Source: Limisphaerales bacterium
GTDB taxonomy: Bacteria > Verrucomicrobiota > Verrucomicrobiia > Limisphaerales > AAA164-E04
NCBI GenBank assembly: GCA_024761205.1
Contig: JAMASS010000017.1
Span: forward strand, 1 to 64,000
Direction: 5' to 3'
DNA length: 64,000 nt
Shown here: piece by piece, positions 1 through 64,000 of the stretch
Numbering within the stretch: the first letter of the stretch is position 1
Layout: each line of letters begins with the position of its first letter
Notes under the pieces: model-generated
Told to the model about the DNA's origin: nothing
The model's input: the letters and a program-made list of their open reading frames with translations, nothing else
Database searches by the model: none
Position numbers and translations under genes: made by a program

Positions 1-25
1 CCCCCCCCCCCCCCCCCCCCCCCCC
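1..25. repeat. poly-C homopolymer, 25 nt
   Basis: The first 25 bases are an uninterrupted run of C. Runs of this length are rare in bacterial chromosomes. It may be a contig-end or assembly artefact, or a slippery tract. Nothing in the adjoining DNA explains it. Confidence 0.9.
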
Positions 26-730
26 ACTCTCCGCGAATGTCCGGGTGAAGTTAATTCGGCTCCAAGTTTCATCATCTCTGCGCATAACATAAACGGTTAA
101 AGTTTAATTTCATACTCCCCCCGTGCTTATTCAAGGCTGCTTGTCGGGGGACTATTTTTCAGCAAACCCTCACAGGCGGAATCCGTCAAGGAGAAAATGT
201 GATTTTTTCGGCGACTTATTAGAGACTTGGTTTAAACATCGCCAGCCATCTGCACCTCCCTTTACCGTCTGTTCAAATGGTTCCTAGAACCAAGGCCGCT
301 TCGCAGCTACAGCCCTACATGTTCGTCCAGGTGCAACAGGGGGCTTCCCTCCCGTGACATTACCACAGCCGTGACTTGCCACGTCCAAGGCTCGGATTTA
401 AAGCGGCGTTGCGACATCCCGATAATTTGGCTGCGCGGAGGCTGGCGTGACGCTGTTGAGAACCCCTCCAATAGCATGGATTCCAGGGAGTGGAAACGCA
501 CCGAACGGCCGGTGCTGCATTTCATCGTCGCCATCGTTACCGAGTTTCAAGACAAAGATGTGTTCCACAGCCAAACCCAGCTCCGCGAAAAGCCTTGGAG
601 GGACTCGGGGATTTGCCATCTGCGATACGGATAGGAATGGCCTGACGTTTTACTAACATCCGCAGGCACAAGGCATGAATCAAAGGGCCTGTCATGTCGT
701 CGATTGGCTAGGTCGGTTTTGACAAACGAA
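26..730. other. no recognisable gene
   Basis: Only short overlapping frames on both strands are present, none with a recognisable domain, credible start context or signal peptide. A minus-strand frame around 400-620 reads somewhat like protein but matches nothing I know. Together with the broken gene that follows, this is probably decayed DNA. Confidence 0.5.
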
Positions 731-1230
731 ATGAAGCTTTATCTCCCTCTCTCCAACGACGGTGAGGCACCCGTAAGAGAGGTTGGAGGCAAGGCGGCGT
801 CTCTCGCCTGGCCCAAGCTGGCTTCCTTGTCCCGCCTGGGTTTGTTCTGATGTGCTTCTCCACTATGAACACAAACGCAGCCTCAGCTCATTTGCGTCCA
901 GTATCGCCGTCATTATCCAAGGTCCAATCGATGGCGGAATCGCCGTGGCCGCTTTTTCCCGGAGCCTAGGTACGAACGACTACGATGAAGCGGCCATTAC
1001 ATGCGAACTGGGGTTTTGGTGAATCCGTTGTGGCAGGGCGCGTCTCACCGGATCATTTTGTTGTCAACAAAGTCTCTGGCTAGATCGTCGAACAACAAAT
1101 CGGCTCGAAGGAACTACATGGCCGACTCAAGCCCGCGTGGATCGAGGATCGACTCTGGTCTGAAGCGGTTGGGCTGACACCGCAGGGCCCGTTTGAAGGT
1201 GAAACGGTGGAAAATGTGCCGCCTCGGTAA
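731..1230 (+). pseudogene. decayed PEP synthase / pyruvate phosphate dikinase N-terminal domain
   Basis: An ATG at 731 opens a frame reading MKLYLPLSNDGEAPVREVGG and then KAASLA, which matches the start of the PEP/pyruvate-binding domain (PPDK_N). The continuation GFLVPPGF, also typical of this domain, is in another frame at about 815-850. A third piece at 1012-1125 reads GFGESVVAGRVSPDHFVVNK, then a TAG stop at 1081, then IVEQQIGSKEL. This resembles the GLGE(S)VVSGRVSPD...IGSKE segment of PEP synthases. The pieces are in the right order but need frameshifts and a large internal deletion, and the C-terminal two thirds are absent. The enzyme would convert pyruvate and ATP to PEP. It cannot be functional as read. 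Assignment to ppsA rather than another PPDK_N protein is uncertain. Confidence 0.62.
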
Positions 1231-1548
1231 CTTTCTTGAGCGGTAAGTGGTCAGCTAGATGCTGCCGGGTGAAGTCGTCCGCTCGATCCACGCGGGCTTC
1301 GTAAATTTCTTTTGAGGTTCTCAAATTTGAGTCTCGGCCACGGGGGCTTGTAAATGTCTCTTCAGTAGCGGGGCGGAGATTAGTCAGAGATGGTATGATT
1401 GGGAAGTGGATATGTTGGGGGTGAGATAGGACTTACAGGATGGGGTGTTCATGTGGGTCCTGTTCATCGTGTCAAAATAAGTTTCCACTTTAAAGTATTA
1501 GAGGGTTCGACCTATAACGCACGGCTCGTGTCGTCACCGGATATAACG
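1231..1548. other. intergenic DNA upstream of aroE
   Basis: About 320 bases with no recognisable gene or clear promoter. The open frame of aroE extends back to 1399, but those residues have no counterpart in shikimate dehydrogenases, so I treat them as untranslated. An in-frame GTG at 1528 is an alternative aroE start. Confidence 0.45.
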
Positions 1549-2448
1549 ATGATTTCTGCGGCAACGCGCTATTGCGCGGTATATGGGCATCCGATTCGGC
1601 ATTCGGGGTCGCCGGTGATGCAGAATGCAGGGATTCAGCAGCTAGGGCTGGATTGGCGATATCTAGCGTTTGATGTGCATCCTGATAAGTTGGCCGAGGC
1701 GATTCGGGGGGCGGAGCGAATGCATTTTGTGGGACTGAATTTGACGGCGCCACACAAGTTGTTGGCCTTTGAATTAGTCGATGTGCTGGATGATTCTGCT
1801 CGCGAGTGGGGAGCGGTGAATACCATTCGTTTTGAGGGACGCGATGCCGAAGGACGTTGGGTTTCGCTTGCGCGCCCGGAGGCGGATGACTTCGAGGTAA
1901 CTCGATCGGTCGGCTTCAACACTGACGCTGACGCGGTCGTGCGAGCAGTGGAAGAGGATCTCCGCTTGAATCTGCGAGGGGCCTCGGCGCTTGTTGTGGG
2001 TGTGGGCGGCGCTGGTCGGGTGGGGGCTTTAAAGTTGGCCGAGAGCGGTGTGAAGCGGCTCTTTGTGGTGAACCGAACGGTTGAGAAGGCCGAGGCGGTG
2101 AAGAGTGAGATCGGGGAGCGATTTCCGGAATGTGGAGTGACCATCGGGTATCCTACCGAGAGGGTGGATCTCTTGTTGAATGGGACCTCCTTGGGCTTGA
2201 AAGCGACGGATTCTATTCCAGCCGATCGCGAGCGGTTGAGTTTTTCTCAAGTGGCGGCTGTCTACGACATGATCTATCAGCCTGCTGAGACCCTGTTGTT
2301 ACGCGAGGCGCGGGCCGCTGGTTGCCGGGGTGCCAATGGTCTGGGCATGCTGGTGTATCAAGGGGCAAAGGCGCTTGAAATCTGGGCCGAGCGTGAGGCG
2401 CCGGCTAGTGTCATGCGGGCTGCGCTGGAGAAGCATATCTATGGATAG
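1549..2448 (+). CDS. aroE: shikimate dehydrogenase
   Basis: Reduces 3-dehydroshikimate to shikimate with NADPH in the cytoplasmic chorismate pathway. From the ATG at 1549 the product is 299 residues. It begins with the shikimate-binding segment YGHPIRHSGSPVMQN (S-x-S type), followed by NLTAPHK with the catalytic Lys, GAVNT, and GFNTDADA with the conserved Asp. The Rossmann glycine motif GVGGAGR and NRT then mark the NADPH site, and NGLGMLVYQGA closes the active site near the C-terminus. Length and motif order are those of the AroE family. I chose 1549 because the upstream in-frame residues are not family-like. A prepilin peptidase gene follows after 29 nt on the same strand. aroC, another gene of the pathway, lies 2 kb further on the opposite strand. 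Confidence 0.93.
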   Translation: MISAATRYCAVYGHPIRHSGSPVMQNAGIQQLGLDWRYLAFDVHPDKLAEAIRGAERMHFVGLNLTAPHKLLAFELVDVLDDSAREWGAVNTIRFEGRDAEGRWVSLARPEADDFEVTRSVGFNTDADAVVRAVEEDLRLNLRGASALVVGVGGAGRVGALKLAESGVKRLFVVNRTVEKAEAVKSEIGERFPECGVTIGYPTERVDLLLNGTSLGLKATDSIPADRERLSFSQVAAVYDMIYQPAETLLLREARAAGCRGANGLGMLVYQGAKALEIWAEREAPASVMRAALEKHIYG

Positions 2449-2477
2449 ACCCGAGTGATGATCGGCGTTGGAATTGT

Positions 2478-3614
2478 ATGAACAACCTTCTCGATCCATA
2501 TGTTTGGGGGCAGGCGCCGTTTCATTTCTGGTCGATGATTCTGTTTATCTTCGGTTCGATGGTCGGGAGTTTTCTCAATGTATGCATCTACCGGATGCCG
2601 CGGAATAGCAGTGTGGTGAGGCCGCCGTCTCATTGCCCGAACTGCGATCATCGGATTCCGTGGCGCTATAATCTTCCGCTGATTTCCTGGGTGTTTCTGC
2701 GGGGGCGGTGCGCGTATTGCAAAGAGCGGATTTCGGTTCGGTATTTTGTTGTGGAGTTGCTGGTGGGGTTTGTTTTTCTGGCGTGCTGGTTTTTTTTTGG
2801 GCCGATCCATGCCGGGCTGGCGCTGGTCTACGGTTTCGTCCTGGCGGCGTTTGTCGCGGCGACCTTCATCGATATCGAGCATTTCATTATTCCGGATAGG
2901 ATCACGCTGGGGGGGATTGCCGCGGGTTTTTTAGCTTCCTTGGCGGTGCCGCAGCTCCATGGGACGGCGGATCGGGCAGAGGCGATGGAGGCAAGCTTTT
3001 GGGGAATCGTGATTGGTGGCGGGGTGGTTTACGGGATTGTTCGAGTGGGGAAACTGCTGTTCGGGCGGCAGCGTTTCCGGTTAGCGGAGAATACGACGAT
3101 TGTGTTCGGAGAGCAGGGCGTGTCGCTGCCGGGGCAGGAAATCCCGTATGAGGAAATGTTTTACCGCAAGTCGGATGTCGTGATCGTGGCGGCGAAGAAA
3201 GCGGAGCTCATTGACCGCTGTTATCCCAACGCCGAGGTCCGTTTGTCGCAGCATTCGCTCAGGATCGGGGATGCCGAGTTTGAGCCGGAAGACGTGCCCT
3301 ACCTAGAGGTTGTGGCGGATCAAATCGTGATCCCGCGCGAGGCTATGGGGTTGGGGGATGTGAAGTTCATGGGGGCGATTGGGGCCTTTCTCGGCTGGCA
3401 GGCGGCTTTGTTTTCGCTGATGTTCAGTTCGATTATGGGGGCTTTGATGGGGGTGGGATTGATCGCGGTTGGCCGGCGTGATTGGTCTAGTCGATTGCCT
3501 TACGGTCCGTATATCGCCTTGGCGGCCACGGTTTGGATTTTCCTGCCGGCGGGCTTGCAGGAATCCTGGAACGCCAACGTGGAAGCCCTGATTCAAACAT
3601 TTGCTCCCCGCTGA
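2478..3614 (+). CDS. pilD: type IV prepilin peptidase (A24 family) with internal insertion
   Basis: Membrane aspartyl protease that cleaves the leader of type IV pilin-like proteins and may N-methylate the new N-terminus. The N-terminal part shows GSFLNVCIYRMP and two CxxC pairs (CPNC, CAYC), the zinc-binding methylase region. The catalytic aspartates are in FIDIEHFIIPD and GLGDVKFMG. Several hydrophobic helices span the rest. At 378 residues it is about 100 longer than PilD. The extra sequence lies between the two aspartate motifs (roughly residues 190-285) and is hydrophilic, with no family known to me. Inserts at this place are, as far as I recall, seen in Planctomycetes and Verrucomicrobia. 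No pilin gene is nearby. The function is secure, the role of the insert unknown. Confidence 0.9.
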   Translation: MNNLLDPYVWGQAPFHFWSMILFIFGSMVGSFLNVCIYRMPRNSSVVRPPSHCPNCDHRIPWRYNLPLISWVFLRGRCAYCKERISVRYFVVELLVGFVFLACWFFFGPIHAGLALVYGFVLAAFVAATFIDIEHFIIPDRITLGGIAAGFLASLAVPQLHGTADRAEAMEASFWGIVIGGGVVYGIVRVGKLLFGRQRFRLAENTTIVFGEQGVSLPGQEIPYEEMFYRKSDVVIVAAKKAELIDRCYPNAEVRLSQHSLRIGDAEFEPEDVPYLEVVADQIVIPREAMGLGDVKFMGAIGAFLGWQAALFSLMFSSIMGALMGVGLIAVGRRDWSSRLPYGPYIALAATVWIFLPAGLQESWNANVEALIQTFAPR

Positions 3615-3648
3615 GGCGGCTCTTGCTCGTTTCGTCCTCTCGGAAACG

Positions 3649-4500
3649 CTAGCGAGCAAGGTAGAAACGCGCTGCTCCCTCAGTCGTCGTTGTGGAATAA
3701 GACGGCGGGGACGCTCCCGCTACTTGCTGATAGGGGCCGGTGACTTTGGTGGACGAGTAAAGCGTTCCGGTGAACGTCACGATGAGCCTGTTGCCGCTCA
3801 ACAAAATGTCCTTGACCTGTCCGGGCGCAAGCGGCGGATCCGGAGGCAACGGCGTCGGCGCGGGCGGTTTTGGCATTGGTGGTGGCGGCGGAAGCACCGG
3901 GGTTGCATCAATCGCGATCAGGGGAATGCCCAGTGCTGATATGGGTTCAATCTCGCCAAAGGAGTTGAACTTGGCCAAGAGGGCGGAGTTGATGCGCCAG
4001 CCAAACGAGGAATGCGATGAAGTGGTATCCAGGGTGACCGGCAAGGTAAAGTAATTGTTCCATGCGTTGCCTCCCGCGCCAGCCACCAGGAAATATTTGC
4101 TGTTGGGCGCCATAAAGAATTCTGACTTGGGTTTAGCGGTGTAGCGTCCGGCGCGCCGAGGCGCGGAAGGCGCGTCAAGAAGAACGAGAGGTTCCCCCGA
4201 TGATGGATACGGCGCAATGGTTACTCTGAGACCGGAAGGAGAACCGCCCGCGTTGCCCATTTCCACGGTGATGCTGTTGAGCAGATAGCCGTCCGAGTGG
4301 GAACCGGTTTTTATCGCGACGCTGGCGAGGTGATCCTCGCCGAAAACGTTGCCGATGGTGGACCTAAGCACGGCTTTCTCCTTGCCCAAAGTGCTGAGAA
4401 CGGTGGCCGCGTTCGTGTTCATGGTCGGCGGAGAGAACATTCCCAAAACGGCCAACCCGGCCCAAAACGCTCGTCTTGTTCGGTTGTTTATGAACGGCAT
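3649..4500 (-). CDS. secreted protein with Pro-rich linker, hypothetical
   Basis: A 283-residue protein of unknown function. It starts with a basic n-region and hydrophobic stretch (residues 8-22) consistent with a Sec signal peptide. Residues 40-170 form a beta-rich domain (FFMAPNSKYFLVA, SSFGWRIN) that resembles the 'choice-of-anchor R' type of secreted domain; this is a tentative match. Residues 201-227 are almost only Pro, Ala and Lys, a flexible linker. The last 55 residues (VTFTGTLYSSTKVTGPYQQV ... FYLAR) look like the short C-terminal beta module found on many verrucomicrobial secreted proteins. It converges on the prepilin peptidase gene with 34 nt between stops. I infer export, probably to the envelope or outside. 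Confidence 0.6.
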   Translation of the reverse strand: MPFINNRTRRAFWAGLAVLGMFSPPTMNTNAATVLSTLGKEKAVLRSTIGNVFGEDHLASVAIKTGSHSDGYLLNSITVEMGNAGGSPSGLRVTIAPYPSSGEPLVLLDAPSAPRRAGRYTAKPKSEFFMAPNSKYFLVAGAGGNAWNNYFTLPVTLDTTSSHSSFGWRINSALLAKFNSFGEIEPISALGIPLIAIDATPVLPPPPPMPKPPAPTPLPPDPPLAPGQVKDILLSGNRLIVTFTGTLYSSTKVTGPYQQVAGASPPSYSTTTTEGAARFYLAR

Positions 4501-4600
4501 AAGACTTTTTACTAGGGAAACGGTGCTCGGAGAGCAAGAAATTTATCGGACGGAGAAGTGCCATCGCCCGGCGAACGCGCGGGCGGAACCGTCGCCGTCT

Positions 4601-5722
4601 TCAACGTCTGTCTGCGGCTAGCGGCAAGGACTCGTCAGAGGCGAGCCTGCATTGGGCGTGGTGGCGCATGGCGTGGTCCGCCAACACCAGAGCGGTCATG
4701 GCTTCGACGATAGGGATGGCGCGGGGGAGGACGCAGGGATCGTGGCGGCCTCGCCCCCGGAGGGTGGTGTTTTTGAAGTTGGTGTCGACGGTTTGCTGCG
4801 GGTGCATCACGGTGGCGGTGGGTTTGAAGGCGACGCGGAAGTAGATGGGAGCGCCGTTGGAGATGCCGCCTTGGACACCGCCGGAGCGGTTGGCGGTGGC
4901 GCGGACCTTCTTGTTCTGGGCGCGCAGGGGGTCATTGTGTTGGAGGCCGGTGAGTTGGATGCCTTCAAAGCCGGAGCCGATGTCGAAGCCTTTGCTGGCT
5001 GGCAGACTGAGCATGGCTTTGGCGAGGTCGGCCTCGAGGCGGTCGAAGACGGGAGAGCCCCAACCGGCGGGAACGCCGCGGGCCACGCCGACGACGATGC
5101 CGCCGACGCTGTCGCCGGCCTTGCGGGTGCGTTCGATCAGACGGATCATCTTTTCCGCGGCGGCGGGATCCGGGCAGCGGATGATGTTTTTTTCTATTTC
5201 GTCGAGCTTTACTTTGTCGGGGTGGATCTCGGCCTTGAGGCGCTGCACTTGGTGGACGTAAGCGATGATGTCCACGCCGAATTGACGCTTGAGAATCTTT
5301 TTGGCGATCGCGCCGGCGGCCACGCGGCCAATGGTTTCCCGCGCGCTGCTGCGGCCGCCGCCCTGCCAATTGCGGATGCCGTATTTGGCGGTGTAGGTAT
5401 AGTCAGCGTGGGAGGGCCGAAACTTTGCCGCCATTTCCGAGTAGGCTTCCGGTCGGGCGTCTTGGTTATGCACTAGCATCGAAATCGGGGTGCCAAGGGT
5501 AAGCCCTTCAAAGGTTCCTGAAAGGATCTTGACCTGATCTTTTTCGTCGCGGGGGGTGACGATCTTGGATTGTCCCGGGCGTCGACGGTCGAGATCGGGC
5601 TGAATATCGGCTTCGGTGAGTGGAATCTTGGGAGGACAGCCGTCCACGACAACGCCGATTCCGCCTCCGTGCGATTCGCCCCAGGTGGTGAGGCGAAAGA
5701 TTTCCCCAAACGTGTTGCCCAT
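4601..5722 (-). CDS. aroC: chorismate synthase
   Basis: Converts 5-enolpyruvylshikimate-3-phosphate to chorismate using reduced FMN, the last common step of aromatic amino acid synthesis. From the ATG at 5722 the product is 373 residues and begins [20 protein letters not shown], the family N-terminal signature. It also has [18 protein letters not shown], the Arg-rich segment before the FMN site, and the paired motif [18 protein letters not shown]. The C-terminal [20 protein letters not shown] completes the active site. The frame is open a further 28 codons upstream, but these are Pro-rich and not conserved, so I reject them. Length is normal. The gene faces away from the Fur-family gene, with about 230 nt between starts that probably hold both promoters. 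Confidence 0.95.
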
Positions 5723-5903
5723 GGGGAAAGGTTGGGGGAAAACTGGAGGGAGGTCAAACGGTTGTGAGTGTTGGGGAGCAGAGGGAAAGCGGCGGAGGGA
5801 TCCCAAGCCCGCGTTTCTTTATTTCACGGGTTTGTCGTTCGGTTCTTGATGCAGGCGGGGGTTTGGCGAATTATCATGAGTGGGGGCTGGAGTAAGACTT
5901 AAA

Positions 5904-5920
5904 ATTAGAATGATTCTAAT
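5904..5920. promoter_or_regulatory. Fur/PerR-type operator (perfect 8-1-8 inverted repeat)
   Basis: ATTAGAAT-G-ATTCTAAT is a perfect inverted repeat with the half-site spacing of the PerR box (TTATAATnATTATAA). It ends 36 nt before the GTG start of the Fur-family gene. A TTGACA hexamer follows directly at 5923-5928, but I see no good -10 behind it. The site suggests autoregulation of the regulator and control of the downstream suf genes. Confidence 0.75.
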
Positions 5921-5956
5921 TATTGACATGGTGGATCGAGAGATTAAGGTGGGGGT

Positions 5957-6421
5957 GTGAATGATCGCCATGGCGCCACTGAAGCCGAGGGAAGTGATTT
6001 TGCCAAGAAGCTGTCGGATAGCGGGCTGCGCTTAACCACTCAGCGCAAGCATGTGTATCATATCCTGCTTGCTCAGATGGATCACCCAACGGCGGACGAA
6101 GTGTATCTTCGCGCCAAAGCCGAGAAGCCGGAGATATCAATGGCGACCGTTTACAACTCCCTGGATGCCTTGGTGAAGTGTGGCTTGGTGAAGCAGGTCA
6201 ATGTGGACCGTGCGGCCACTCGTTATTGTTCCAATATGGAGGCTCACTGTCATTTTTATTGTGAGGAGTGCGGGGGCGTTCATGATATTGAGCTCTCGGG
6301 CGGGATCCGCGATTTCCCGATTCGCCTGCCCCGCGATCTCAGTGCGCGGCAGATGGATGTTTCGATTCGGGGGGTTTGTAAAGATCCGAAAGGATGTAGT
6401 CGGCGAATCGCCAAGTCCTAA
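5957..6421 (+). CDS. Fur-family transcriptional regulator (Fur/PerR-like), head of suf operon
   Basis: A 154-residue metal-dependent DNA-binding regulator. The N-terminal winged helix contains GLRLTTQRKHVYHILL and the recognition helix ISMATVYNSLDALVKCGLV. The C-terminal dimer domain has the metal segment EAHCHFYCEECGGVHDIE with one CxxC pair. A second cysteine pair near the end is CKDPKGC, not the CxxC usual in zinc-structured Fur/PerR proteins, so zinc binding may differ. The GTG start at 5957 is preceded by an AAGGTGGGG stretch that can serve as ribosome binding site. Its stop is 36 nt before sufB, so it probably leads the operon. A perfect operator lies just upstream. I infer that it links iron or peroxide status to Fe-S assembly, the place SufR or IscR holds elsewhere. 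Confidence 0.88.
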   Translation: MNDRHGATEAEGSDFAKKLSDSGLRLTTQRKHVYHILLAQMDHPTADEVYLRAKAEKPEISMATVYNSLDALVKCGLVKQVNVDRAATRYCSNMEAHCHFYCEECGGVHDIELSGGIRDFPIRLPRDLSARQMDVSIRGVCKDPKGCSRRIAKS

Positions 6422-6457
6422 GCTGAGGAGGGTAGGTTTTATTAGTTTTGCTGTGAG

Positions 6458-7906
6458 ATGAGTGATGCGACAGATACAATCGAGGGTTTTGTAAAAAGCG
6501 AATACAAGTACGGATTTGTTACGGATATCGAGACGGATTCGGCGCCTCCGGGGATTAGTGAAGATATTATCCGGTTCATTTCCAGGAAGAAGGAGGAGCC
6601 GGAGTTCATGCTTCAGTGGCGGCTGAAGGCGTACGAGTATTGGAAGAAAATGAGATCACCCAACTGGCCGATGGTGCAGTATCCGCCGGTTGATTTTCAG
6701 GACATCATCTATTATGCGGCTCCCAAAGATCCGAGCGACGGACCGAAGAGCTTGGATGAGGTTGATCCCAAATTGCTGGAGACTTACGATAAACTGGGTG
6801 TGCCTTTGCATGAGCGAGCGCGGTTGGCTGGCGTTGCGGTGGATGCGGTTTTCGATAGCGTCTCTGTGGGAACCACCTACCAAGAAACCTTGGCCGAGCA
6901 TGGCGTGATTTTCTGTTCGTTTTCCGAGGCGGTGAAGGAGCATCCGGAGCTGGTCCAGAAATATCTCGGGAGCGTCGTGCCGTACACGGACAATTTTTAT
7001 GCGACGCTCAATTCGGCGGTGTTTAGTGATGGTTCTTTTGTTTACATCCCCAAGGGGGTTCGCTGCCCGATGGAACTCTCGACCTACTTCCGGATTAATG
7101 CGGCCAAGTCGGGGCAATTCGAGCGTACTTTAATCGTGGCTGAAGAAGGGGCCTATGTCAGTTATCTGGAAGGCTGCACGGCGCCGATGCGTGATGAAAA
7201 TCAGCTGCATGCGGCGGTGGTGGAACTCGTGGCGCTGGACAACGCGGAGATCAAGTATTCCACCGTTCAGAATTGGTATCCGGGCGATGAAGAAGGGCGA
7301 GGCGGCATCTACAACTTTGTGACCAAGCGCGGACTCTGCAAGAGAGCCAAATCCAAGATATCTTGGACTCAGGTGGAAACCGGTTCCGCCATTACTTGGA
7401 AATATCCCAGCTGTGTGCTGCAAGGGGATGAGTCCATTGGTGAATTTTACTCTGTCGCGCTGACCAACAATCGGCAGCAAGCGGATACCGGCACCAAGAT
7501 GATCCATGCTGGGAAGAACACCAAGAGCACGATCATTTCAAAGGGGATCTCGGCGGGGCGCGGTCAAAACAGCTATCGCGGCTTGGTGCAGGTGAAGAAG
7601 AACGCAACGAATGCGCGGAACTTTTCCCAATGCGATTCCCTGCTGATTGGCGATCAGTGCGGGGCGCATACCTTTCCCTATGTTGAGGTGAAGAACACAT
7701 CGTCTAAGGTTGAGCATGAGGCGACCACCTCGAAGATTGGCGAAGATCAGATCTTCTATTGCAATCAGCGTGGGATTGAAACCCAGGATGCGGTGAACAT
7801 GATTGTGAATGGGTTTTGCAAGGAAGTCTTCCGCGAACTGCCGATGGAATTCGCTATGGAGGCGCAGAAGCTCCTGGACGTAAGCCTGGAGGGAAGTGTC
7901 GGTTAA
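6458..7906 (+). CDS. sufB: Fe-S cluster assembly scaffold SufB
   Basis: Scaffold subunit of the cytoplasmic SufBCD complex on which [Fe-S] clusters are built. The 482-residue product has the long N-terminal region of SufB ([19 protein letters not shown]). The beta-helix core contains [18 protein letters not shown] and the C-terminal block [20 protein letters not shown] with the conserved Cys, followed by [19 protein letters not shown]. Length and motifs match functional SufB. The gap to sufC is 37 nt. The gene shows no damage and sits second in the operon after the Fur-family regulator. Confidence 0.96.
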
Positions 7907-7943
7907 GCGCGGAGTCGGAGAAGGTTTTTTGAGAGAAATCAGC

Positions 7944-8702
7944 ATGTTTAAGATTAAGAACTTACACGCCGGGGTTGAAGGCAGGGAGATCCTGAAAGGA
8001 GTGACTTTGGAGATCAGTGCCGGAGGAGTGCATGCGATCATGGGACCGAACGGGAGCGGCAAAAGCACGCTTGCCCAGATCATTGCCGGGCGGGAGGGCT
8101 ACGATGTGACGGCGGGCACGATGGAATTTAAAGGACAGGACTTGCTGGGTCAAGGGCCGGACGAGCGAGCGCACTTGGGCATCTTTTTGGCGTTTCAATA
8201 TCCTGTGGAGATTCCCGGGGTGAATACGACCTATTTTCTGAAATCTGCGGTCAATGAGGTGCGCAAGGCCAGAGGACTTCCCGAGTTGGATGCGGTGGAG
8301 TTTCTCAAGTTCGTTCGCGAGAAGGCCGCGCTGCTTGAGCTGCCGGATGATTTTCTAAAACGAGCTCTCAATGTCGGGTTTTCCGGCGGGGAGAAGAAAC
8401 GCAACGAGATTTTTCAGATGGCAGTTTTGGAACCCACGTTTGCAGTGCTGGATGAAACCGATTCGGGATTGGACATTGATGCCCTCAAGACGGTTTCGAA
8501 CGGGGTGAATCAAGTAAAGAGTCCCGAGCGGGCACAACTGGTCATCACCCATTATCAACGTTTGCTGGACTACATCGTGCCGGACTACGTTCATGTGCTG
8601 CACGATGGCCGAATCATTCGGTCCGGAGGCAAGGAGCTCGCCTTGGAACTGGAGGAGCACGGTTATGATTGGGTAACCGAGTCGGTAGCACAACTAGCCT
8701 AG
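7944..8702 (+). CDS. sufC: Fe-S cluster assembly ATPase SufC
   Basis: ABC-type ATPase that powers the SufBCD scaffold. The 252-residue product has Walker A GPNGSGKST, the SufC-type signature FSGGEKKRNEI, Walker B FAVLDETDSGLD and the switch His in VITHYQRLLDYI. I start it at the ATG at 7944 (MFKIKNLHAG), where homologues begin. An earlier in-frame codon at 7896 would overlap sufB and add 16 unrelated residues. A GAGAG purine stretch lies upstream of the ATG. It lies 16 nt before sufD and is certainly cotranscribed with it. Confidence 0.96.
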   Translation: MFKIKNLHAGVEGREILKGVTLEISAGGVHAIMGPNGSGKSTLAQIIAGREGYDVTAGTMEFKGQDLLGQGPDERAHLGIFLAFQYPVEIPGVNTTYFLKSAVNEVRKARGLPELDAVEFLKFVREKAALLELPDDFLKRALNVGFSGGEKKRNEIFQMAVLEPTFAVLDETDSGLDIDALKTVSNGVNQVKSPERAQLVITHYQRLLDYIVPDYVHVLHDGRIIRSGGKELALELEEHGYDWVTESVAQLA

Positions 8703-8718
8703 AACTGGGAGAGAAACG

Positions 8719-10083
8719 ATGCCGAATGAAGTAATGGCGTTTCCGAGCAGCGATATTGATCCGCGGCAAAGTCTGTTTGATCAGCTGGATGGCCGATCTT
8801 TGGGACCCGACTGGTTGTTACCGATTCGCAAGGCGGCGGCGGCGCGGTTTGCGGACGCTGGTTTTCCGACGGTCCGAGATGAGGATTGGCGATTCACCAA
8901 TATTGCGCCGATTCGGGATTTGGCATTTCGGCCCGTTTATGAAGCACCGGCGGTGGAGGTGTTATCAGGAGTGACGGAGCAAAGTCTTCTTGCCCGCCTT
9001 GATGGCTTGCAACTCGTGTTTGTGGACGGTGCATTCGTTCCGGAACTATCCGGCGACCGTGTGAATGGTGATGGTGTCTATGTCTCGAACCTGAAACAGG
9101 CTTTTCTGGATGATCCTCTCTATCTTCAGGAGCACATCACCCGTTATTCGCAAACCGATCAGAACGCGTTTACGGCCTTGAATACGGCTTACTTTGCCGA
9201 TGGGGCGGTGATTCGAATCGGTCGGAACACGGCGGTTGAGCGGCCGCTTCATTTAGTATTCGTTGCCAGTGGTTCCGAAGAGGGCCAAACGGCGAATCCG
9301 CGCAATCTCATTGCGGTCGAGAGCGGGGCTTCGGTAACGATTGCTGAGGAGTATTTCGGCTTGGGAGAGTCGGCAACGTTCACCAATGTGGTGACCGAGT
9401 TCGTAGTGGGGGCAAACGCACGGGTGGAGCACGTAAAGGTGCAGGACGAACGCAGGCACAGTTTTCATGTCGCCGGAATCTATGCGCAGCTGGGTCGGGA
9501 CTGCCGCTTTCGAAGTCATTCGTTTGCCTTGGGCGCCAAGTTATCTCGGAACAACATTCGAACGAAGCTGGACGGCGAAGGTTTGGAATGTGTGTTGAAC
9601 GGTCTTTATCTCACTAAGGGCGAGCAGCTCGCAGATCACCATATGGTGGTGGAACACGCCAAGCCGCATTGTGAGAGCCATGAATATTTCAACGGGATTC
9701 TGGATGAGCAATCCCGAGGTGTTTTTCACGGGCGGATCCTGGTGCAACCGCACGCGCAGAAAACAGATGCCAAGCAGACCAACAAGAATCTGTTGCTTTC
9801 GGATGGGGCGACGGCGAATACCAAGCCGCAGCTCGAGATTTATGCCGATGACGTCAAATGCACTCATGGTGCGACGATCGGACAAATGGATGAGGAGGCG
9901 ATTTTCTATCTCCGCGCCCGAGGCGTGCCGTTGGTTGTTGCCCGTAGAATGCTCATGCACGCCTTTGCCGGCGAGATTGTCGAGCGGATCGAGCACGACG
10001 CGATTCGTGAGCGTTTGGATGGAGTCACTTGGAATCGCCTGGAAGAGTGGGCTCACGGGCGATTGGATGCATTGATTTTATGA
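8719..10083 (+). CDS. sufD: Fe-S cluster assembly protein SufD
   Basis: Partner of SufB in the SufB-SufC-SufD scaffold. The 454-residue product has the N-terminal helical region (DEDWRFTNIAPI) seen in SufD and FeS-assembly relatives. A long beta-helix core follows, then the C-terminal block with LSDGATANTKPQLEIYADDV, KCTHGATIGQMDEEAIFYLR and RGV. The His in KCTHGA is conserved in SufD. A GGGAGAG ribosome binding site precedes the ATG. The stop codon overlaps the start of the next gene (ATGA), implying translational coupling. Confidence 0.94.
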   Translation: MPNEVMAFPSSDIDPRQSLFDQLDGRSLGPDWLLPIRKAAAARFADAGFPTVRDEDWRFTNIAPIRDLAFRPVYEAPAVEVLSGVTEQSLLARLDGLQLVFVDGAFVPELSGDRVNGDGVYVSNLKQAFLDDPLYLQEHITRYSQTDQNAFTALNTAYFADGAVIRIGRNTAVERPLHLVFVASGSEEGQTANPRNLIAVESGASVTIAEEYFGLGESATFTNVVTEFVVGANARVEHVKVQDERRHSFHVAGIYAQLGRDCRFRSHSFALGAKLSRNNIRTKLDGEGLECVLNGLYLTKGEQLADHHMVVEHAKPHCESHEYFNGILDEQSRGVFHGRILVQPHAQKTDAKQTNKNLLLSDGATANTKPQLEIYADDVKCTHGATIGQMDEEAIFYLRARGVPLVVARRMLMHAFAGEIVERIEHDAIRERLDGVTWNRLEEWAHGRLDALIL

Positions 10084-10637
10084 ATGGGAATGAAGCGATT
10101 GCTCTGACTCGAGATGTTGAGGCCACGATCGTACCGGCCGGTGATCGAGTCACCCTCAATGCCGGTGAGCAGGCATACATCACCCAAGAGTTGGGAGGCA
10201 GCTACACGTTGGTGGTGAACGGGAATATGTTCCGCATTGAGCACGCCGATGGCGATGCCCTAGGGCGGGAGGTGAGTGACGAGACCGTCCGCTCGGCAAC
10301 CGGCGCCCCGATGACAGAGGACGAGTTGGAAACGGAAATCTGGAACCAACTTAAAACCTGTTATGATCCTGAAATTCCGGTGAACATCGTGGATCTCGGT
10401 CTGATCTATGACTGCGCCGTTCAACCCATGGGAGCCACCGAGGGCAAACGGGTGGATGTCAAGATGACACTGACGGCTCCAGGCTGCGGTATGGGGCCCA
10501 TGTTGCAGCAGGACGTGCAGAATAAGCTCATGTGCATTGAGGATGTCGACGAAGCGAACGTCGAATTGGTTTGGGAACCCCAGTGGAATCAGGGGATGAT
10601 GACGGAAGCCGCTCGGCTACAGCTCGGGCTGATGTAG
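10080..10637 (+). CDS. sufT: long-form SufT, MIP18/DUF59 family Fe-S protein maturation factor
   Basis: A 185-residue protein placed by its C-terminal half in the MIP18 (DUF59) family. It has DPEIPVNIVDLGLIYDC, the DPE motif, and TAPGCGMG with the conserved Cys. The N-terminal 80 residues (LNAGEQAYITQELGGSYTLV) are typical of the long SufT variant found in suf operons. SufT-type proteins help insert Fe-S clusters into target enzymes. The ATG at 10080 overlaps the sufD stop by ATGA. The open frame extends 17 codons into sufD, which I reject. sufS follows after 6 nt. Confidence 0.9.
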   Translation: MNGNEAIALTRDVEATIVPAGDRVTLNAGEQAYITQELGGSYTLVVNGNMFRIEHADGDALGREVSDETVRSATGAPMTEDELETEIWNQLKTCYDPEIPVNIVDLGLIYDCAVQPMGATEGKRVDVKMTLTAPGCGMGPMLQQDVQNKLMCIEDVDEANVELVWEPQWNQGMMTEAARLQLGLM

Positions 10638-10643
10638 TTTTCC

Positions 10644-11909
10644 ATGTCTGCAATTGCTCTGGAACAACCGCCAGAAACGTCTGTGGATTGGCCGGCGTTG
10701 AGAAAGGATTTCCCAATTCTCGATCAGGAGGTGAACGGTCATCCGTTGGTATTCTTGGATAGTGCCGCTTCGAGCCAACGACCACGCCAGGTGGTGGATG
10801 CGATTCGTCACTACTATGAACACGATCATGCCAATGTCCACCGAGGCATTCATGAGCTCAGCAATCGTGCCACGGCGGCTTACGAAGATGCCCGGGAGCG
10901 GGCCGCGCGATTCTTTAACGCACCGTCCGCAAATGAGATCGTTTTTACTCGGGGGACCACCGAGGCGATCAATCTCGTCGCTTCTTCCTGGGGCCGAGTC
11001 AACCTGAAGTCGGGTGATCGCATCCTGCTGACGGAGATGGAGCATCATAGCAATCTGGTGCCCTGGCAGCTCATTGCTCAAGAGACGGGTGCGGAGATTG
11101 TCTATTGGCCGGTGGTTGACACCGGGGAAGCGCTGGATTGGGAGGCGTTCGATCGCTTGTTCACGCCGGAGGTGAAGCTTCTCAGTTGCGTCCATATTTC
11201 CAACAGCTTGGGCATGCTCAATCCGGTCCGCGAGATTTGCCGGCGGGCTCGTGAGAATGGAACCATTGCCTTGGTGGATGGTGCTCAAAGCGCCGGGCAT
11301 TACCCCGTGGATGTTCAGGAAATCGGTTGCGACTTTTATGCTTTTTCCGGGCACAAGATGTGCGGGCCGACCGGGATTGGCGGTCTGTTTGGTCGATTCG
11401 AATTACTTAGTGAAATGCCACCGTATCACGGCGGCGGCGAAATGATTGAAGAGGTCGACTTCTCAGGGGCGTTGTATAAGGCGCCGCCGCATCGCTTCGA
11501 AGCGGGGACGCCGAACATGGCGGGCGCCATTGGGTTGCACGCGGCGATGGATTACCTGGATGCGATCGGCCGCGCTCGGATATTCGAACACGATGCCGCG
11601 CTCGCCGCGTATGCCTACGAGCAAATCGAACAATTGGGCAACGCACGCATCTTTGGTCCTAGGAACGAGCGGGGCGCAGTGCTGAGTTTCTTGCTTGAAG
11701 ATGTTCACGCTCACGACTTGGTTACTTATGTGGACCAGCGAGGAGTGGCGCTTCGCGGCGGTCATCATTGCACGCAGCCTTTGATGAAGAAGCTCGGCGT
11801 CGTGGGCACGGCACGGGCTAGTTTCTATTTCTACAATCAGCTTAGCGAGGTGGATGCGATGGTCGATGCTCTCCAACGAGCGCGGCGATTGTTTGGCGAT
11901 GCGTCCTGA
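10644..11909 (+). CDS. sufS: cysteine desulfurase SufS
   Basis: PLP-dependent enzyme that takes sulfur from L-cysteine as a persulfide and passes it to the Suf scaffold. The 421-residue product shows FLDSAASSQRP near the N-terminus, TRGTTEAINLVASSWG for phosphate binding, the PLP lysine in AFSGHKMCGPTG, and the catalytic cysteine in LRGGHHCTQPLM. Length is that of type II desulfurases. No sufE or sufU gene is next to it. The short rhodanese-like gene downstream could act in sulfur handling, though it lacks a rhodanese cysteine. Confidence 0.95.
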   Translation: MSAIALEQPPETSVDWPALRKDFPILDQEVNGHPLVFLDSAASSQRPRQVVDAIRHYYEHDHANVHRGIHELSNRATAAYEDARERAARFFNAPSANEIVFTRGTTEAINLVASSWGRVNLKSGDRILLTEMEHHSNLVPWQLIAQETGAEIVYWPVVDTGEALDWEAFDRLFTPEVKLLSCVHISNSLGMLNPVREICRRARENGTIALVDGAQSAGHYPVDVQEIGCDFYAFSGHKMCGPTGIGGLFGRFELLSEMPPYHGGGEMIEEVDFSGALYKAPPHRFEAGTPNMAGAIGLHAAMDYLDAIGRARIFEHDAALAAYAYEQIEQLGNARIFGPRNERGAVLSFLLEDVHAHDLVTYVDQRGVALRGGHHCTQPLMKKLGVVGTARASFYFYNQLSEVDAMVDALQRARRLFGDAS

Positions 11910-11939
11910 AATGATGCTGCTTACTGACAGAATTCTTCG

Positions 11940-12509
11940 ATGACCGCACCTATGAAAAGGAAAGGCAATGATCTAGGCCCGAGCTCTTTAATGAGCGATT
12001 TGCTTGAGGTCTATCCCTGGGCTCAGCGTGCCTTGTTTCGGAAGTATCATATCGGAGGATGCAGTAGTTGTGCGTTTAAACCTGACGAGACTTTAGCCAT
12101 GCTCTGCGAACGCAATGACAGTTTGGACCCGGCCGAGGTCTTACAGCACATTCGAGAGAGTCACGCTGAAGACACCCGAATTCAGATTTCTCCGAAAGAG
12201 ACGGCCGATCGTATCCAACGCGGTGAATCGATCCGCTTGCTCGACATTCGGACCAAGGAAGAGTGGGATGTTGTTCGCCTACCGGCTGCCACACGCATGT
12301 CTCAGGAATCCATGCAAGATATTCTCACCACTTGGCCTCGTGAAGGCTTGATGGTGATTTATGACCACCTCGGGAAGAATAGTCTCAATGCGGCTACTTA
12401 CTTCCAAGGCCAAGGCTTCGCCAATGTCCGCTGCCTTACCGGCGGCATCGATGCGTGGTCGCAGGAAGTCGACAGCAGCGTTCGCCGTTATCGGTTAGAA
12501 GCCAATTAG
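11940..12509 (+). CDS. DUF1858-like / rhodanese-like fusion lacking the catalytic Cys
   Basis: The last gene of the suf operon, 30 nt after sufS, 189 residues. Residues 15-75 resemble the small DUF1858-type redox domain, with GGCSSCAFKPDETL carrying a CxxC. Residues 80-180 form a rhodanese-like domain (LLDIRTKEEWDVVRLPAA, LTGGIDAW). The loop that should hold the persulfide cysteine reads VIYDHLGKNS, with Asp where active rhodaneses have Cys, so sulfurtransferase activity by the usual mechanism is unlikely. The CxxC of the first domain may be the functional thiol instead. From its position I infer a role in delivering sulfur or electrons to the Suf system. The exact function is unknown. Confidence 0.75.
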   Translation: MTAPMKRKGNDLGPSSLMSDLLEVYPWAQRALFRKYHIGGCSSCAFKPDETLAMLCERNDSLDPAEVLQHIRESHAEDTRIQISPKETADRIQRGESIRLLDIRTKEEWDVVRLPAATRMSQESMQDILTTWPREGLMVIYDHLGKNSLNAATYFQGQGFANVRCLTGGIDAWSQEVDSSVRRYRLEAN

Positions 12510-12518
12510 TTCTGTAGC

Positions 12519-12536
12519 ATCAGGCTCTAACCTGAT
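12519..12536. terminator. weak bidirectional hairpin between convergent genes
   Basis: ATCAGG and CCTGAT flank a 6-nt loop in the 38-nt gap between the end of the suf operon and the convergent enolase-family gene. There is no T tract, so intrinsic termination is only a possibility. Confidence 0.3.
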
Positions 12537-12547
12537 CCCCTTCCGCC

Positions 12548-13654
12548 TCACTGGGTCACCGACACCACCGGCTTGCCGAGTATATCCATCCTCGGTTTGA
12601 TACCTAGTCCCTGTTCGCGGGATGCCTTCATTCGGCCTTGTTCCCGTTGTGGCGCGCCTTCTGCCGTGCTGACGGTGACGTAACTATTGAAGTCGGTGGA
12701 CGTAAACAACAACTCTGTTGGGGTGCTATGCGCCAGATGTGAAATGGCCGCCGTCGTAATATCGCCACCCCAACTGTCTTCGATCGTCATCGCGATGCCG
12801 AGACGCGCACAAAGGTCCCTCGCCTGACGGGCTTTGGTCAGTCCGCCAAATTTGCTGATTTTGATGTTGACGACATCCATGGCAAGATCCGCGCGACCGC
12901 GCAGGAGAATATCGAGACTATCGATATTTTCATCCAGCACGAAGGGATGGTTAGCGTGCCGTCGGACGGACAGGCACTCCTCGTAGCTCAGGCACGGTTG
13001 CTCGATATAGATGTCGGTATCCCTGACTGCCTGTACCACTCGCATGGCTTCGTGCATCAGCCAGCCGGTATTGGCGTCGGCGATGAGTTTATCCCCGGGC
13101 TTCAATTCCTGAGCCACTGCCTGGATGCGGAGAATATCGACGTCAGGATCGCCACCGACCTTGAGTTGAAATCGGGAGTACCCTTCAGCGCGGTAGCTCG
13201 CGACCTTTGCGGCCATTTGCTCGGGCGCTTCTTGAGAGATGGCTCGGTACAACATGTAGGCGTCACCATAGTAACCTCCAAGGAGCGTGCAAACCGGTTG
13301 CTCACACACCTGTCCCAAGATGTCCCAGCAGGCGATGTCGATGCCGGATTTCACGTAGGGGTGTCCTTTTAGCACACGGTCCATGTGGTAGTTCAGTTTC
13401 TCGAGTTCGCATGGATTGCGGCCCAGGAGATGCGGTCCGATCTCTCGGATTCCAGCACGAACACCTTCTGCGTAGGCCGGTAGATAAAACGGCCCTAAGG
13501 GGCAGACTTCCCCATAGCCGATTGTTCCGTCATCGGTGGAGATGGCGACCACTGAAGAGTCAAATACCGAAACCGATTTGCCCCCGGACCAATTGTAGTT
13601 CCCTTCGTGTAGCGGGAGATCCACTTGATAGACGTCAATTCGACTAATCTTCAT
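12548..13654 (-). CDS. mandelate racemase/muconate lactonizing family enzyme (enolase superfamily)
   Basis: A 368-residue enolase-superfamily enzyme that removes a proton alpha to a carboxylate with Mg2+. The N-terminal capping domain has [20 protein letters not shown]. The barrel shows [10 protein letters not shown], metal ligands in [12 protein letters not shown] and VLDENIDS, a Lys in [10 protein letters not shown], and [12 protein letters not shown] near the C-terminus. The pattern fits the muconate-lactonizing subgroup. The N-terminal WSGGK segment recalls cis-3-hydroxy-L-proline dehydratases and proline-betaine epimerases, so an amino-acid-derivative substrate is my best guess. I start at the ATG at 13654 ([10 protein letters not shown]); the 31 upstream in-frame codons are not conserved. 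It stands alone, so the pathway cannot be read from context. Confidence 0.85.
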
Positions 13655-14472
13655 TTCGTTGAATGATACTGATAAACGGTAGTTTAGAACCGGAACCTGA
13701 TTTAAGGAACCTCTGAACTCCTTTATTGTCCACCTCATCAATGGCAAGCCCTTCGCCGAACGCTTCGCAACTGCAAGGCCCGCGGGATGTAAACTGTGCT
13801 GGTGCGAGGTTCCCTAGCACCTTCCACGATGGGATGAGAGTATCGCCGTCGTCAGTTTGAACGCTACGGATAGCGGGTTATAACCCATCTTAGCGAGGTA
13901 GAAGATTTCGCCTTTCATCGAGATGAGTCTGAGGGATTCGGTGACGGTCTTTGTTCCCTCTGGGCCGATGCGGTAAGCCAACCCCTTCATAAGTCTCCCT
14001 GCTCACCAATGTTCAGTCCTCTCTTATGGTTCGAGGGCCGTTGTTCTTTCCCCATTTTCCCAGGAGCCGATTCAGGGGCTCCTGGGATGGATTTGGGGAG
14101 GCGTGTCTTGAGCGAGGGCATGTGCAGGCAGGAGAGGAGGGCGGTGCCAGAGCGTGGATTGGATGTTTCATATTTCTAGTAATTGTCGGAATGGTGACCT
14201 ATATAGTACGCAGCAGTTTTGTCTGGGTCACGTCCGAACCTGAGGATTTGAATAGGAGGCAGCGGAGGGAACGGAGGTTTTTGATTTTGTGCCAAGCTGT
14301 ATTCAAAAGGACTGGCCTGTATAGGGAGCTCTGCATTCTGCAAGGTCGGTTGTCTCAGCCGATCCCGCAGATTGCCCGCCGGTGGCGGACTTGCGCTGAG
14401 ACAGCACACGCTTCAGTTTGATGATCGCCCGGGGCGATTGCTGCAAATACGGTGGCGGTCGAAGATACGAGG
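13655..14472. other. gene-poor region with short coding remnants
   Basis: No intact gene. A minus-strand frame running down from about 13990 begins MKGLAYRIGPEGTKTV and continues GEIFYLAKMGYNPLSVAFKL for about 65 codons before a stop. It looks like part of a decayed gene I cannot name. A second minus-strand frame (14176-14409) is Pro-rich and not recognisable. An end of the repeat family described at 16514 lies at 13702-13718. Confidence 0.4.
13702..13718 (+). repeat. IS5-like terminal sequence, single end
   Basis: TTAA followed by GGAACCTCTGAAC repeats the first 13 bases of one terminal repeat of the 250-bp element at 16514-16763. The TTAA here equals the 4-bp YTAR target flank of that element. 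No convincing second end was found. A loose candidate is GAGGTTCC followed by CTAG at about 13806-13817. Confidence 0.5.
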
Positions 14473-14944
14473 ATGAGGTATGCGAGGATGGTTGTTGTCG
14501 GTGGTGTGACGTTTTTTAGTGTTGCGATGTTGGTGGGCATTTTTTCGACGATCTTTGTCCACGCTGCCTTCATGAAAGAGAGTTATCGTGAGACTGAGCA
14601 GTTTTGGCGGTCGGGGTTTTTGGGGTTGGCTGGGGAAAGGGAGCGGCTGTGTTTTGGGGTTGGCTGGCGCACAAGGTGGTTTTTGCCCTTGGTATGAGTT
14701 TATTCTATCTCTGGAGCCGGCGTTCTTTGCGCCGGGTGGCGGCGTGGTGCGAGGTATCTTTGTGGGCTTACTTTCTTGGGTGATGATGGCGGCGACCTAT
14801 CTGGGTATGTGGACGGCGTTTGACTTGCCTGCGGTGATCTGGATCGCCTGGGCGGGGGATTATTTATTGAGTGCGGTGATTGCCGGGGCGGCGATGGGGT
14901 GGGTCATCGAACGGTTTGAGGGAGTGGTTGGTTCCAAGTGCTAG
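14473..14944 (+). pseudogene. frameshifted integral membrane protein
   Basis: Two frames in order encode one hydrophobic protein. The first, from ATG 14473, reads MRYARMVVVGGVTFFSVAML and a further hydrophobic stretch. The second carries VVRGIFVGLLSWVMMAATYL and DYLLSAVIAGAAMGWVIERF to the stop at 14944. A third frame between them contains WGWLAHKVVFALGMSLFYLW, which bridges the two. Restoring the reading needs at least two frameshifts. The restored protein would have about four membrane helices. Family unknown. Confidence 0.5.
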
Positions 14945-15639
14945 GTTGAGGGGGCGGGTCAAGATATAGAGAACAAAAATTGATCAGAGGTCTAAGGCGA
15001 AACTTTTAGGGGAATCTTGAATTCTCGGTTTTGACCGATCTTGCATTCGATGACGGTGATGTTTTCTGCATCGACTTTGATATTGCCAGTCCCGGTGAAG
15101 GCGCTCGGGGGGGGTCTAGGGAAACGTTGATTAACAACCGGAAACTCGGTTTTTCTCTGGAAAAATCACCGAAAACAGCAAAGTTAGGGGATTAAATCAG
15201 AGTTTCCCTAGAAGGAAGGTGATGAATCGGTTGGTCACGGGTTCGGTGGCATCGAGATATTCGAAGATTTTGCGGCCGAAGGTTCAGCCTTTTCCCATCA
15301 GGATTGGGAACGGTTGGTGAAGTCCGGTGGCGCCAAGCTCGAGTCCGCGGGCGACGGGGTTGCCGGAGACGAGGGATCGCCGGCCGCCAACAAGCGTTTC
15401 GGCCCCGGTGGAGGGGAGGCTCAAGCAGGTCGGTAGAAGGAGTATCTGCCTGATCTGTCGGGATTGTATCATGGTGGATGGCGGGAGTTTGCCGAGTTTG
15501 GGCTGAAGTTCAAAGTTTCAGGTTTTAAGTTTGGGGGCGGCTGGCGCAATTGAGTTGAACGCAGGTGAGAGAAGGAAGGGCTCTGAACGTTGTCATAAAG
15601 GACTTTCTTTACACGTGAATTTTTAGGGGCGGGGGGCTC
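14945..15639. other. decayed intergenic DNA
   Basis: No gene recognised. A minus-strand frame at about 15000-15105 reads FTGTGNIKVDAENITVIECK and ends IPLKVSP, probably the tail of a decayed secreted protein. A 62-codon minus-strand frame at 15284-15472 cannot be assigned. A G-rich run occurs at 15109-15115. Confidence 0.4.
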
Positions 15640-16513
15640 GGCTGTTCAAAGAAAGGGGCATATTGGGCCAATGTCTTTACTATAACTCCGGTCTGTAGCC
15701 CTCCACGAGCGAGTTTGGTGACGAGTCGCTATGGCGGGGTTGGTAATTACCGACTAGATTCACCCTCGCCGGTCGCCGACCTTGGGGCTGTCACTGGATC
15801 ACCTGGCTTTTCCAGAATTGCTCAACACGAATGGTTACTACATCGATCTCGTGGGAAAGTGGCATCTTGCCCGTACGGACGAATGCCACCCGAAGCAGAT
15901 GGGGTTCGATTATTTCATGGGATAATGGGATGGTGGTTAGTCATCGGTGGCCCCGACGCTTGAATTTGAGGGGCAGCCGAAGAAGCTCGAGGGAGCTGAC
16001 GGCCGATGTCTTGGGGGATTTTGCGGTTCAGTTTATGCGGGATCATCACTAGGAGCGTTTCTTTCTCGCCTGGCATACGTGGGCACCGCAATCGCGTTGG
16101 TTGCCGGTGTCGGACGAGGATTGGGTGCCCTGCGAGGGGTTCGGTCCCAAGTTGCCCCATCCGGACTATCCTAATCTGGATGGGGAGCAGGCCAAGCGAA
16201 TGACCCGAGAGTATTTAGCGAGTATGCGGAGTGTGGATCGAAATCTCGGGTGCCGGCTCGCGGTTTTTGAAGGAATTGGAGATCACTGAAAAAAACCGTC
16301 ATCCTGTTCAGCTCAGACTACGGGTACAACATAACGCACAATGGCATCTGACATAAGGAAACGGACATTGACTACTAAAGGAGCCTCCGGCGGCAGCGTA
16401 AAACATTCCCAAGGGACAGCGACCTAACAATGTATGATACTTCGATTCGCATGCCGACGGCGGTTTGGTGGCTGGGTGGATTCGTCAGGGGTTCAGGTAA
16501 CGGAAACCATTAG
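15640..16513 (+). pseudogene. sulfatase (arylsulfatase-like), N-terminal part, broken
   Basis: Fragments in correct order match an alkaline-phosphatase-superfamily sulfatase. They are ANVFTITPVCSPPRASLVTS with the C-x-P-x-R active-site signature at about 15691, GYYIDLVGKWHLA, HPKQMGFDYFMG, then TADVLGDFAVQFMRDHH, RFFLAWHTWAPQSRW, REYLASMRSVDRNLG, ILFSSDYGYNITHNG and MYDTSIRMPTAVWW. At least five frameshifts and several in-frame stops separate them, and the first 40 or so residues are missing. The final readable piece is GVQVTETI at 16487-16511, directly at the edge of the inserted element. The rest of the gene resumes at 19741. Intact sulfatases hydrolyse sulfate esters of polysaccharides after Cys or Ser is converted to formylglycine. 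Confidence 0.82.
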
Positions 16514-16763
16514 GGAAACTCTGAACAAGTCCAGGGCATTTTTTCAGGTTATTCCGTGATTGAGGCAAAGCCTCGACTGGTGACGAGCAAATCCCAACGC
16601 TGAGTAAGGAGTAAACCGAAAGCCTCACCGGGCGTGGGCCTAGAGGGGGGCGCCTTCGTCGCGTTGCGCGCCACGCCGAGAACAACCACCCCTAGATTTC
16701 GGCTTGCGCTTTGCAATAGCAAGCCTCAGGCCGCGCTGAAACACTGACTTGTTCAGAGGTTCC
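16514..16763 (+). mobile_element. 250-bp non-autonomous element with IS5-like terminal repeats
   Basis: The left end GGAAACTCTGAACAAGTC (16514-16531) and the complement of the right end (16746-16763) match at 17 of 18 positions. The element is flanked by TTAG on the left and TTAA on the right, consistent with the 4-bp YTAR target duplications of the IS5 group (family knowledge from memory). No transposase is present, so this is a MITE-like or internally deleted copy. It starts exactly where the sulfatase frame is interrupted. Related ends occur at 13706 and, more diverged, at 16903 and 19740. Confidence 0.68.
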
Positions 16764-16902
16764 TTAAATAGCACGCTAAAGCGGACCTAGACCGGACGTG
16801 AGGGTGCGCTTCAGTTTGTGTTCGATGATTCGGATTGTCGCGGCGCCTTCGCGGCTAACGGCGGTTAAGGCCATGCTGTCCAGCGCTTTATTTAGTCTCT
16901 AG

Positions 16903-16962
16903 TGAACTTCTGAACCAGTATCCGACGTTCAGGCTCAAGGCGCAAAATTGCCGGCACATCGG
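16903..16962 (+). repeat. dispersed repeat, left copy of inverted pair
   Basis: This segment (GAACTTCTGAACCAGTATCC... CAAAATTGCCGGCAC) matches the reverse complement of 19681-19740 with roughly 85% identity by eye. Its outer end resembles the IS5-like ends found nearby. The pair brackets the DUF819 pseudogene, further remnants and tRNA-Arg. Confidence 0.65.
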
Positions 16963-16964
16963 TT

Positions 16965-17730
16965 TGTTGGTTATGCGGAATGTGTGGATAGCCGCTCTGT
17001 CAGCGGCGCTGGCCGGGGCGTGGATCTGGCGGCGGTGCCAATCAAACGGTGATGAAGGAAATTTTCGAGGTGGACGATGGATTGTTCTCCGCAATGAGCA
17101 CGGTGGATGTGTGGATGGCTTTCTTGTTGTTTTGGCATGCCTTGAGCGACAAAGTTTGATCAGTGGAACCGGGCGGACGCGTCGGTGAGGGACGAGAGAA
17201 GGCGGCGCTAGTCATTGATCCGTTCACGCTTCTGGCCGTGTGTGTTGGCGTTGCTGGGGGGAACATTTCTTAGCGGATGTTATCTCCGTGGTTGGCAACG
17301 AATGCCCCCGGATTGGCGAGGTTTAGTTTGACGAGTCATTGATTCTGGTTGGCCGTAATCGCAACCACCACTGGGGTCCTTGCTGTCCTTGACAAAGATT
17401 TCGGAGTTGGCGGTTAGGACTTCAAAGTTGGAAACCGTGCTTTTCCATGTACTGATCGCCTCGGTCGGCATGAAAATGGATGTATTGGCAATCTTCAGTC
17501 ACACCGGATTATTTGTCATCGGTTTGACTTGGATCATCATTTATGAAGAGGTGTTGATTTGTTGCGGGAAGGATGGTTCGGATACCGTTTTTCCTCATCC
17601 CAGTGAGCAGGTGCGCGGCCTCCGCACCGGTGTCGAGGGAGCATTTCATCCTTCTTTGGCTCCGATCGGGGTGCTGTTGGCTGTTTTGGGATATGGAGTA
17701 GGCAACTACGGTGCTTATGCTTGTGCCTAG
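16965..17730 (+). pseudogene. DUF819-family membrane protein, broken
   Basis: Pieces in order: WIAALSAALAGAWIWRR (16984 on), LFSAMSTVDVWMAFLLFWHA in another frame (about 17087-17150), FDQWNRADASVR (about 17155), VLFHVLIASVGMKMDVLAIF (about 17440) and the C-terminal SLAPIGVLLAVLGYGVGNYG ending at 17730. The last is the family C-terminus (L.PIGVLLAVLGYALGT.). DUF819 proteins are multi-helix membrane proteins of uncertain transport function. Several frameshifts and internal losses make this copy non-functional. It lies inside the DNA that splits the sulfatase. Confidence 0.68.
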
Positions 17731-17830
17731 TTGATGCGGTGCGGATCCTCAGCGGTAGTTAGGTGTAAGCCCTGGGGAGGGAATCTACGAAGGGGAAAAG
17801 CGTTGTCGTATCCTTCGCCCCAAAAATCGA

Positions 17831-18448
17831 TTATTCCTCCATTCGGCGATTCATTGCTATCACACTGTGCCTCAATGACGTGTGATAGGCGACATCTGGT
17901 TCCAACCATGTTGTGTCGTTTGGGTCGAGTGAGATATGCAATGTGCTCGCCGTCCGTTCAATCCATTCTAACTTAGCCGCCCACCATTCCGAGTCTTCAA
18001 ATTCGGTCTCCACTTGGCGGGCCTGATGTTCGGCTTCCATCCGCTAGGCCATCAAATAGTCTGCGATGGACTGTAGTTTTCCGTGTTGAACATGTTGTCC
18101 TTGTTTGAGGCACGCATGGTCAATACCGTCTCCTTCAAGTCGTTCTTTTCGATGGTATTGAAAAGACAACCTTTGAAGTCCTCATCTCCAGGGTGCCATT
18201 GTGTCCCATCTTATCGCGGACTCGTGACTCCTTGGACTTCCTCGAGAAATTCCGATGACTCTATGAGCCTCTGGAGAATCGGAACTAGTCGATTCCGCAG
18301 AGCTAACCCGCCCACTGTTTGATTGTGTGCCAACAGCGTTCTCCAGAAGCTTGACCGTTCCGCCGAGCCAAAAAGCGCTGAGCAAGACCAACCCCACCGA
18401 AGCGGCAACAATGCCAAAGACTCTTTGCTTGGCGGGCATAAAACGCAT
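17831..18448 (-). pseudogene. frameshifted membrane-anchored hypothetical protein
   Basis: The N-terminal piece from 18448 reads MRFMPAKQRVFGIVAASVGL and continues as one membrane anchor. The next pieces, in other frames, read LQRLIESSEFLEEVQGVTSP, FKGCLFNTIEKNDLKETVLT and EAEHQARQVETEFEDSEWWA, ending RRMEE at 17831. The pieces are hydrophilic, charged and collinear, so one decayed gene is likely. I do not recognise the family. Confidence 0.45.
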
Positions 18449-18553
18449 CAGAGATTGATTGAAGATAGGTATTTAGGCAACGATGTTCTCGTAAGGATGT
18501 GGATCATGGATACAGTCTTCGTGTTGTTTATTGGCCTGGCTCAAGAATTTCAT

Positions 18554-18790
18554 CTATGCACCCCAAGCCTCCCGCAGAAACTCACCGTAACGTCGATCCA
18601 ACTCTCCTTGTGGCATTGTTGGCCGTGATGGAGCTTGTCCCATATCCGGTGGTGGTGTTTGCGGGCTGCCATTCGCAATATTGGTGCAATTTCTGGTGTG
18701 CCAGTCCCCAACAGACGTCACGGCCTTGCGGTTAGCACAGACTGTTTTGCAAGTATCAAGATGCCGTTGATAGCGCAGCATCGCCAGCAA
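18554..18790 (-). pseudogene. remnant of an unknown Cys-containing protein
   Basis: A 78-residue minus-strand frame reads LAMLRYQRHLDTCKTVCANR and ends RRYGEFLREAWGA at 18554, about 100 nt before the N-terminal piece of the next remnant. It reads like protein, but I see no known domain. It may be the preceding gene of the same decayed operon. Confidence 0.3.
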
Positions 18791-19154
18791 TCGTAATCTG
18801 CCGGATCAATGCGAGAATAGTCACAAATTTATACAACCAAGCTCGTCATAGCTTACGGTGATTATTGCGGTCAAGATAACCGGTTTCAACATCTTTGGTT
18901 CTTTGTTGAGTATTGAAAGCGTTTAGAAATGCATGCTGCGTCGACTTTTTTGGATAATTATAAAATATGTTAATATTATTATATAACGCAACATTCGTAT
19001 ATTGAGTAATTAAGGGGAGGAAGGCGACAATCTTCAATGCTGATTCCCTAGCGAGTGTGCGGCTGTTGGATTTGCGCAAATCTCTGATGGAAAGCAGCCG
19101 AACCCTTCTGCGGCCATTGAACAGTCCTGGGTTGTTGTTTGTAAATGTAGAGAC

Positions 19155-19231
19155 TGGTACACCGGGAGGGATTCGAACCCCCAACCCTCTGATCCGAAGT
19201 CAGATGCTCTATCCAATTGAGCTACCGGTGC
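19155..19231 (-). tRNA. tRNA-Arg(TCG), decodes CGA
   Basis: The minus strand reads GCACCGGTAGCTCAATTGGA at the 5' end. The anticodon arm is TCTGA-CTTCGGA-TCAGA (anticodon TCG), the T loop is GGTTCGAATCC, and the 3' CCA is encoded. All stems pair. It appears intact although it lies among pseudogenes, inside the DNA that interrupts the sulfatase. An AT-rich stretch lies downstream at about 18945-19010. Confidence 0.95.
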
Positions 19232-19366
19232 GTCGGTTGGGAGTGGAATGGTTAATGGTTGGAGCGGCTTCGTCAATGATGAACGGTGTCGGGTGGATGA
19301 CGAAGATCTTGAAGTTACCCAAGTCTCCCAAGGCAAGGACGAACTCCAATCTGGCTGGAAGTTGAT

Positions 19367-19427
19367 TTAGACAGGATTTGCCTGATGGCTTCTTATCCTG
19401 TGGACCCTGTTCATCCTGTCTGAACTT
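19367..19427. repeat. CAGGAT / ATCCTG-type degenerate tandem repeat
   Basis: The stretch contains CAGGAT, then TATCCTGT, ACCCTGTTCATCCTGTCTGA in quick succession with a 10-12 nt period. This matches the widely scattered 'GATGAACAGGATTTACAGGAT' class of intergenic repeats (family knowledge). No function is known. Confidence 0.5.
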
Positions 19428-19454
19428 TTTTCGAACTCTGGGCTGAGGCTTTAC

Positions 19455-19632
19455 CGTGCTGGGGCGGGTTGGAGGCGGTAGTAGCGTTCGAATTCGCGCC
19501 AGGGACGACTAGGAGAGGGTTGGCTTGGGCTTCGATCGCCGTCCAATGGGTGAAGTCAGTCGAGCTTTCGATGATGAAGTTGCCGGCGTCAACGGGGCTT
19601 ACAGCGCGCGGTTTTGCGGGGCGTTCAGCCAA
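19455..19632 (-). pseudogene. tail of a secreted protein with C-terminal beta module
   Basis: The minus strand reads AGNFIIESSTDFTHWTAIEA, then in a shifted frame EFERYYRLQPAPAR followed by a stop near 19453. This is the usual ending of many verrucomicrobial secreted proteins (ESSTDL..W... RFYRL). The rest of the gene is missing. Confidence 0.5.
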
Positions 19633-19680
19633 GGGCTTGCCGTTGCCGTGGCGTTGCTATGCCAGATTTTTGAAGCGTCG

Positions 19681-19740
19681 CCAGCGTGCCGGCAATTTTG
19701 TGTCTTGAGCCTGAACGCCGGATACCGGTTCAAAGGTTCC
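19681..19740 (-). repeat. dispersed repeat, right copy of inverted pair
   Basis: Reverse complement of 16903-16962 at about 85% identity. Its outer end, read on the minus strand as GGAACCTTTGAACCGG, resembles the terminal repeat of the 250-bp element. Directly to its right the sulfatase reading resumes, after TTGG, which may be a mutated copy of the TTAG flank at 16510-16513. Confidence 0.65.
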
Positions 19741-20132
19741 TTGGCAATCTGGATTGGTATCCGACTATTTTTGGATATCGCCGAGATTCCGCTCCCTCGG
19801 AACACGGTCATTCGCAGGAGGAGTTTTCTGCCGCTATTGATGGCGTCTCGATTCCCGGTTGGGATAACGGATTCTGTGCGGAGTATTCGACGAAACAGCA
19901 ATCGCATATATACATAGGGACGTACTGAATGCCCCAATGGAAGTTGGTTCGAGACTTCATGAATCCGAAGCGAGATAATTTCTATCATCTGGCGGATTTG
20001 CTGGAGGCGCGGAATTTGTTGAGTGCTCCGTTGTCGTCAGAGGCGAAGTTGGTGGTGGTGAAGTTCTCGGCGGTCATTTTCTCGAAAATGGAGGCGGTAG
20101 GTGATTCTGTTCTGGATGTTGCGCGTCGTTAA
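19741..20132 (+). pseudogene. sulfatase C-terminal part, broken
   Basis: The reading resumes with NLDWYPTIFG at about 19745, the next expected residues after the VTETI that ends at 16511. Another frame gives FLDIAEIPLPRNTVIRRRSF, and a third WDNGFCAEYSTKQQSHIYIG. After a TGA at 19926 the same frame continues MPQWKLVRDFMNPKRDNFYH and EARNLL, ending at 20132. These match the C-terminal region of sulfatases (WKLVRDF..RDEFYDLA.D..E..NL). One stop and at least one frameshift break it. Confidence 0.8.
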
Positions 20133-20326
20133 GGTGCATCTCATTTTGATCTGAGACGGTTGTCGGCATGGGAAAGCGGTGATCCTTCGCCGTTTTAGAT
20201 TTTCCATGATCGACAGATCACTTTGATCGAACGCTCGTTTTTCACCGTCTGCCTCATTGAGGTTTCCTGACACGGGTGCGACGTCGGCTCTTGAAGCCAA
20301 TAGGCTGTCTTGCTAGCGTCCGGTGC

Positions 20327-21292
20327 ATGCGAATTCTTTCGGGAATCCAGCCTTCTGGCGCGCTTCATCTGGGGAACTATTTTGGGATGATGCGCCCGGC
20401 GATTGAGCTGCAAGAGCAGGGTGAAGCCTTTTATTTTATTGCGGATTACCATTCGATGACGTCCGTATTCGGGGCTGAGCAACGGCGGAAGAATATTTTG
20501 GATGTTGCCTTGGATTTTTTGGCATGCGAACTGAACCCCAAGCGGTGCGTGTTCTTTAAGCAATCTGATGTGCCAGAGCATACGGAGTTGATGTGGCTTT
20601 TGGCCTCCGTTACTCCAATGGGCCTGCTTGAGCGTTGCCATAGCTACAAGGATAAGCTGGCCCGCGGGTTATCACCGAATCATGGGCTCTTTGCGTATCC
20701 GGTGCTGATGGCTGCCGATATCTTGATCTATGATTCGAATGTAGTTCCGGTGGGGAAAGATCAAAAACAACACATCGAAGTGACCCGCGACGTGGCAATC
20801 AAGTTCAACCAACTTTACGGGGAGTGCTTTGTTATTCCGGAACCGCAAATTCGGGAAGAGGCCGCAGTCGTGCCGGGCATTGACGGTCAGAAAATGAGCA
20901 AGAGCTACGGCAACACGATTGAAATCTTTGGCGAGAAGAAACCGCTCAAAAAGCGGATCATGGGGCTGGTGATGGACAGCCGTCCCATGGAAGAACCCAA
21001 ACCGGATGCCGACAAGAACATCGCTGTGCAACTGTTAAAGCTTGTCGCGCCGCCAGAGGTGGCGCAGGAATGTGAGGATCATCTGCGCGCTGGCGGTTAC
21101 GGCTATGGAGCGCTAAAGAAGGCACTCTTCGAACAATATTGGGAATATTTTCGCCCGATGCGGGACAAACGGGCTGACCTCGCGAACAACCTTGATTACG
21201 TTCACGGCGTTTTGAACGAAGGCGCGGAAAAGGCGCGAAACGTGGCGCGTCCCGTGTTGCAGCGAGCTCGCGCGGCCTGCGGGTTGGAGTAA
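20327..21292 (+). CDS. trpS: tryptophanyl-tRNA synthetase
   Basis: Class I synthetase that charges tRNA-Trp in the cytoplasm. From the ATG at 20327 the product is 321 residues and begins MRILSGIQPSGALHLGNYFG, with the HIGH-type motif PSGALHLGN. GIDGQKMSKSYGN contains the KMSKS motif. PVLMAADILIYDSNVVPVGK is the tryptophan-binding region typical of TrpRS. Length is normal. The in-frame extension to 20276 is not conserved. It is an intact essential gene between two decayed regions, with no operon partner. Confidence 0.95.
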   Translation: MRILSGIQPSGALHLGNYFGMMRPAIELQEQGEAFYFIADYHSMTSVFGAEQRRKNILDVALDFLACELNPKRCVFFKQSDVPEHTELMWLLASVTPMGLLERCHSYKDKLARGLSPNHGLFAYPVLMAADILIYDSNVVPVGKDQKQHIEVTRDVAIKFNQLYGECFVIPEPQIREEAAVVPGIDGQKMSKSYGNTIEIFGEKKPLKKRIMGLVMDSRPMEEPKPDADKNIAVQLLKLVAPPEVAQECEDHLRAGGYGYGALKKALFEQYWEYFRPMRDKRADLANNLDYVHGVLNEGAEKARNVARPVLQRARAACGLE

Positions 21293-21318
21293 CTAGCCAC
21301 TTTGGGTTCGAGAGATTC

Positions 21319-22070
21319 TCAGTGCTTTAACAGATGTTTTGGTTTGACGATGCCAATGGGGGTGATGCGGGTGATGAGACCCGGAGGCGTCACATCAAAG
21401 CCCGGATTCAACGATTGGCTCGTGGGGTTGGCTACCCAAGCGTAGGTCCGTTTGCCGGTGCGAGTGACTCCCTAGCGTTGCAGACCTCTGCGTCGCCGCG
21501 ATTTTTAATGAGAATATCTGTCCTGTGTTTCAGGTCCCAATCAAGTGTTGACAGAGGAGTAGCCACATAGAATGGAATCTGCTGATTTTGTTGGCCACCT
21601 CACCCGTCCGAGAGTTCGATCGCTTCCGACGATAACTAGGTACACCATCCCGCCCGCATTGCATCAGGTGTTCCGTTGTGTTGTCGGCAATTACCTGGTG
21701 TGAAATGTTTTTTTGAGCCGGTTCTCATGCGGTGAGCGAGGCTCCTTGGGAGCGCGATCGAGTCTCATCGCAGTAAGCGTGAAAGTGTTTTCCGAGTTCT
21801 TGTATGGCATACATCGGAGCGATCGCAGTGCCATAGTTGACGAATGCCAGCTAGCCCGCGCAGTGGGTAAGGATGCGACTGCCCTCTTTGAATCAGTTTC
21901 GCTCCTTGAGCGACACTCCGCGATATTCGATTGAGCAAAGGTGTGTGCTAAATGTAAGGCTGTGGATTTCTTGCGTTCGATGTCAGGCTGTTTTACCAGC
22001 TCGCACGCCGAATCCAATTCATCGTGTTGACGGGATCAACCGCTGTTGATCGGGCAGCGGTCAGTGTTTT
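21319..22070 (-). pseudogene. mtnA: methylthioribose-1-phosphate isomerase, broken
   Basis: Collinear minus-strand fragments match MtnA: STAVDPVNTMNWI, ILTHCAG, NYGTAIAPMYAIQELGKHFH, AYCDETRSRSQGASLTA (then a stop), HQVIADNTTEHLMQ, IVGSDRTLGR, GEVANKIS, IPFYVATPLSTLDWDLKHRT and NPGFDVTPPGLITRITPIGI, ending at 21319. DETRPRLQGARLTA and NPAFDVTP are family hallmarks. Several frameshifts and stops are present and the N-terminal quarter is missing. Intact MtnA isomerises methylthioribose-1-phosphate to methylthioribulose-1-phosphate in methionine salvage, so that pathway is probably lost unless another copy exists. Confidence 0.82.
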
Positions 22071-22168
22071 GTAGACTTGGCGTTCGTGTCGATTGAAGGC
22101 GGCTTTGCGGTTGCTGATGTGCTCGCGTCTCGGTGGTTTATGCGATTCGAAAGGCGTCCGACGATGGA

Positions 22169-22791
22169 TCAAGCACCATTGCTCTCATCCTCATCTTCAT
22201 CATCGGGTTTTCCTTCAAAGGTGTATTCTGAAACTCCTTTGAACAACCCGTTACTTGGATTTCGGTTCAATCGTTGTGAGTCCGATGACATCGGCAATTC
22301 AACGGCATCTTTATAATCGCTTATCCCTCCACTAAAGATGATCTCAAAAAGCAACAAGAAAGGAATATCCGGATTGCTGGAAGGGATGATGACGCCCTGG
22401 TAGGTGTTGTTTAGACTATCGCCTTTTTTATCCGTTGGTTCGAGTATGCCCGTCCCAGGCAATCCCTTCGGAGATATCCAGAGCGGTAAATGCGAAAAAG
22501 TGTTGTGAAGAGTAAAGCTGGTTTGGTCAGTACCTCTGACTCTGCCTGTGCTGTGGATGATTGTCGTGAAGGCGTGGTATTCGGATCGTAAGCGGCGTTG
22601 GAGAACTCGGTGGTGAACTTGGCCTTTAACTTCTTTGGTTTCGGCCACGTTTCCGTGCTTGACCAAAGCAAGATAGTATTAATGGTCGCGAATAGGATTT
22701 TGTGTAGGTTTATTGTATTTACTACACTATAGTTATCGGTTTTGGTTTGGGTGTGTCGAAGAATATTGTGACGCAGTGTAGAATGATGCAT
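22169..22791 (-). pseudogene. hypothetical protein, probably frameshifted
   Basis: Two overlapping minus-strand frames each look protein-like over part of their length. The upstream one reads WPKPKKLKAKFTTEFSNAAY. The downstream one runs through FTLHNTFSHLPLWISPKGLP and FLLLFEIIFSGGISDY to an acidic tail (DDEDEDE) ending at 22169. One frameshift near 22560 would join them into about 190 residues. The first frame also has a possible N-terminal membrane anchor. Family not recognised. Confidence 0.35.
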
Positions 22792-22877
22792 GCAATTGGT
22801 GGGAACTCAACTTTTCTTGAAGGATTTTTGACTTTGGGGTCTATTGGGGTGTCTTAATTCTCCGTTTCTGACGAGTG

Positions 22878-23921
22878 ATGTCTGATATAAGAATGCCTAA
22901 AAAGTGCTTCGTGACAGGTGCATCGGGGTTTTTGGGCTCAAACCTCGTTCACGAGCTGTTGGGGCGAGGGCATGAGGTCAAGGGGTTCGTTCGAGAGAAT
23001 AGTGATTTGAGGGGGCTGGAGGCAAGTGATTGCCAATTGGTCACCGGTTCGTTGGCGAACACCGAGGCCTTGAAGGCCGGATTGTCCGGGTGCGATTGGG
23101 TATTTCACGTTGCGGCTAGCTATCGTCTTTGGTTGCCGGACTATGCGCCGATGTATGAGGCCAACGTGGAGGGCACGCGGAACTTGATAACGGTGGCTTC
23201 GGCGGCGGGTTGCGAGAAAGTCCTCTACACCAGCACTGTTGGCTGCATTGGATTGCCCACGCGGAAGAATGGTTTTGCGCCCACGGACGAGAACTCACCT
23301 CTCGTCGAGCGGCAACTGACCAATCACTACAAGCGTTCCAAATGGCAGGCGGAACTTATGGCACGCCAGATGGCAGACGAGGGACACCCAGTTGTTATCG
23401 TCAATCCTAGCACCCCCATCGGTCCGAGGGACGCGAAGCCAACACCAACTGGAAAAATGATTGTTGATTTCTTGAACCGGCAAATGCCGGCGTATCTCGA
23501 TACCGGCTTGAACTGGGTGCATGTTCGGGACGTGGCGCTCGGACACATTTTGGCGGCGGAGAAGGGCCGAATCGGCGAGCGATATATTCTTGGGAATCAG
23601 GAAGGCAATCTGACGATGTTAGAGGCGTTGCAGGTCCTGGCGGAGATTACTGGATTATCTGCCCCTAGAATGAGGGTTCCTTACTCCGTCGCTTGGGCTG
23701 CCGCCGTAGTCAACGAGGGAATCGCTAAACTCACGAAGCGGCCGCCGAAAGCACCGCTGGGAGGGGTTCGGATGGCAAAGTATAAGATGTGGTTTGATCC
23801 CTCGAAGGCCGTTCGTGAACTAGGGATGCCGCAGACGCCGGTTCGGACGGCATTTGCAGATGCCGTGGACTGGTTCTGCGAGAACGGTTACGCGAGGATT
23901 TCGGAAATCAAACGACCGTGA
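22878..23921 (+). CDS. NAD-dependent epimerase/dehydratase, HpnA-like
   Basis: An extended short-chain dehydrogenase of 347 residues. The N-terminal Rossmann motif is VTGASGFLGSN. The catalytic pattern is TSTVGCIGLP followed by HYKRSKWQAE (Y-x-x-x-K). The N-terminal half (FVRENSDLRGLE, VFHVAASYRLWLPDYAPMYE, ANVEGTRNL) is close to the hopanoid-associated sugar epimerase HpnA. No other hopanoid gene is nearby, so a sugar-nucleotide or dihydroflavonol-reductase-like substrate is also possible. Starts at GTG 22875 and ATG 22893 are alternatives. The 3' end overlaps the convergent DUF1501 gene by 34 nt. Confidence 0.85.
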   Translation: MSDIRMPKKCFVTGASGFLGSNLVHELLGRGHEVKGFVRENSDLRGLEASDCQLVTGSLANTEALKAGLSGCDWVFHVAASYRLWLPDYAPMYEANVEGTRNLITVASAAGCEKVLYTSTVGCIGLPTRKNGFAPTDENSPLVERQLTNHYKRSKWQAELMARQMADEGHPVVIVNPSTPIGPRDAKPTPTGKMIVDFLNRQMPAYLDTGLNWVHVRDVALGHILAAEKGRIGERYILGNQEGNLTMLEALQVLAEITGLSAPRMRVPYSVAWAAAVVNEGIAKLTKRPPKAPLGGVRMAKYKMWFDPSKAVRELGMPQTPVRTAFADAVDWFCENGYARISEIKRP

Positions 23922-25315
23922 ACGTCGGTGAGCCGCCGTTCAATGCCGTTGTGGTAGAAGGTGAGCTTGGTGTGGTCAATTCCCAGGATGTTCAGAACCG
24001 TGGCGTAGAAATCGTAGATGGAGGTGATATTCTCAACCGAGCGGCGACCGAAATCATCCGTCGCACCATAGCTGACGCCACTCTTGACGCCTGCGCCGAG
24101 CATCCAGAGGGTGAAGGCGTCCGGATTGTGATCTCGTCCGGCCGTACCCTCCTGATGGGTAGGCATGCGCCCGAACTCCGAGGTCCAAATAATCAAGGTG
24201 TCACCTAGCAGGCCGCGGGTCTTGAGGTCGGTGATGAGGGCGGCGGACGGTTGATCGAGAATGGGACAATGGCGTTCGTAGTCGGCCTTCAATTTCTTGT
24301 GCGCATCCCAATTCAAAAGACCGTCGACTCCGGAAGCGCGGGAGCCGCAGTAGAGGGTCACGAAGCGCACACCGCGTTCGAGAAGACGGCGCGCTAGCAG
24401 GCAGTTCTTCGCATAGGCGGCCTTGAGTGGGTTCGGATCTTCCGTGCCATAAAGTTTCCGGGTGGCGGCGGATTCGGAGCCGAAGTCAGTGGCTTCGGGA
24501 GCGGAGAGTTGCATGCGGCCGGCGAGTTCGTAGGCAGCGATGCGGGCATTGAGGTCCGACAAGCCGGGCGTGGTCGCTTCATGGCGTCGATTCATCTTGG
24601 TGAGGAATTCGCGGTATGCCTGCTCCGCTTGGTGTGAGATGGTAGCTGGACGATTGAGATTTCGGATCGACCGTTGGGCGTTGAGCGACACGCCTTGATG
24701 TTCTGCCGGGAGAAAGCCTGAGGACCAATTCGCCTTGCCGGAGGGCGGTTCGCCTCGGCTATCTGGGATGGAGACATAAGCGGGAAGATTCGCATTGGTG
24801 GAACCGAGAGCATAGCTGATCCAAGCGCCGTTAGCCGGAAAACCCTCTGCGGTAAAGCCCGTGTTCATGAAGATGCATCCCGGGCCGTGGGTGTTAGTCT
24901 TGGACGTCATGGAGTGAATGAACGCCATATTGTCAACGTGCGACGCGAGATGGGGAAGCATTTCCGTGATCATTTTACCGCTTTGGCCGGCGGGCCGGAA
25001 GGCCCAGGGGCTCTTCATCAGATTTCCATTTTTTCCTTGGAAGGAAAGGAACGCTTCTTCACCGGGCAGTGGTGTTCCGTGATGGCGTTCCAGCGCTGGC
25101 TTGTGGTCCCAGGTATCGACGTGTGAGACGGCTCCCGGGCAAAAGACCTGCAGCACCCGTTTGGCTCTGGCTTTGTGATGTCCTTGCCGTTTTGACGCTT
25201 GAAGTGCCGGCTTGGCGAGTAGCGTGGTGAGTGCGATTCCGGCGAGGCCATGGCTGAGGCCGCCTAAAAATTCCCGCCGATCGACGAGGCAATTATTGGA
25301 GGTAAATGAATTCAT
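23888..25315 (-). CDS. DUF1501 (sulfatase-like) exported protein
   Basis: A 475-residue protein of the alkaline-phosphatase fold. It begins with a twin-arginine-like leader containing DRREFLGGLSHGLAG, so folded export is likely. Core motifs include GAVSHVDTWDHKP, HGPGCIFMNTGF and ETWTSEFG-type TSEFGRMPTHQEG, then AGRDHNPDAF with metal-binding residues and GVKSGVSYGATDDFG. DUF1501 genes are regularly paired with DUF1549/DUF1553 cytochromes in Planctomycetes and Verrucomicrobia. Here the pair overlaps by 23 nt. The biochemical role of the pair is not settled; polysaccharide breakdown is often proposed. The gene is intact. Confidence 0.88.
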   Translation of the reverse strand: MNSFTSNNCLVDRREFLGGLSHGLAGIALTTLLAKPALQASKRQGHHKARAKRVLQVFCPGAVSHVDTWDHKPALERHHGTPLPGEEAFLSFQGKNGNLMKSPWAFRPAGQSGKMITEMLPHLASHVDNMAFIHSMTSKTNTHGPGCIFMNTGFTAEGFPANGAWISYALGSTNANLPAYVSIPDSRGEPPSGKANWSSGFLPAEHQGVSLNAQRSIRNLNRPATISHQAEQAYREFLTKMNRRHEATTPGLSDLNARIAAYELAGRMQLSAPEATDFGSESAATRKLYGTEDPNPLKAAYAKNCLLARRLLERGVRFVTLYCGSRASGVDGLLNWDAHKKLKADYERHCPILDQPSAALITDLKTRGLLGDTLIIWTSEFGRMPTHQEGTAGRDHNPDAFTLWMLGAGVKSGVSYGATDDFGRRSVENITSIYDFYATVLNILGIDHTKLTFYHNGIERRLTDVHGRLISEILA

Positions 25316-28250
25316 TGGCGTTTAAGATGGCTCGGCAAAAAAGCGGAAGTCCGTGGGCATTGACCAGAGTGACGCTGTCTTCGATCTCACTCCAGGCCGC
25401 GGTGCGTCCGAAGGCGTGTCGATAGGCTAGTCGGACTTGCTCACTGGGAGAGTCGGGTGTCAGGCGGGTGAGCCGCTCAGCAAACGCGGCGGCTTGTTGC
25501 AGGATGAAGGCGTGGTTTTGGAGCGACATGGCTTGGAGTGGCGAAGTCGTGGTGGTTCGTTGGGGCGCGGGCAGTGCCGGGTCAGGGCAGTCGAAGTCGC
25601 TCAAGAGATCGACTTTCGCAGCGCGGACGTGTTGATGATAAACCGTTCGTCGAAAGGTGCTGCTGTCGTATTCGTCGAGTGGGTAGTAGGTGGCGACGTT
25701 GTCCGTGGTGTAGCGATAGAGTCGAAATCCCGGACCGCCCATTTCCAGATCCAAAGAACCGGAAACTTGGAGGATCGCGTCCCGGATTGCTTCGGCTTCT
25801 AGTCTTCGGGGCGGGAACCGCCAGAGGTAGTGGGCGTCGCTGTCAATGGAGGCCATAGTTTCGTCGAACGCTCCGGACTGCCGATAGGTGGCGGAACAGA
25901 CGATCAAACGATGAATCGCTTTCAATTGCCAATTATGATCGATCAATCTGTAGGCCAGCCAGTCTAATAAGCGGGGATGTGTGGGCTGTGAGCCGCTTGA
26001 TCCGAAGTCGCTGGGGGTGGCCACGATGCCGCGCCCAAAGTGGTAGTGCCAGAGCCGGTTCACGATCACCCGACTGAAAAGTGGGTTGCGGGAATCGGTG
26101 ATCCAGCGGGCTAGTTCAATGCGTCGTTGAGCCTCGGGCGCGTCCTTGACTAGTTCGTAGCCAGGATAGAGATGCGCCAAAACCTGGAGTCCGGAAGGTG
26201 CCACTTCGGGACCGACACGCATGGGATCGCCACCTAGCATCAGATAGGAGGCTTCGCTGGGTTGTTGGAATCTTCCAATCCAAGCTTGTGGTAGGTCGGG
26301 AATGGCCGCGAGGCGCTGTTCGAGTGTTCGCTGTCGGCTTTCGAGACGTTTGAGATCGCTTGCTTCATCTGCGGTGAGTGACTGTTGTAGAAGGATCTCA
26401 TTGAACAGGGTTTCGTGGAATGGTTTTCGTCCTTCAGAGGTGGCGATCGTTTGCCAGGCATTGCCATCCATCGAGGATGAGATCGTGTAGTCGGTGGAAA
26501 AAGGACGAGAGTTTTCCCGGGTGAATGCCCGTACCCGATCGCTTGACCAAGTGATGCGGGAGATGGTTTCCGGCTGCGGGAATTGGACGGTGAATGTCCC
26601 TCCGGGCTGGTTGGAAATCCAGAATTCACCGTACTCGCCGTCATTCGCTTTCGCAGCGGAATAGAGGAGGGGATTGTCATTGGAATACCGCATGGAACTC
26701 GCGGTTGCGACGGTACCGTAGCTCGCAAGCGCAACGTTCTTGGAATCAGGGTCCGGTGTCCAAACCTCGAACTCGTCAATCACCGCGCCGGACCGTTTTC
26801 CGCGAGTAGTGCCAGTGATTTCGATGCGCACGTAGCGAGTGGTGACTGGCTCAAATCTCTCTTCGGTCCCATAGGGATCGACCTTCGGACGGGTGAACTG
26901 TCTTTCGAGCTCTTCTCGTTCGGGACGGATGCGATCGAGGACGCGTTTGTTTAGGTTGCTAATCTCTTCTTTTACTGTTGAGAGCGAGGTCTCCAATGGC
27001 TGTCGGCGGGCGGCATGATGGGACTGGTCGGTTAGCGTGGCCAAGACTCGGGAACCTTGGCGAACTCCGGCAAAGGTGGATTGTAGTCGGTAGTAATCCA
27101 ACTGCGGAATCGGATCGAATTTATGATCGTGGCATCGCGCGCAATTTATGGTCAGACCAAGAAACGCGGTGGCGGTGGCGGTGATCATGTCGTCGATTGT
27201 ATTGGCGCGAATCTGTTTTGCGGCAGCGGGATCGTTATTGGCAACATCGTCATAGGGACCGCCAACGATGAATCCGGTGCCGACCTCGACTTCAGGATTG
27301 TTGGGAGCCAACTGGTCACCGGCCAAGTGTTCTTGTACGAATCGGTTGTAGGGCTTGTCGCGGTTGAGCGAATTGATCACGTAATCCCGAAACGGCCAAG
27401 CGTTGTTGCGGATGATGTTTCGTTCGTAGCCGCTGCTTTCTCCAAAGCGAATCACGTCCAACCAGTGACGTCCCCAACGCTCGCCATAACGAGGAGAGGC
27501 AAGGAGTCGATCGACTAGCCGTTCATAAGCGTCGGGCCGGGAGTCACTCAGAAAGGCGTCAATTTGTTGGGGCGTTGGGGGAAGTCCGTGAAGGTCGAAA
27601 GTGAGTCTGCGGATCAATGTTTGCTTGTCGGCTTCGCCAGCGGGACGGAGTTTCCTTTCGCTGAGTTTGCGAAGAATGAAGTGATCGATACCGTTGCGAG
27701 TTTTGGATGCCCAATGAGGGTTAACGGGCGGTGGGGTGGTTGGCGCTAGCGGTTGCAGCGACCACCAGCTCGTGGCGGCTCGTGGCGCAGGCTTCAGTAG
27801 GAGATCCTCGGGCCAGGAAGCGCCTTGTTTGATCCAAGCGCGGAGTAATGAAACTTGTTCCACTGTCAGTGGCGAACCTTCAGCCGGCATTTCCGGTGCT
27901 TTCCCGTCCGCACCCGAGCCAACCACTTGAATGAGGAGGCTGCTATCCGGATCGTCCGGGACAATAATATTGCGATTGGTCTCCAGCCGCGAAAGATCCG
28001 CGATCGACGAGAGCGATAGGCCCCCTTTGGATTGGCTGCGATTGTGACAGGAAAGGCAGTGTTTGGTGAGGATGGGCGCGATCTCGGTGGCGAAATCAAT
28101 TGGTTTCGATGATGTGGCTGCGGACAACAGCACCGTGGCGTACAGGAGCGAACCCATGGATACTAGGTTGAATGTGCTCTGTGGGCTTTGGTTCCAGCGG
28201 ACGTGCGCCATCAAGTTACGACGAAACGTTCTAGACCGAATCAGCAGCAT
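25293..28250 (-). CDS. PSD1-type cytochrome c with DUF1549, discoidin-like and DUF1553 domains
   Basis: A 985-residue exported protein. A hydrophobic leader lies at residues 32-46, so the true start may be one of the downstream Met codons. A cytochrome-like domain with heme motif CLSCH (residues 65-69) follows, then the DUF1549 domain with CARCHDHKFDPIPQLDYYRL at its end. A central region of about 150 residues contains RYVRIEITGTTRGKRSGAVI and looks like an F5/8 type C (discoidin) carbohydrate-binding insert. The C-terminal DUF1553 domain has NRLWHYHFGRGIV and FDETMASIDSDAHYLWRFPP. The DUF1501 gene overlaps its 3' end by 23 nt and is its usual partner. The insert suggests binding to a glycan (inference). 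Confidence 0.88.
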   Translation of the reverse strand: MLLIRSRTFRRNLMAHVRWNQSPQSTFNLVSMGSLLYATVLLSAATSSKPIDFATEIAPILTKHCLSCHNRSQSKGGLSLSSIADLSRLETNRNIIVPDDPDSSLLIQVVGSGADGKAPEMPAEGSPLTVEQVSLLRAWIKQGASWPEDLLLKPAPRAATSWWSLQPLAPTTPPPVNPHWASKTRNGIDHFILRKLSERKLRPAGEADKQTLIRRLTFDLHGLPPTPQQIDAFLSDSRPDAYERLVDRLLASPRYGERWGRHWLDVIRFGESSGYERNIIRNNAWPFRDYVINSLNRDKPYNRFVQEHLAGDQLAPNNPEVEVGTGFIVGGPYDDVANNDPAAAKQIRANTIDDMITATATAFLGLTINCARCHDHKFDPIPQLDYYRLQSTFAGVRQGSRVLATLTDQSHHAARRQPLETSLSTVKEEISNLNKRVLDRIRPEREELERQFTRPKVDPYGTEERFEPVTTRYVRIEITGTTRGKRSGAVIDEFEVWTPDPDSKNVALASYGTVATASSMRYSNDNPLLYSAAKANDGEYGEFWISNQPGGTFTVQFPQPETISRITWSSDRVRAFTRENSRPFSTDYTISSSMDGNAWQTIATSEGRKPFHETLFNEILLQQSLTADEASDLKRLESRQRTLEQRLAAIPDLPQAWIGRFQQPSEASYLMLGGDPMRVGPEVAPSGLQVLAHLYPGYELVKDAPEAQRRIELARWITDSRNPLFSRVIVNRLWHYHFGRGIVATPSDFGSSGSQPTHPRLLDWLAYRLIDHNWQLKAIHRLIVCSATYRQSGAFDETMASIDSDAHYLWRFPPRRLEAEAIRDAILQVSGSLDLEMGGPGFRLYRYTTDNVATYYPLDEYDSSTFRRTVYHQHVRAAKVDLLSDFDCPDPALPAPQRTTTTSPLQAMSLQNHAFILQQAAAFAERLTRLTPDSPSEQVRLAYRHAFGRTAAWSEIEDSVTLVNAHGLPLFCRAILNANEFIYLQ

Positions 28251-29587
28251 AGGTGGAACGATTTTGGGTTACGGTCTCTTAAATTAGCGGAAAGGCACCT
28301 TTTTGTATACAATTCCTTTGCGGATTATACACTCGATTTAACGGCAAAAGTCTTTGCGGGATAGAGGGCATTGTCCACTCGGTCTCTCGCTGGCGCCTCG
28401 GGGGGCGGGGTAATCGTCCAACAGCAAGCGGGATCGTTCCAATAGAGCTTCAGCAAGGCCCGATCAAGGCGACGCCGGAAAGAAAGGTCCCCAATCGGAT
28501 GGCTGCTCGCATCAATGCCGCCGGCGGAACACCAAAATGCCCCTTCAATCTCGGGCGGCCAATCTCCGGCATGAACCATTGGTGACGCCGATGGCGGCGA
28601 TAGCCGCCCGGCATCACTAGGATTGCGGTGGCGCAGTTCTTCCGGCACGCCCGGGTTTAAGTGCGCACACACGGCATGATTGATGCAAGGTCCCATCACG
28701 GATGGCCGCTTTGTCTCACGCACTCCAAACCAAGCCCCGAGCCGGCTGCCGATGAAACCCGAAGGGCAACGTCCAAGGCTGAGGCCCGGCGGCGAGGAAT
28801 TTCTCAAGGATAACCGCTCTCGGGGCGTTTCTCTGAGGATGCGTTGGTGACCGCTCGCCTCACCAACGAGCGCGATGACGCCGATATTCTCGGTGCGGTT
28901 TCATGCTCGCCCCGCCCTTGAGGCTCGATCAAACACAGGTAACAGCGATTGCCCATTTGCGGCGCACTTTGGAAGGCTCCAAGCCGTGCGGTGCGCACGC
29001 TGAGGTCGCTCTCCGGCAATCTCTGCGGACATGGCGGTGGGAGCCTTGCGCGCGCTCGTGCCTCCGCAGTGACTGCAATGGCGGACTTTGGCTCATATTT
29101 GCGCTTCAAACCACTTGGCGGCATCCCTTTTCCCGGTGTTCTACGCCGGTAAACTCGCCTCATTTCGTGTCCGAAGTAGCAGCAAATCCAAGACAGCACG
29201 CCAAGCTGTGATATAATTCCTTTTTTCCATCCTGCATGACTCTACACCTTCACAATTCGCCGTCATTAAAGGAAGAGGATCAATCATTTACCTTGTGTTT
29301 AAATACCAAGACATGATGATTATAACCAATTTATAATTGCTTACTTTAACCTAGTGAAACCCCAAACTCAGGCGGCAATAGGCAGTGTCAGGGCAATTCG
29401 ATCTGATCAGGCATCGAAGCAGATCAACGGTTTGGCAATCGGAGGGAATTGGACTATCCTATTCAAACAACCGGCAAATCCGGGCTTTCGCCTGTGGTTT
29501 CAAACCGGATTTACTGAAGCAAGTAGAACCAAAATTGATGCGAAAAAGGCGGTGCAGATACTCTGGACCGAATCAACTGCTGTTGCG
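28251..29587. other. 1.3 kb without a supported gene
   Basis: Minus-strand frames of 160 codons (28325-28807) and 131 codons (28804-29199) exist. Their translations are rich in Arg, Pro and Cys, show no domain and look like GC-driven chance frames. No collinear remnant of a known family was found on either strand. The part at 29215-29350 is AT-rich and may hold the promoter of the lipoprotein gene that follows. Confidence 0.4.
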
Positions 29588-30739
29588 ATGCTTCTTAATC
29601 TCATGCGATCCCTTGCGACCGCTTTTTTTTGCCTCGTTAAGATGGTGGTTCTCTGTGTCGTACTCGTCGGCTGTCGTCAATCATCGCCTGCTGATCGAGC
29701 CATCTCAACAAATGGAGATCGCCAACCTACCATTGACAAATCTCTCGCTCAAAGCAAACCAAACGCTAAGCCAACCACCTCGCCAGCGCGCATGCCACAA
29801 AGCTACCTTGTGGCTAGGGTTTTATCTCAACCCGGTTGCTGCGATGGCTCCGCCGGCGTTGCCCTAGATGCTGATCACTTTTTGGTAGGCAACGACGAAG
29901 ACAGCATCCTGCGGATTTACCCGAGAGGTGAATCTTCCACGCCCGTTCAGACGATCAACCTTCGCAAATTCCTCGATCTGAAGAAGAAGGACGACGAATC
30001 CGATCTCGAAGGCCTTGCAAGGATCGGTTCGACAGTCTACGGCATCGCTTCACATTCTCGATCCAAAGACGGTGATAAACGCAAAGGCCGGCGACGTTTC
30101 TTCGCCTTGGAATACTCCAACCAGAATAATCGCCACCAACTCATTCCCTACGGAAGTCCTTATACCGAGCTTCTAGAGGCCTTCGGAGAGAGTCCAATAC
30201 TGCGAGCGATCAATCTCGAAAAGGCAGCCACTCGAGCTGGCGATGAAAAGGATGGACTCAACATCGAGGGTCTGGCATCGACACCTGAAGGCGCTCTGCT
30301 TATCGGATTTCGTACTCCTATTCTCCGAAGTAAAACGCTGCTCATTCCCCTTCTGAATCCAAGGGACGTGGTCACCGGGGAGCCCCCTCGCTTTGGCTCA
30401 CCAAAGCTTATTACATTGGATGGCATGGGGATTCGAGGCATCGAGCAACATAACGGCTCCTACATCCTCACTACGGAAACCGAGAGGGGAAAAAGCTTTC
30501 CGCAACTCTATCAATGGGATGGCACCACTGAAAGACCCACTCGCCTATTTACTGCCTTACCTAAGAGCCTGAACCCGGAATCCGTCATCATTTTCCCAGA
30601 TACTGGCCTGAATGAGCTCCACCTCCTGAGCGACGATGGGAACGAGAAGATCGGCAAAAAAGCCTGTAACGATATCAAGAAAGACCACGACAAACGTTTC
30701 CGACGCCTCGTCCTTCAAGCCGACACATCTTCACTTTGA
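29588..30739 (+). CDS. predicted lipoprotein, DUF3616-like beta-propeller
   Basis: A 383-residue protein from the ATG at 29588. The leader ends in CVVLVGC, a lipobox, so lipid anchoring after export is expected. The mature part holds repeated beta-type segments such as CCDGSAGVALDADHFLVGND, EGLARIGSTVYGIASHSRSK, NIEGLASTPEGALLIGFRTP and GIRGIEQHNGSYILTTETER. These resemble the DUF3616 propeller-like family; the match is by pattern and tentative. The open frame extends to 29354, but that part is not signal-like. Substrate and role are unknown. Its stop overlaps the end of the convergent pseudogene. Confidence 0.65.
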   Translation: MLLNLMRSLATAFFCLVKMVVLCVVLVGCRQSSPADRAISTNGDRQPTIDKSLAQSKPNAKPTTSPARMPQSYLVARVLSQPGCCDGSAGVALDADHFLVGNDEDSILRIYPRGESSTPVQTINLRKFLDLKKKDDESDLEGLARIGSTVYGIASHSRSKDGDKRKGRRRFFALEYSNQNNRHQLIPYGSPYTELLEAFGESPILRAINLEKAATRAGDEKDGLNIEGLASTPEGALLIGFRTPILRSKTLLIPLLNPRDVVTGEPPRFGSPKLITLDGMGIRGIEQHNGSYILTTETERGKSFPQLYQWDGTTERPTRLFTALPKSLNPESVIIFPDTGLNELHLLSDDGNEKIGKKACNDIKKDHDKRFRRLVLQADTSSL

Positions 30740-31499
30740 GGCAAATAAGAACTCAATCGGCTTGTCGACATTAGGATGTTCTTGCCGAAAATCATGCCCC
30801 AGAAACTGGGTGGCGGTAGCAGCAATCTTACGAGAGTAGACTCGCCGGTGATGAGACCACTCGCCTTGTTTGCTCACGTCTGGACTCACCACGGTCAGCC
30901 AAGTGCTCCTCCTCACACCGTGCAGTTTGTCATTATTGATGCTGCAGTTAAATGGTGTTCGCCCGCCTCCATGATCAGTCGTGATCAATAGGGTTGGTTC
31001 GCCCAGAGTAGTCCGGATGATCCTCCCACCAACTTCAGAGCATTCGCAAATACTTGTCTGCCTGATGAATGGCGCTTATTATGCGCCCAATCGCCCATTT
31101 CCCCCAGCGACAGATATAACACGCGCGGGGTATTTTCCCGTAGATAATGCACCGCAAACCGAAAGGTGTAGGCATCCGACCAAACACTATCCCACGGAGT
31201 CTTCGTCTCAAACTGCAACTGTGACAAAACGCTGATCACAGGATCAGCTATGTCGTAAGCTGCAAAACCGCTGTTCGTAAACAAACCCCTTCTTTTTGCT
31301 GCACGATAAATTGCCTCATATTTGTTGGCAAAATGCTTCATTACGGTGTGATCCAGTCTGGCAAAAAAGTTCTTCCCATCACACGCCATCTGGGGTTACC
31401 AGGATGAGCCTCTCGGTCGGTCCGTCGAGCTGACTCAGCCGAACAATGATAAGCACCTTAAATCAACAGGAATGCCAGAAAGAGGAGACTAATGTTCAT
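30731..31499 (-). pseudogene. alkaline-phosphatase-superfamily hydrolase (type I phosphodiesterase-like), broken
   Basis: From ATG 31499 the frame gives MNISLLFLAFLLI and hits a stop. RLILVTPDGV in another frame matches the metal-binding N-terminus of this superfamily. A longer intact piece (30985-31389) reads SVWSDAYTFRFAVHYLRENT and PRVLYLSLGEMGDWAHNKR. After a deletion and frameshift come TTLGEPTLLITTDHGGG and DVSKQGEW, and the end at 30731. LSLGETDEWAH and LLITTDHGRG are family hallmarks. The gene is inactivated by at least three lesions. The substrate of the intact family member is unknown. Confidence 0.75.
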
Positions 31500-31672
31500 T
31501 GCTTTCCTCTCCACGATCAAAATTTCAATCGAGTTACCTCGACTTCTCAGGGACGTGTCCTGCATTGGAAACTCTACGCTTGATGTTTCTAAAATGCAGG
31601 GTGGAGGCGTGCTGCCTTCGAGTCGAGGAATGCGATCAATGACCACCATCGTGCGAACTCGCACAGCGATAG

Positions 31673-31990
<318 letters not shown>

Positions 31991-32090
31991 ACCGCTTTCC
32001 CTATCACAAGACTTACATTTCTCATCGGAAACAGGCTGGCAACAACTACGATTCCCGATCATCCAATTGCCACTAAAATTCGTCTCCAAG

Positions 32091-34229
32091 CTAGCTTTGC
32101 AGCGGTTCTCTGCGAGCTTCCATGAGTATGGATGCCAAGCCTTCAATGCCTTGAGGTGTTGAATCAGAATTGTTGTCATCCGATAAGTGGGCAAACTTCC
32201 GCTGACAATCGATACGGCGCTGCCCATCAGCAATCTCCGGTCGAATGTAATTTCCGTCTGCCTGTAGCAGTCGGCACTTGGTATTATCCGCCAAGTTTCC
32301 GGCAACCACCTCGTTAATGATTCTGTCCCTCAACACACCATCTTCGATCGGAAACACCGTTTCGATTCGATTGAAAAAATTCCGCGGCATCCAATCGGCG
32401 CTGCCAATATAGACTTTGGGCTGGCATCCATTCTCGAAGTAGAAGATTCGGCTATGTTCAAGAAATCGGCCGACAATACTTCGAACAACGATTCGCTCGC
32501 TTAAGCCAGGCACTCCAGGTCGCAAGCAGCAAACCCCTCGCACAATCAGTTGCACCTCAACACCTGCCTTAGAGGCCCGATAAAGCGCCTCAATCATCTT
32601 GCGATCCACCAAGGCGTTCATCTTGGCAATAATCCTGGCTGGCAATCCTTTTCTAGCATTGGCAGTCTCCGCATCCACGAGTTCCAACATCTTCTGAAAC
32701 AGGCTAAACGGTGCAACCAGAAGCTTCTTCATAGGTTGAAACTGACAGATTCCGGTCAGCAAATTGAATAGGCTGCCGACATCTTCTCCCAGTTCTTCAC
32801 GGGCGCTCAACAGTCCGAGATCGGTATAGATGCGGGCTGTAGTCGGGTTATAGTTGCCAGTCCCCAAATGAACATACCGCCGAATACGATCATCGTCGCG
32901 CCGCACTACCAACCACATCTTGCTATGAATCTTGTACCCCACCATGCCGTAGAGCACATGCACTCCTTCCTCCTCCAGTTTGCGAGCGGATCGAATGTTG
33001 TTGTTCTCGTCAAAGCGCGCCTTTAGCTCGACCACCACAGTGACTTGTTTCCCTTTTCGAGCGGCTCGAGCCAGCGCATTGAAAATCCGTTGGTCTGAGC
33101 CCGAACGGTAAAGTGTCTGTTTGATCGCCAGGACCCGAGGATCATCAGCCGCCTTCTCGATGAACTCGATAACACTCGAAAATTTCTCGTAAGGATGATG
33201 CAACAAGACATCACGCTCACGAAGCAGCTTAAAAATGTCACTGCAGCCGTCGAGTGCCGATGCTACCGGGGCCACGAAGGGCTCGTCCTTGAGTTCAGGC
33301 GGGTGGTCGCCACCACACACTGCCATCAACGGAATGGGATCGATCGGGCCATCGATCCCATACACATCGGTGTCCGATAATCCCAGGTAACCCATCAGCT
33401 TAGTCCGCATTGCCTCCGGACAACTCGCCTCGATTTCCAACCGAACTGCGGCGCCTTTCCTTCGATTAAACAGCTCCTTTTCGACGGCTTTGATAAGGTT
33501 CGCAGCGGATTCCTCGTCAATATACAGCTCACTGTTGCGGGTCACCCGGAAACACCAATGACCCAGTATCTCCGTCCCAGGGAAAAGATGCTCGAGGTGC
33601 TTGAAAATCACTTCTTCAAGAAACACGAAATGCTGCTCGCCCTCCTCCCTCGGCAAACGCACCAGTCGAGAAAGAATTCTGGGAACCTGCACGATGGCAA
33701 GACGATGCTCCTGTTCACCCCGATGGTTCACCTTGATCTCGACAATGACATTCAAGCTTTTATTAAGCAGATCGGGAAACGGATGGGCCGGATCAATGCC
33801 CAACGGCGTTAGCACCGAAGCCACCTGATCAAAGTAAAATTCATCAATCCAACTCAAATCCTCCTGACTCAACTCGCTTACGGGACTGAAATAGATTCCC
33901 ACCGCCGCCAGTGCCGGACGGATATCATCCCGCCAAACCTCATACTGAGATGCCACCATGATTCTCGTCCTTGCCGCCACCTCCCGAAAGGTCTCACTCG
34001 GCATCCGGCCATCCGGCGTCCGTTTTGTAATCTCACTCTCGATCTGCTGCTTCAACCCCGCCACCCGCACTTCAAAAAATTCATCGAGATTCAAACTCAC
34101 AATACCGAGGAACTTCAGTCGCTCCAGGAGCGGGTTGGATGGATCACGCGCCTCCCCCAGCACGCGATCGTTGAATTCCAACCAACTGAGTTCTCGATTG
34201 ATAAAATGGTTTGACTCGAATCCGGCCAT
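32091..34229 (-). CDS. ppk1: polyphosphate kinase 1
   Basis: Makes long-chain polyphosphate from ATP, reversibly, usually at the membrane. From the ATG at 34229 the product is 712 residues and begins MAGFESNHFINRELSWLEFN, the family N-terminus. Further motifs are LFPGTEILGHWCFRVTRNSE, ALARAARKGKQVTVVVELKA, the autophosphorylated His region VGYKIHSKMWLVVRR, and the second HKD-like part HSRIFYFENG with IGSADWMPRNFFNRIE. Length is normal. The frame is open to 34442, but those 71 residues are unlike PPK1 and would overlap ridA. It is transcribed away from ridA, with about 170 nt between starts. Confidence 0.96.
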   Translation of the reverse strand: MAGFESNHFINRELSWLEFNDRVLGEARDPSNPLLERLKFLGIVSLNLDEFFEVRVAGLKQQIESEITKRTPDGRMPSETFREVAARTRIMVASQYEVWRDDIRPALAAVGIYFSPVSELSQEDLSWIDEFYFDQVASVLTPLGIDPAHPFPDLLNKSLNVIVEIKVNHRGEQEHRLAIVQVPRILSRLVRLPREEGEQHFVFLEEVIFKHLEHLFPGTEILGHWCFRVTRNSELYIDEESAANLIKAVEKELFNRRKGAAVRLEIEASCPEAMRTKLMGYLGLSDTDVYGIDGPIDPIPLMAVCGGDHPPELKDEPFVAPVASALDGCSDIFKLLRERDVLLHHPYEKFSSVIEFIEKAADDPRVLAIKQTLYRSGSDQRIFNALARAARKGKQVTVVVELKARFDENNNIRSARKLEEEGVHVLYGMVGYKIHSKMWLVVRRDDDRIRRYVHLGTGNYNPTTARIYTDLGLLSAREELGEDVGSLFNLLTGICQFQPMKKLLVAPFSLFQKMLELVDAETANARKGLPARIIAKMNALVDRKMIEALYRASKAGVEVQLIVRGVCCLRPGVPGLSERIVVRSIVGRFLEHSRIFYFENGCQPKVYIGSADWMPRNFFNRIETVFPIEDGVLRDRIINEVVAGNLADNTKCRLLQADGNYIRPEIADGQRRIDCQRKFAHLSDDNNSDSTPQGIEGLASILMEARREPLQS

Positions 34230-34401
34230 GCTTGCTTGTGTCGAACCGATGAAAAAAGCTTTGCAAATATCGCAACGCCCCCCGAGACTCTCAACCCCAA
34301 TCTTCCCGACAAAGAAAAGAGGCGCAAACATTGCCGTGAATGCACCAAGTCTTGGCCCCGAGAGTACACAGCATAAGCTCAATGAGCCAACCAGGTAACT
34401 C

Positions 34402-34785
34402 ATGAAAAAGAAACGACCATTCTCGCCGTCCGCCTCTCCCAAAGCATTAGGCCCTTACAACCATGGCGTGCAGTTCGGCGACTTCCTCTTCACGGCTGGC
34501 CAGATTCCGCTCGATCCGGAATCCGGATCGCTCGTCGGCGATGACATTGCCGATCAAACCAAACAAGTCCTTGAGAATCTCAGGCTCATTCTTGAGTCCG
34601 AATCACTTTCTCTCGAGCACATCCTCAAAACGACGGTCTTCATGGTTCACCTGTCCGAGCTCCAACAGGTGAACGCTGTATACGCCGAATACTTCCCTCA
34701 ATCTTGTCCCGCTCGATCAACCGTGCAGGTAGCCGCCCTCCCCATGAGAGCCCGGATCGAAATCGAAGCCATCGCCCACTATTAA
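34402..34785 (+). CDS. ridA: RidA family reactive-intermediate deaminase
   Basis: A 127-residue protein of the RidA/YjgF/UK114 family, which hydrolyses reactive enamine and imine intermediates formed by PLP enzymes. Motifs: ALGPYNHGVQFGDFLFTAGQ, the ligand Arg in PARSTVQVAALPMRARIEIE, and the GQIPLDPESG segment. The Arg near the C-terminus that binds the substrate carboxylate is present. Length is exactly typical. rmuC starts 6 nt after its stop, so the two are likely cotranscribed. Confidence 0.92.
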   Translation: MKKKRPFSPSASPKALGPYNHGVQFGDFLFTAGQIPLDPESGSLVGDDIADQTKQVLENLRLILESESLSLEHILKTTVFMVHLSELQQVNAVYAEYFPQSCPARSTVQVAALPMRARIEIEAIAHY

Positions 34786-34790
34786 CTGTC

Positions 34791-35951
34791 ATGCCGGAAT
34801 GGGCCTACCTCATCTTGGGAATCCTCCTCGGGGCCGTCATCGGCTGGTTGTTCGGCCAGCGCCAGCGCGCCAACGCCGCAAATAAATACCTAGAAGAAGA
34901 GAGAGAGAGTCATCGTAAGAACCTCGAAAGTCTAGGTGACTCTCTACGTGACTCGTTCAGCACGCTCAGCTTCGAGGCATTCAAAAAGATACAGCCCGAA
35001 TTCCTGGAACGTGCCACTGCGACCGTGAAGCCGCTTGAGGAGCATCTCAAAATCTATCAGCAACGTTTAGGCGAGAGTAAATCCGAACACGACAAAACCT
35101 TTGTCCAAATCCAAGAGCACCTCAAACAGCTTGCAACGCAGAGCCAAACCCTATCCGACGAAACCATCCATCTCCGCGAAATCCTGAGTTCCAATCAGGC
35201 GCGGGGTCGCTGGGGTGAGGAGACCTTGAGGCGAGTGGTCGAAGCCGCCGGCATGAGTGCCCATTGTGACTTCTCGGAACAAACTCAGCAAGGCGACGGC
35301 AAACCCGATCTCGTCGTTCGCTTGCCCGGAGACCGCATCATCGTCATCGATGCAAAGGTGCCGGATCTGGAACGCCTCAACGAGCAAGACGCCAACGACC
35401 TCGGCAAGCGAAAGAAAGACCTCGCACAGAAACTCAAAGGGACGATTAAAGATCTTGCCAATCGAGATTACCCGAAGCAATTCTCCATGGCGCTGGATTA
35501 CGTCGTTCTTTTCGTCCCGGCCGAATCGTTGTTTAGCAGTGCTCTTGAAGGAGATCCCGACTTGATCACCTGGGCAGCGGACAAGCGCATTGTGATCTCG
35601 ACACCCAGCTCGCTGATAGTGTTCTTACGCGCCGTTAGTATGGGGTGGCAGCAGCATGCCGAGACACAGAACGCACGAAAGATTGCTGTCGCAGCCAAGG
35701 AACTAGTCAACCGAATCACCAAATTTGTCGAACACCTCGAAGATATTCGCAACAGTCTGGTTCGAGCAAATAAGTCGTTCGACGCTGCCGTCGGCAGTTA
35801 CGAAAAGCGGGTGAAGCCCAGCGGCAACCGGATATTGGAACTCTCGGAAATCGCTGAAAAGGAAATGCCGGAATTACCACCGACCACTGCTCACCTTCGC
35901 GAACCAAGCACCCCTGCAAAAGATTCCAAAGACGCCGATGGCGAAGAGTGA
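34791..35951 (+). CDS. rmuC: RmuC-family DNA recombination protein
   Basis: RmuC homologues limit recombination at inverted repeats and have a nuclease-like fold. The 386-residue product starts MPEWAYLILGILLGAVIGWL, one membrane anchor. A coiled-coil stretch (residues 25-130) follows, then the conserved core NQARGRWGEETLRRVVEAAG, GDGKPDLVVRLPGDRIIVID, DAKVPDLERL and VLFVPAESLFSSAL. The D...D-x-K pattern is the nuclease-like centre. I use the ATG at 34791; the open frame reaches into ridA but begins there with unrelated residues. Confidence 0.92.
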   Translation: MPEWAYLILGILLGAVIGWLFGQRQRANAANKYLEEERESHRKNLESLGDSLRDSFSTLSFEAFKKIQPEFLERATATVKPLEEHLKIYQQRLGESKSEHDKTFVQIQEHLKQLATQSQTLSDETIHLREILSSNQARGRWGEETLRRVVEAAGMSAHCDFSEQTQQGDGKPDLVVRLPGDRIIVIDAKVPDLERLNEQDANDLGKRKKDLAQKLKGTIKDLANRDYPKQFSMALDYVVLFVPAESLFSSALEGDPDLITWAADKRIVISTPSSLIVFLRAVSMGWQQHAETQNARKIAVAAKELVNRITKFVEHLEDIRNSLVRANKSFDAAVGSYEKRVKPSGNRILELSEIAEKEMPELPPTTAHLREPSTPAKDSKDADGEE

Positions 35952-35964
35952 GCCTCGCCTCCCA

Positions 35965-36234
35965 TCAACCGTCTGCTTCCGGAAACAGTTCTCTGATCCG
36001 TTGCTTCACCCTATGGATTTCGTCAATCGGTATCAACCGGCGTTGGACGCGTCGCTCCACACCGTCGAGCAGCATCTGCCAATCCTCCAAGGAAGGATGA
36101 TCCAGGGCTTGCCAGGGATCGAACCGTTTCTCTCGTTCAAAGAACTGCCATTCCTTACGCACATGCTTCGCGTAAACCTGACGCTTCCGCCCATCATCAA
36201 ATCGCCCCTTCCAACTGACTTCACCTTTGCCCAT
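35965..36234 (-). CDS. small conserved-looking hypothetical protein
   Basis: An 89-residue basic, charged soluble protein with no signal peptide or membrane segment. It starts MGKGEVSWKGRFDDGRKRQV and contains KHVRKEWQFFEREKRFDPWQ and EDWQMLLDGVERRVQRRLIP, a helical pattern that looks like genuine protein. I do not recognise a family. It lies convergent to rmuC with 13 nt between stops. The overlapping frame on the same strand (36033-36329) is a shadow. Confidence 0.5.
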   Translation of the reverse strand: MGKGEVSWKGRFDDGRKRQVYAKHVRKEWQFFEREKRFDPWQALDHPSLEDWQMLLDGVERRVQRRLIPIDEIHRVKQRIRELFPEADG

Positions 36235-36603
36235 AGGACTTTCTCACGCTTATGAAAGATCCAACGCTTCGGGGATGGAAAGCATAAATCATTTCCGAAC
36301 ATCATCCAAGGGAGTTCCTGTTTCAGCATGTTTTTGGCTTGGAGAACAGTGATGCCTCACTGCTTTCCAAGAAGCTATCGCGGCATAGCCAGGATATGAA
36401 ATGCCACCAGATTCTGCTCGCCACCCGAAACCTTGGTGAAGGATGGGAGTGCAGCGATCATTCGCCGCTTTGAATCCTTATCCAAAGGAGCATTGCCTAC
36501 AGATTGCTCCCTTTCGAAACGTTCCGCCACCCTGGTCCAAATTTGCAGTTGTCGATCCTGCAACTCATTGGTTTCATATCCTGGGAAAACCCACCACCTA
36601 CCC
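36235..36603. other. intergenic, possible small minus-strand frame
   Basis: A 76-codon minus-strand frame (36375-36605) starts at an ATG that overlaps the rhamnulokinase ATG head to head and reads SKRRMIAALPSFTKVSGGEQ near its end. It might be real, but there is no domain or ribosome binding site to support it. I see nothing else here. Confidence 0.3.
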
Positions 36604-38079
36604 ATGCAGAAACACTACCTAGCCTGCGATCTCGGCGCTGAAAGTGGGCGTTTGGTCCACGGGAGCATTGTCGATAATCGCCTTTTTCTGGAAGAAATCC
36701 ATCGTTTCGCCAACACACCGATTCGGACAGAAAGCTCCATTCACTGGAACATTGAGTCACTTTACAACGGCCTTATTGAGGGTCTCAAAAAAGCCGCTAG
36801 CTTGAATCTACCATTTCAGAGTATCAGCTGTGATTCATGGGGCGTCGACTATCTCTTACTGGACTCTAAGGGTGAAATTCTCCAGCCCACGTTTCATTAT
36901 AGGGACCCTCGTACAGCGATCGGCATGGAGCGAGTCATGAGCAAAACCGACTGGCCCACGATCTTCGCTGAAACCGGCATTCAACTCATGGCACTCAACG
37001 CCCTCATTCAACTTGCGTCCGAAAAGCCCGAACGTCTGGAAAAAGCCAAGACGGTGACGGGCATCGGGGACGGGTTCAATTACTTGCTGGGCGGCCGACC
37101 GGTCGTCGAAATCTCAATGGCGAGCACTTTCCAGCTCTACAACCCCAGAACTCAGGATTGGTCCGCCAAACTTTGCGATTTGATCGATCTCCCGCGGGAT
37201 ATTTTTCCCGAGGTCGTTCCGTCCGGTACCGGGTTGGGTCAACTTTCTAACGAGTTGAAAGCCGCCACCGGTCTTGGTGAGCTCGATATCGTGGCGACCT
37301 GCTCCCATGACACCGGTGCCGCCGTTGCCGCCGTGCCCGCCGAGGGTTCGGGCTGGGCTTATCTCAGCTCCGGCACTTGGTCTCTTATGGGTGTTGAGCT
37401 CCAAGAGCCCATTTTTACCGACGCATGCCGTGATCTCAATTTCACCAATGAAATCGGTTACAACACCACCATACGTCTGCTCAAGAACATCAGTGGTCTT
37501 TGGTTGCTTCAGGAGTCCCGAAGAGCTTGGGCAGCGACAGGACAGGAATTCCACTACGCCGAATTGACCCAACTGGCGTCGCAAGCAGAACCATTCCGGT
37601 CTCTCATCGATCCTACCGACCCAAGATTTGTGGCTCCTGAAGATATGCCTGCGACCATCCGGTCGTTTTGCCATGAGTCCGACCAACCAGTGCCAGACGA
37701 ACCTGGCAGCATTACCCGGTGTATTCTCGAAAGCCTGGCACTGCTTTACCGCAAGACGGTTGAAGAACTTGAATCACTGACCCAACGGTCAATCATCAAG
37801 CTGCATATTGTTGGCGGTGGCTCTAAGAATTTCCTCCTCAACCAGCTGACGGCGAATGCGCTTCAACGAGAGGTCATCACTGGGCCCGTCGAAGCCACGG
37901 CGGCAGGAAACATCATTATCCAAGCACTGGTATCCAAGGATCTCACCGACCTCCAAGCGGCTCGCGCATTGGTGAGACAATCGAATACCCTACACCATTA
38001 TCAGCCCGAGGGTGCCGCTGAATGGACCAAAGCAACCGTCCGCTTCACCGAGCTCCGGAGAAATGATTCTAGGAGCTAA
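36604..38079 (+). CDS. rhaB: rhamnulokinase-type FGGY sugar kinase
   Basis: A 491-residue FGGY-family kinase. The N-terminal ATPase motif is LACDLGAESGRLV, where the AESGR form is typical of L-rhamnulokinases. Further motifs: SCDSWGVDYLLLDSKGEIL, the substrate region FHYRDPRT, CSHDTGAAVAAVPAEGSGWA, YLSSGTWSLMGVEL, and the adenosine motif HIVGGGSKNFLLNQLTANAL with EATAAGNIIIQAL. It would phosphorylate L-rhamnulose in the cytoplasm. No rhaA, rhaD or transporter lies nearby, so the substrate rests on sequence alone. I start at the ATG at 36604; 57 upstream in-frame codons are not family-like. Its 3' end overlaps ispF by 11 nt. Confidence 0.88.
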   Translation: MQKHYLACDLGAESGRLVHGSIVDNRLFLEEIHRFANTPIRTESSIHWNIESLYNGLIEGLKKAASLNLPFQSISCDSWGVDYLLLDSKGEILQPTFHYRDPRTAIGMERVMSKTDWPTIFAETGIQLMALNALIQLASEKPERLEKAKTVTGIGDGFNYLLGGRPVVEISMASTFQLYNPRTQDWSAKLCDLIDLPRDIFPEVVPSGTGLGQLSNELKAATGLGELDIVATCSHDTGAAVAAVPAEGSGWAYLSSGTWSLMGVELQEPIFTDACRDLNFTNEIGYNTTIRLLKNISGLWLLQESRRAWAATGQEFHYAELTQLASQAEPFRSLIDPTDPRFVAPEDMPATIRSFCHESDQPVPDEPGSITRCILESLALLYRKTVEELESLTQRSIIKLHIVGGGSKNFLLNQLTANALQREVITGPVEATAAGNIIIQALVSKDLTDLQAARALVRQSNTLHHYQPEGAAEWTKATVRFTELRRNDSRS

Positions 38080-38548
38080 TATCGACGCTCGAGACCGCCA
38101 TTGCCACGATACCCTCTTCCCGTCCCAAGAAACCAATACGTTCGTTCGTGGTTGCTTTGACGCCCACACGATCTGGACTCAATTGAAGCGCCTCCGCAAT
38201 ATTACGTTTCATCTCCAACACATAAGGTCCGATCTTGGGTTTCTCTGCGATGATCGTGGCATCCACATTGACGAGCGTACCTTGATGAAATTTCACCTGA
38301 CGACGCGCTTCTTCCAAAAACATATGACTCGCAACACCACTCCATTGAAGATCGGTGTCCGGGAAAAATTGACCGATGTCTTTTTCGCCGATCGCTCCGA
38401 GCACTGCATCACATATGGCGTGCATCAGAACGTCGGCATCTGAATGGCCGGACAATCCCTTGCTGTGAGGAATGGTGACCCCGCCAAGGATCAATGATTC
38501 GCCCTCAACCAAAGCGTGAACATCGTAACCGATCCCAACGTGAACCAT
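38069..38548 (-). CDS. ispF: 2-C-methyl-D-erythritol 2,4-cyclodiphosphate synthase
   Basis: Forms the cyclic diphosphate in the MEP isoprenoid pathway. The 159-residue product has the zinc ligands in GIGYDVHAL (Asp9, His11) and LSGHSDADVLMHAICDAVLG. FFPDTD and the C-terminal VGVKATTNERIGFLGREEGI are the family signatures. Length is that of the trimeric enzyme. No other MEP gene is adjacent. It is convergent with and slightly overlaps the sugar kinase gene. Confidence 0.96.
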   Translation of the reverse strand: MVHVGIGYDVHALVEGESLILGGVTIPHSKGLSGHSDADVLMHAICDAVLGAIGEKDIGQFFPDTDLQWSGVASHMFLEEARRQVKFHQGTLVNVDATIIAEKPKIGPYVLEMKRNIAEALQLSPDRVGVKATTNERIGFLGREEGIVAMAVSSVDISS

Positions 38549-38585
38549 AAACTACTAAGGAAGGATATAGGTGGCTGCTTTTCCT

Positions 38586-39197
38586 CTACTGCTCTGGCGT
38601 CTCGAACAGCTCCGCCTGAGTCCAAGGAGTATTTCGGGTCACCACTTCAGCTCGAATGGCTGCCACTTGCTCTGCGGTGACAGCACTAGCATGGTTTCCC
38701 CATTCGGATTGCCCTCGAATATAAGTAACAATACATGCAATTTCCTCGTCGCTTAGCTCCCGCCAAGATAACATTTGTGCTGGTGGATTCCAGTCCTGAC
38801 CACTCACCACGATTGGCCCCATCAGCCCATTCAAAACCACACGGATGATGCGGTTGGGGCCTTCAGCAGTCACCCAATCAGAGCCTGCCAACGGTGGAAA
38901 CTGCCCCGGCCTACCGGCCCCATTATTTTGGTGACAGGGCGAACAATAAGCCGCGTAAGCCATCCGACCCTTTTCAAAACGCAGATCCAAATTCCCCTTC
39001 GGCTGAATCGCCTTCACTACATCGTAGGATGCGAACGGCTCATAGACATTGGCATCGAAACCGCCAGCATTGCTATCGAGATATAAGGTCGAAAGATAAA
39101 AGAGGACCACAAACACCACGAAAAAGACTGCGGGCACCGGCGCTCGAGAAGCCGTCGGTTCAAATTCCGGTAAATCTTGGTTAGAAGAATCCGTCAT
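38586..39197 (-). CDS. membrane-anchored monoheme cytochrome c (last gene of the respiratory cluster)
   Basis: A 203-residue protein with one N-terminal membrane helix (about residues 21-42) and a periplasmic class I cytochrome c domain. The single heme motif is CSPCH (residues 85-89), followed by NNGAGRPGQFPPLAGSDWV. A methionine in PAQMLSW is the likely sixth ligand. It resembles the cytochrome domains attached to cbb3 or caa3 oxidases. It follows the CcoO-like gene after 8 nt and closes the operon headed by the alternative complex III genes. I infer that it carries electrons from that complex onward. Confidence 0.85.
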   Translation of the reverse strand: MTDSSNQDLPEFEPTASRAPVPAVFFVVFVVLFYLSTLYLDSNAGGFDANVYEPFASYDVVKAIQPKGNLDLRFEKGRMAYAAYCSPCHQNNGAGRPGQFPPLAGSDWVTAEGPNRIIRVVLNGLMGPIVVSGQDWNPPAQMLSWRELSDEEIACIVTYIRGQSEWGNHASAVTAEQVAAIRAEVVTRNTPWTQAELFETPEQ

Positions 39198-39205
39198 TTC
39201 AAAAA

Positions 39206-40099
39206 CTATTGAGATTCGGCCACCTTACGCTCGCTGTTTTGAACCTCCATTGCCTCCGCTGACTCAAGGACTAACCCAGGTGCTTCAAAGATGGGCTCAT
39301 CCAACCGAAGGCTCATCAGATAGGCGACCAGATCCTTAGCAGCCGCTCTCGGCATGACCTGCCTTCCCTGGTTATCCGTCACCAATTGCCCCTCATAACG
39401 CAATGCCCCAGGATCCCCTTCCCCACGAACTTCTCGCTTCTCAAAAAGATAAGCGTAACTTGGCATCACCGAATCTTCGACTACCTTGCGTGGCTGGAAA
39501 AGATGAACGAGATGCCAATTCACGTCTGATCGACGATTGCCAATATTCGACAGGTCAGGACCGATCCGCTGCGATCCGAGCATCACGGGCTGATCCAGCA
39601 AATAGTCCCTTCCAACCGTCCGTCGCACGCCCCACCCACGCGCAATATCAGCCCCGACGGGATTGAACACCAGCATGGCATCTGCTCCTGCGTCGCTCAG
39701 ACGGCGGACAAACCGCTCCGCCACGCGCAAAGTAAGTCCGGAATTAACCTCGAACGGTGTCGCAGGCAATTCCTGCCCCGCTGAATACTGGCTCATCATC
39801 GAAGGCAGCAACCGGGGCACCTGCAGCGCATTGGTTCCAAAATCGACAACCTCTACCGAGAAATTATATCCCTCCTGCCGCACTTGCTGAGTATGGCAAC
39901 TGGCACAGCCATTCTGCCGATAAACATCACGACCTCGCTCGGCTGCACCACTCCGAGGAACAGGGAAGGTTCGATTCGTTACCTCGTCCAATTCGGGAAG
40001 TTGGCTACCGAACTGAACCTGTGGGCTATGAACAAAACCAAACCACGATGAAATCATCGCGAGTAAAACACCAAAAAACAATAGGATTCCGTTGTTCAT
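39206..40099 (-). CDS. CcoO-like monoheme cytochrome c subunit
   Basis: A 297-residue protein related to FixO/CcoO, the monoheme subunit of cbb3 oxidases. It has an N-terminal membrane helix (residues 4-24), the characteristic heme motif region YRQNGCASCHTQQVR (heme at residues 65-69) and the axial methionine in VMPSYAYLF (Met212). GSQRIGPDLSNIG is also a CcoO motif. Residues 80-170 contain extra sequence relative to CcoO. The heme site is complete, in contrast to the subunit I homologue encoded just upstream. A stretch of about 130 nt separates the two genes. Confidence 0.86.
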   Translation of the reverse strand: MNNGILLFFGVLLAMISSWFGFVHSPQVQFGSQLPELDEVTNRTFPVPRSGAAERGRDVYRQNGCASCHTQQVRQEGYNFSVEVVDFGTNALQVPRLLPSMMSQYSAGQELPATPFEVNSGLTLRVAERFVRRLSDAGADAMLVFNPVGADIARGWGVRRTVGRDYLLDQPVMLGSQRIGPDLSNIGNRRSDVNWHLVHLFQPRKVVEDSVMPSYAYLFEKREVRGEGDPGALRYEGQLVTDNQGRQVMPRAAAKDLVAYLMSLRLDEPIFEAPGLVLESAEAMEVQNSERKVAESQ

Positions 40100-40230
40100 G
40101 ACTCCCTGGCGTCCTTCTTCACCTGCTCCTTTTTAGTGACTGCAACCTTCTTTTTCACCACTGCCTTCTTCTTTGTCACTGCTTTGAAGGGTATCGCCAC
40201 CGTTTTGCCGCCGGTTGTTCGTCAACCGCC

Positions 40231-41682
40231 TCATCCTCGGCGGCCGTGAGACAACTCAATGCCCTCTTCACCACAGCAAAGTCCCTGACAACTAATGCGT
40301 CCCACATTCACCAGGAACAGCAGACTTCCACCGGCCAAAAGCAACGAGCCCACGGTCTCCATTCGAATAAAATTCAATGCCACCTTCGTGACGACAGCAA
40401 ACGGAATGGAAGCATCGTTCATGGTCTGTCCCTGAATCAAACCTCCCAATCCAAAGATACCGATCGTCAATCCCAACCCGACCACGGTGACCCAAAAATG
40501 CAAGTTCACCAAACGGTCATTCGGCCATTCCGTACCGAGAATTCGGGGCAACAAATAATAGGCGATCCCAAAGAGCCCCATTGCAATGAATCCCCCCAAA
40601 ACCAACTGGTTGAATCCAGACAATACCAGCGTGAACTGCGTCAACGCCGCCACACTGCTATGAGCATTGATCGCTCCTAAAACTCCAACCAAAAGAAACG
40701 AAACTAAACTCACCAAAACAAATCGAAACTCAGGTTCCAGCAAACGATTCACCTGATCACCGACTGTAAGATAAAGATTCAAACCAATCAGCACAGTGGC
40801 AAAACAAACAAAGAAGGTCATCGTCGCACTCAAAGCAGAAATCCATGAGGGAACAGTCGTCCCGGATAGAACACCAGCGCCGTTGCCAAAGAAAAGGAGC
40901 AACCAAAACGCGAACACCGCCATGTGATGGCTATGAAGCGACCGACGAAGCAGCTTGGGAATCAGATAAAAAATCACCGACAGTCCCACACCTCCGAGCA
41001 CCAACGTTTTCAATCCGGTCGCATACCAGCCGGCAACGGCCACCTGGGCCACACCCCGCACCGGGTAAAAGTGAAGCAACAGACTCGCCGTACTGAAAAT
41101 CCACGGAAACCAAAGCAGCGCCACGAATAGAAACCATTGCGAAACGTATAGTTCTCGCACCTGTCGTCGCTGAAACGTCACCAATGCCAGACCACCAATG
41201 ATGGCATAGGCCACAAATAGGATTGGGCTCGCATATTTGGGAATTTCAAAAAGCTCATATGCTGTCCCCTCTCCGGCCAAGATACCGACAACACCGACCA
41301 GCACGCCTACGTTCCAGAATACCGCTCCTAGCAAGACATAACCCGGTAGCACGAGCACATTTCGTCCCATCCGCACCAACAGCCAGAGTGCCACAGCAAA
41401 GGCGGACTGCAGGGCGAAGCCGTAAATAAAGATCACATTCGCGGCCGCTTGAATCCGGCCAAAGGTCAACCACGGACAGTGGGCCAAAAGGTCCGGCGCG
41501 TGAAACCGGACGGAATTCAACAAGGCAAACAATGAACTCAGAAACAGCCATCCAGCCGCCTCCCCGAACATGAACGTGACCGGTACCCGACAGGAACGAT
41601 CTAATTCCTGCACCGGAATCTCGGCCTCCCAACCCGGGTTCATCGCCCCGGATTCATTCTCAATACCGTTAGGTTCACTCAT
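40231..41682 (-). CDS. CcoN-like heme-copper oxidase subunit I homologue lacking all metal-ligand histidines
   Basis: A 483-residue protein with about twelve membrane helices, clearly related to cbb3 oxidase subunit I (FGRIQ..., VIFYLIPKLLRRSLHSHHMA, IAYYLLPRILGTEWP, NLHFWVTVVGLGL). By hand alignment with CcoN, every metal ligand is replaced. GRLRPLHTNA becomes GRIQAAAN (residues 75-82, low-spin heme His lost). WYGHNAV becomes WYATGLK (219-225, CuB His lost). AGPHHLHY becomes GNGAGVLSG (266-274, both CuB His lost). GHVHAGALG becomes SGFNQLVLG (355-363, both heme b His lost). If correct, the protein cannot reduce oxygen and would be a structural or ion-conducting subunit. The frame is intact and it sits between act genes and cytochromes. 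The C-terminal 30 residues may be altered by a frameshift (see 40100-40232). Confidence 0.85.
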   Translation of the reverse strand: MSEPNGIENESGAMNPGWEAEIPVQELDRSCRVPVTFMFGEAAGWLFLSSLFALLNSVRFHAPDLLAHCPWLTFGRIQAAANVIFIYGFALQSAFAVALWLLVRMGRNVLVLPGYVLLGAVFWNVGVLVGVVGILAGEGTAYELFEIPKYASPILFVAYAIIGGLALVTFQRRQVRELYVSQWFLFVALLWFPWIFSTASLLLHFYPVRGVAQVAVAGWYATGLKTLVLGGVGLSVIFYLIPKLLRRSLHSHHMAVFAFWLLLFFGNGAGVLSGTTVPSWISALSATMTFFVCFATVLIGLNLYLTVGDQVNRLLEPEFRFVLVSLVSFLLVGVLGAINAHSSVAALTQFTLVLSGFNQLVLGGFIAMGLFGIAYYLLPRILGTEWPNDRLVNLHFWVTVVGLGLTIGIFGLGGLIQGQTMNDASIPFAVVTKVALNFIRMETVGSLLLAGGSLLFLVNVGRISCQGLCCGEEGIELSHGRRG

Positions 41683-41700
41683 GAGTCTCTCAGGCCGTCG

Positions 41701-42102
41701 TTACTCAAATTCGCTTGGCACTTCTGGCGCCGTCGGAGGTACCGCAGTGGCGAGATCGACGCGTTCAGCCAACATCTGCAACGCCTCTTCTGGCTGTTCC
41801 CATTCACGAATCATTATCTCCATGGCTCGAGCCACTGGGATCTGATAAATGTGCTCATCGGCGTTCACGATGGCGTAACTCGTGAGTGCGGACTCTCCGG
41901 CGGACCGCACTTCCGCCAGATTCTTGGCTCGCAGGCTGGCTCGGGCAGCGCCGACTTCCGGCGGTCTGGCCTCATCGCGCGTCAACCACAACACAACAGC
42001 CATGACAAAGAACAGTCCAACGACAAACAGAAAATAGGGGAGCACACCACCTTGACAACTGCCGTGATTCTTCACCCACTTCATGCTGTCACCAAATTTC
42101 AT
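41701..42102 (-). CDS. small membrane-anchored protein of the act cluster
   Basis: A 133-residue protein with one membrane helix (about residues 21-41) and a hydrophilic C-terminal domain. TSYAIVNADEHIYQIPVARA followed by MEIMI resembles a motif (SYG.VD...G...IPI.RAMEL) I recall from small proteins encoded between alternative complex III and oxidase genes in several phyla. It lies 18 nt downstream of actF and 18 nt upstream of the CcoN-like gene, so it is certainly in the operon. I infer an accessory subunit. The C-terminus is rich in Pro and Glu. Confidence 0.65.
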   Translation of the reverse strand: MKFGDSMKWVKNHGSCQGGVLPYFLFVVGLFFVMAVVLWLTRDEARPPEVGAARASLRAKNLAEVRSAGESALTSYAIVNADEHIYQIPVARAMEIMIREWEQPEEALQMLAERVDLATAVPPTAPEVPSEFE

Positions 42103-42120
42103 TCACATTCCGCCTCACAC

Positions 42121-43362
42121 TTAGTCCTTGCCTGATTGACTCGACAATGCCGAAAGCGGCTCCACATAGACGCCCACTGTTTCAGCAACTCGTGGATCAC
42201 GCTGAGGAAACGGAGGATGTCCCTTCAGTTTCCAAACAAAGTATCGCGCAAAAGCCCCGGCCATCAACGCCATGCTGCCCAGACTCAAAACGATACTCGC
42301 AAACGAAATACCTTCGCCCGCAGCGTTGTAAACGGGCTTCACATTGAACGACATATCGGCGTAGTGCATCAACCAGGCCCAAAGACACACCGGCACCATT
42401 ACTGGCAAGCACAACTTAGCGTCGATGCGTAGCAGGAAAAGAAAAGGGACAAAGAAATGCCCAAACACGATCAGCATTCCCACGCTCCACCAAACACCGC
42501 TCTCACGTTTCACATACCAGAACGTTTCTTCTGGAATCGCGGCATTCCAAATCAAGAAATACTGTGAAAAGTGGATGTAAGCATAGAACACCGTGAAGGC
42601 GAAGAAAAGCGTACCGATATCCTTGAAGGTGCTTTTCTGAATGATCGGTGCCAGATGTCCCGTCTCCTTAAGCACCAAGGCGATGACATAAGTGGTCGCC
42701 AAGGTCACCCAGACACTCCCAGCAAAATAGTAAACACCATACATGGTTGAGAACCACTGGTGCTCAAGAGACTTCATCCAATAGAAAGCCGCAAGAGTCA
42801 AGGTGACGGCGAAAATGAAGATGCCGATGGCAGCATAACGACGCATCGACACGGTGCATGAAGCCGCACCCGATCGATCCTGTTCTAAAGACTGATTCCG
42901 TAACCCATTGCTCAACCACCACCAGACGGCGAAGAGAATGACCGCCATGAAATAAAACGAAACTCGGTTATACATGAACGACTTCACCTCAAGTGAATGG
43001 CTATACTCGGTGGAACTCATCCACGGATAGATCGAGCCGGGAAACAAGGCAATCGGGATGAACAACACCACCAAAACCGGAACTGAGCAGGCGATGTGTT
43101 CTAGGAATCGACGGAGCGGAACCAACCAATACGAATCAAACAAATGATGCACCAACACCAAGAACAACGACCCGAGCACCAAGCTTAAGAAGAACATGTA
43201 AGCCGTAAGATAGGAGTAAGCAAGAGTCTTGTGCCAAGAAGGAACAAGAATGCCCAAGAGCGCGAAGAACACACCGCCAGCTATCAACCCGTTAGGCAAT
43301 TTTGCCCACTTCGACAGATCGAGTCGGCTCTCGTCTTTGGATCCCGTCGGCTTACTCATCAT
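42121..43362 (-). CDS. actF: alternative complex III membrane subunit ActF
   Basis: Quinone-binding membrane subunit of alternative complex III, related to ActC/NrfD. The 413-residue product has about ten hydrophobic helices, including GGVFFALLGILVPSWHKTLA, SYLTAYMFFLSLVLGSLFLV and FAFTVFYAYIHFSQYFLIWN. HFSQY followed by IWNAAIPEETFWY is a family hallmark. The start is the ATG at 43362, which overlaps the actE stop (TGATG). An adjacent ATG at 43359 would also do. No cofactor motif is expected or seen. Confidence 0.9.
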   Translation of the reverse strand: MMSKPTGSKDESRLDLSKWAKLPNGLIAGGVFFALLGILVPSWHKTLAYSYLTAYMFFLSLVLGSLFLVLVHHLFDSYWLVPLRRFLEHIACSVPVLVVLFIPIALFPGSIYPWMSSTEYSHSLEVKSFMYNRVSFYFMAVILFAVWWWLSNGLRNQSLEQDRSGAASCTVSMRRYAAIGIFIFAVTLTLAAFYWMKSLEHQWFSTMYGVYYFAGSVWVTLATTYVIALVLKETGHLAPIIQKSTFKDIGTLFFAFTVFYAYIHFSQYFLIWNAAIPEETFWYVKRESGVWWSVGMLIVFGHFFVPFLFLLRIDAKLCLPVMVPVCLWAWLMHYADMSFNVKPVYNAAGEGISFASIVLSLGSMALMAGAFARYFVWKLKGHPPFPQRDPRVAETVGVYVEPLSALSSQSGKD

Positions 43363-43979
43363 CAATTCTGCTGCAAGGCGGCACGTTCGAACTCAGGAAT
43401 ATCGTCCAACACGGCTAAACGTGAGCGTTGGAGCGCTCTCAAATAGGCCACAACAGCCCACCGGTCGGGAATGTCAATATTCGCTCCATAGGGTCCCATC
43501 AGATTCTTGCCGTGGGTAATGGTGTTGAAGATTTCACCAGCTGGCATCTTGACTAGGCGCGGATCATGAAAATTGGCAATGGCCACCATCCCGTACTTCG
43601 CCGTGACTCCTTTCCCATCGCCGGTGACTCCGTGGCAAGGGGCGCAATGGATATTGTATCGCTGTTGCCCCCGAGCTAGTAGCGTCTTATTGAGAGCCAC
43701 CGGAATCGTGCTGACAAAATTCGTCGTGCCACTGATACGACCGGTGTTCACCGGCACATCTTGATACGGCGCGCCACGAGCAACGGTTCCCGCCACGTAG
43801 GGCTGCGATGACCGCCCATTTTCAAAGAAACCATTGCCAGACTGAGGACGCAATTTGAGCTGCCGGTCCATGTCCGGAAAGACTTCCAAAGGAGGCTTGG
43901 GCGAATGCGAGCCGCGAAAGCCCGCGATGCTCAAAACGGCAACAATGATTAAGACGTAGATGGCAAGAAAATATCGCAT
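43362..43979 (-). CDS. actE: alternative complex III monoheme cytochrome ActE
   Basis: A 205-residue membrane-anchored or lipid-anchored monoheme cytochrome c. The N-terminal hydrophobic segment is residues 3-19. The heme motif is CAPCHG in RYNIHCAPCHGVTGDGKGVT, and the axial Met is likely in NLMGPYGANI. The N-terminal MDRQLKLRPQSG and GTVARGAP are typical of ActE. It accepts electrons within the complex for transfer to soluble cytochrome. It overlaps actF by one base and follows actD by 4 nt. Confidence 0.9.
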   Translation of the reverse strand: MRYFLAIYVLIIVAVLSIAGFRGSHSPKPPLEVFPDMDRQLKLRPQSGNGFFENGRSSQPYVAGTVARGAPYQDVPVNTGRISGTTNFVSTIPVALNKTLLARGQQRYNIHCAPCHGVTGDGKGVTAKYGMVAIANFHDPRLVKMPAGEIFNTITHGKNLMGPYGANIDIPDRWAVVAYLRALQRSRLAVLDDIPEFERAALQQN

Positions 43980-43983
43980 CGCT

Positions 43984-44523
43984 CTAATCCTCCACGACCT
44001 CCAAATGACTGCTTCCGGCCTCCTTCAGCAGCGAAGGCGTTTCCTCTTCGGAATACTTCGGATCCGCGCATTCGATGATAACATAAAACTTATCGTGAGT
44101 TACCTTGATGAATCGCCGATTTTTCAAAAGCGGATGATGCAGGCGCGGTAACCGATTCAAGAACAACATCCCAAAGAGCGAACCGAAGGCGGACAAGAGA
44201 ATGGTCAACTCATAGCTCACCGGAAACGCGAAAAACGGACTGTAAAGCGGTTTCCCGCCAACCACGATGCCGTAGTTAAAAGAGTTCATGAACCAGACCA
44301 TCAGATTGCCGCCCAAAAATCCGGCTGCCCCACCACAAAAAGCAAACCAACCGACTTTCGAGTTTTTCAGCCCCATCGCCTCGTCCATTCCGTGAACCGG
44401 AAATGGCGTGTGCACATCCCATTGTGTGTAGCCCGCGTTCCGGATTTTCTCGGCGGCTTCCATAACCTCCCCCGGGGTGTTGAACTCGGCTAGAACTCCG
44501 TATCGTCGTCCCACTGCGCTCAT
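43984..44523 (-). CDS. actD: alternative complex III subunit ActD (DUF3341)
   Basis: A 179-residue membrane protein of the DUF3341 family. The N-terminal soluble part is YGVLAEFNTPGEVMEAAEKI, followed by YTQWDVHTPFPVHGMDEAMG. Two transmembrane hairpin helices come next (GWFAFCGGAAGFLGGNLMVW and YELTILLSAFGSLFGMLFLN). RLHHPLL near the C-terminus is conserved in the family. Its start codon overlaps the stop of actC. It binds no cofactor and acts as a structural subunit. Confidence 0.92.
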   Translation of the reverse strand: MSAVGRRYGVLAEFNTPGEVMEAAEKIRNAGYTQWDVHTPFPVHGMDEAMGLKNSKVGWFAFCGGAAGFLGGNLMVWFMNSFNYGIVVGGKPLYSPFFAFPVSYELTILLSAFGSLFGMLFLNRLPRLHHPLLKNRRFIKVTHDKFYVIIECADPKYSEEETPSLLKEAGSSHLEVVED

Positions 44524-45947
44524 TAGTGTCTACCTCCCTTCACACCACCAAGCGGATGATGGGGGTCCGCTTGTGGAGTCACTCCCTTGACTTCGGAAAT
44601 CGCAATCAAAGGTAAGAACCGAACGAACAAGAGGAATAGGGTCATGAAGAACCCGAAGGTTCCAACATAGGTCAACACATCGACATAAGTCGGCGAGTAA
44701 TAACCCCAATTGGAGGGCAAGTAGTCTCGATGGAGCGACGTGACAACGATCACGAACCGTTCGAACCACATTCCAATGTTCACGAAAACTGAAAGGATAA
44801 AGACGTAAACCATGTTGGTCCGGATCTTCTTGAACCAGAAAAACTGCGGACTCAACACATTACAACTGATCATGATCCAATAGGCCCACCAGTAGGGACC
44901 AAAGGCCCGATTCTGAAACGCGTAAGCTTCATAAGGATTGCCTCCATACCAGGCGATGAAGACCTCCATACCGTAGGCATAACCTACGATCGAACCGGTC
45001 GCCAAGATGACCTTACACATTAACTCAACATGCCGAACCGTGATCACTTCCTCCAATTTGAAGAGCGACCGCAGCGGCAACACCAACGTGATCACCATGC
45101 CGAATCCAGAGAAAATCGCCCCGGCAACGAAGTAAGGCGGGAAGATCGTCGTATGCCATCCAGGCAGCTGTGACACCGCAAAATCAAAGGAAACGATACT
45201 ATGCACCGATAAGACCAGCGGCGTCGAAAGACCGGCGAGAATGAGGTAAGCCTTCTCGTAGTTACTCCAATGCCGGTTCGATCCCGTCCAACCTAAGGAG
45301 AACAGTCCGTAAAAGAACTTGCGAGTAACGGTCTTAGCGCGATCTCGGATCGTTGCCAGATCAGGAATCAAACCCATGTACCAAAACAGCAAAGACACCG
45401 TAAAGTAGGTGGACACCGCAAACACATCCCACACAAGGGGTGAGCGGAATTGTGGCCAAATCGGTCCGTTGGAGTTAGGCAACGGAAACAGCCACCAAGC
45501 GAACCAAATACGTCCCACGTGAATGGCAGGGAATATACCGGCACACATCACTGCAAAAATCGTCATCGCCTCGGCAGCACGATTAATCGATGTTCTCCAC
45601 TTTTGCCTCAAAAGGAATAGGATGGCGGAGATCAATGTTCCCGCGTGGCCGATACCGATCCACCAGACGAAGTTGACAATGGCCCAGCCCCAAGCGACTG
45701 GATGATTCAATCCCCACACACCGACACCGGTCGAGATGAGGTAGCCGATCATGATAAAGCAGAGCAACGCCGTGGGCACACTGATCAAAAACGACACCCA
45801 CCACCAAGTCGGTGCCTTATTCTCGACGATCCCAGAAATCTTGTCTGACAACCACCCCAGAGAGCGACTGTTCAAGACTAACGGCTCACGTTCCAGTTCG
45901 CGCGGCGACGGAGCAACAGTGAAGCTATTATTTTTTCCGCCTGCCAT
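44523..45947 (-). CDS. actC: alternative complex III quinol-oxidising subunit ActC (NrfD-like)
   Basis: NrfD-family integral membrane subunit with the proposed quinol site. The 474-residue product has about ten helices and motifs [60 protein letters not shown] and [19 protein letters not shown]. The His in GHAGT and the Asp/Glu residues in the helices are the usual quinol-site candidates. It is one base upstream of actB's end and overlaps actD, so translation is coupled. Length is normal. Confidence 0.94.
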
Positions 45948-48900
45948 CTAGTGATATCCTCCAGTTTCTCCGTTTGCGGAATCGGCCTCAACACCATGAT
46001 CGTCATGCCCATCGCCATGTGCTGCTCCGTGATGATCACTAAATGGATCACCCATGCTCACTGAATATTCCTCCGTGCTTAACGGCATCTTGTGGTAATC
46101 CGGCATCGCAGGGTTCGGGTTGCGAACCTTGGCCAAATAAGTCGTTCTCGGTCGGGTGTCTAAGAATCCCAAAACCGCGTAATTTCTCGGACTCTCCTTG
46201 AGCTTGGAGACCCGGCTTTCAGGATCCAATGTGTTCCCGAAGACGATCGCGTCCGCAGGACAGGCTTGCTCACAAGCAGTCTGAATGGTCCCATCGGAAA
46301 CCGCCACCTTGTCTGAATCTCGCGCGGCTACTTTCTGCTGAATCTTCGCGTTCTCGATTCGTTGAACACAGAAGGTGCATTTTTCCATCACACCCCGCAT
46401 ACGAACCGTCACCTCGGGATTCTTCGCCATGGCAACCAAATCCAAATCATCCTTGGGTCGCTCAGCCAAGGGACCATCGTATAAGGCCTCCAGTGGACGC
46501 TTGTTGTAATCGAAGAAATTAAAACGCCGCACCTTCCAAGCGCAGTTGTTGGAGCAGTATCGGGTGCCCACACAACGGTTGTAGGCCATCACATTCAACC
46601 CTTCATGATCATGGACCGTCGCATTCACGGGACAGACATTTTCACACGGCGCATACTCACAATGCTGGCACAGCATCGGCTGAGTCACGACCTGCGGATC
46701 ATCGATCCACTCCTGATACTGCAGGTTTTCGTCGGCTTCAAGACTGCTCAAGCCGGACTTCGCTGCCACGCCGCCGCTGAAATAGCGATCGATGCGCATC
46801 CAATGCATCTCGCGGCTCTTGGCGACTTGCACCTTACCAACGATCGGAATGTTATTTTCACTCTGGCAGGCCACCACGCAGGCCGAACAACCGACGCAAC
46901 GATTGAGGTCGATCGTCATGCCCCACTGATGAATGTCACTCTTGAGCGACTCCCGGACGTCGTAAGGGTGCTTATACATGGGAAGCGGTTTGCCATCTTT
47001 GTCACGGGGGATGTGCTGGCCATGCGCTTCCAAACCCATGTTACGCGCGAAATCCGGCTTCTGCTTCTCGCGGAATTGTTCAATATTGGCTTCGCGAACA
47101 ATCGCCCGCCCTTCCATCGACCAATGATCCTGAGTCGTCGCCAGCTTGTGTTGGCGCCCCGTAAACGATACTGCTGCTCCGGGCGCGATATACGCTCCAG
47201 CGCTGGTCCGGATCGGATTCACATCGAACCCAACCGCCTGTCCGTTGAATCCACCGATACGCCCCGACCTGCTCCGACCATAGCCCAGTGCCAACCCAAC
47301 CGAGTTGTTGGCCATACCGGGCATGACCCAAGCCGGTCCTTCAACCGAGCGACCATTAAGTTCAATCCGAACGATATCGCCGTTCGACACCCCCAAGGCA
47401 CCGGCAGTCTCTCGACTCAGCAAGGCGACATTATCCCACGTCAACTTGGTCATAGGGTCCGGAAACTCCTGCATCCAGCCATTGTTGTTGAACTGACCGT
47501 CGTCCATGCTGGCGTCTCGATAGAACACCGCCTCGATAGAACTCCGACTCGGTGGCGGAGCCTTCTCGGCATTCAGAATGGCCGGTCCCACAGCCGACCA
47601 ATTGAATCTCGCCGCGCCGACAGAGACGCTCGCGCTTGCGCTATCCGCAACAAACCCATCATGCAAAAATTTCTTCCACTGCTCTTCATTCGCGCCTTTA
47701 ACTTCCGCATCAAAAGTCGCCCGAACCTGAGCATGCCCGCTGGGATCCTCCAATTTGAGAATCCTGGAGATCAATTCAATGTCGCTGAGTCCGCCAAATA
47801 AAGGCGCAATCAACGGCTGCACAGCTACGCGCGTGCCGTCACTAGTCGCAGCGTCCCCCCATCTCTCCAAAAAGTGCGTTTCCGGAAAGTGCCACGTGGC
47901 ACCCTGAGAGGATTCGTCGACATAATAACCAAGACGGATCACCTCTCGCACCTTCTTTTGTGCTTCGGCCCAGCCTAATTCCGCAGGCGCGTCGTAAGCG
48001 GGATTGCCGCCCAGCAAGACCAGCGTTTCCACTGTTCCTGCATCCAACGCGGCTTTCAGATTCGCAATGCTATCAGTGGACGCCTCACTCCCCGGCGCAA
48101 ATTCCACTGTGTGTCCAATGTTGTCCAATACCAAATTGAGCGCATGCGCCAAGAAATGGACAGCCACGGGTTGGCGATAACCGGCGACGACCAACGAATG
48201 GCCCTGATGTGCCGCCAAGTCCTTAACGGCCTCCAACACCCATTCGGATGAGACGTTCGCCGTTTCCGCGATCTGGCGGAGCGAGTTCTTCAGCGCGCTA
48301 ATTTGTGAGTTCCCGCTTGCCGACTCATTCTGCTCCAAGGCCTCGGCCAACAAAGCGGCCGCCACAGCAAAAACACCACTGGTTGGCACCCGTAACCGAT
48401 GATCCGCGTTGGAACCAGTCAACGTCATCAAACCTTCAACGACATACAGGCGACTCATCTCGTCGCTTGGCTTCTCAATTGAGCGCCCATCGGCAAATCC
48501 CTTGATATTGACGTAAGCATCCTCCTCATCGCCCAGAAAATCGCAATCCAACGAAACAATTCGAGATGCCCTATCAAAGTGATAGCGCGGTGATAGCGCG
48601 CGCCCAAAAGCGATCGTAGCCGCCTCCGCGGAACGACCAAAGCTGACGGGCTCGTACTCGCACCACTTGGCCTGAGGTAATCGTTCCGTCAGCAAGGCCT
48701 GCAGCCGCCTCCGAGTCGGTGAGCTGGATTCCCGGCTCAAAATGCTTAAGCCCTGTCCTCGATTCCGTGCAAACTTATCGGCGACGGTCTTGAGATGACT
48801 GAACGCCGCTTCTTCCGAACTATTCTCGCCGTCGTTCAAAAATTGTCGGGACCGGTCCGGATCATAAAGATTCAAGATGGACGCCTGAGCGAACGAGTCG

Positions 48901-49304
48901 GTACCACCACCGGACAACGGATGCTCCTGGTTGCCCTCAAGCTTCACCGGCCGGCCGTCCGCCGATTTCGCCAGTAACGGAATGGCGTTTCGCCGTGTCG
49001 GCATCGCGGTGGCGAAATATTTCACCACCCCATGTACATATCCCTCGGGCATCTTGGAGAAGGGGACGATGATTTCCTCCGGACGACGGCAACCGCTCAG
49101 CCCAAAACCAGCCAGGAGGAAAGAGGCAGACATCAACTTAACAAAATCGCGCCGGGTAACCTCCCTGTTAAGTTCGCTCGCTCCCTCAGGAAATTCTTGA
49201 TCCACCCACTGCTTGAATTCCGGCGTATCAGCCAACTCATCCAAACTGCGCCAATACCGCGGCCCAGTTTGGGGCGTCTCTTGAATGGGAAAAACTGTAT
49301 TCAT
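45948..49304 (-). CDS. actB: alternative complex III iron-sulfur subunit ActB
   Basis: A 1118-residue fusion. The leader contains VTRRDFVKLMSASFLLAGFG, a Tat signal ending in a possible lipobox (LSGC). The N-terminal two thirds resemble a molybdopterin oxidoreductase without cofactor ligands, as in other ActB proteins. The C-terminal third is a four-cluster ferredoxin domain, with CVGCSACVVACQSEN, CQHCEYAPCENVCP, CVGTRYCSNNCAW and CTFCVQRIENAK plus CEQACPADAI. It passes electrons between the quinol site and the cytochromes. I chose ATG 49304 because it gives the ATGA overlap with actA and the expected N-terminus (MNTVFPIQE). An upstream ATG at 49313 is possible. Confidence 0.94.
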   Translation of the reverse strand: MNTVFPIQETPQTGPRYWRSLDELADTPEFKQWVDQEFPEGASELNREVTRRDFVKLMSASFLLAGFGLSGCRRPEEIIVPFSKMPEGYVHGVVKYFATAMPTRRNAIPLLAKSADGRPVKLEGNQEHPLSGGGTDSFAQASILNLYDPDRSRQFLNDGENSSEEAAFSHLKTVADKFARNRGQGLSILSRESSSPTRRRLQALLTERLPQAKWCEYEPVSFGRSAEAATIAFGRALSPRYHFDRASRIVSLDCDFLGDEEDAYVNIKGFADGRSIEKPSDEMSRLYVVEGLMTLTGSNADHRLRVPTSGVFAVAAALLAEALEQNESASGNSQISALKNSLRQIAETANVSSEWVLEAVKDLAAHQGHSLVVAGYRQPVAVHFLAHALNLVLDNIGHTVEFAPGSEASTDSIANLKAALDAGTVETLVLLGGNPAYDAPAELGWAEAQKKVREVIRLGYYVDESSQGATWHFPETHFLERWGDAATSDGTRVAVQPLIAPLFGGLSDIELISRILKLEDPSGHAQVRATFDAEVKGANEEQWKKFLHDGFVADSASASVSVGAARFNWSAVGPAILNAEKAPPPSRSSIEAVFYRDASMDDGQFNNNGWMQEFPDPMTKLTWDNVALLSRETAGALGVSNGDIVRIELNGRSVEGPAWVMPGMANNSVGLALGYGRSRSGRIGGFNGQAVGFDVNPIRTSAGAYIAPGAAVSFTGRQHKLATTQDHWSMEGRAIVREANIEQFREKQKPDFARNMGLEAHGQHIPRDKDGKPLPMYKHPYDVRESLKSDIHQWGMTIDLNRCVGCSACVVACQSENNIPIVGKVQVAKSREMHWMRIDRYFSGGVAAKSGLSSLEADENLQYQEWIDDPQVVTQPMLCQHCEYAPCENVCPVNATVHDHEGLNVMAYNRCVGTRYCSNNCAWKVRRFNFFDYNKRPLEALYDGPLAERPKDDLDLVAMAKNPEVTVRMRGVMEKCTFCVQRIENAKIQQKVAARDSDKVAVSDGTIQTACEQACPADAIVFGNTLDPESRVSKLKESPRNYAVLGFLDTRPRTTYLAKVRNPNPAMPDYHKMPLSTEEYSVSMGDPFSDHHGAAHGDGHDDHGVEADSANGETGGYH

Positions 49305-49969
49305 CGATGACATGCCGAACAGTTCACTAAAGATTCCACTCTCCAATCATGAACAAACTGCTCACCCTTCTCACGCTGCAAAACCGCTGCTTCCTTGGGG
49401 TCGTCACTCCATGTCCAATCTAGGTCGGTGATTTTGTCCAAGGGCCGGACCTTACCGGCCGGATCCCGATGGCACTCCAGACAAAACGCCATACCAAACG
49501 GCTTTGCGTGATAAACCTTGTCCATTTTGTTCACTGGCCCGTGGCATTCCACGCAACTGACACCACGATTCACATGGACGGAATGGTTGAAATAAACGTA
49601 GTCCGGCAACTTGTGTATCTGCACCCACGGAATGGGTTCGCCGGTTTCATAGCTTTCCCGAACCAGCGCCAATTTGGGATCATCCTTCAGCACCTGATTG
49701 TGGCAGTTCATGCAAACCGAGGATGCCGGAACATTGGAATACCAAGACTTCTCAACCGCATTGTGACAGTAGCGGCAGTCGAGCCCGAGTTGATCTGCGT
49801 GAATCGCGTGCGAAAAAGCGACTGGCTGCACCGGCTGATACCCCACGCGAGTATATTTCGGAGTGGCATAATACGCCACCCCAACAACCATGGCGCCGCC
49901 GATGAGAAGCCCGCCCAAGATCACTTGGCCGGGCAGCTTATTCGTCCACTTAGGAAAAATGTCGGACAT
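49301..49969 (-). CDS. actA: alternative complex III pentaheme cytochrome ActA
   Basis: A 222-residue membrane-anchored cytochrome with five CxxCH motifs: CRYCH (65-69), CMNCH (86-90), CVECH (139-143), CLECH (163-167) and CSACH (217-221). The N-terminal helix is residues 15-34. The order and spacing are those of ActA. It is the first protein gene of the operon. Upstream in the same direction lies tRNA-Cys. I start at ATG 49969; a TTG two codons earlier is not needed. Confidence 0.94.
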   Translation of the reverse strand: MSDIFPKWTNKLPGQVILGGLLIGGAMVVGVAYYATPKYTRVGYQPVQPVAFSHAIHADQLGLDCRYCHNAVEKSWYSNVPASSVCMNCHNQVLKDDPKLALVRESYETGEPIPWVQIHKLPDYVYFNHSVHVNRGVSCVECHGPVNKMDKVYHAKPFGMAFCLECHRDPAGKVRPLDKITDLDWTWSDDPKEAAVLQREKGEQFVHDWRVESLVNCSACHR

Positions 49970-50138
49970 TCTCAAATATCTTTAAACTCACCACAAATCC
50001 CAACCCGAACGCCAACCGTCCGGCGATTCCAACGTCAAAAGAGTCGCCTTGATTAACGAAAAAGATTCCTGCTCTTCATCCACCAACGAAAAACACAGGA
50101 ATCAAGAAAATCCACCCCTCATCCCATGGAAGGGTAAT

Positions 50139-50213
50139 TGGAGGCGAGGGTCGGAATCGAACCGACGAATACAGCTTTTGCAGAGCCGTGCCTTACCACT
50201 TGGCTACCCCGCC
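50139..50213 (-). tRNA. tRNA-Cys(GCA)
   Basis: The minus strand starts GGCGGGGTAGCCAAGTGGTA. The anticodon arm is CGGCT-CTGCAAA-AGCTG (anticodon GCA), the T loop is GGTTCGATTCC, the discriminator base is U as expected for tRNA-Cys, and CCA is encoded. One G-T pair is in the acceptor stem. It lies 170 nt upstream of actA in the same direction, inside what looks like the act operon leader. Confidence 0.95.
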
Positions 50214-50318
50214 ACCACGATAGCGCGGATATTCTTAACAAGTTACAGTGCATTTTCGCAAGCCGAATCCCACCAAAATTGTTCGCTCGAACCCCATTCG
50301 GCGTCACGAAAACAGAGA

Positions 50319-50371
50319 GTATTATCCGAGAAAATCTGACGACGTCAACACGCTTGTGAAAAAAATCACAA
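50319..50371 (-). promoter_or_regulatory. candidate promoter with CRP/FNR-like operator for tRNA-Cys and act operon
   Basis: On the minus strand TTGACG (50348-50343) and TAATAC (50324-50319) are 18 nt apart, a good sigma-70-like pair. Directly upstream is TTGTGA-N6-TCACAA (50354-50371), the symmetric consensus of CRP/FNR-family regulators, centred about 50 nt before the inferred start. The -35 box and operator both lie in the 30-bp repeat that recurs before nuoB. Confidence 0.5.
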
Positions 50372-50372
50372 A
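50343..50372. repeat. exact 30-bp direct repeat, left copy
   Basis: Identical over 30 nt to 53180-53209. It starts CGTCAACACGC and contains TTGTGAAAAAAATCACAA. The two copies flank the hypothetical gene cassette at 50.4-52.7 kb. The flanking bases differ on both sides. Confidence 0.9.
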
Positions 50373-50397
50373 AGGCCGAACCCCGAAAGATTCGGCC
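50359..50397 (-). terminator. intrinsic terminator of the hypothetical gene at 50428
   Basis: On the minus strand GGCCGAA and TTCGGCC (50397-50374) form a 7-bp hairpin with a 10-nt loop, followed by TTTTGTGATTTTTTT. It starts 30 nt after the stop of the preceding gene. The T tract is part of the 30-bp repeat. Confidence 0.7.
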
Positions 50398-50427
50398 CGT
50401 CGTGTGATTGCGCGTTTGACACTTCGG

Positions 50428-51393
50428 TCAGCGGATGAGCAGCGGGTCGCCAGGCTTCAATTTCTTTGTCTCTTCCGAGTGATAGAGGAAATAATACCGT
50501 CGCCCCAACTCTCTGAAACCCTCGGGCGGAATCTCGCTGATCATGCGTTCACGAAGCGCCTCCGCCTGTTCACGGGTCGGGGGCGTTTGATCCGGAAAGC
50601 CCTTCCAGGTGATGCTCCCCAAAATAGACCCCAAGATGCCTCTGTAAGAGAACTCGCTTCTTTCGCCCCAGGTTTTGTCGCCACCTTGAGGATACGGAAA
50701 AGGCGACTCAGGATCATGCTGCATTGCCTGATGATAATCCGCCAATTCACTGAAGGTTTTTCCCCAGATAATGGGGTTATAGTTGATGCCCATTTCGTCA
50801 AAGATGCGATGCATCTGCTCAAACTCCGGCGAGTAGCGATAGGGATTCTCATAGAAGCCTTTGAGAAAACCGTGGTTCTGCACCAACCGCTTCATCTCCC
50901 AATAACGCTCATCCTCAATCGGCTCAATCGGCCAGCCTTCCTCGTCCAGCTCCACAATCGGCAAGCCTTCCTCGTCCAGCTCCAGCCTCTTCTCTTCCAG
51001 CACCTCCGGGTCATAGGTGATTTCGGGATGATAGGCCGGCTCGAAGGGGAAGTTGGCAATCCACTCCTGCCGCGTTTCCCAATAGGCCGCTTCCTCGGTT
51101 TGGCGCCGTCGTTCTTCGGCAACACGTTTGTCCTGAGCCTTGATTTGCGCGACTTCCTCCGGCGTTGCCGGACGCCCGTTGACAAAGTATTCCGGAAAGG
51201 CGCTGCCCTGCGTCCGTTGTTTCTGCAACCGCCGGTAAGCGCTGTCCGCCGGTTCCGAAGTCTCCGCTTCGGCGACAGCGGGTGAAGAGAGAGAAGCGGT
51301 CTCTTCCGTGACCGGGCGACCGCCGAAGACAAGCCACAGGATGATGAGCGCCCCGCCCGCCAGCCCGGCATATAAAGAAAGGTTTGTCTTCAT
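50428..51393 (-). CDS. hypothetical membrane-anchored acidic protein with 10-residue tandem repeat
   Basis: A 321-residue protein from ATG 51393 (MKTNLSLYAGLAGGALIILW), with one N-terminal membrane helix and a large soluble part. It contains coiled-coil-like helices (VAQIKAQDKRVAEERRRQTE), a tandem repeat ELDEEGLPIV-ELDEEGWPIE, and an aromatic C-terminal half with YWEMKRLVQNHGFLKGFYEN and RRYYFLYHSEETKKLKPGDP. I know no matching family. It ends at a strong terminator and is the last gene of the repeat-flanked cassette. The frame is open to 51531, but those residues are very basic and begin no signal, so I reject them. Confidence 0.6.
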   Translation of the reverse strand: MKTNLSLYAGLAGGALIILWLVFGGRPVTEETASLSSPAVAEAETSEPADSAYRRLQKQRTQGSAFPEYFVNGRPATPEEVAQIKAQDKRVAEERRRQTEEAAYWETRQEWIANFPFEPAYHPEITYDPEVLEEKRLELDEEGLPIVELDEEGWPIEPIEDERYWEMKRLVQNHGFLKGFYENPYRYSPEFEQMHRIFDEMGINYNPIIWGKTFSELADYHQAMQHDPESPFPYPQGGDKTWGERSEFSYRGILGSILGSITWKGFPDQTPPTREQAEALRERMISEIPPEGFRELGRRYYFLYHSEETKKLKPGDPLLIR

Positions 51394-51415
51394 AGTATTC
51401 TTTCCGTGTTGAGCT

Positions 51416-51562
51416 TTATTCCGCCGATTTGGAAGTCTTTTGCTGCTTCCACAGCGCTGCAAAGTCCTCTTGTCCTTTCTCTGTAATCTCCGCGATCTTT
51501 CATTGCGCATCATTGAGGTCGAACGAATCACCCTGCTTCCTCCAGAATTCCGGTTTCGTCAT
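51416..51562 (-). pseudogene. 49-codon reading frame with one in-frame TGA
   Basis: From ATG 51562 the minus strand reads MTKPEFWRKQGDSFDLNDAQ, a TGA, then KIAEITEKGQEDFAALWKQQ and KTSKSAE before TAA, 22 nt ahead of the next gene. Both halves look like one small helical protein, so a single substitution may have broken it. Family unknown. A selenocysteine reading is not supported by anything seen here. Confidence 0.4.
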
Positions 51563-51778
51563 GGCGCTGACTCGGACTGATCTTTCTCAGCTCGGGCGAG
51601 AAATGCCTCGCCTTCTAGCGTGTCCGAAGAGGCAAACCCGCTTTTTTTCCGCATCCGCCACTAGTAAGAATGAGTAGCGTGATTCAAGTGGTACAATAAT
51701 CTCTTCATAAGCCTACAGCAGGTCACGGTTTTTCTATATTAAAGCAATTATCAAGATAGAGGAAATAACGAAAAACGC

Positions 51779-52042
51779 TCACCAGGGCAGGCTGTCCATT
51801 CGGTGCAGGTTGATGAGAATACTAATAGTTGACTTCAAAATGAACGCTAGAAATAAAAGAGATGCAATATTAGATACCCAGTCAGAAAGCGTCCATTGCG
51901 AGATGTGTATTCGCCTTTTCCACTCTTTGGCATAACATTTCCAATACTTGGTCCAAAAGCCCTCCGGCGGCTGCTCCGGCGCCGGAGCAGCCGTTTTTGA
52001 ACTATTGAGTTCCGTATTTCGATCGTCCCTTACATTGCTCAT
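51779..52042 (-). CDS. small hypothetical membrane protein
   Basis: An 87-residue protein from ATG 52042 (MSNVRDDRNTELNSSK). A Pro/Ala-rich N-terminal part is followed by WTKYWKCYAKEWKRRIHISQ and one membrane helix (SNIASLLFLAFILKSTISIL) near the C-terminus. It overlaps the upstream gene by 41 nt in another frame, which suggests coupling. No family recognised. The AT-rich stretch at 51670-51778 downstream shows no gene. Confidence 0.5.
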   Translation of the reverse strand: MSNVRDDRNTELNSSKTAAPAPEQPPEGFWTKYWKCYAKEWKRRIHISQWTLSDWVSNIASLLFLAFILKSTISILINLHRMDSLPW

Positions 52043-52673
52043 AGTCTGATTCTGCCTGGATTGCATCTTGGTGCCTCTGGTTGCTGGCCACTGTGATTCG
52101 TCTATCGTACATGTCGAGACAATTCGTCCGGGCTGCCTCGAACTGATACTCCGCGCTGGCCAGGTTATCTTGATACTCGCTGTCAATCCATACGATTGCG
52201 GTCGTATATTCTGTCATTGCGGCGGCATGACATCTAAGCAACCACCACAGGGCCAAAATTTCAGCCGTTCCCGGGTCGGGAAGCGCCAGCGCCGCCGCCA
52301 TTTTTCTCGTAAAACTTTGAAAACACAATGCTTCCCTAGCAGCGAGGCCAGCGATTGCCGTAGCATACGCCGCGTCTCTCCACTGCTTGGCGGAAGCCAC
52401 CGCGTCATAGTAGGCCTCCGTGGGGCGGGCCATGCAGTGGTCATAAGCGTCCTCGGCGGCTGTTTTCGCGTTCTCCCAATTTTGGTTGATCCGGTTGAGA
52501 TTGCGGTAATATGTCTCCATGCAATGAGCCCGCACTTCAACTTGAAAGGGGCCGACTCCGCCCAAGAGAATGCCCAGTGCCAGAAGCGGCAGCCTGACTC
52601 GGGCGGAGAGCGCCCGGGCGGTTCGGGAGGTGAGGTCGGCGAGGGCCGACAGGATGGTGTGTATTTTCTGCAT
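52002..52673 (-). CDS. hypothetical exported Cys-containing helical protein
   Basis: A 223-residue protein. Residues 25-48 (RVRLPLLALGILLGGVGPFQ...) look like a signal peptide, with cleavage possible before AHCMETYY. The mature part is alpha-helical with regularly spaced Cys and Ala (YDHCMARP, EALCFQSF, LLRCHAA, RTNCLDMYDRR, YEQCKGR), which suggests disulfides in the periplasm. No known family. First gene of the repeat-flanked cassette, transcribed towards tRNA-Cys. Confidence 0.5.
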   Translation of the reverse strand: MQKIHTILSALADLTSRTARALSARVRLPLLALGILLGGVGPFQVEVRAHCMETYYRNLNRINQNWENAKTAAEDAYDHCMARPTEAYYDAVASAKQWRDAAYATAIAGLAAREALCFQSFTRKMAAALALPDPGTAEILALWWLLRCHAAAMTEYTTAIVWIDSEYQDNLASAEYQFEAARTNCLDMYDRRITVASNQRHQDAIQAESDYEQCKGRSKYGTQ

Positions 52674-52768
52674 TGGTATGCCTTTCTAATCGGTTAATGG
52701 TTTGCCCTTGCGCAACGAGCCGACATCCACACACGCCGGGCCGTTGTCAAACGTCTAGCAGTAAGAAT

Positions 52769-52783
52769 GCAGGAAGTTCCTGC
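52769..52783. repeat. 15-nt inverted repeat
   Basis: GCAGGAA-G-TTCCTGC is a perfect 7-1-7 inverted repeat 13 nt from the longer palindrome. It may be part of the same regulatory or terminator structure. Confidence 0.6.
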
Positions 52784-52796
52784 CTGTTCGCCTAAA

Positions 52797-52826
52797 CGTC
52801 GGGGAAGTCGCGCGACTTCCCCGACG
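52797..52826. repeat. perfect 30-bp palindrome
   Basis: CGTCGGGGAAGTCGC followed directly by its exact reverse complement, with no loop. No T tract follows on either strand. It could form a cruciform or a strong RNA hairpin upstream of the cassette genes. Function unknown. Confidence 0.85.
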
Positions 52827-53179
52827 CCTGGAACCAGACTGTTGTATTCAGCAGGCAACCCGACTTGGGAACGACCGCTAAACGTTTGACGCGAATAATT
52901 CCGCTGGAAAACGGAGGCGGCGTCAAGGGCGAATTGCGATTTTGTTCGATTTTTTTTGTCGGGGCGGAAATGCGGGCGGAAAAGGCCGTTTCACCCTTGT
53001 TGTATCGGTGGGGTATCGGTGGGGTTGCCTATGGGTTACGGTGTTGTATCGGGGGAGGGTGGCTGTGGGGCGTTTGTTGGAGGGTCGGCGGGGCGACAAT
53101 TGCGCTTGCTCTGGAGAGATTGCATCGCTATGCGGCTGCAAAGGCGTTGAGCGACGGCTTTACGAAATACACGCCGAGC

Positions 53180-53209
53180 CGTCAACACGCTTGTGAAAAA
53201 AATCACAAA
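53180..53209. repeat. exact 30-bp direct repeat, right copy, with CRP/FNR-like operator before nuoB
   Basis: Identical to 50343-50372. The palindrome TTGTGA-N6-TCACAA spans 53191-53208 and ends 66 nt before the nuoB ATG, a plausible position to control the complex I operon. Confidence 0.85.
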
Positions 53210-53274
53210 TTCGCTTGCCCGCCATTTTCCGACCGAGTAGCTTCACCGCAACTCCTTAGTAGGCGGAGAGTCGG

Positions 53275-53796
53275 ATGCCTGGAAACCCAATCGAAATCGG
53301 TTACAACACGAAGATCGAAGGAGACGCGATCGTTACTAAGGCGGACGCTGTCCTCAATTGGTTTCGCAAGAACTCTCTCTGGCCGATGCCGATGGGATTG
53401 GCCTGCTGTGCCATCGAGCTGATGGCGTCCGGGGCCAGCCGATTCGACATCGCCCGCTTCGGGTCCGAGGTGATGCGTTTCTCTCCCCGGCAGTCCGATC
53501 TCATGATCGTGGCGGGCACTGTCACCTACAAGATGTGCCTGGCCGTCAAGCGGATCTATGACCAAATGGCGGAGCCCAAGTGGGTCATTGCCATGGGCGC
53601 TTGCGCCTCCACCGGCGGGATGTATCGCAGTTACGCGGTCATGCAGGGGATCGATAATATTCTGCCGGTGGATGTCTACGTCGCCGGATGCCCTCCCCGG
53701 CCAGAGGCCTTGTTGGATGCCCTTATGAAGCTCCAAGAGAAAGTGAGCAGGGAGCCGGTGATCAGGGCACAGAAAGCCATCTTGGCCGAAGCTTAA
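53275..53796 (+). CDS. nuoB: NADH-quinone oxidoreductase subunit B
   Basis: Peripheral-arm subunit holding cluster N2, the last Fe-S centre before quinone. The 173-residue product has the adjacent cysteines in [18 protein letters not shown], then [10 protein letters not shown] and [16 protein letters not shown], completing the cluster ligands. The ATG at 53275 gives the usual length. It is the first nuo gene here. nuoA, which normally precedes it, is not present in the 3 kb upstream. Confidence 0.96.
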
Positions 53797-53827
53797 CTGT
53801 TTTGACATCAAGAGATTACGAGATTTC

Positions 53828-54412
53828 ATGAGTGCCGCTGCAAAGCGTCTGGCCCAAAAGCTGAGAAAGGCATTCTCCGGCATTGCGGGCAAGGAAACTG
53901 AGTTTCGGAACGAGTGGACGATCGAAATCTCTGACGGTGCTAAAATCGCCGAAGCCTGTCAATTCGCCAAGTCCGAGCTGGGTTTCGATTTCTTGGTCGA
54001 TATCAGCAGTGTCGACAACTATGGCGACGATCCGCGTTTCGAGGTGGTCTACGAGCTATACGGTTACGAACATCAATCGCATCTGCGCCTGGTGACGGCC
54101 GTCTCTGAAGAAGCCGCCGAGCTTCCCACAGTGAGCACGGTCTGGCGGACGGCGGATTGGCATGAGCGTGAGGTCTACGATATGATGGGAATCCGGTTCG
54201 AGGGACACCCCGATCTCCGCCGCATCTTGATGTGGGAGGGCTACCCATACTTTCCTCTCCGTAAGGATTTTCCCTTGGCTGGCAAAGAGACCGATTTCCC
54301 GGAAGTTGCTTTTTCTCGAGAAGCCCCGCTTGAAGGTGGGCCGTTTGTCACCACGCCCGGCGCAGATGACCGAGGAGATCGGGAACCTAGAGCAAAATCT
54401 GTAATTTCTTGA
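53828..54412 (+). CDS. nuoC: NADH-quinone oxidoreductase subunit C
   Basis: A 194-residue peripheral-arm subunit (30-kDa family). The signature is WHEREVYDMMGIRFEGHPDL followed by RRILMWEGY and PLRKDFPL. It is a separate gene, not fused to nuoD. It begins 31 nt after nuoB. The product binds no cofactor and helps form the quinone-site region with NuoD. The last 30 residues are variable. Confidence 0.95.
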   Translation: MSAAAKRLAQKLRKAFSGIAGKETEFRNEWTIEISDGAKIAEACQFAKSELGFDFLVDISSVDNYGDDPRFEVVYELYGYEHQSHLRLVTAVSEEAAELPTVSTVWRTADWHEREVYDMMGIRFEGHPDLRRILMWEGYPYFPLRKDFPLAGKETDFPEVAFSREAPLEGGPFVTTPGADDRGDREPRAKSVIS

Positions 54413-54462
54413 TATTTAACATGTTAGACTGATTAGCGAAACTTAACGCACACCTCGGACAA

Positions 54463-55734
54463 ATGGCTGAAGTAAAAGACATTGAGATTAAGGACACCGC
54501 GGGAAGCGCTGTGGCAGCCTTGGATGTCGCCGGGCTGCAGTCCGACGAGCTCAGTGATCTTCAGGGTGAGAAGCTGACGCTAAATATGGGCCCCTCTCAC
54601 CCTTCAACTCATGGCGTGCTCCGAATCGTCTTGGAATTGGACGGTGAAGTGATCACCAAAGCCGAACCGGATGTGGGTTATCTGCACCGAGGCGACGAGA
54701 AAATCGCCGAGAACATGACCTACACCCAATTTATTCCTTATACGGATCGATTGGATTACCTAGCCCCGTTGGCAAACAACGTCGCCTACGTGCTCGCGGT
54801 CGAAAAACTCATGGGCATTGACCAAGCGCTTCCGCCTCGCTGTCAATACATTCGAGTCATTTGTTGCGAATTGGCCAGAATTTCCGCTCATTTGCTCGGG
54901 CTAGGCGCCTTCGCCATGGATGTCGGCGCGATGACTGTGTTCCTCCACACGTTCACCGAGCGAGAGAAGATATACAACCTCATTGAAGCCCTCACCGGAG
55001 CCCGGTTCACTACCACTTATACACGCATCGGTGGTCTTTCGCGCGATCTGCCAAAAAACTGGGTCCGAGACTGTGAGCGTTTCCTTGACGGTGTCCTGGT
55101 CAATTTCGAAGAAACCGAGAAGCTTCTCACTCGAAACAAGATCTTTGTCGACCGCACGAAGGATGTGGGCGTGCTGCCGCTCGACGTGGCCATTGATTAC
55201 GGTGTCACCGGTCCCAATCTCCGCGCCTCCGGCAGTAATCACGATCTACGCAAGAGGCACCCTTACTTGGTCTACGATCAACTGGAATTCGATGTGCCAG
55301 TAGGTTCTGTGGGTGATTGCTACGATCGGTATCTCGTCCGCATTGAAGAAATGCGGCAGAGCGTCAAGATCATCCGGCAGTGTTTCAAGCAGCTACCCGC
55401 TGGTCCGGTTTCGATTCCCGATGGCAAAACCGTACTCCCCCCGAAAGACAAGGTGCTCACCAGCATGGAGGAACTGATCCATCAGTTCATGATCGTGACC
55501 CAAGGAGTGGACGCACCGAAGGGACAGGTCTATTTTGGAGCCGAAAATCCAAAGGGTGAGCTCGGCTTTTATATCAACAGCAAGGGAGGCGGCACCCCGC
55601 ACCGGCTGAAGATCCGCGCCCCGTCATTTGTGAATCTGAGTGCCCTACCCTATCTCCTCAAGGGAGCCATGATGAGTGATACGGTCGCCATCCTGGGTTC
55701 GCTTGACTTTGTGATGGGAGAAAGCGACCGATGA
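54463..55734 (+). CDS. nuoD: NADH-quinone oxidoreductase subunit D
   Basis: The 49-kDa subunit that forms the quinone pocket with NuoB. The 423-residue product shows NMGPSHPSTHGVLRIVLELD, the quinone-site His in HPSTHG, DVGYLHRGDEKIAE, and the C-terminal FGAENPKGELGFYINSKGGG and DRY-type ending in SLDFVMGESDR. The first 35 residues are an acidic extension (MAEVKDIEIKD). Its stop overlaps the nuoE start (ATGA). Confidence 0.96.
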   Translation: MAEVKDIEIKDTAGSAVAALDVAGLQSDELSDLQGEKLTLNMGPSHPSTHGVLRIVLELDGEVITKAEPDVGYLHRGDEKIAENMTYTQFIPYTDRLDYLAPLANNVAYVLAVEKLMGIDQALPPRCQYIRVICCELARISAHLLGLGAFAMDVGAMTVFLHTFTEREKIYNLIEALTGARFTTTYTRIGGLSRDLPKNWVRDCERFLDGVLVNFEETEKLLTRNKIFVDRTKDVGVLPLDVAIDYGVTGPNLRASGSNHDLRKRHPYLVYDQLEFDVPVGSVGDCYDRYLVRIEEMRQSVKIIRQCFKQLPAGPVSIPDGKTVLPPKDKVLTSMEELIHQFMIVTQGVDAPKGQVYFGAENPKGELGFYINSKGGGTPHRLKIRAPSFVNLSALPYLLKGAMMSDTVAILGSLDFVMGESDR

Positions 55735-56216
55735 TCTTTGAATTTCCCAAAAAGCTGGAAACTGAGATCAACAGGAGAATCAAGAATTATCCTGAGAAGC
55801 GCAGTGCATCACTCATGCTGCTTCACGCGATCCAAGAACACTTTGGATACATCTCCAGCGAGGCCATGGAATGGATCGCCCAGAAGCTCGATTTGCAGCC
55901 GATCAACGTGTACGAGTTGGTCACGTTCTATCCCATGTTTCGTCAGGAACCCGTCGGCAAGAATGTAGTCAAAGTCTGCTGCACATTGAGTTGCGCCCTA
56001 AGCGGTTCCAAGGAGTTGCACGGGCACATCTGCAAGAAGCTCGGCGTCGACGCCAAGGCGTATGGTCTCCAGACCTCAAAGGATGGTCAATTCTCCATCG
56101 AGTTTGTGGAATGTCTCGCTAGTTGCGGCACCGCCCCTGTGATGATGTGCAATGACGATTTTTACGAAGGAGTGACCCTGGAACAGGCCGACGAAATCTT
56201 GGAGAGCCAGAAGTAA
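55731..56216 (+). CDS. nuoE: NADH-quinone oxidoreductase subunit E
   Basis: The 24-kDa thioredoxin-like subunit with the [2Fe-2S] cluster N1a. The 161-residue product has the four ligands in CCTLSCALSG (C-x4-C type) and ECLASCGTAPVMM. The N-terminal MLLHAIQEHFGYISSEAMEW is the usual helical part. It overlaps nuoD by 4 nt. The following gap of 166 nt to nuoF holds tRNA-Gln on the other strand. Confidence 0.95.
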   Translation: MIFEFPKKLETEINRRIKNYPEKRSASLMLLHAIQEHFGYISSEAMEWIAQKLDLQPINVYELVTFYPMFRQEPVGKNVVKVCCTLSCALSGSKELHGHICKKLGVDAKAYGLQTSKDGQFSIEFVECLASCGTAPVMMCNDDFYEGVTLEQADEILESQK

Positions 56217-56250
56217 GATGCCGGACATGAATGAACAGATCAGCAAGGAA

Positions 56251-56324
56251 TGGCTGCCGGACATGGATTCGAACCATGACAAGCAGATCCAGAGACTGCT
56301 GTGCTACCGTTACACCATCCGGCA
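56251..56324 (-). tRNA. tRNA-Gln(CTG), antisense inside the nuo operon
   Basis: The minus strand begins TGCCGGATGGTGTAACGGTA. The anticodon loop is CTCTGGA (anticodon CTG), the T loop is GGTTCGAATCC, and CCA is encoded. The anticodon stem has one T-T pair next to the loop (positions 31 and 39), while the other stems pair well. It fills most of the nuoE-nuoF gap and is read opposite to the operon, so the nuo messenger contains its complement. Confidence 0.93.
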
Positions 56325-56382
56325 AGGATGACCGAAACTTAACCGCTCTGGAAGCAGAGTCAAGCAAGCATAGCAAGCGTTT

Positions 56383-57777
56383 GTGCCTGAAGAATACCGA
56401 CTCATTCTCAAACATGCCGACGCGCCGGGATACAGCAATGATCTCGAGTGCTATGTGAAACATGGGGGGTATAAGGCGCTCAAGAAAGCTCTCAAGTTAA
56501 AGAAGAAAAAGATCGAGGGCAAAGAAACGGTTACGCCCCAAGAATGGATCCGCGAAGAAGTCAAGAGCAGTGGCCTGCGTGGCCGCGGTGGGGCCGGATT
56601 CTCCTGCGGACTGAAGTGGTCCTTTGTTGATCGTCGGAGTGGCAAACCCATCTACCTGATTTGCAACGCGGACGAATCGGAACCCGGAACGTTCAAGGAC
56701 CGTCAGATCATCTACAAAGACCCTCATCAGCTCATCGAGAGCATGGTCATCTCTGCCTACGCCAACGACGTCAACCTCGCCTACATCTACATCCGGGGTG
56801 AGTTCGTCGAGGGGGCCAAGATTCTCGAAAAGGCATTGGCAGAAGCCCGCAAAGCCAATTACCTCGGCAAGGATATTCTCGGCAGCGGTTATAAACTGGA
56901 TATCCACGTGCATCGCGGAGCTGGCGCCTACATTTGCGGCGAAGAAACCGGACTCATCGAATCGCTCGAAGGGAAACGAGCCTATCCTCGAATTAAACCC
57001 CCTTACTTTCCGGCCGTTGTGGGCCTCTACATGTGCCCCACAATCGTTAACAATGTCGAAACCCTCTGCGCAGTCAAACACATCATTGCCGACGGTAGCG
57101 AGGCCTTTGCGAAATTGGGCACCCCCAACAACACTGGCACGCGCATCGTCAGCCTCAGTGGCCACGTTAAGAAACCTGGATACTATGAAGTGGAAGTCGG
57201 CAAAGTCACCATCGGTGATCTGATCTTCCACAAGAATTTCGGTGGCGGTCTCCATGAGGGGCGAGAACTCAAAGCCATCATTCCTGGTGGTTCTTCCGCC
57301 AAAGTCTTCCGGGCAGGTGAAAAATTCAAACTGAAGAGCAAGGACAAGAAAGGGAAACTCATCAAGAAAGAAGTCGATTTGCTGAATATCCCTTACGACT
57401 TTGACTCCCTGATGCAGGCGGGAAGTATGTCGGGTTCCGGCGCGATCATCGTCATGGATGACTCCACTGATATCGTGGAAGCCCTGAGCAATATCGCCGA
57501 GTTCTACGCCCATGAAAGCTGTGGGCAGTGCACACCTTGCAGGGAAGGGTCATTGTGGATGAGCAAGGCACTGCATCGGATGACCCACGGTGACGGCCGC
57601 AGAGCAGATGCGGACTACCTCCTCCACATCGCCCAGAACATTCAGGGCCGCACGATCTGTGCGTTTGGCGAAGCCTGCGCCTGGCCGGTGCTCAGCTTTG
57701 TGAATAAATTTAAGGACGAATTCGAGGCTCGCAGCGCCGAGGACGAAAAACGAAAGGCCAGGGAGGTGCTCTCCTAA
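56383..57777 (+). CDS. nuoF: NADH-quinone oxidoreductase subunit F
   Basis: The 51-kDa NADH-binding subunit with FMN and cluster N3. The 464-residue product shows SSGLRGRGGAGFSCGLKWSF and CNADESEPGTFKDR (NADH and FMN sites), GAGAYICGEETGLIESLEG, and the cluster ligands in ESCGQCTPCREGS and CAFGEAC. A Lys-rich insertion occurs after PGGSSAKVFRAGEKFKLKSK. The start is a GTG at 56383 (VPEEYRLILKHAD as Met), the first codon after antisense tRNA-Gln in this frame that fits the family N-terminus. Confidence 0.95.
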   Translation: MPEEYRLILKHADAPGYSNDLECYVKHGGYKALKKALKLKKKKIEGKETVTPQEWIREEVKSSGLRGRGGAGFSCGLKWSFVDRRSGKPIYLICNADESEPGTFKDRQIIYKDPHQLIESMVISAYANDVNLAYIYIRGEFVEGAKILEKALAEARKANYLGKDILGSGYKLDIHVHRGAGAYICGEETGLIESLEGKRAYPRIKPPYFPAVVGLYMCPTIVNNVETLCAVKHIIADGSEAFAKLGTPNNTGTRIVSLSGHVKKPGYYEVEVGKVTIGDLIFHKNFGGGLHEGRELKAIIPGGSSAKVFRAGEKFKLKSKDKKGKLIKKEVDLLNIPYDFDSLMQAGSMSGSGAIIVMDDSTDIVEALSNIAEFYAHESCGQCTPCREGSLWMSKALHRMTHGDGRRADADYLLHIAQNIQGRTICAFGEACAWPVLSFVNKFKDEFEARSAEDEKRKAREVLS

Positions 57778-57813
57778 GGTGACGCAGCGCTTCATCGAGC
57801 GCAGATTCCTTTC

Positions 57814-59526
57814 ATGCTCATGGCTAAGAAGGCGGCAGAAAAAGCAGTGCATCCCGTCGAGACTATCAATGTCAAGGTGGAGGGCAAAGAGATCGAGGTT
57901 CCGAAGACCATGCCAGACCCGATCACCGGAAAACCCGTGCCCACGACCATGATCCAGGCGTGCAAAATCGCTGGAGTCGAAATCCCTCATTACTGCTATC
58001 ATCCCAAATTGCCGGTGGCGGGTAACTGCCGCATGTGTCTTGTTGAATTTGGCATGCCCGCCATGGGCCGCAACCAAAAGCTGATCCTTAACGAAGACGG
58101 CACGCCGCAGATCCGCAAGCTGACGCTCCCCTACGAGCCCGGAACGTCACGCGGCACGATCGCATGCGCCACCCCCATTTCGCCGGGCATGGAGATCTAC
58201 CCGAACTCCGAAGCCACGAAGCAAATGCGTGAAGCGGTCTTAGAGTCCCTGCTGGTGAATCACCCGTTGGACTGCCCGATCTGCGATCAAGCCGGTGAGT
58301 GTAAACTCCAAGAATACTCCGTCCAACATGGCCAAGCCGTGAGCCAATTCGCTGAGACCAAAGTACACAAGCCCAAGCAGGTGGATCTCGGACCCCGGAT
58401 CATGTTGGATGCCGAACGCTGCATCCTTTGCACCCGTTGCGTTCGTTTCTCTCGCGATATTGCGGACGATGACGCCCTCGGTTTCGTGAACCGAGGGTCT
58501 TACAGCACCTTAACGACATTTCCCGGCAAGCCCTTTGACAATAACTACACACTCAACACGGTGGATATCTGTCCGGTCGGGGCTCTAACCTCGAAGGATT
58601 TCCGCTTCCAAATGCGCGTCTGGTTTCTGAAGGAAACTCAGAGCATTTGCACTAGCTGCGGCACCGGATGCAATATTACCATCAGTTCGCGAGAGGAAAA
58701 GATCTATCGCTATGAGCCGCGCGAAAACGATGCGGTCAACTCCTGTTGGATGTGCGACGCCGGCCGACTCAACTACAAGTGGATCGGTCACAAAGATCGA
58801 CTTACCGCGCCCAAGCGTTTCGGAAGAAGCGGCGTCACTTGGGAGCAATCGCTGGAAGCCATCGCTGAGCACTTGCGTGCTGCCGCTTCGAAAACAACCG
58901 CCATCATTGCCTCGGCGCGTCAGTCAACTGAAGAACTTTATCTGTTGCGCAAGCTGGCCGATCATTTGGAAGCAATTACCGATTCGCCGGCCAGAACCGG
59001 AGAGGCGGACAAGCTTCTCGTCAACGCGGACAAGAATCCCAATTCCAACGGAGCGCGACTTTCAGGTTTCTGCTTCACGGAAATGGGTATCAACTTGCCG
59101 AAGATTGCCTCTGGAATCCAGAGCGGCAAGATTACCAATTTGATCGTCTTTGGAGAAGACGTGACCCATCACGGCATTGATGCCGCTTTGCTGCAGAAGT
59201 TAAATTTCCTGGTGGTTTCTGACATACTGCCGAGCAACACTACGAAAAAGGCGAATTTCCTTTTGCCCGGATGCGCGCATGCCGAAAAACAAGGCACCTT
59301 CGTCAATATTAAAGGCCGCCTGCAGCGATTTTTAAAAGCGGTGGAAAGCCCCGGACAAGCGCGGCCTGAATCCGAGTTTCTCACTGATCTAGTCTCTCAA
59401 GTGACGGGCGAGAGCTATCCAGCGAGTCTGGAAAGCCTCTTCAACAAAATGGCCTCTGAGGCGAATGCCTTCAGAAATATTCAATGGTCGGATATTGGAG
59501 AACTCGGAGTCAATGTCCCCATCTAA
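57814..59526 (+). CDS. nuoG: NADH-quinone oxidoreductase subunit G, short form
   Basis: The 75-kDa subunit carrying N1b, N4 and N5. Ligands are in IPHYCYHPKLPVAGNCRMCL, DCPICDQAGECKLQE, and RCILCTRCVRFSRDI with DICPVGAL. SICTSCGTGCNI and NSCWMCDAGR form a further Cys set of the molybdopterin-like domain, where only a short, cofactor-free remnant follows. At 570 residues it is shorter than the common 680-900. The frame ends cleanly with FNKMASEANAFRNIQWSDIG, so this may be the natural short form. nuoH is 1.7 kb away because of inserted decayed DNA. Confidence 0.94.
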   Translation: MLMAKKAAEKAVHPVETINVKVEGKEIEVPKTMPDPITGKPVPTTMIQACKIAGVEIPHYCYHPKLPVAGNCRMCLVEFGMPAMGRNQKLILNEDGTPQIRKLTLPYEPGTSRGTIACATPISPGMEIYPNSEATKQMREAVLESLLVNHPLDCPICDQAGECKLQEYSVQHGQAVSQFAETKVHKPKQVDLGPRIMLDAERCILCTRCVRFSRDIADDDALGFVNRGSYSTLTTFPGKPFDNNYTLNTVDICPVGALTSKDFRFQMRVWFLKETQSICTSCGTGCNITISSREEKIYRYEPRENDAVNSCWMCDAGRLNYKWIGHKDRLTAPKRFGRSGVTWEQSLEAIAEHLRAAASKTTAIIASARQSTEELYLLRKLADHLEAITDSPARTGEADKLLVNADKNPNSNGARLSGFCFTEMGINLPKIASGIQSGKITNLIVFGEDVTHHGIDAALLQKLNFLVVSDILPSNTTKKANFLLPGCAHAEKQGTFVNIKGRLQRFLKAVESPGQARPESEFLTDLVSQVTGESYPASLESLFNKMASEANAFRNIQWSDIGELGVNVPI

Positions 59527-59690
59527 AGTTCTAGAAACCCGAGAGTCGTAGTAAAATGAGTCAAGTTTTCAGACGGCTGCATAGGAACTCGCCGTAACTC
59601 GTCCAATGGTTGTAAGACCGCTAAAAACTGAATTTTTATACACTTACGGGATCACTTAAAAGTCACGCATCCCCAGAAAAAGAAAATGGT

Positions 59691-60240
59691 ATGAAAAAAG
59701 AGTCCCTCACTGTCCGCTCTCGCCTTTCCGCAAAAACCTTCGTTTCATTGCCGTTATTACAGCCCTGTTACCTTTGTCAGCGCTTAGTATTGACGTCTCA
59801 AGCCAGTAATCTTACCCTTCCTCTTAGATAGCTATTACATGATGAATTTGAATTGGGATACAGATGGCAACATCTACCGTTTACACATTATTGACACGAC
59901 AGAAATCGAGCATCGAATAACAGCACCAAACAAGTAACAGGCACCGAGTCATGGTGAAATCCTATACGAAAGAAAAGGAGGAATGCGATTACTCACGTCT
60001 TACATCCATCACGGTTTACGTTTTGTTATTGATTATGGACCTAACTCAACGCAGCAACAGGGTGAATAAAACAATAGACACCAAAGAGACCGTTCGGCTA
60101 CAGGACTTGGAGAGGCTTACATTGTCAATTCCCAACGGTCATCCCGTCAGCAGCGCCAATACGAGTTTTTACACCTGGAGTGGATATATAGGAAGTATGG
60201 CAATTCTGTTCCGATCAACACTCTCTTTTAGCTCTGGGCC
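59691..60240 (+). pseudogene. decayed exported protein between nuoG and nuoH
   Basis: From ATG 59691 the frames give MKKESLTVRSRLSAK and, shifted, KNLRFIAVITALLPLSALSI, together a signal peptide. Later pieces are NWDTDGNIYRLHIIDTTEIE (59845 on), GLRFVIDYGPNSTQQQGE and YEFLHLEWIYRKYGNSVPIN. Stops and frameshifts separate them. Family unknown. A 121-codon frame at 59951-60316 overlaps in another phase and looks like a shadow. Confidence 0.4.
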
Positions 60241-60266
60241 TGAAAACTTCACCCCCTTCCAACACG

Positions 60267-60987
60267 ATGAAAAACAAAGCGATTGGGTTAACCGTTACCT
60301 ATCCGCACAAGGATGATCCGCCGTATCGGCAATCGCTCATTTTGCTGCTGGAAAACGGCTATGACATTGGGGACTGTTCCTTATATTATTGACGATTTGA
60401 TCTTGCGGCAATTGCCAACTTTGGTGTGGAAGGATCAGATGCTCAGGGAAGGCTTTCCCGGAGAGGAGATGGTTGTGAAGAAACGAGCGGAAAGGGAACA
60501 TTGTCCCATAAGCTTTGATGGTGGCATTTACGCGCGCTGGCGTCGCAGCTACGGCATTGACGATCCTGGGTTGAACGATGCGCTGACGGCCCTGGAGTTC
60601 GATCTGCCCACCACGCCGCAACTTTCGGGGTGGGGCATACGCATGTCATTGAAAGTCGACCGCCTGTTCACGGACGAGGACTCGCTCGACGACGAACTCC
60701 GCGACGCCAAAGCCAGATATGAAGGAGAGACGAAACCGCCATTCCAACAGCACCAACAAAACGCTTTCGTGAAAAAGCGAATCACTTATTGCGATGAAAA
60801 CGGAAAGGAAGTAGACGAAGGAATCGAATTTGATTTTCCCCTCTCCCGCGGACTTGATTTCCTTGATTCCGCTTCCCTTGTCCTGATGAAAAATGTTTCG
60901 TCTCTGTTGGGGGGCCAAAGGTATGAAATCTTGAGGTTGGCTCAAATGGAGGGGATGAGAGAGGTTTTGGTGGTAATTTTGGTTTGA
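60267..60987 (+). pseudogene. frameshifted hypothetical protein between nuoG and nuoH
   Basis: ATG 60267 opens MKNKAIGLTVTYPHKDDPPY and then QSLILLLENGYDIGDCSLYY before a TGA. One base earlier, the next frame continues IIDDLILRQLPTLVWKDQML and runs to 60987 with ISFDGGIYARWRRSYGIDDP and FVKKRITYCDENGKEVDEGI. Joining the two gives about 240 residues of unknown family. The second frame alone is open from 60313 (224 codons), so a shorter live gene is possible. The 220 nt after it show nothing. Confidence 0.45.
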
Positions 60988-61208
60988 ATTCGCTCAGTCT
61001 TCGGTTAGGTTGGATATGGTTTCCGGTTCTGTCAGGGACTGCTCCTTCTCTCGGGCTGACTCGGTGGCGAGAATTGTTGCATTTGATAGCAAACTGGATG
61101 CAATTATGCGTCGGAAGCCATCAGGTCGGCGATTTGACCTAGTTTTTGAACCGGTCTGAATTTCGCTTGGTCTGAGGCGCAGTTTCCCTAGTTGTTAGTA
61201 TTGAATCG

Positions 61209-62243
61209 ATGGAAGCAATCACCCCTCCAATCCAGACAATCTTTTGGTTCGGCTGTCTCAAGGTGGTCTGTGCAGTGGCCGTCTTGCTGCCCATGATCGC
61301 CTACTCGCTCATGGCGGAACGACGGATTTCTGCTGCGATCCAAGATCGCATCGGTCCCAACCGGGTGGGACCTTGGGGATTGCTGCAACCGTTAGCGGAT
61401 GGTCTGAAATTTCTCTTGAAAGAGGACTTTACCCCGAGCCACGTCCGTAAGGCCTATTTTTGGTTGGCGCCTGCTATCACCATGATCCCGGCGTTTCTGA
61501 CAATTGCGGTGATTCCCTTCGGTTCAACCTTGGGTTCTCAAAATATGGTGATTGCGGATCTGAACGTCGGCATCCTTTACACCTTTAGCATTGTGTCGCT
61601 GGGTGTCTATGGCATCGTCCTTGCTGGCTACGCTTCGAACTCGAAGTATCCCTTCCTGGGTGGCATTCGCGCGGGGGCTCAAATGATTTCCTACGAAATC
61701 GCGATGGGCATGTCCGTCATACCGTTATTTATGTTGGTGGAGGATCTTAATCTCGGAGAAGTGATCAAGTATCAGGCAAACGGCGCTTGGCTGATCTTCA
61801 AACAGCCCATCGCTTTTGTGATCTTTGTTGCTGCCGCCTTTGCCGAAACCAACCGACTCCCATTTGATTTACCGGAATCCGAAACCGAGTTGGTTTCCGG
61901 CTATCACACAGAATACAGTTCGATGAAATTCGCCCTGTTCTTCCTGGGTGAATACGCGGCCATGATTGCCGTCTCAGCTCTCATGGTCACTCTTTTCCTT
62001 GGCGGCTGGACTTTACCTTTTTTTGGTCTCAACACGCCCGCAACCTCGATCTTCGGCGGGCTGATCCACATTGGCATCTTCCTGGGCAAAGTCGCCGTGT
62101 TCATGGCTCTGTTTATTTGGGTGCGTTGGATGTTGCCCCGTTTCCGTTACGATCAGTTGATGGATTTAGGCTGGCGGCGCTTTCTTCCCCTAGCGCTGGT
62201 TAATATTGTGATCACCGCAGTCCTCCTTTGGATCTTTAGATAA
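61209..62243 (+). CDS. nuoH: NADH-quinone oxidoreductase subunit H
   Basis: Membrane subunit at the junction of the two arms, forming part of the quinone channel. The 344-residue product has about eight helices and the motifs AERRISAAIQDRIGPNRVGP, GLLQPLADGLKFLLKEDFTP, FAETNRLPFDLPESETELVS and RWMLPRFRYDQLMDLGWR. These are the family signatures in order. Start at ATG 61209. nuoI follows after 8 nt. Confidence 0.96.
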   Translation: MEAITPPIQTIFWFGCLKVVCAVAVLLPMIAYSLMAERRISAAIQDRIGPNRVGPWGLLQPLADGLKFLLKEDFTPSHVRKAYFWLAPAITMIPAFLTIAVIPFGSTLGSQNMVIADLNVGILYTFSIVSLGVYGIVLAGYASNSKYPFLGGIRAGAQMISYEIAMGMSVIPLFMLVEDLNLGEVIKYQANGAWLIFKQPIAFVIFVAAAFAETNRLPFDLPESETELVSGYHTEYSSMKFALFFLGEYAAMIAVSALMVTLFLGGWTLPFFGLNTPATSIFGGLIHIGIFLGKVAVFMALFIWVRWMLPRFRYDQLMDLGWRRFLPLALVNIVITAVLLWIFR

Positions 62244-62251
62244 GCCTCGAA

Positions 62252-62782
62252 ATGATTGTTCAACGAAAAGCGCTCAGTTGGTGGGAACGACTCTATTTTC
62301 CCGCCATCATCAACGGCTTTCAGGTCACCTTGCGTCACTTCTTCAAGCGCAAGGTGACAATGCAATATCCCGAAGAGCGCTGGGTCGTTCCGGAGGGTTA
62401 TCGTGGTGCGCCCTACTTGGTCAAAGATCAGGAGGATCGCACGAAGTGCGTTTCCTGCCAACTCTGCGAGTTCGTTTGCCCGCCCAAAGCGATCCGCATC
62501 ACACCTCCGGGTCCTGCCGTGAACAAAAAAACTGGCAATGTGGAGAAGGAACCCGCGGATTTTGAGATCAACATGCTACGCTGCATCTTCTGCGGCTATT
62601 GCCAAGAAGTCTGTCCCGAGGAAGCGATCTTTCTCCAAGCAGACTACTCGCTCACTGGCGAATCACGGGAGGAGATGATTTATCACAAGGATAAGCTTTT
62701 GAGTCTTGGCGGCACCCACCAGGACGGCATCAAGAAATGGGAAAAGAAGCAGAAAGAAGCCGAAGCTCAAGGCGTCGTCTGA
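62252..62782 (+). CDS. nuoI: NADH-quinone oxidoreductase subunit I
   Basis: Subunit with clusters N6a and N6b. The 176-residue product has two ferredoxin motifs, CVSCQLCEFVCPPKAIRI and CIFCGYCQEVCPEEAIFL, each CxxCxxCxxxCP. The N-terminal YFPAIINGFQVTLRHFFKRK is the membrane-contacting helix. The C-terminus is Lys/Glu-rich. Length is normal. Confidence 0.96.
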   Translation: MIVQRKALSWWERLYFPAIINGFQVTLRHFFKRKVTMQYPEERWVVPEGYRGAPYLVKDQEDRTKCVSCQLCEFVCPPKAIRITPPGPAVNKKTGNVEKEPADFEINMLRCIFCGYCQEVCPEEAIFLQADYSLTGESREEMIYHKDKLLSLGGTHQDGIKKWEKKQKEAEAQGVV

Positions 62783-62814
62783 TCATGACGCGATGATTCG
62801 AAAGCTCGGTCACG

Positions 62815-63315
62815 ATGACAGATATTTTATTCTATCTCCTGTCAGCCCTCACACTGGTCTTTGCGGTAATGGTTGTCGCCAACCCGTTCAGCCGCAATCC
62901 GGTGACGAGTGCCATGTTCTTGGTGCTCACCATCGTGTCGATGGCTGGTTTGTTTGTCTTGCTGCATGCATTCTTCTTAGCTGCGATTCAGATTATGGTT
63001 TACGCTGGTGCAGTGATCGTTCTCTTTCTCTTTGTGATCATGCTCCTTGATGTTCGTGAGGAGGAGAAACGACGTTTTCAGATCTTCGGACTCGTGACCG
63101 GTGGCATCGGATTGGTATCGATCGCTCTGGTGATGGTTCGCGCGATCATGGCATCGGACTTAGATGCAGGAAAAACACCGGAGATCGAAGGCGGCACTCG
63201 TGTCCTCGGCAGTATCCTATTCACAAATTATGTGCTCCCGTTTGAGATCATGGGGATTCTGCTGCTCGTGGCCATGGTGGGTGTGATTCTTTTGAGCAAG
63301 AAAGAGCTTCAATAG
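62815..63315 (+). CDS. nuoJ: NADH-quinone oxidoreductase subunit J
   Basis: A 166-residue membrane subunit with five predicted helices. ALTLVFAVMVVANPFSRNPV and the conserved HAFFLAAIQIMVYAGAVIVL (with the Y-AGA motif) identify it. The C-terminal LLVAMVGVILLSKKELQ is typical. Its stop is directly followed by the nuoK ATG, so the two are translated together. Confidence 0.94.
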   Translation: MTDILFYLLSALTLVFAVMVVANPFSRNPVTSAMFLVLTIVSMAGLFVLLHAFFLAAIQIMVYAGAVIVLFLFVIMLLDVREEEKRRFQIFGLVTGGIGLVSIALVMVRAIMASDLDAGKTPEIEGGTRVLGSILFTNYVLPFEIMGILLLVAMVGVILLSKKELQ

Positions 63316-63621
63316 ATGCAAATCGGACTCGAACATTATCTGGTCGTCAGTGCGCTGCTCTTCAGCATCGGCCTTCTCGGCGTGGTCATGCGTCGGAATC
63401 TCATTCTGATGTACATGTCGCTGGAGCTGATGCTGAATGCAGCCAATCTTGCCTTGGTGGCTTTCTCTCGTTTTAACAACGACCTCAACGGTCAGTTGAT
63501 GGTGTTCTTCATCATCACCGTCGCCGCCTCCGAGGTGGCCGTCGGTTTGGCCTTGATCGTGGCGCTGTTCCGCCATCGCCAAACCACTGATGTGGAGGAT
63601 CTCGCTACACTGAAACTCTGA
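63316..63621 (+). CDS. nuoK: NADH-quinone oxidoreductase subunit K
   Basis: A 101-residue, three-helix antiporter-like subunit. [20 protein letters not shown] and [18 protein letters not shown] carry the conserved glutamates in the membrane (SLELMLN). [20 protein letters not shown] holds the second. The C-terminus [13 protein letters not shown] is normal. It starts at 63316 right after nuoJ. Confidence 0.95.
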
Positions 63622-63632
63622 TCGTCCGGACT

Positions 63633-64000
63633 ATGTTGACTCTTCCCTGGATCATTCTTTTCCTGCCGCTGCTGGCTGCATTGGGCATCACGTTGGCGAC
63701 CAGGCAGAATCAAAAGCTCAGCGCCAATCTTTCGATTGGCGCCATTGGAATTGGCTTTGTTCTTAGCTTGTTGCTGTTCATTCGCTATCTCTTCAATGAT
63801 GGTGCTGTGCCCGAACAGGTGATCACCTGGTTGGACGTGGGATCATTAAAAGTCAGCTTTGGGATCTGCCTCGATTCGCTCAGTATTCTGATGCTCTTGG
63901 TAGTTACCGGTGTCGGCGGCTTGATCCATTGGTATTCCCAAGCCTATATGGCCGGAGATAAGAGCTACTCCCGTTACTTCGCCAGCTTGAGTTTTTTTAC
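63633..64000 (+). CDS. nuoL: NADH-quinone oxidoreductase subunit L, cut by window end
   Basis: The first 122 codons of the antiporter-like proton-pumping subunit. ATG 63633 begins MLTLPWIILFLPLLAALGIT. The segment FGICLDSLSILMLLVVTGVG followed by GLIHWYSQAYMAGDKSYSRY is the conserved N-terminal NuoL pattern (D.LS..M......G.L.H.YS..YM..D....RFF). The rest of the gene lies beyond the window. It begins 11 nt after the nuoK stop. Confidence 0.93.
   Translation, partial: MLTLPWIILFLPLLAALGITLATRQNQKLSANLSIGAIGIGFVLSLLLFIRYLFNDGAVPEQVITWLDVGSLKVSFGICLDSLSILMLLVVTGVGGLIHWYSQAYMAGDKSYSRYFASLSFF

Follow-up and report, generated by a model that had tools for sequence, protein, structure and literature searches.

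The closest described system is the IS5 group of the IS5 family (NF033581 transpos_IS5_4; PF01609 with PF05598), which has the same termini and 4 bp YTAR targets as the element described here; YTAR is given as the IS5 target motif in PMC10359306. Unlike these insertion sequences, the present element is gene-less and 250 bp long. MITEs of Porphyromonas gingivalis, for example BrickBuilt, are described as having ends that match IS5-family elements (PMC4596501). As described in that source, BrickBuilt resembles the present element in being short and transposase-less, in having IS5-family-matching ends and in target duplications that are not uniform, although its ends are different and its genome carries full-length IS5-family elements, whereas none were found here. 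In de novo prokaryotic MITEs, as characterized in PMC3852290, similarity to the driver is confined to the terminal repeats and copy numbers often exceed 10. The likeness to these MITEs, which are from other genomes and are compared by description, is that here too the terminal repeats alone resemble a driver.

The window, the whole 64 000 nt stretch analysed, belongs to a 4.94 Mb draft genome of 92 contigs that is 95.1 % complete. The element within it is an ordinary gene-less IS5-type passenger transposon, one of several families in this genome, apart from its apparent patchwork structure. This family (family A) leaves the understanding of IS5 elements unchanged. It illustrates a lineage in which IS5-type MITE families may have persisted after the loss of their drivers, and it cautions that a MITE whose two flanks are both plausible yet differ can be a recombinant and not one insertion.

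The 250 bp element and its family

Positions are those of the window unless a contig is named (C38, C39):

16510–16513, no strand: left flank, TTAG (YTAR type), unlike the right flank
16514–16763, no strand: MITE-like element, long copy of family A, 250 bp, 17/18 terminal inverted repeat
16514–16531, plus strand: left terminal inverted repeat, GGAAACTCTGAACAAGTC
16628–16714, no strand: middle stretch missing from both other family A copies
16746–16763, minus strand: right terminal inverted repeat, GGAACCTCTGAACAAGTC
16764–16767, no strand: right flank, TTAA (YTAR type), also present at the C38 locus
C38:12299–12451: short copy of family A, 153 bp, from similarity search
C39:22008–22158: short copy of family A, 151 bp, from similarity search

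Read across both borders, the element is TTAG-GGAAACTCTGAACAAGTC ... GACTTGTTCAGAGGTTCC-TTAA. Seventeen of the 18 terminal positions pair, and an inverted-repeat search that includes the flanks gives arms of 22 nt with 91 % complementarity. Inverted repeats of at least 20/22 within 300 bp occur at one place in the 64 kb window and in none of 12 mononucleotide shuffles; the terminal pairing exceeds chance, and the MITE-like element with 18 bp ends named in the original prediction is real. None of the window's listed ORFs that reach 80 aa overlaps it. The whole element is predicted to fold into one long hairpin (−101.4 kcal/mol versus a shuffle mean of −83.6, z = −3.9), as would be expected because inverted repeats fold in any case. 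The flanks had been predicted to be of YTAR type, and both fit; however, TTAG and TTAA are unequal and are therefore not a target duplication as they stand, so that no matched duplication is present at this site. An additional end with TTAA, likewise predicted at 13702, exists (TTAA-GGAACCTCTGAAC, 13702–13718), and it belongs to a separate 108 bp element, in which it pairs with 13813; it does not make up one half of the 250-mer.

The proposal of a non-autonomous family, and of further copies to be sought in the genome, is borne out by the C38 and C39 loci, which bring family A to three copies. In comparison with the window copy, the left part of these two is 83 % and 78 % identical and the right end 96–98 %. 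Both lack a counterpart of 16628–16714, a stretch that is bracketed in the window copy by AAGCCTCA, which occurs once in the short copies. The other two copies measure 151 and 153 bp, and the unit that moves may be other than the 250 bp form. The longest other match of the middle stretch within this genome is 18 bp; elsewhere it gives 25–27 bp matches alone, in 2 of 195 other genomes, which are taken as chance. Besides these, no relative of family A was found in the 195 genomes, nor among 125 stretches from elsewhere that carry an exact 20-base end. Identical flanking 4-mers are found in none of the three copies, that on C38 lying between CCAG and TTAA.

Sister families with the same ends

The ends belong to a shared motif, YTAR-GGAAMCTCTGA. 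The pattern searched, YTARGGAAMCTCTGA, has 31 exact occurrences in the genome versus 0 for the reversed pattern, and 72 versus 4 when up to one mismatch is allowed. At least three families have such ends, with lengths of about 88, 140 and 150–250 bp. They were compiled through pattern and similarity searching together with selected stretches, and they constitute a sample, not a census. A pair scan of the window and 59 genome stretches (20 + 20 + 19; L177 was left out) listed 64 candidate pairs by the joint score of their ends and the YTAR-likeness of their flanks, and the flanks are thus partly selected. Thirty elements were kept: 21 of about 88 bp (M88; chosen by size and score, plus one 100 bp copy by hand), six of about 117–148 bp (M140; by hand) and the three of family A (likewise by hand). 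Of the 34 pairs set aside, four looked like genuine elements, and the majority link ends that are far apart or unrelated.

Of the 30 curated elements, 16 carry the same 4-mer on both flanks, where 5.8 are expected, and none of 10 000 permutations, run on the same flank-selected set, reached as high a count. By family, the figures are 11/21 for M88, 5/6 for M140 and 0/3 for A. Adding four elements omitted at first (C9:13706, C2:87825, C56:25970 and C3:112896) gives 17/34 versus 6.6 expected, and adding also two relic insertion sequences with differing flanks gives 17/36 versus 6.5. The non-palindromic CTAA or TTAG is present on at least one side in 11 of the 34, six of which have it identical on both sides. 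The flanks of some curated elements are a poor fit to YTAR, such as in C29, C26 and C67. Insertion at YTAR with a 4 bp duplication is thus found for the sister families and not for family A.

No exact ends were found in three congeners or in seven other members of the same bacterial family that were searched. Among 115 other genomes they occur once each in two, and the reversed pattern gives four single matches there (among the matches listed). Given 31 exact ends here, none in the three congeners and no excess elsewhere, the expansion of these families looks local to this lineage.

IS5 transposases elsewhere and relics in this genome

The wider comparison drew on the 125 stretches with an exact 20-base end, at least 120 from a genome scan and five from viral contigs. 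They contain at least 129 exact ends, and for at least 82 of these an inward-facing partner lies no more than 2.2 kb away. At least 14 end pairs are 1.1–1.25 kb apart, and 10 of 14 have identical flanks (4.0 expected; a count as high arose in 1 of 5000 permutations). Elements of this kind, 1.15–1.2 kb long, carry an exact YTAR and 16-base end on one side and 1–5 mismatches in 20 on the other. Each of the long pairs, at least 14, holds a frame matching a transposase profile, a poor one made from the longest ORF of six loci of which L095 alone is clearly a transposase by its residues. Ten of the 14 share the same score and frame length and therefore probably represent ten counts of a single insertion sequence. 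Curated models were applied to the proteins of L197, L198 and L262, which score 334–353 bits to the NF033581 IS5 transposase (cut-off 140) and also match PF01609 and PF05598; the assignment of the remaining long elements is that of the poor profile. Two of the long elements (L305 and L289) look frameshifted.

Shorter pairs, 50–450 bp apart, number at least 64 (L194 and L266 being counted from both ends among the pairs listed), and 44 of 64 have identical flanks versus 13.4 expected. MITE-sized elements with these ends are therefore common elsewhere. Elements of this size with the same IS5-type ends, of about 110, 154 and 271–275 bp, are present at L194, L266, L210, L216, L219, L192, L223, L226, L249 and L260, in Acidobacteria, Lysobacterales, Dokdonella, and betaproteobacterial and cyanobacterial records.

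Within the same order, IS5_4 genes lie between GGARACGCTGA ends at L092, L093 and L095, with CTAG, TTAG and TTAA, respectively, on both sides; the search scored identical flanks higher, and these examples are partly selected for their flanks. Ends of this type were not picked out in the other nine of the 12 loci examined. Of these nine, L101 and L108 have different ends flanked by CTAG on either side, and L097 has inverted ends of another kind with flanks that are not identical.

In the present genome, no match was obtained with PF01609, PF13340, PF05598 or NF033581. With an intact IS5 transposase as query, five weak matches were obtained (best E 5e-5). Stop codons interrupt four of them, and the remaining one covers 51 residues (E 0.97). 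Multi-copy insertion sequences tend to be lost from short-read drafts, and the genome is a draft; absence of the transposase is therefore not proven. An intact driver of 1.1–1.2 kb would be expected to have the outer ends GGAAMCTCTGAAC. One relic, L047, has similar outer ends:

C7:36711–37581: relic IS5 element, 871 bp, with unmatched flanks CTAA and CTTA

One strand of L047 carries IS5-like pieces broken by stops, and copies or parts of it are present on C46, C80, C34, C31, C28, C58 and C10. Against NF033581, one translated piece gives E 5e-6, a second 0.23 and a third no match; against Pfam, the pieces gave an unrelated match alone (E 0.2). The relic and family A share about the first 15 bp and no more, and the flanks of the relic are unmatched, so the parent of family A was not found. 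L047 and a second relic, L046 (C34:11128–11701), have GCCTAAGG in common at the left end and CTTAGG at the right and differ in the flanks further out; their actual termini may thus be located outside GGAA. On the strand opposite its broken IS5 gene, L047 also contains a 291-codon stop-free frame (locus positions 712–1584, plus strand) with no Pfam or NCBIfam family match, taken as a putative chance frame in G+C-rich DNA.

The proposal of IS5-type mobilisation thus holds in part. Insertion sequences of the IS5 family that have YTAR duplications lie between near-identical ends in other genomes, and the present genome contains IS5 relics whose outer ends are similar; however, no intact transposase was found here. 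That a functioning IS5-type transposase resides elsewhere in this genome, as had been supposed, is unsupported, the searches of this draft having yielded broken relics and no intact transposase. The proposal would have fallen had neither further copies nor transposases with related ends existed; both exist, the transposases in other genomes.

Origin of the window copy and its surroundings

Beyond the element, the window holds the following related features:

16715–16957, no strand: segment 98.4 % identical to C38:12403–12645, running from the interior of element A through the right flank into half an M140 element
16903–16957, plus strand: M140-family MITE, left half only, cut off at 16957
15120–15207, no strand: M88-family MITE, 88 bp, CTAG on both sides
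13706–13813, no strand: 108 bp element with the same outer end, TTAA on the left and CTAG on the right
12548–13747, minus strand: mandelate racemase/muconate lactonizing-type ORF (PF13378, PF02746)
19633–19742, minus strand: degenerate M140-family copy, outer end at 19740, opposite end not located

The segment shared with C38 starts inside element A, crosses its right end, the TTAA and a spacer, and stops inside the M140 element, which is whole at C38:12591–12707 with CTAG on both sides. Outside element A, the flank gives 192 matches and 2 mismatches between the window and C38 (194 bp), whereas the left part of A gives 83 matches and 12 mismatches plus 6 gap columns (p = 9e-5 for the divergence contrast between the left part and the right part with its flank). 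At the right end of the element, 47 of 49 bp match in each of the three copy pairs, and the case for a chimera therefore rests mainly on the outside flank. With the flank at 192/194 and the left part at 83 of 95 aligned positions, the window copy is probably a recombinant, in which the right part and flank have been joined to a more diverged left part. One insertion followed by one duplication fails to yield this contrast. Copying of the right end and flank from a C38-like locus into, or beside, an older A element is the simplest account, and such a chimeric origin would explain the unequal flanks. Counting against it, the A copy at C38 likewise has flanks that differ (CCAG and TTAA), and the short copies may have lost the extra stretch by internal deletion, given its bracketing by AAGCCTCA. 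The window and C38 share the order M88, A, M140, and they were examined for a larger concealed duplication: the intervals separating the shared pieces gave no further DNA match at E 1e-4, and translated matches there cover 5–23 residues (best E 0.013).

The reading preferred here, with a probability of roughly 0.9, is that family A is an IS5-type non-autonomous family moved in trans and that the window copy later recombined. Set against this reading are the failure to find an intact transposase here, the small size of family A (three copies, none between matching flanks), its limited likeness to the relic and the lack of relatives in the other genomes searched. A full-length insertion sequence would have made an IS5-group DDE transposase, which would have bound the shared ends GGAA[A/C]CTCTGAAC...; the element would have moved and inserted at a 4 bp YTAR site, with duplication of the site. 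Several such families would have multiplied in the lineage, the drivers now visible in the genome being all broken. Recombination would then have altered the window copy, bringing the right part and flank up to 16957 from a C38-like source, so that a C38-derived (or recent common-source) right part would adjoin an older left part. The direct evidence consists of the common ends, the sister families, their identical flanks, IS5 genes between near-identical ends, the relics and the divergence contrast, from which we infer mobilisation in trans, the order of events and the direction of copying.

It is unlikely, though worth serious consideration, that the 250 bp element is instead a single intact insertion of the long form, with flanks one mutation apart and with short copies that are internally deleted. 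One substitution does convert TTAG to TTAA, the AAGCCTCA direct repeats flank the middle stretch and are single in the short copies, and a single long hairpin is predicted for the entire element (z = −3.9); against such an insertion stands the contrast between a flank at 192/194 to C38 and a left part with 12 mismatches to 83 matches (p = 9e-5). The near-identity of 16715–16957 at two loci, with limits inside two MITEs, might also be read as a 243 bp mobile or recombination unit in its own right, half A and half M140. This has little to recommend it, since the spacer 16764–16898 is present at two places in the genome alone, the window and C38 (E up to 0.001), and no terminal repeat common to the two ends of the unit was seen. 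Least credible is a hairpin RNA or regulatory repeat (of the ERIC or REP kind) kept for its function and not a transposon. The strong predicted fold would suit such a repeat, but inverted repeats fold anyway, the ends are those of IS5 elements, the sister families carry duplicated flanking 4-mers and no family A relative was found in the other genomes searched.

A recombined IS5-type passenger remains the preferred reading for the window copy. A more doubtful extension is that short-tract recombination lets clusters of MITEs swap ends and flanks, as in 16715–16957; if so, chimeric MITEs with mismatched flanks would keep forming after their transposase had died.

The region 13750–17400 contains no ORF above 131 aa, and translated pieces near 15800–16300, which presumably resemble a sulfatase, gave no Pfam match; the region probably represents decayed genes in which MITEs accumulated. 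The inner part of the element at 13706–13813 matches DNA in or beside M140 copies. This element lies about 50 bp upstream of the likely ATG of the mandelate racemase/muconate lactonizing-type gene, and given this position it may carry or disturb the promoter of that gene.

Follow-up and report, generated by a model that had tools for sequence, protein, structure and literature searches.

A CcoN-fold subunit without heme or copper ligands encoded in the alternative complex III operon of Verrucomicrobiota

The alternative complex III (ACIII) operon of a Limisphaerales bacterium contains a gene, here called ccoN*, whose product has the predicted fold of the oxidase subunit CcoN and has lost all of the heme and copper ligands. 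Metal ligands are what normally defines subunit I of the heme-copper oxidases, yet an entire class, which appears to have evolved recurrently, has kept the subunit I fold and the operon without them. From the alignments, the loss of cofactor ligands in a conserved, selected subunit of this fold is almost certain, and the protein should not reduce oxygen. We consider it probable that ccoN* is a cofactor-free subunit that would dock CcoO and a cytochrome c on ACIII and feed an aa3 oxidase. The observations behind this proposal are the loss of the ligands, the catalytic Tyr, and the channel residues; the fold, which is predicted to be retained; the synteny; the heme motifs of the partners; the purifying selection seen in relatives; the recurrence of the loss; and the A-type oxidase in the genome.

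RESULTS

Gene cluster

The window analyzed is a stretch of 64,000 nucleotides (positions 1 to 64,000 of contig JAMASS010000017.1, assembly GCA_024761205.1). The preliminary description of this DNA had reported an intact reading frame for a subunit I homolog whose neighbors keep their heme motifs. Both observations held: ccoN* is open from ATG to stop (483 codons), and the heme motifs number five in ActA and one each in ActE, CcoO, and the terminal cytochrome. ccoN* is the eighth gene of a cluster of ten, actABCDEF-(133 aa)-ccoN*-ccoO-cytc, with intergenic gaps of at most 131 bases (Table 1). The act genes stand in order and encode a five-heme ActA, a one-heme ActE, an NrfD-type ActC, and ActD, as in an alternative complex III operon. 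From the cbb3 partner set a CcoO-like gene is there, whereas the second cytochrome has only one CXXCH instead of the two hemes of CcoP.

Table 1 Genes of the ACIII-ccoN* cluster
Feature	Position	Strand	Basis
ActA, pentaheme cytochrome c	49301..49975	-	Pfam/NCBIfam
ActB, molybdopterin-enzyme-like domain and Fe-S domain	45948..49346	-	Pfam/NCBIfam
ActC (NrfD family)	44523..45947	-	PF03916
ActD	43984..44523	-	PF11821, 2e-61
ActE, monoheme cytochrome c	43362..43979	-	
ActF (no family match)	42121..43365	-	Position and synteny only
133-aa protein, one N-terminal hydrophobic segment, no Pfam family	41701..42102	-	Synteny
ccoN*, predicted CcoN fold, all heme and CuB ligands lost, 483 aa, 12 TM helices	40231..41682	-	Alignments, model
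CcoO-like (FixO) membrane-anchored monoheme cytochrome c, CXXCH kept (CASCH)	39206..40099	-	
Monoheme cytochrome c with a membrane anchor, weakly similar to CcoP, CXXCH kept	38586..39197	-	

Ligand sites and fold

The ccoN* protein matched Pfam COX1 (3e-34) and the NCBIfam ccoN profile TIGR00780 (101.6 bits). The latter score is far under the 583-bit equivalog cut-off, and that of a ligand-bearing homolog (L015, 225 bits) is under it as well. Ligand positions were read from a phmmer alignment to Pseudomonas stutzeri CcoN (3mk7, E 1e-21) and from a family alignment that takes in 71 relatives with intact ligands; the two agreed. The preliminary description had stated that all six ligand histidines for heme b, heme b3, and CuB are replaced, and none is present: four are substituted (H60 by A81, H207 by T222, H345 by F357, and H347 by Q359, 3mk7 residues first), and the CuB ligands H257 and H258 are deleted (GPHHL became GV--L). 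The active-site Tyr251, a Tyr in 71 of 71 ligand-bearing members, is G266. Six further residues that are invariant or nearly so among those relatives have also changed (R57 to Q78, W203 to G218, T215 to G230, Y223 to F238, S240 to A255, and H337 to Q349); T215, Y223, S240, and H337 are positions that we take to lie near the usual proton path of the C family.

The histidines that ccoN* does contain were considered as ligands and rejected. HSHH (250–253) aligns to 3mk7 235–238, none of them a ligand position; His341, which the preliminary description had also named for checking, aligns to about 329; and the His of NLHFW aligns to no ligand position. A frame or sequencing error was rejected as the cause, because the same state occurs in independent genomes, and chance was ruled out by the recurrence of gene order and ligand loss together in dozens of genomes.

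An AlphaFold (AF2) model built from 30 relatives (pLDDT 90.3, pTM 0.90) predicted that the 12-helix CcoN fold is retained, in keeping with the fold pattern noted earlier. Its closest solved structures were CcoN chains (8smr_E, Z 49.3, rmsd 1.8 Å over 443 residues; 3mk7, Z 49.1), followed, beyond the CcoN range of Z 47–49, by NorB (Z 40–42) and then A-type subunits (Z about 35). NorB identity was rejected on these lower Z scores, the absence of the ligand histidines, and sequence matches that are to CcoN. ccoN* thus resembles CcoN of cbb3 oxidases in its predicted fold, its CcoN profile match, and its ccoO partner gene, but differs in having neither ligands nor active-site Tyr, in its low identity (20–22%), in being encoded with ACIII, and in having a monoheme partner.

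Distribution and diversity

Of 289 genomes taken as a sample of the phylum, 90 contained homologs. The ACIII-linked family is present in about 65 of these 90; the others have nothing but CcoNO fusions or members of a distant group that bears the ligands. The 80 loci compared were drawn from named genomes, nearly all Verrucomicrobiota (one is labeled Omnitrophota and one only "bacterium"). Ligand-bearing and ligand-less loci alike usually show the ten-gene order, most gaps in it being explained by contig ends, and full-length frames are open in nearly all ligand-less loci examined. Proteins of about 460 aa with all six histidines and no act genes (L144–L148) were excluded from the family as a separate C-type branch.

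About half of the homologs in the loci set keep all six histidines (HHHHHH). The replacements in the others are diverse: AT--FQ in the window, and AS--LW, QQRHQQ, AHSRRW, HSQKFI, SESHFV, and others elsewhere. Among 72 classified genomes of 14 families, 21 are ligand-bearing and 51 have lost most or all ligands; such loss occurs in 10 of the 14 families, two of which (f2 and f5) hold both states. Two loci, L022 (L151) and L023 (L150), keep only the His pair of low-spin heme b (HNQRYH) and have lost the heme b3 and CuB ligands, plausibly an intermediate that would conduct electrons without catalysis. The earlier proposal of a catalytically dead subunit I fixed in this operon was right as to a noncatalytic homolog in an act operon, but the family is not uniformly dead. 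In the clade of the window's gene and its relatives (L044, L047, L056, L062, and others), which is large, Limisphaerales-like, and ligand-less, exactly the two CuB histidines are lost through a deletion of two residues.

Selection and partner heme motifs

Ratios of dN/dS were determined for close pairs by the Nei-Gojobori method. Six ligand-less pairs gave 0.129 (L058/L064), 0.095 (L047/L050), 0.158 (L053/L055), 0.102 (L126/L131), 0.132 (L153/L103), and 0.186 (L127/L129), all within the range of the ligand-bearing pairs (0.045–0.192). The dead forms are under purifying selection (0.10–0.19), as seen on relatives of the window gene; dS is saturated between that gene and its nearest relative (L044, 72% identity), and selection was read from the relatives instead. 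This result answers the earlier concern that a ratio near 1 would mark a dying gene. One further pair (L046/L077, 0.63) was set aside as an apparent frame or assembly artifact, because other genes also gave odd values and L046 has overlapping reading frames.

Heme motifs of the partners are kept equally in both classes. In ligand-less operons CXXCH was present in 51 of 51 ActA, 61 of 61 ActE, 60 of 62 CcoO, and 58 of 58 terminal cytochrome genes. Because these motifs and purifying selection on ccoN* are both maintained, we infer that the module still handles electrons, which the former oxidase subunit itself cannot do.

Recurrence of ligand loss

A CcoN tree built with the ligand segments removed gave at least 3 losses, with the ligand-less members on long branches and mostly in one clade. 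The ActB+ActC tree gave a parsimony count of 9, of which starred branches force 6; when nothing but losses was counted, the number was 15, or 8 after weak branches were collapsed. In the CcoO tree, ligand-less operons of Opitutae lie beside ligand-bearing operons of Opitutae, whereas the ligand-less branches of the CcoN tree group Opitutae with Limisphaerales, against both the Act and CcoO trees. Because of this conflict, long-branch attraction in the CcoN tree is likely, and together with independent losses it best explains the disagreement; the trees are also compatible with transfer of ccoN within the phylum. Judged from these trees, ligand loss is recurrent, with an estimated 8–15 events on the act-gene tree and at least 3 on the CcoN tree.

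Other oxidases

Ligand-bearing ccoN is the sole heme-copper oxidase gene in two small genomes (G011 and G156), in which no bd oxidase was found either; with no other oxidase, the ligand-bearing form is probably their working terminal oxidase. In general, the ligand-bearing homologs look like a genuine ACIII-linked C-type oxidase. Every ligand-less genome of the phylum sample carries at least one further heme-copper oxidase, although for the window's own family the incomplete genome G009 lists only its CoxA at the search threshold. The contrast in genomes with no other oxidase (0 of 51 ligand-less, 2 of 21 ligand-bearing) is only suggestive.

The operon runs on into an A-type oxidase at L124–L131, L134–L137, L139, L140, and L141; at L124–L131, L134–L137, L139, and L141, coxA/coxC/coxB come immediately after it. 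Two ligand-bearing operons, L116 and L142, do the same, and adjacency to aa3 may thus predate ligand loss. In the window's genome, a complete aa3 operon (sco, coxB, coxC, coxA, ctaB, ctaA) lies on another contig, and no bd oxidase was found. CoxB of this genome contains a COX2 domain but lacks a heme c motif (CXXCH), which makes the monoheme CcoO and cytochrome c natural candidates for a link between ACIII and CuA.

The "cbb3" oxidase of verrucomicrobial methanotrophs

Verrucomicrobial methanotrophs are stated to have a cbb3 oxidase, which has been linked to high O2 affinity (PMC6688271; PMC10205796). The genomes of family f4 carry pmoA-family genes and were assigned to methanotrophs on the basis of pmoA and class. 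Five pmoA-bearing genomes (G052, G064, G082, G162, and G276; loci L194–L197, L139, and L141) carry a ligand-less form of ACIII-linked ccoN (ADAHQT or SESHFV). The other COX1 proteins that they encode belong to the A and B types or resemble NorB, and no ligand-bearing CcoN was found in them. The published "cbb3" of these organisms thus appears to be the ligand-less form. A sixth pmoA-bearing genome (G018) is without ACIII-linked ccoN, which fits the exception given in the review, Ca. Methylacidithermus.

DISCUSSION

We propose that ccoN* descended from the catalytic subunit of an oxidase of the C type (cbb3-like) encoded with ACIII, lost all heme and copper ligands, and would survive as a cofactor-free membrane subunit, its CcoN fold kept so as to secure two monoheme cytochromes, the CcoO-like and the terminal one, at ACIII. 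From menaquinol, electrons would pass through ACIII (the Fe-S domain of ActB and the hemes of ActA and ActE) to the CcoO and cytochrome c hemes and on to CuA of an aa3 oxidase. In many relatives the genes for such an oxidase lie immediately downstream; in the window's genome they are on a different contig. Supercomplexes of ACIII with aa3 or caa3 oxidases are established in other bacteria, and in Flavobacterium johnsoniae and Rhodothermus marinus extra cytochrome domains link ACIII to the oxidase (PMC5928083, PMC8552683). These systems are like the one proposed here in that ACIII and an oxygen reductase are encoded together or purify together and a direct heme c route exists; they differ in that an additional ActA cytochrome domain or a cytochrome domain of caa3 subunit II is used, and no CcoN/CcoO module has been described.

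CcoO and the cytochrome could instead serve a soluble acceptor; the aa3 genes of the window's genome are not on the operon's contig. A competing view makes CcoN*, CcoO, and the cytochrome a branch-point module from ACIII to periplasmic acceptors other than aa3; ActE of F. johnsoniae, dispensable for transfer to aa3, may serve another acceptor in this way (PMC8552683). We regard this view as unlikely, given how often the operon directly adjoins coxA/coxC/coxB in other genomes, the lack of adjacency in the window's own genome notwithstanding. As to the membrane subunit, the preliminary description had offered either a scaffold or a proton-conducting subunit, and the scaffold fits better. ACIII does employ cofactor-free membrane subunits of the NrfD type in ion transport or quinone binding (PMC5928083), and the helical bundle of ccoN* is kept. 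However, T215, Y223, S240, Y251, and H337, polar residues of the usual C-family proton route that every ligand-bearing sibling keeps, have been lost or vary, and the ligand-less clades share no new set of polar residues in their stead, which leaves a proton-conducting or quinone-binding role improbable.

Binding of heme or copper by residues other than His, or by ligands at shifted positions, might be read into the scattered histidines of a few ligand-less members and the low-spin heme b pair of L022 and L023. The replacements differ from clade to clade, however, and no set of His, Met, Cys, Tyr, or Lys is conserved at the metal sites of the ligand-less class; we consider such binding highly improbable. 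A relic in decay, the gene of a dead oxidase kept only through its place in an essential operon, would agree with the longer branches of ccoN*, which indicate faster evolution than in ligand-bearing siblings, and with free drift at the active site. Purifying selection largely refutes this explanation already; the frames have stayed open, the fold is predicted to be intact, and the ligands were apparently lost repeatedly and independently while the gene was not, so that we give the relic almost no weight beside the docking subunit.

The docking subunit would have a parallel in ActB and QrcB, which are molybdenum-enzyme-like subunits without the molybdenum cofactor. Like ccoN*, they are formerly catalytic subunits kept as noncatalytic parts of quinone-linked oxidoreductases; unlike it, they have an unrelated fold and are not heme-copper oxidases. 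Another close counterpart is the C-type oxidase that is linked to ACIII in Opitutae and other Verrucomicrobiota and bears the ligands. It shares the ten-gene operon, the family, and about 34–41% identity, but keeps the six histidines and the catalytic residues and is the only recognized oxidase of two genomes. An act cluster with a C-type oxidase was already known from Opitutaceae and verrucomicrobial methanotrophs, according to PMC8498564, which cites Refojo 2010. To that extent the assembly is not new; its ligand-less state, which the preliminary description had taken to be undescribed, does appear to be, as no description of ligand loss in CcoN was found in the open-access literature, the scope of our search.

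Calls of "ccoN" or "cbb3" have served to argue for microaerobic respiration and a high affinity for O2 (PMC6688271, PMC8498564, PMC10205796). In Verrucomicrobiota, such profile-based calls can denote a protein that should not reduce oxygen, as in 51 of the 72 classified genomes. On a broader proposal, for which we see the chances as even, most Verrucomicrobiota with this operon would respire through a supercomplex of ACIII with a heme-free pseudo-oxidase at its core, the metals having been stripped many times after aa3 took over, and the "cbb3" of the methanotrophs would hence not be a high-affinity oxidase. The natural series from six ligands through low-spin heme only to none may reveal what CcoN does besides catalysis.

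Three features of the family outside the ligand sites are recorded here. The sites that both classes conserve are for the most part structural Trp, Pro, and Gly, plus the N-terminal Asp28 (about 41599–41601 in the window), which is nearly invariant, lies in an EIDxSxR-like stretch outside the part aligned to 3mk7, and is a candidate contact with ACIII. The 133-aa gene between actF and ccoN is kept in most operons, ligand-bearing and ligand-less, and its product is possibly an extra ACIII/CcoN subunit. In family f3 (L126–L132), the place that the 133-aa gene occupies in other families, between actF and ccoN*, is taken by an extra cytochrome c gene.
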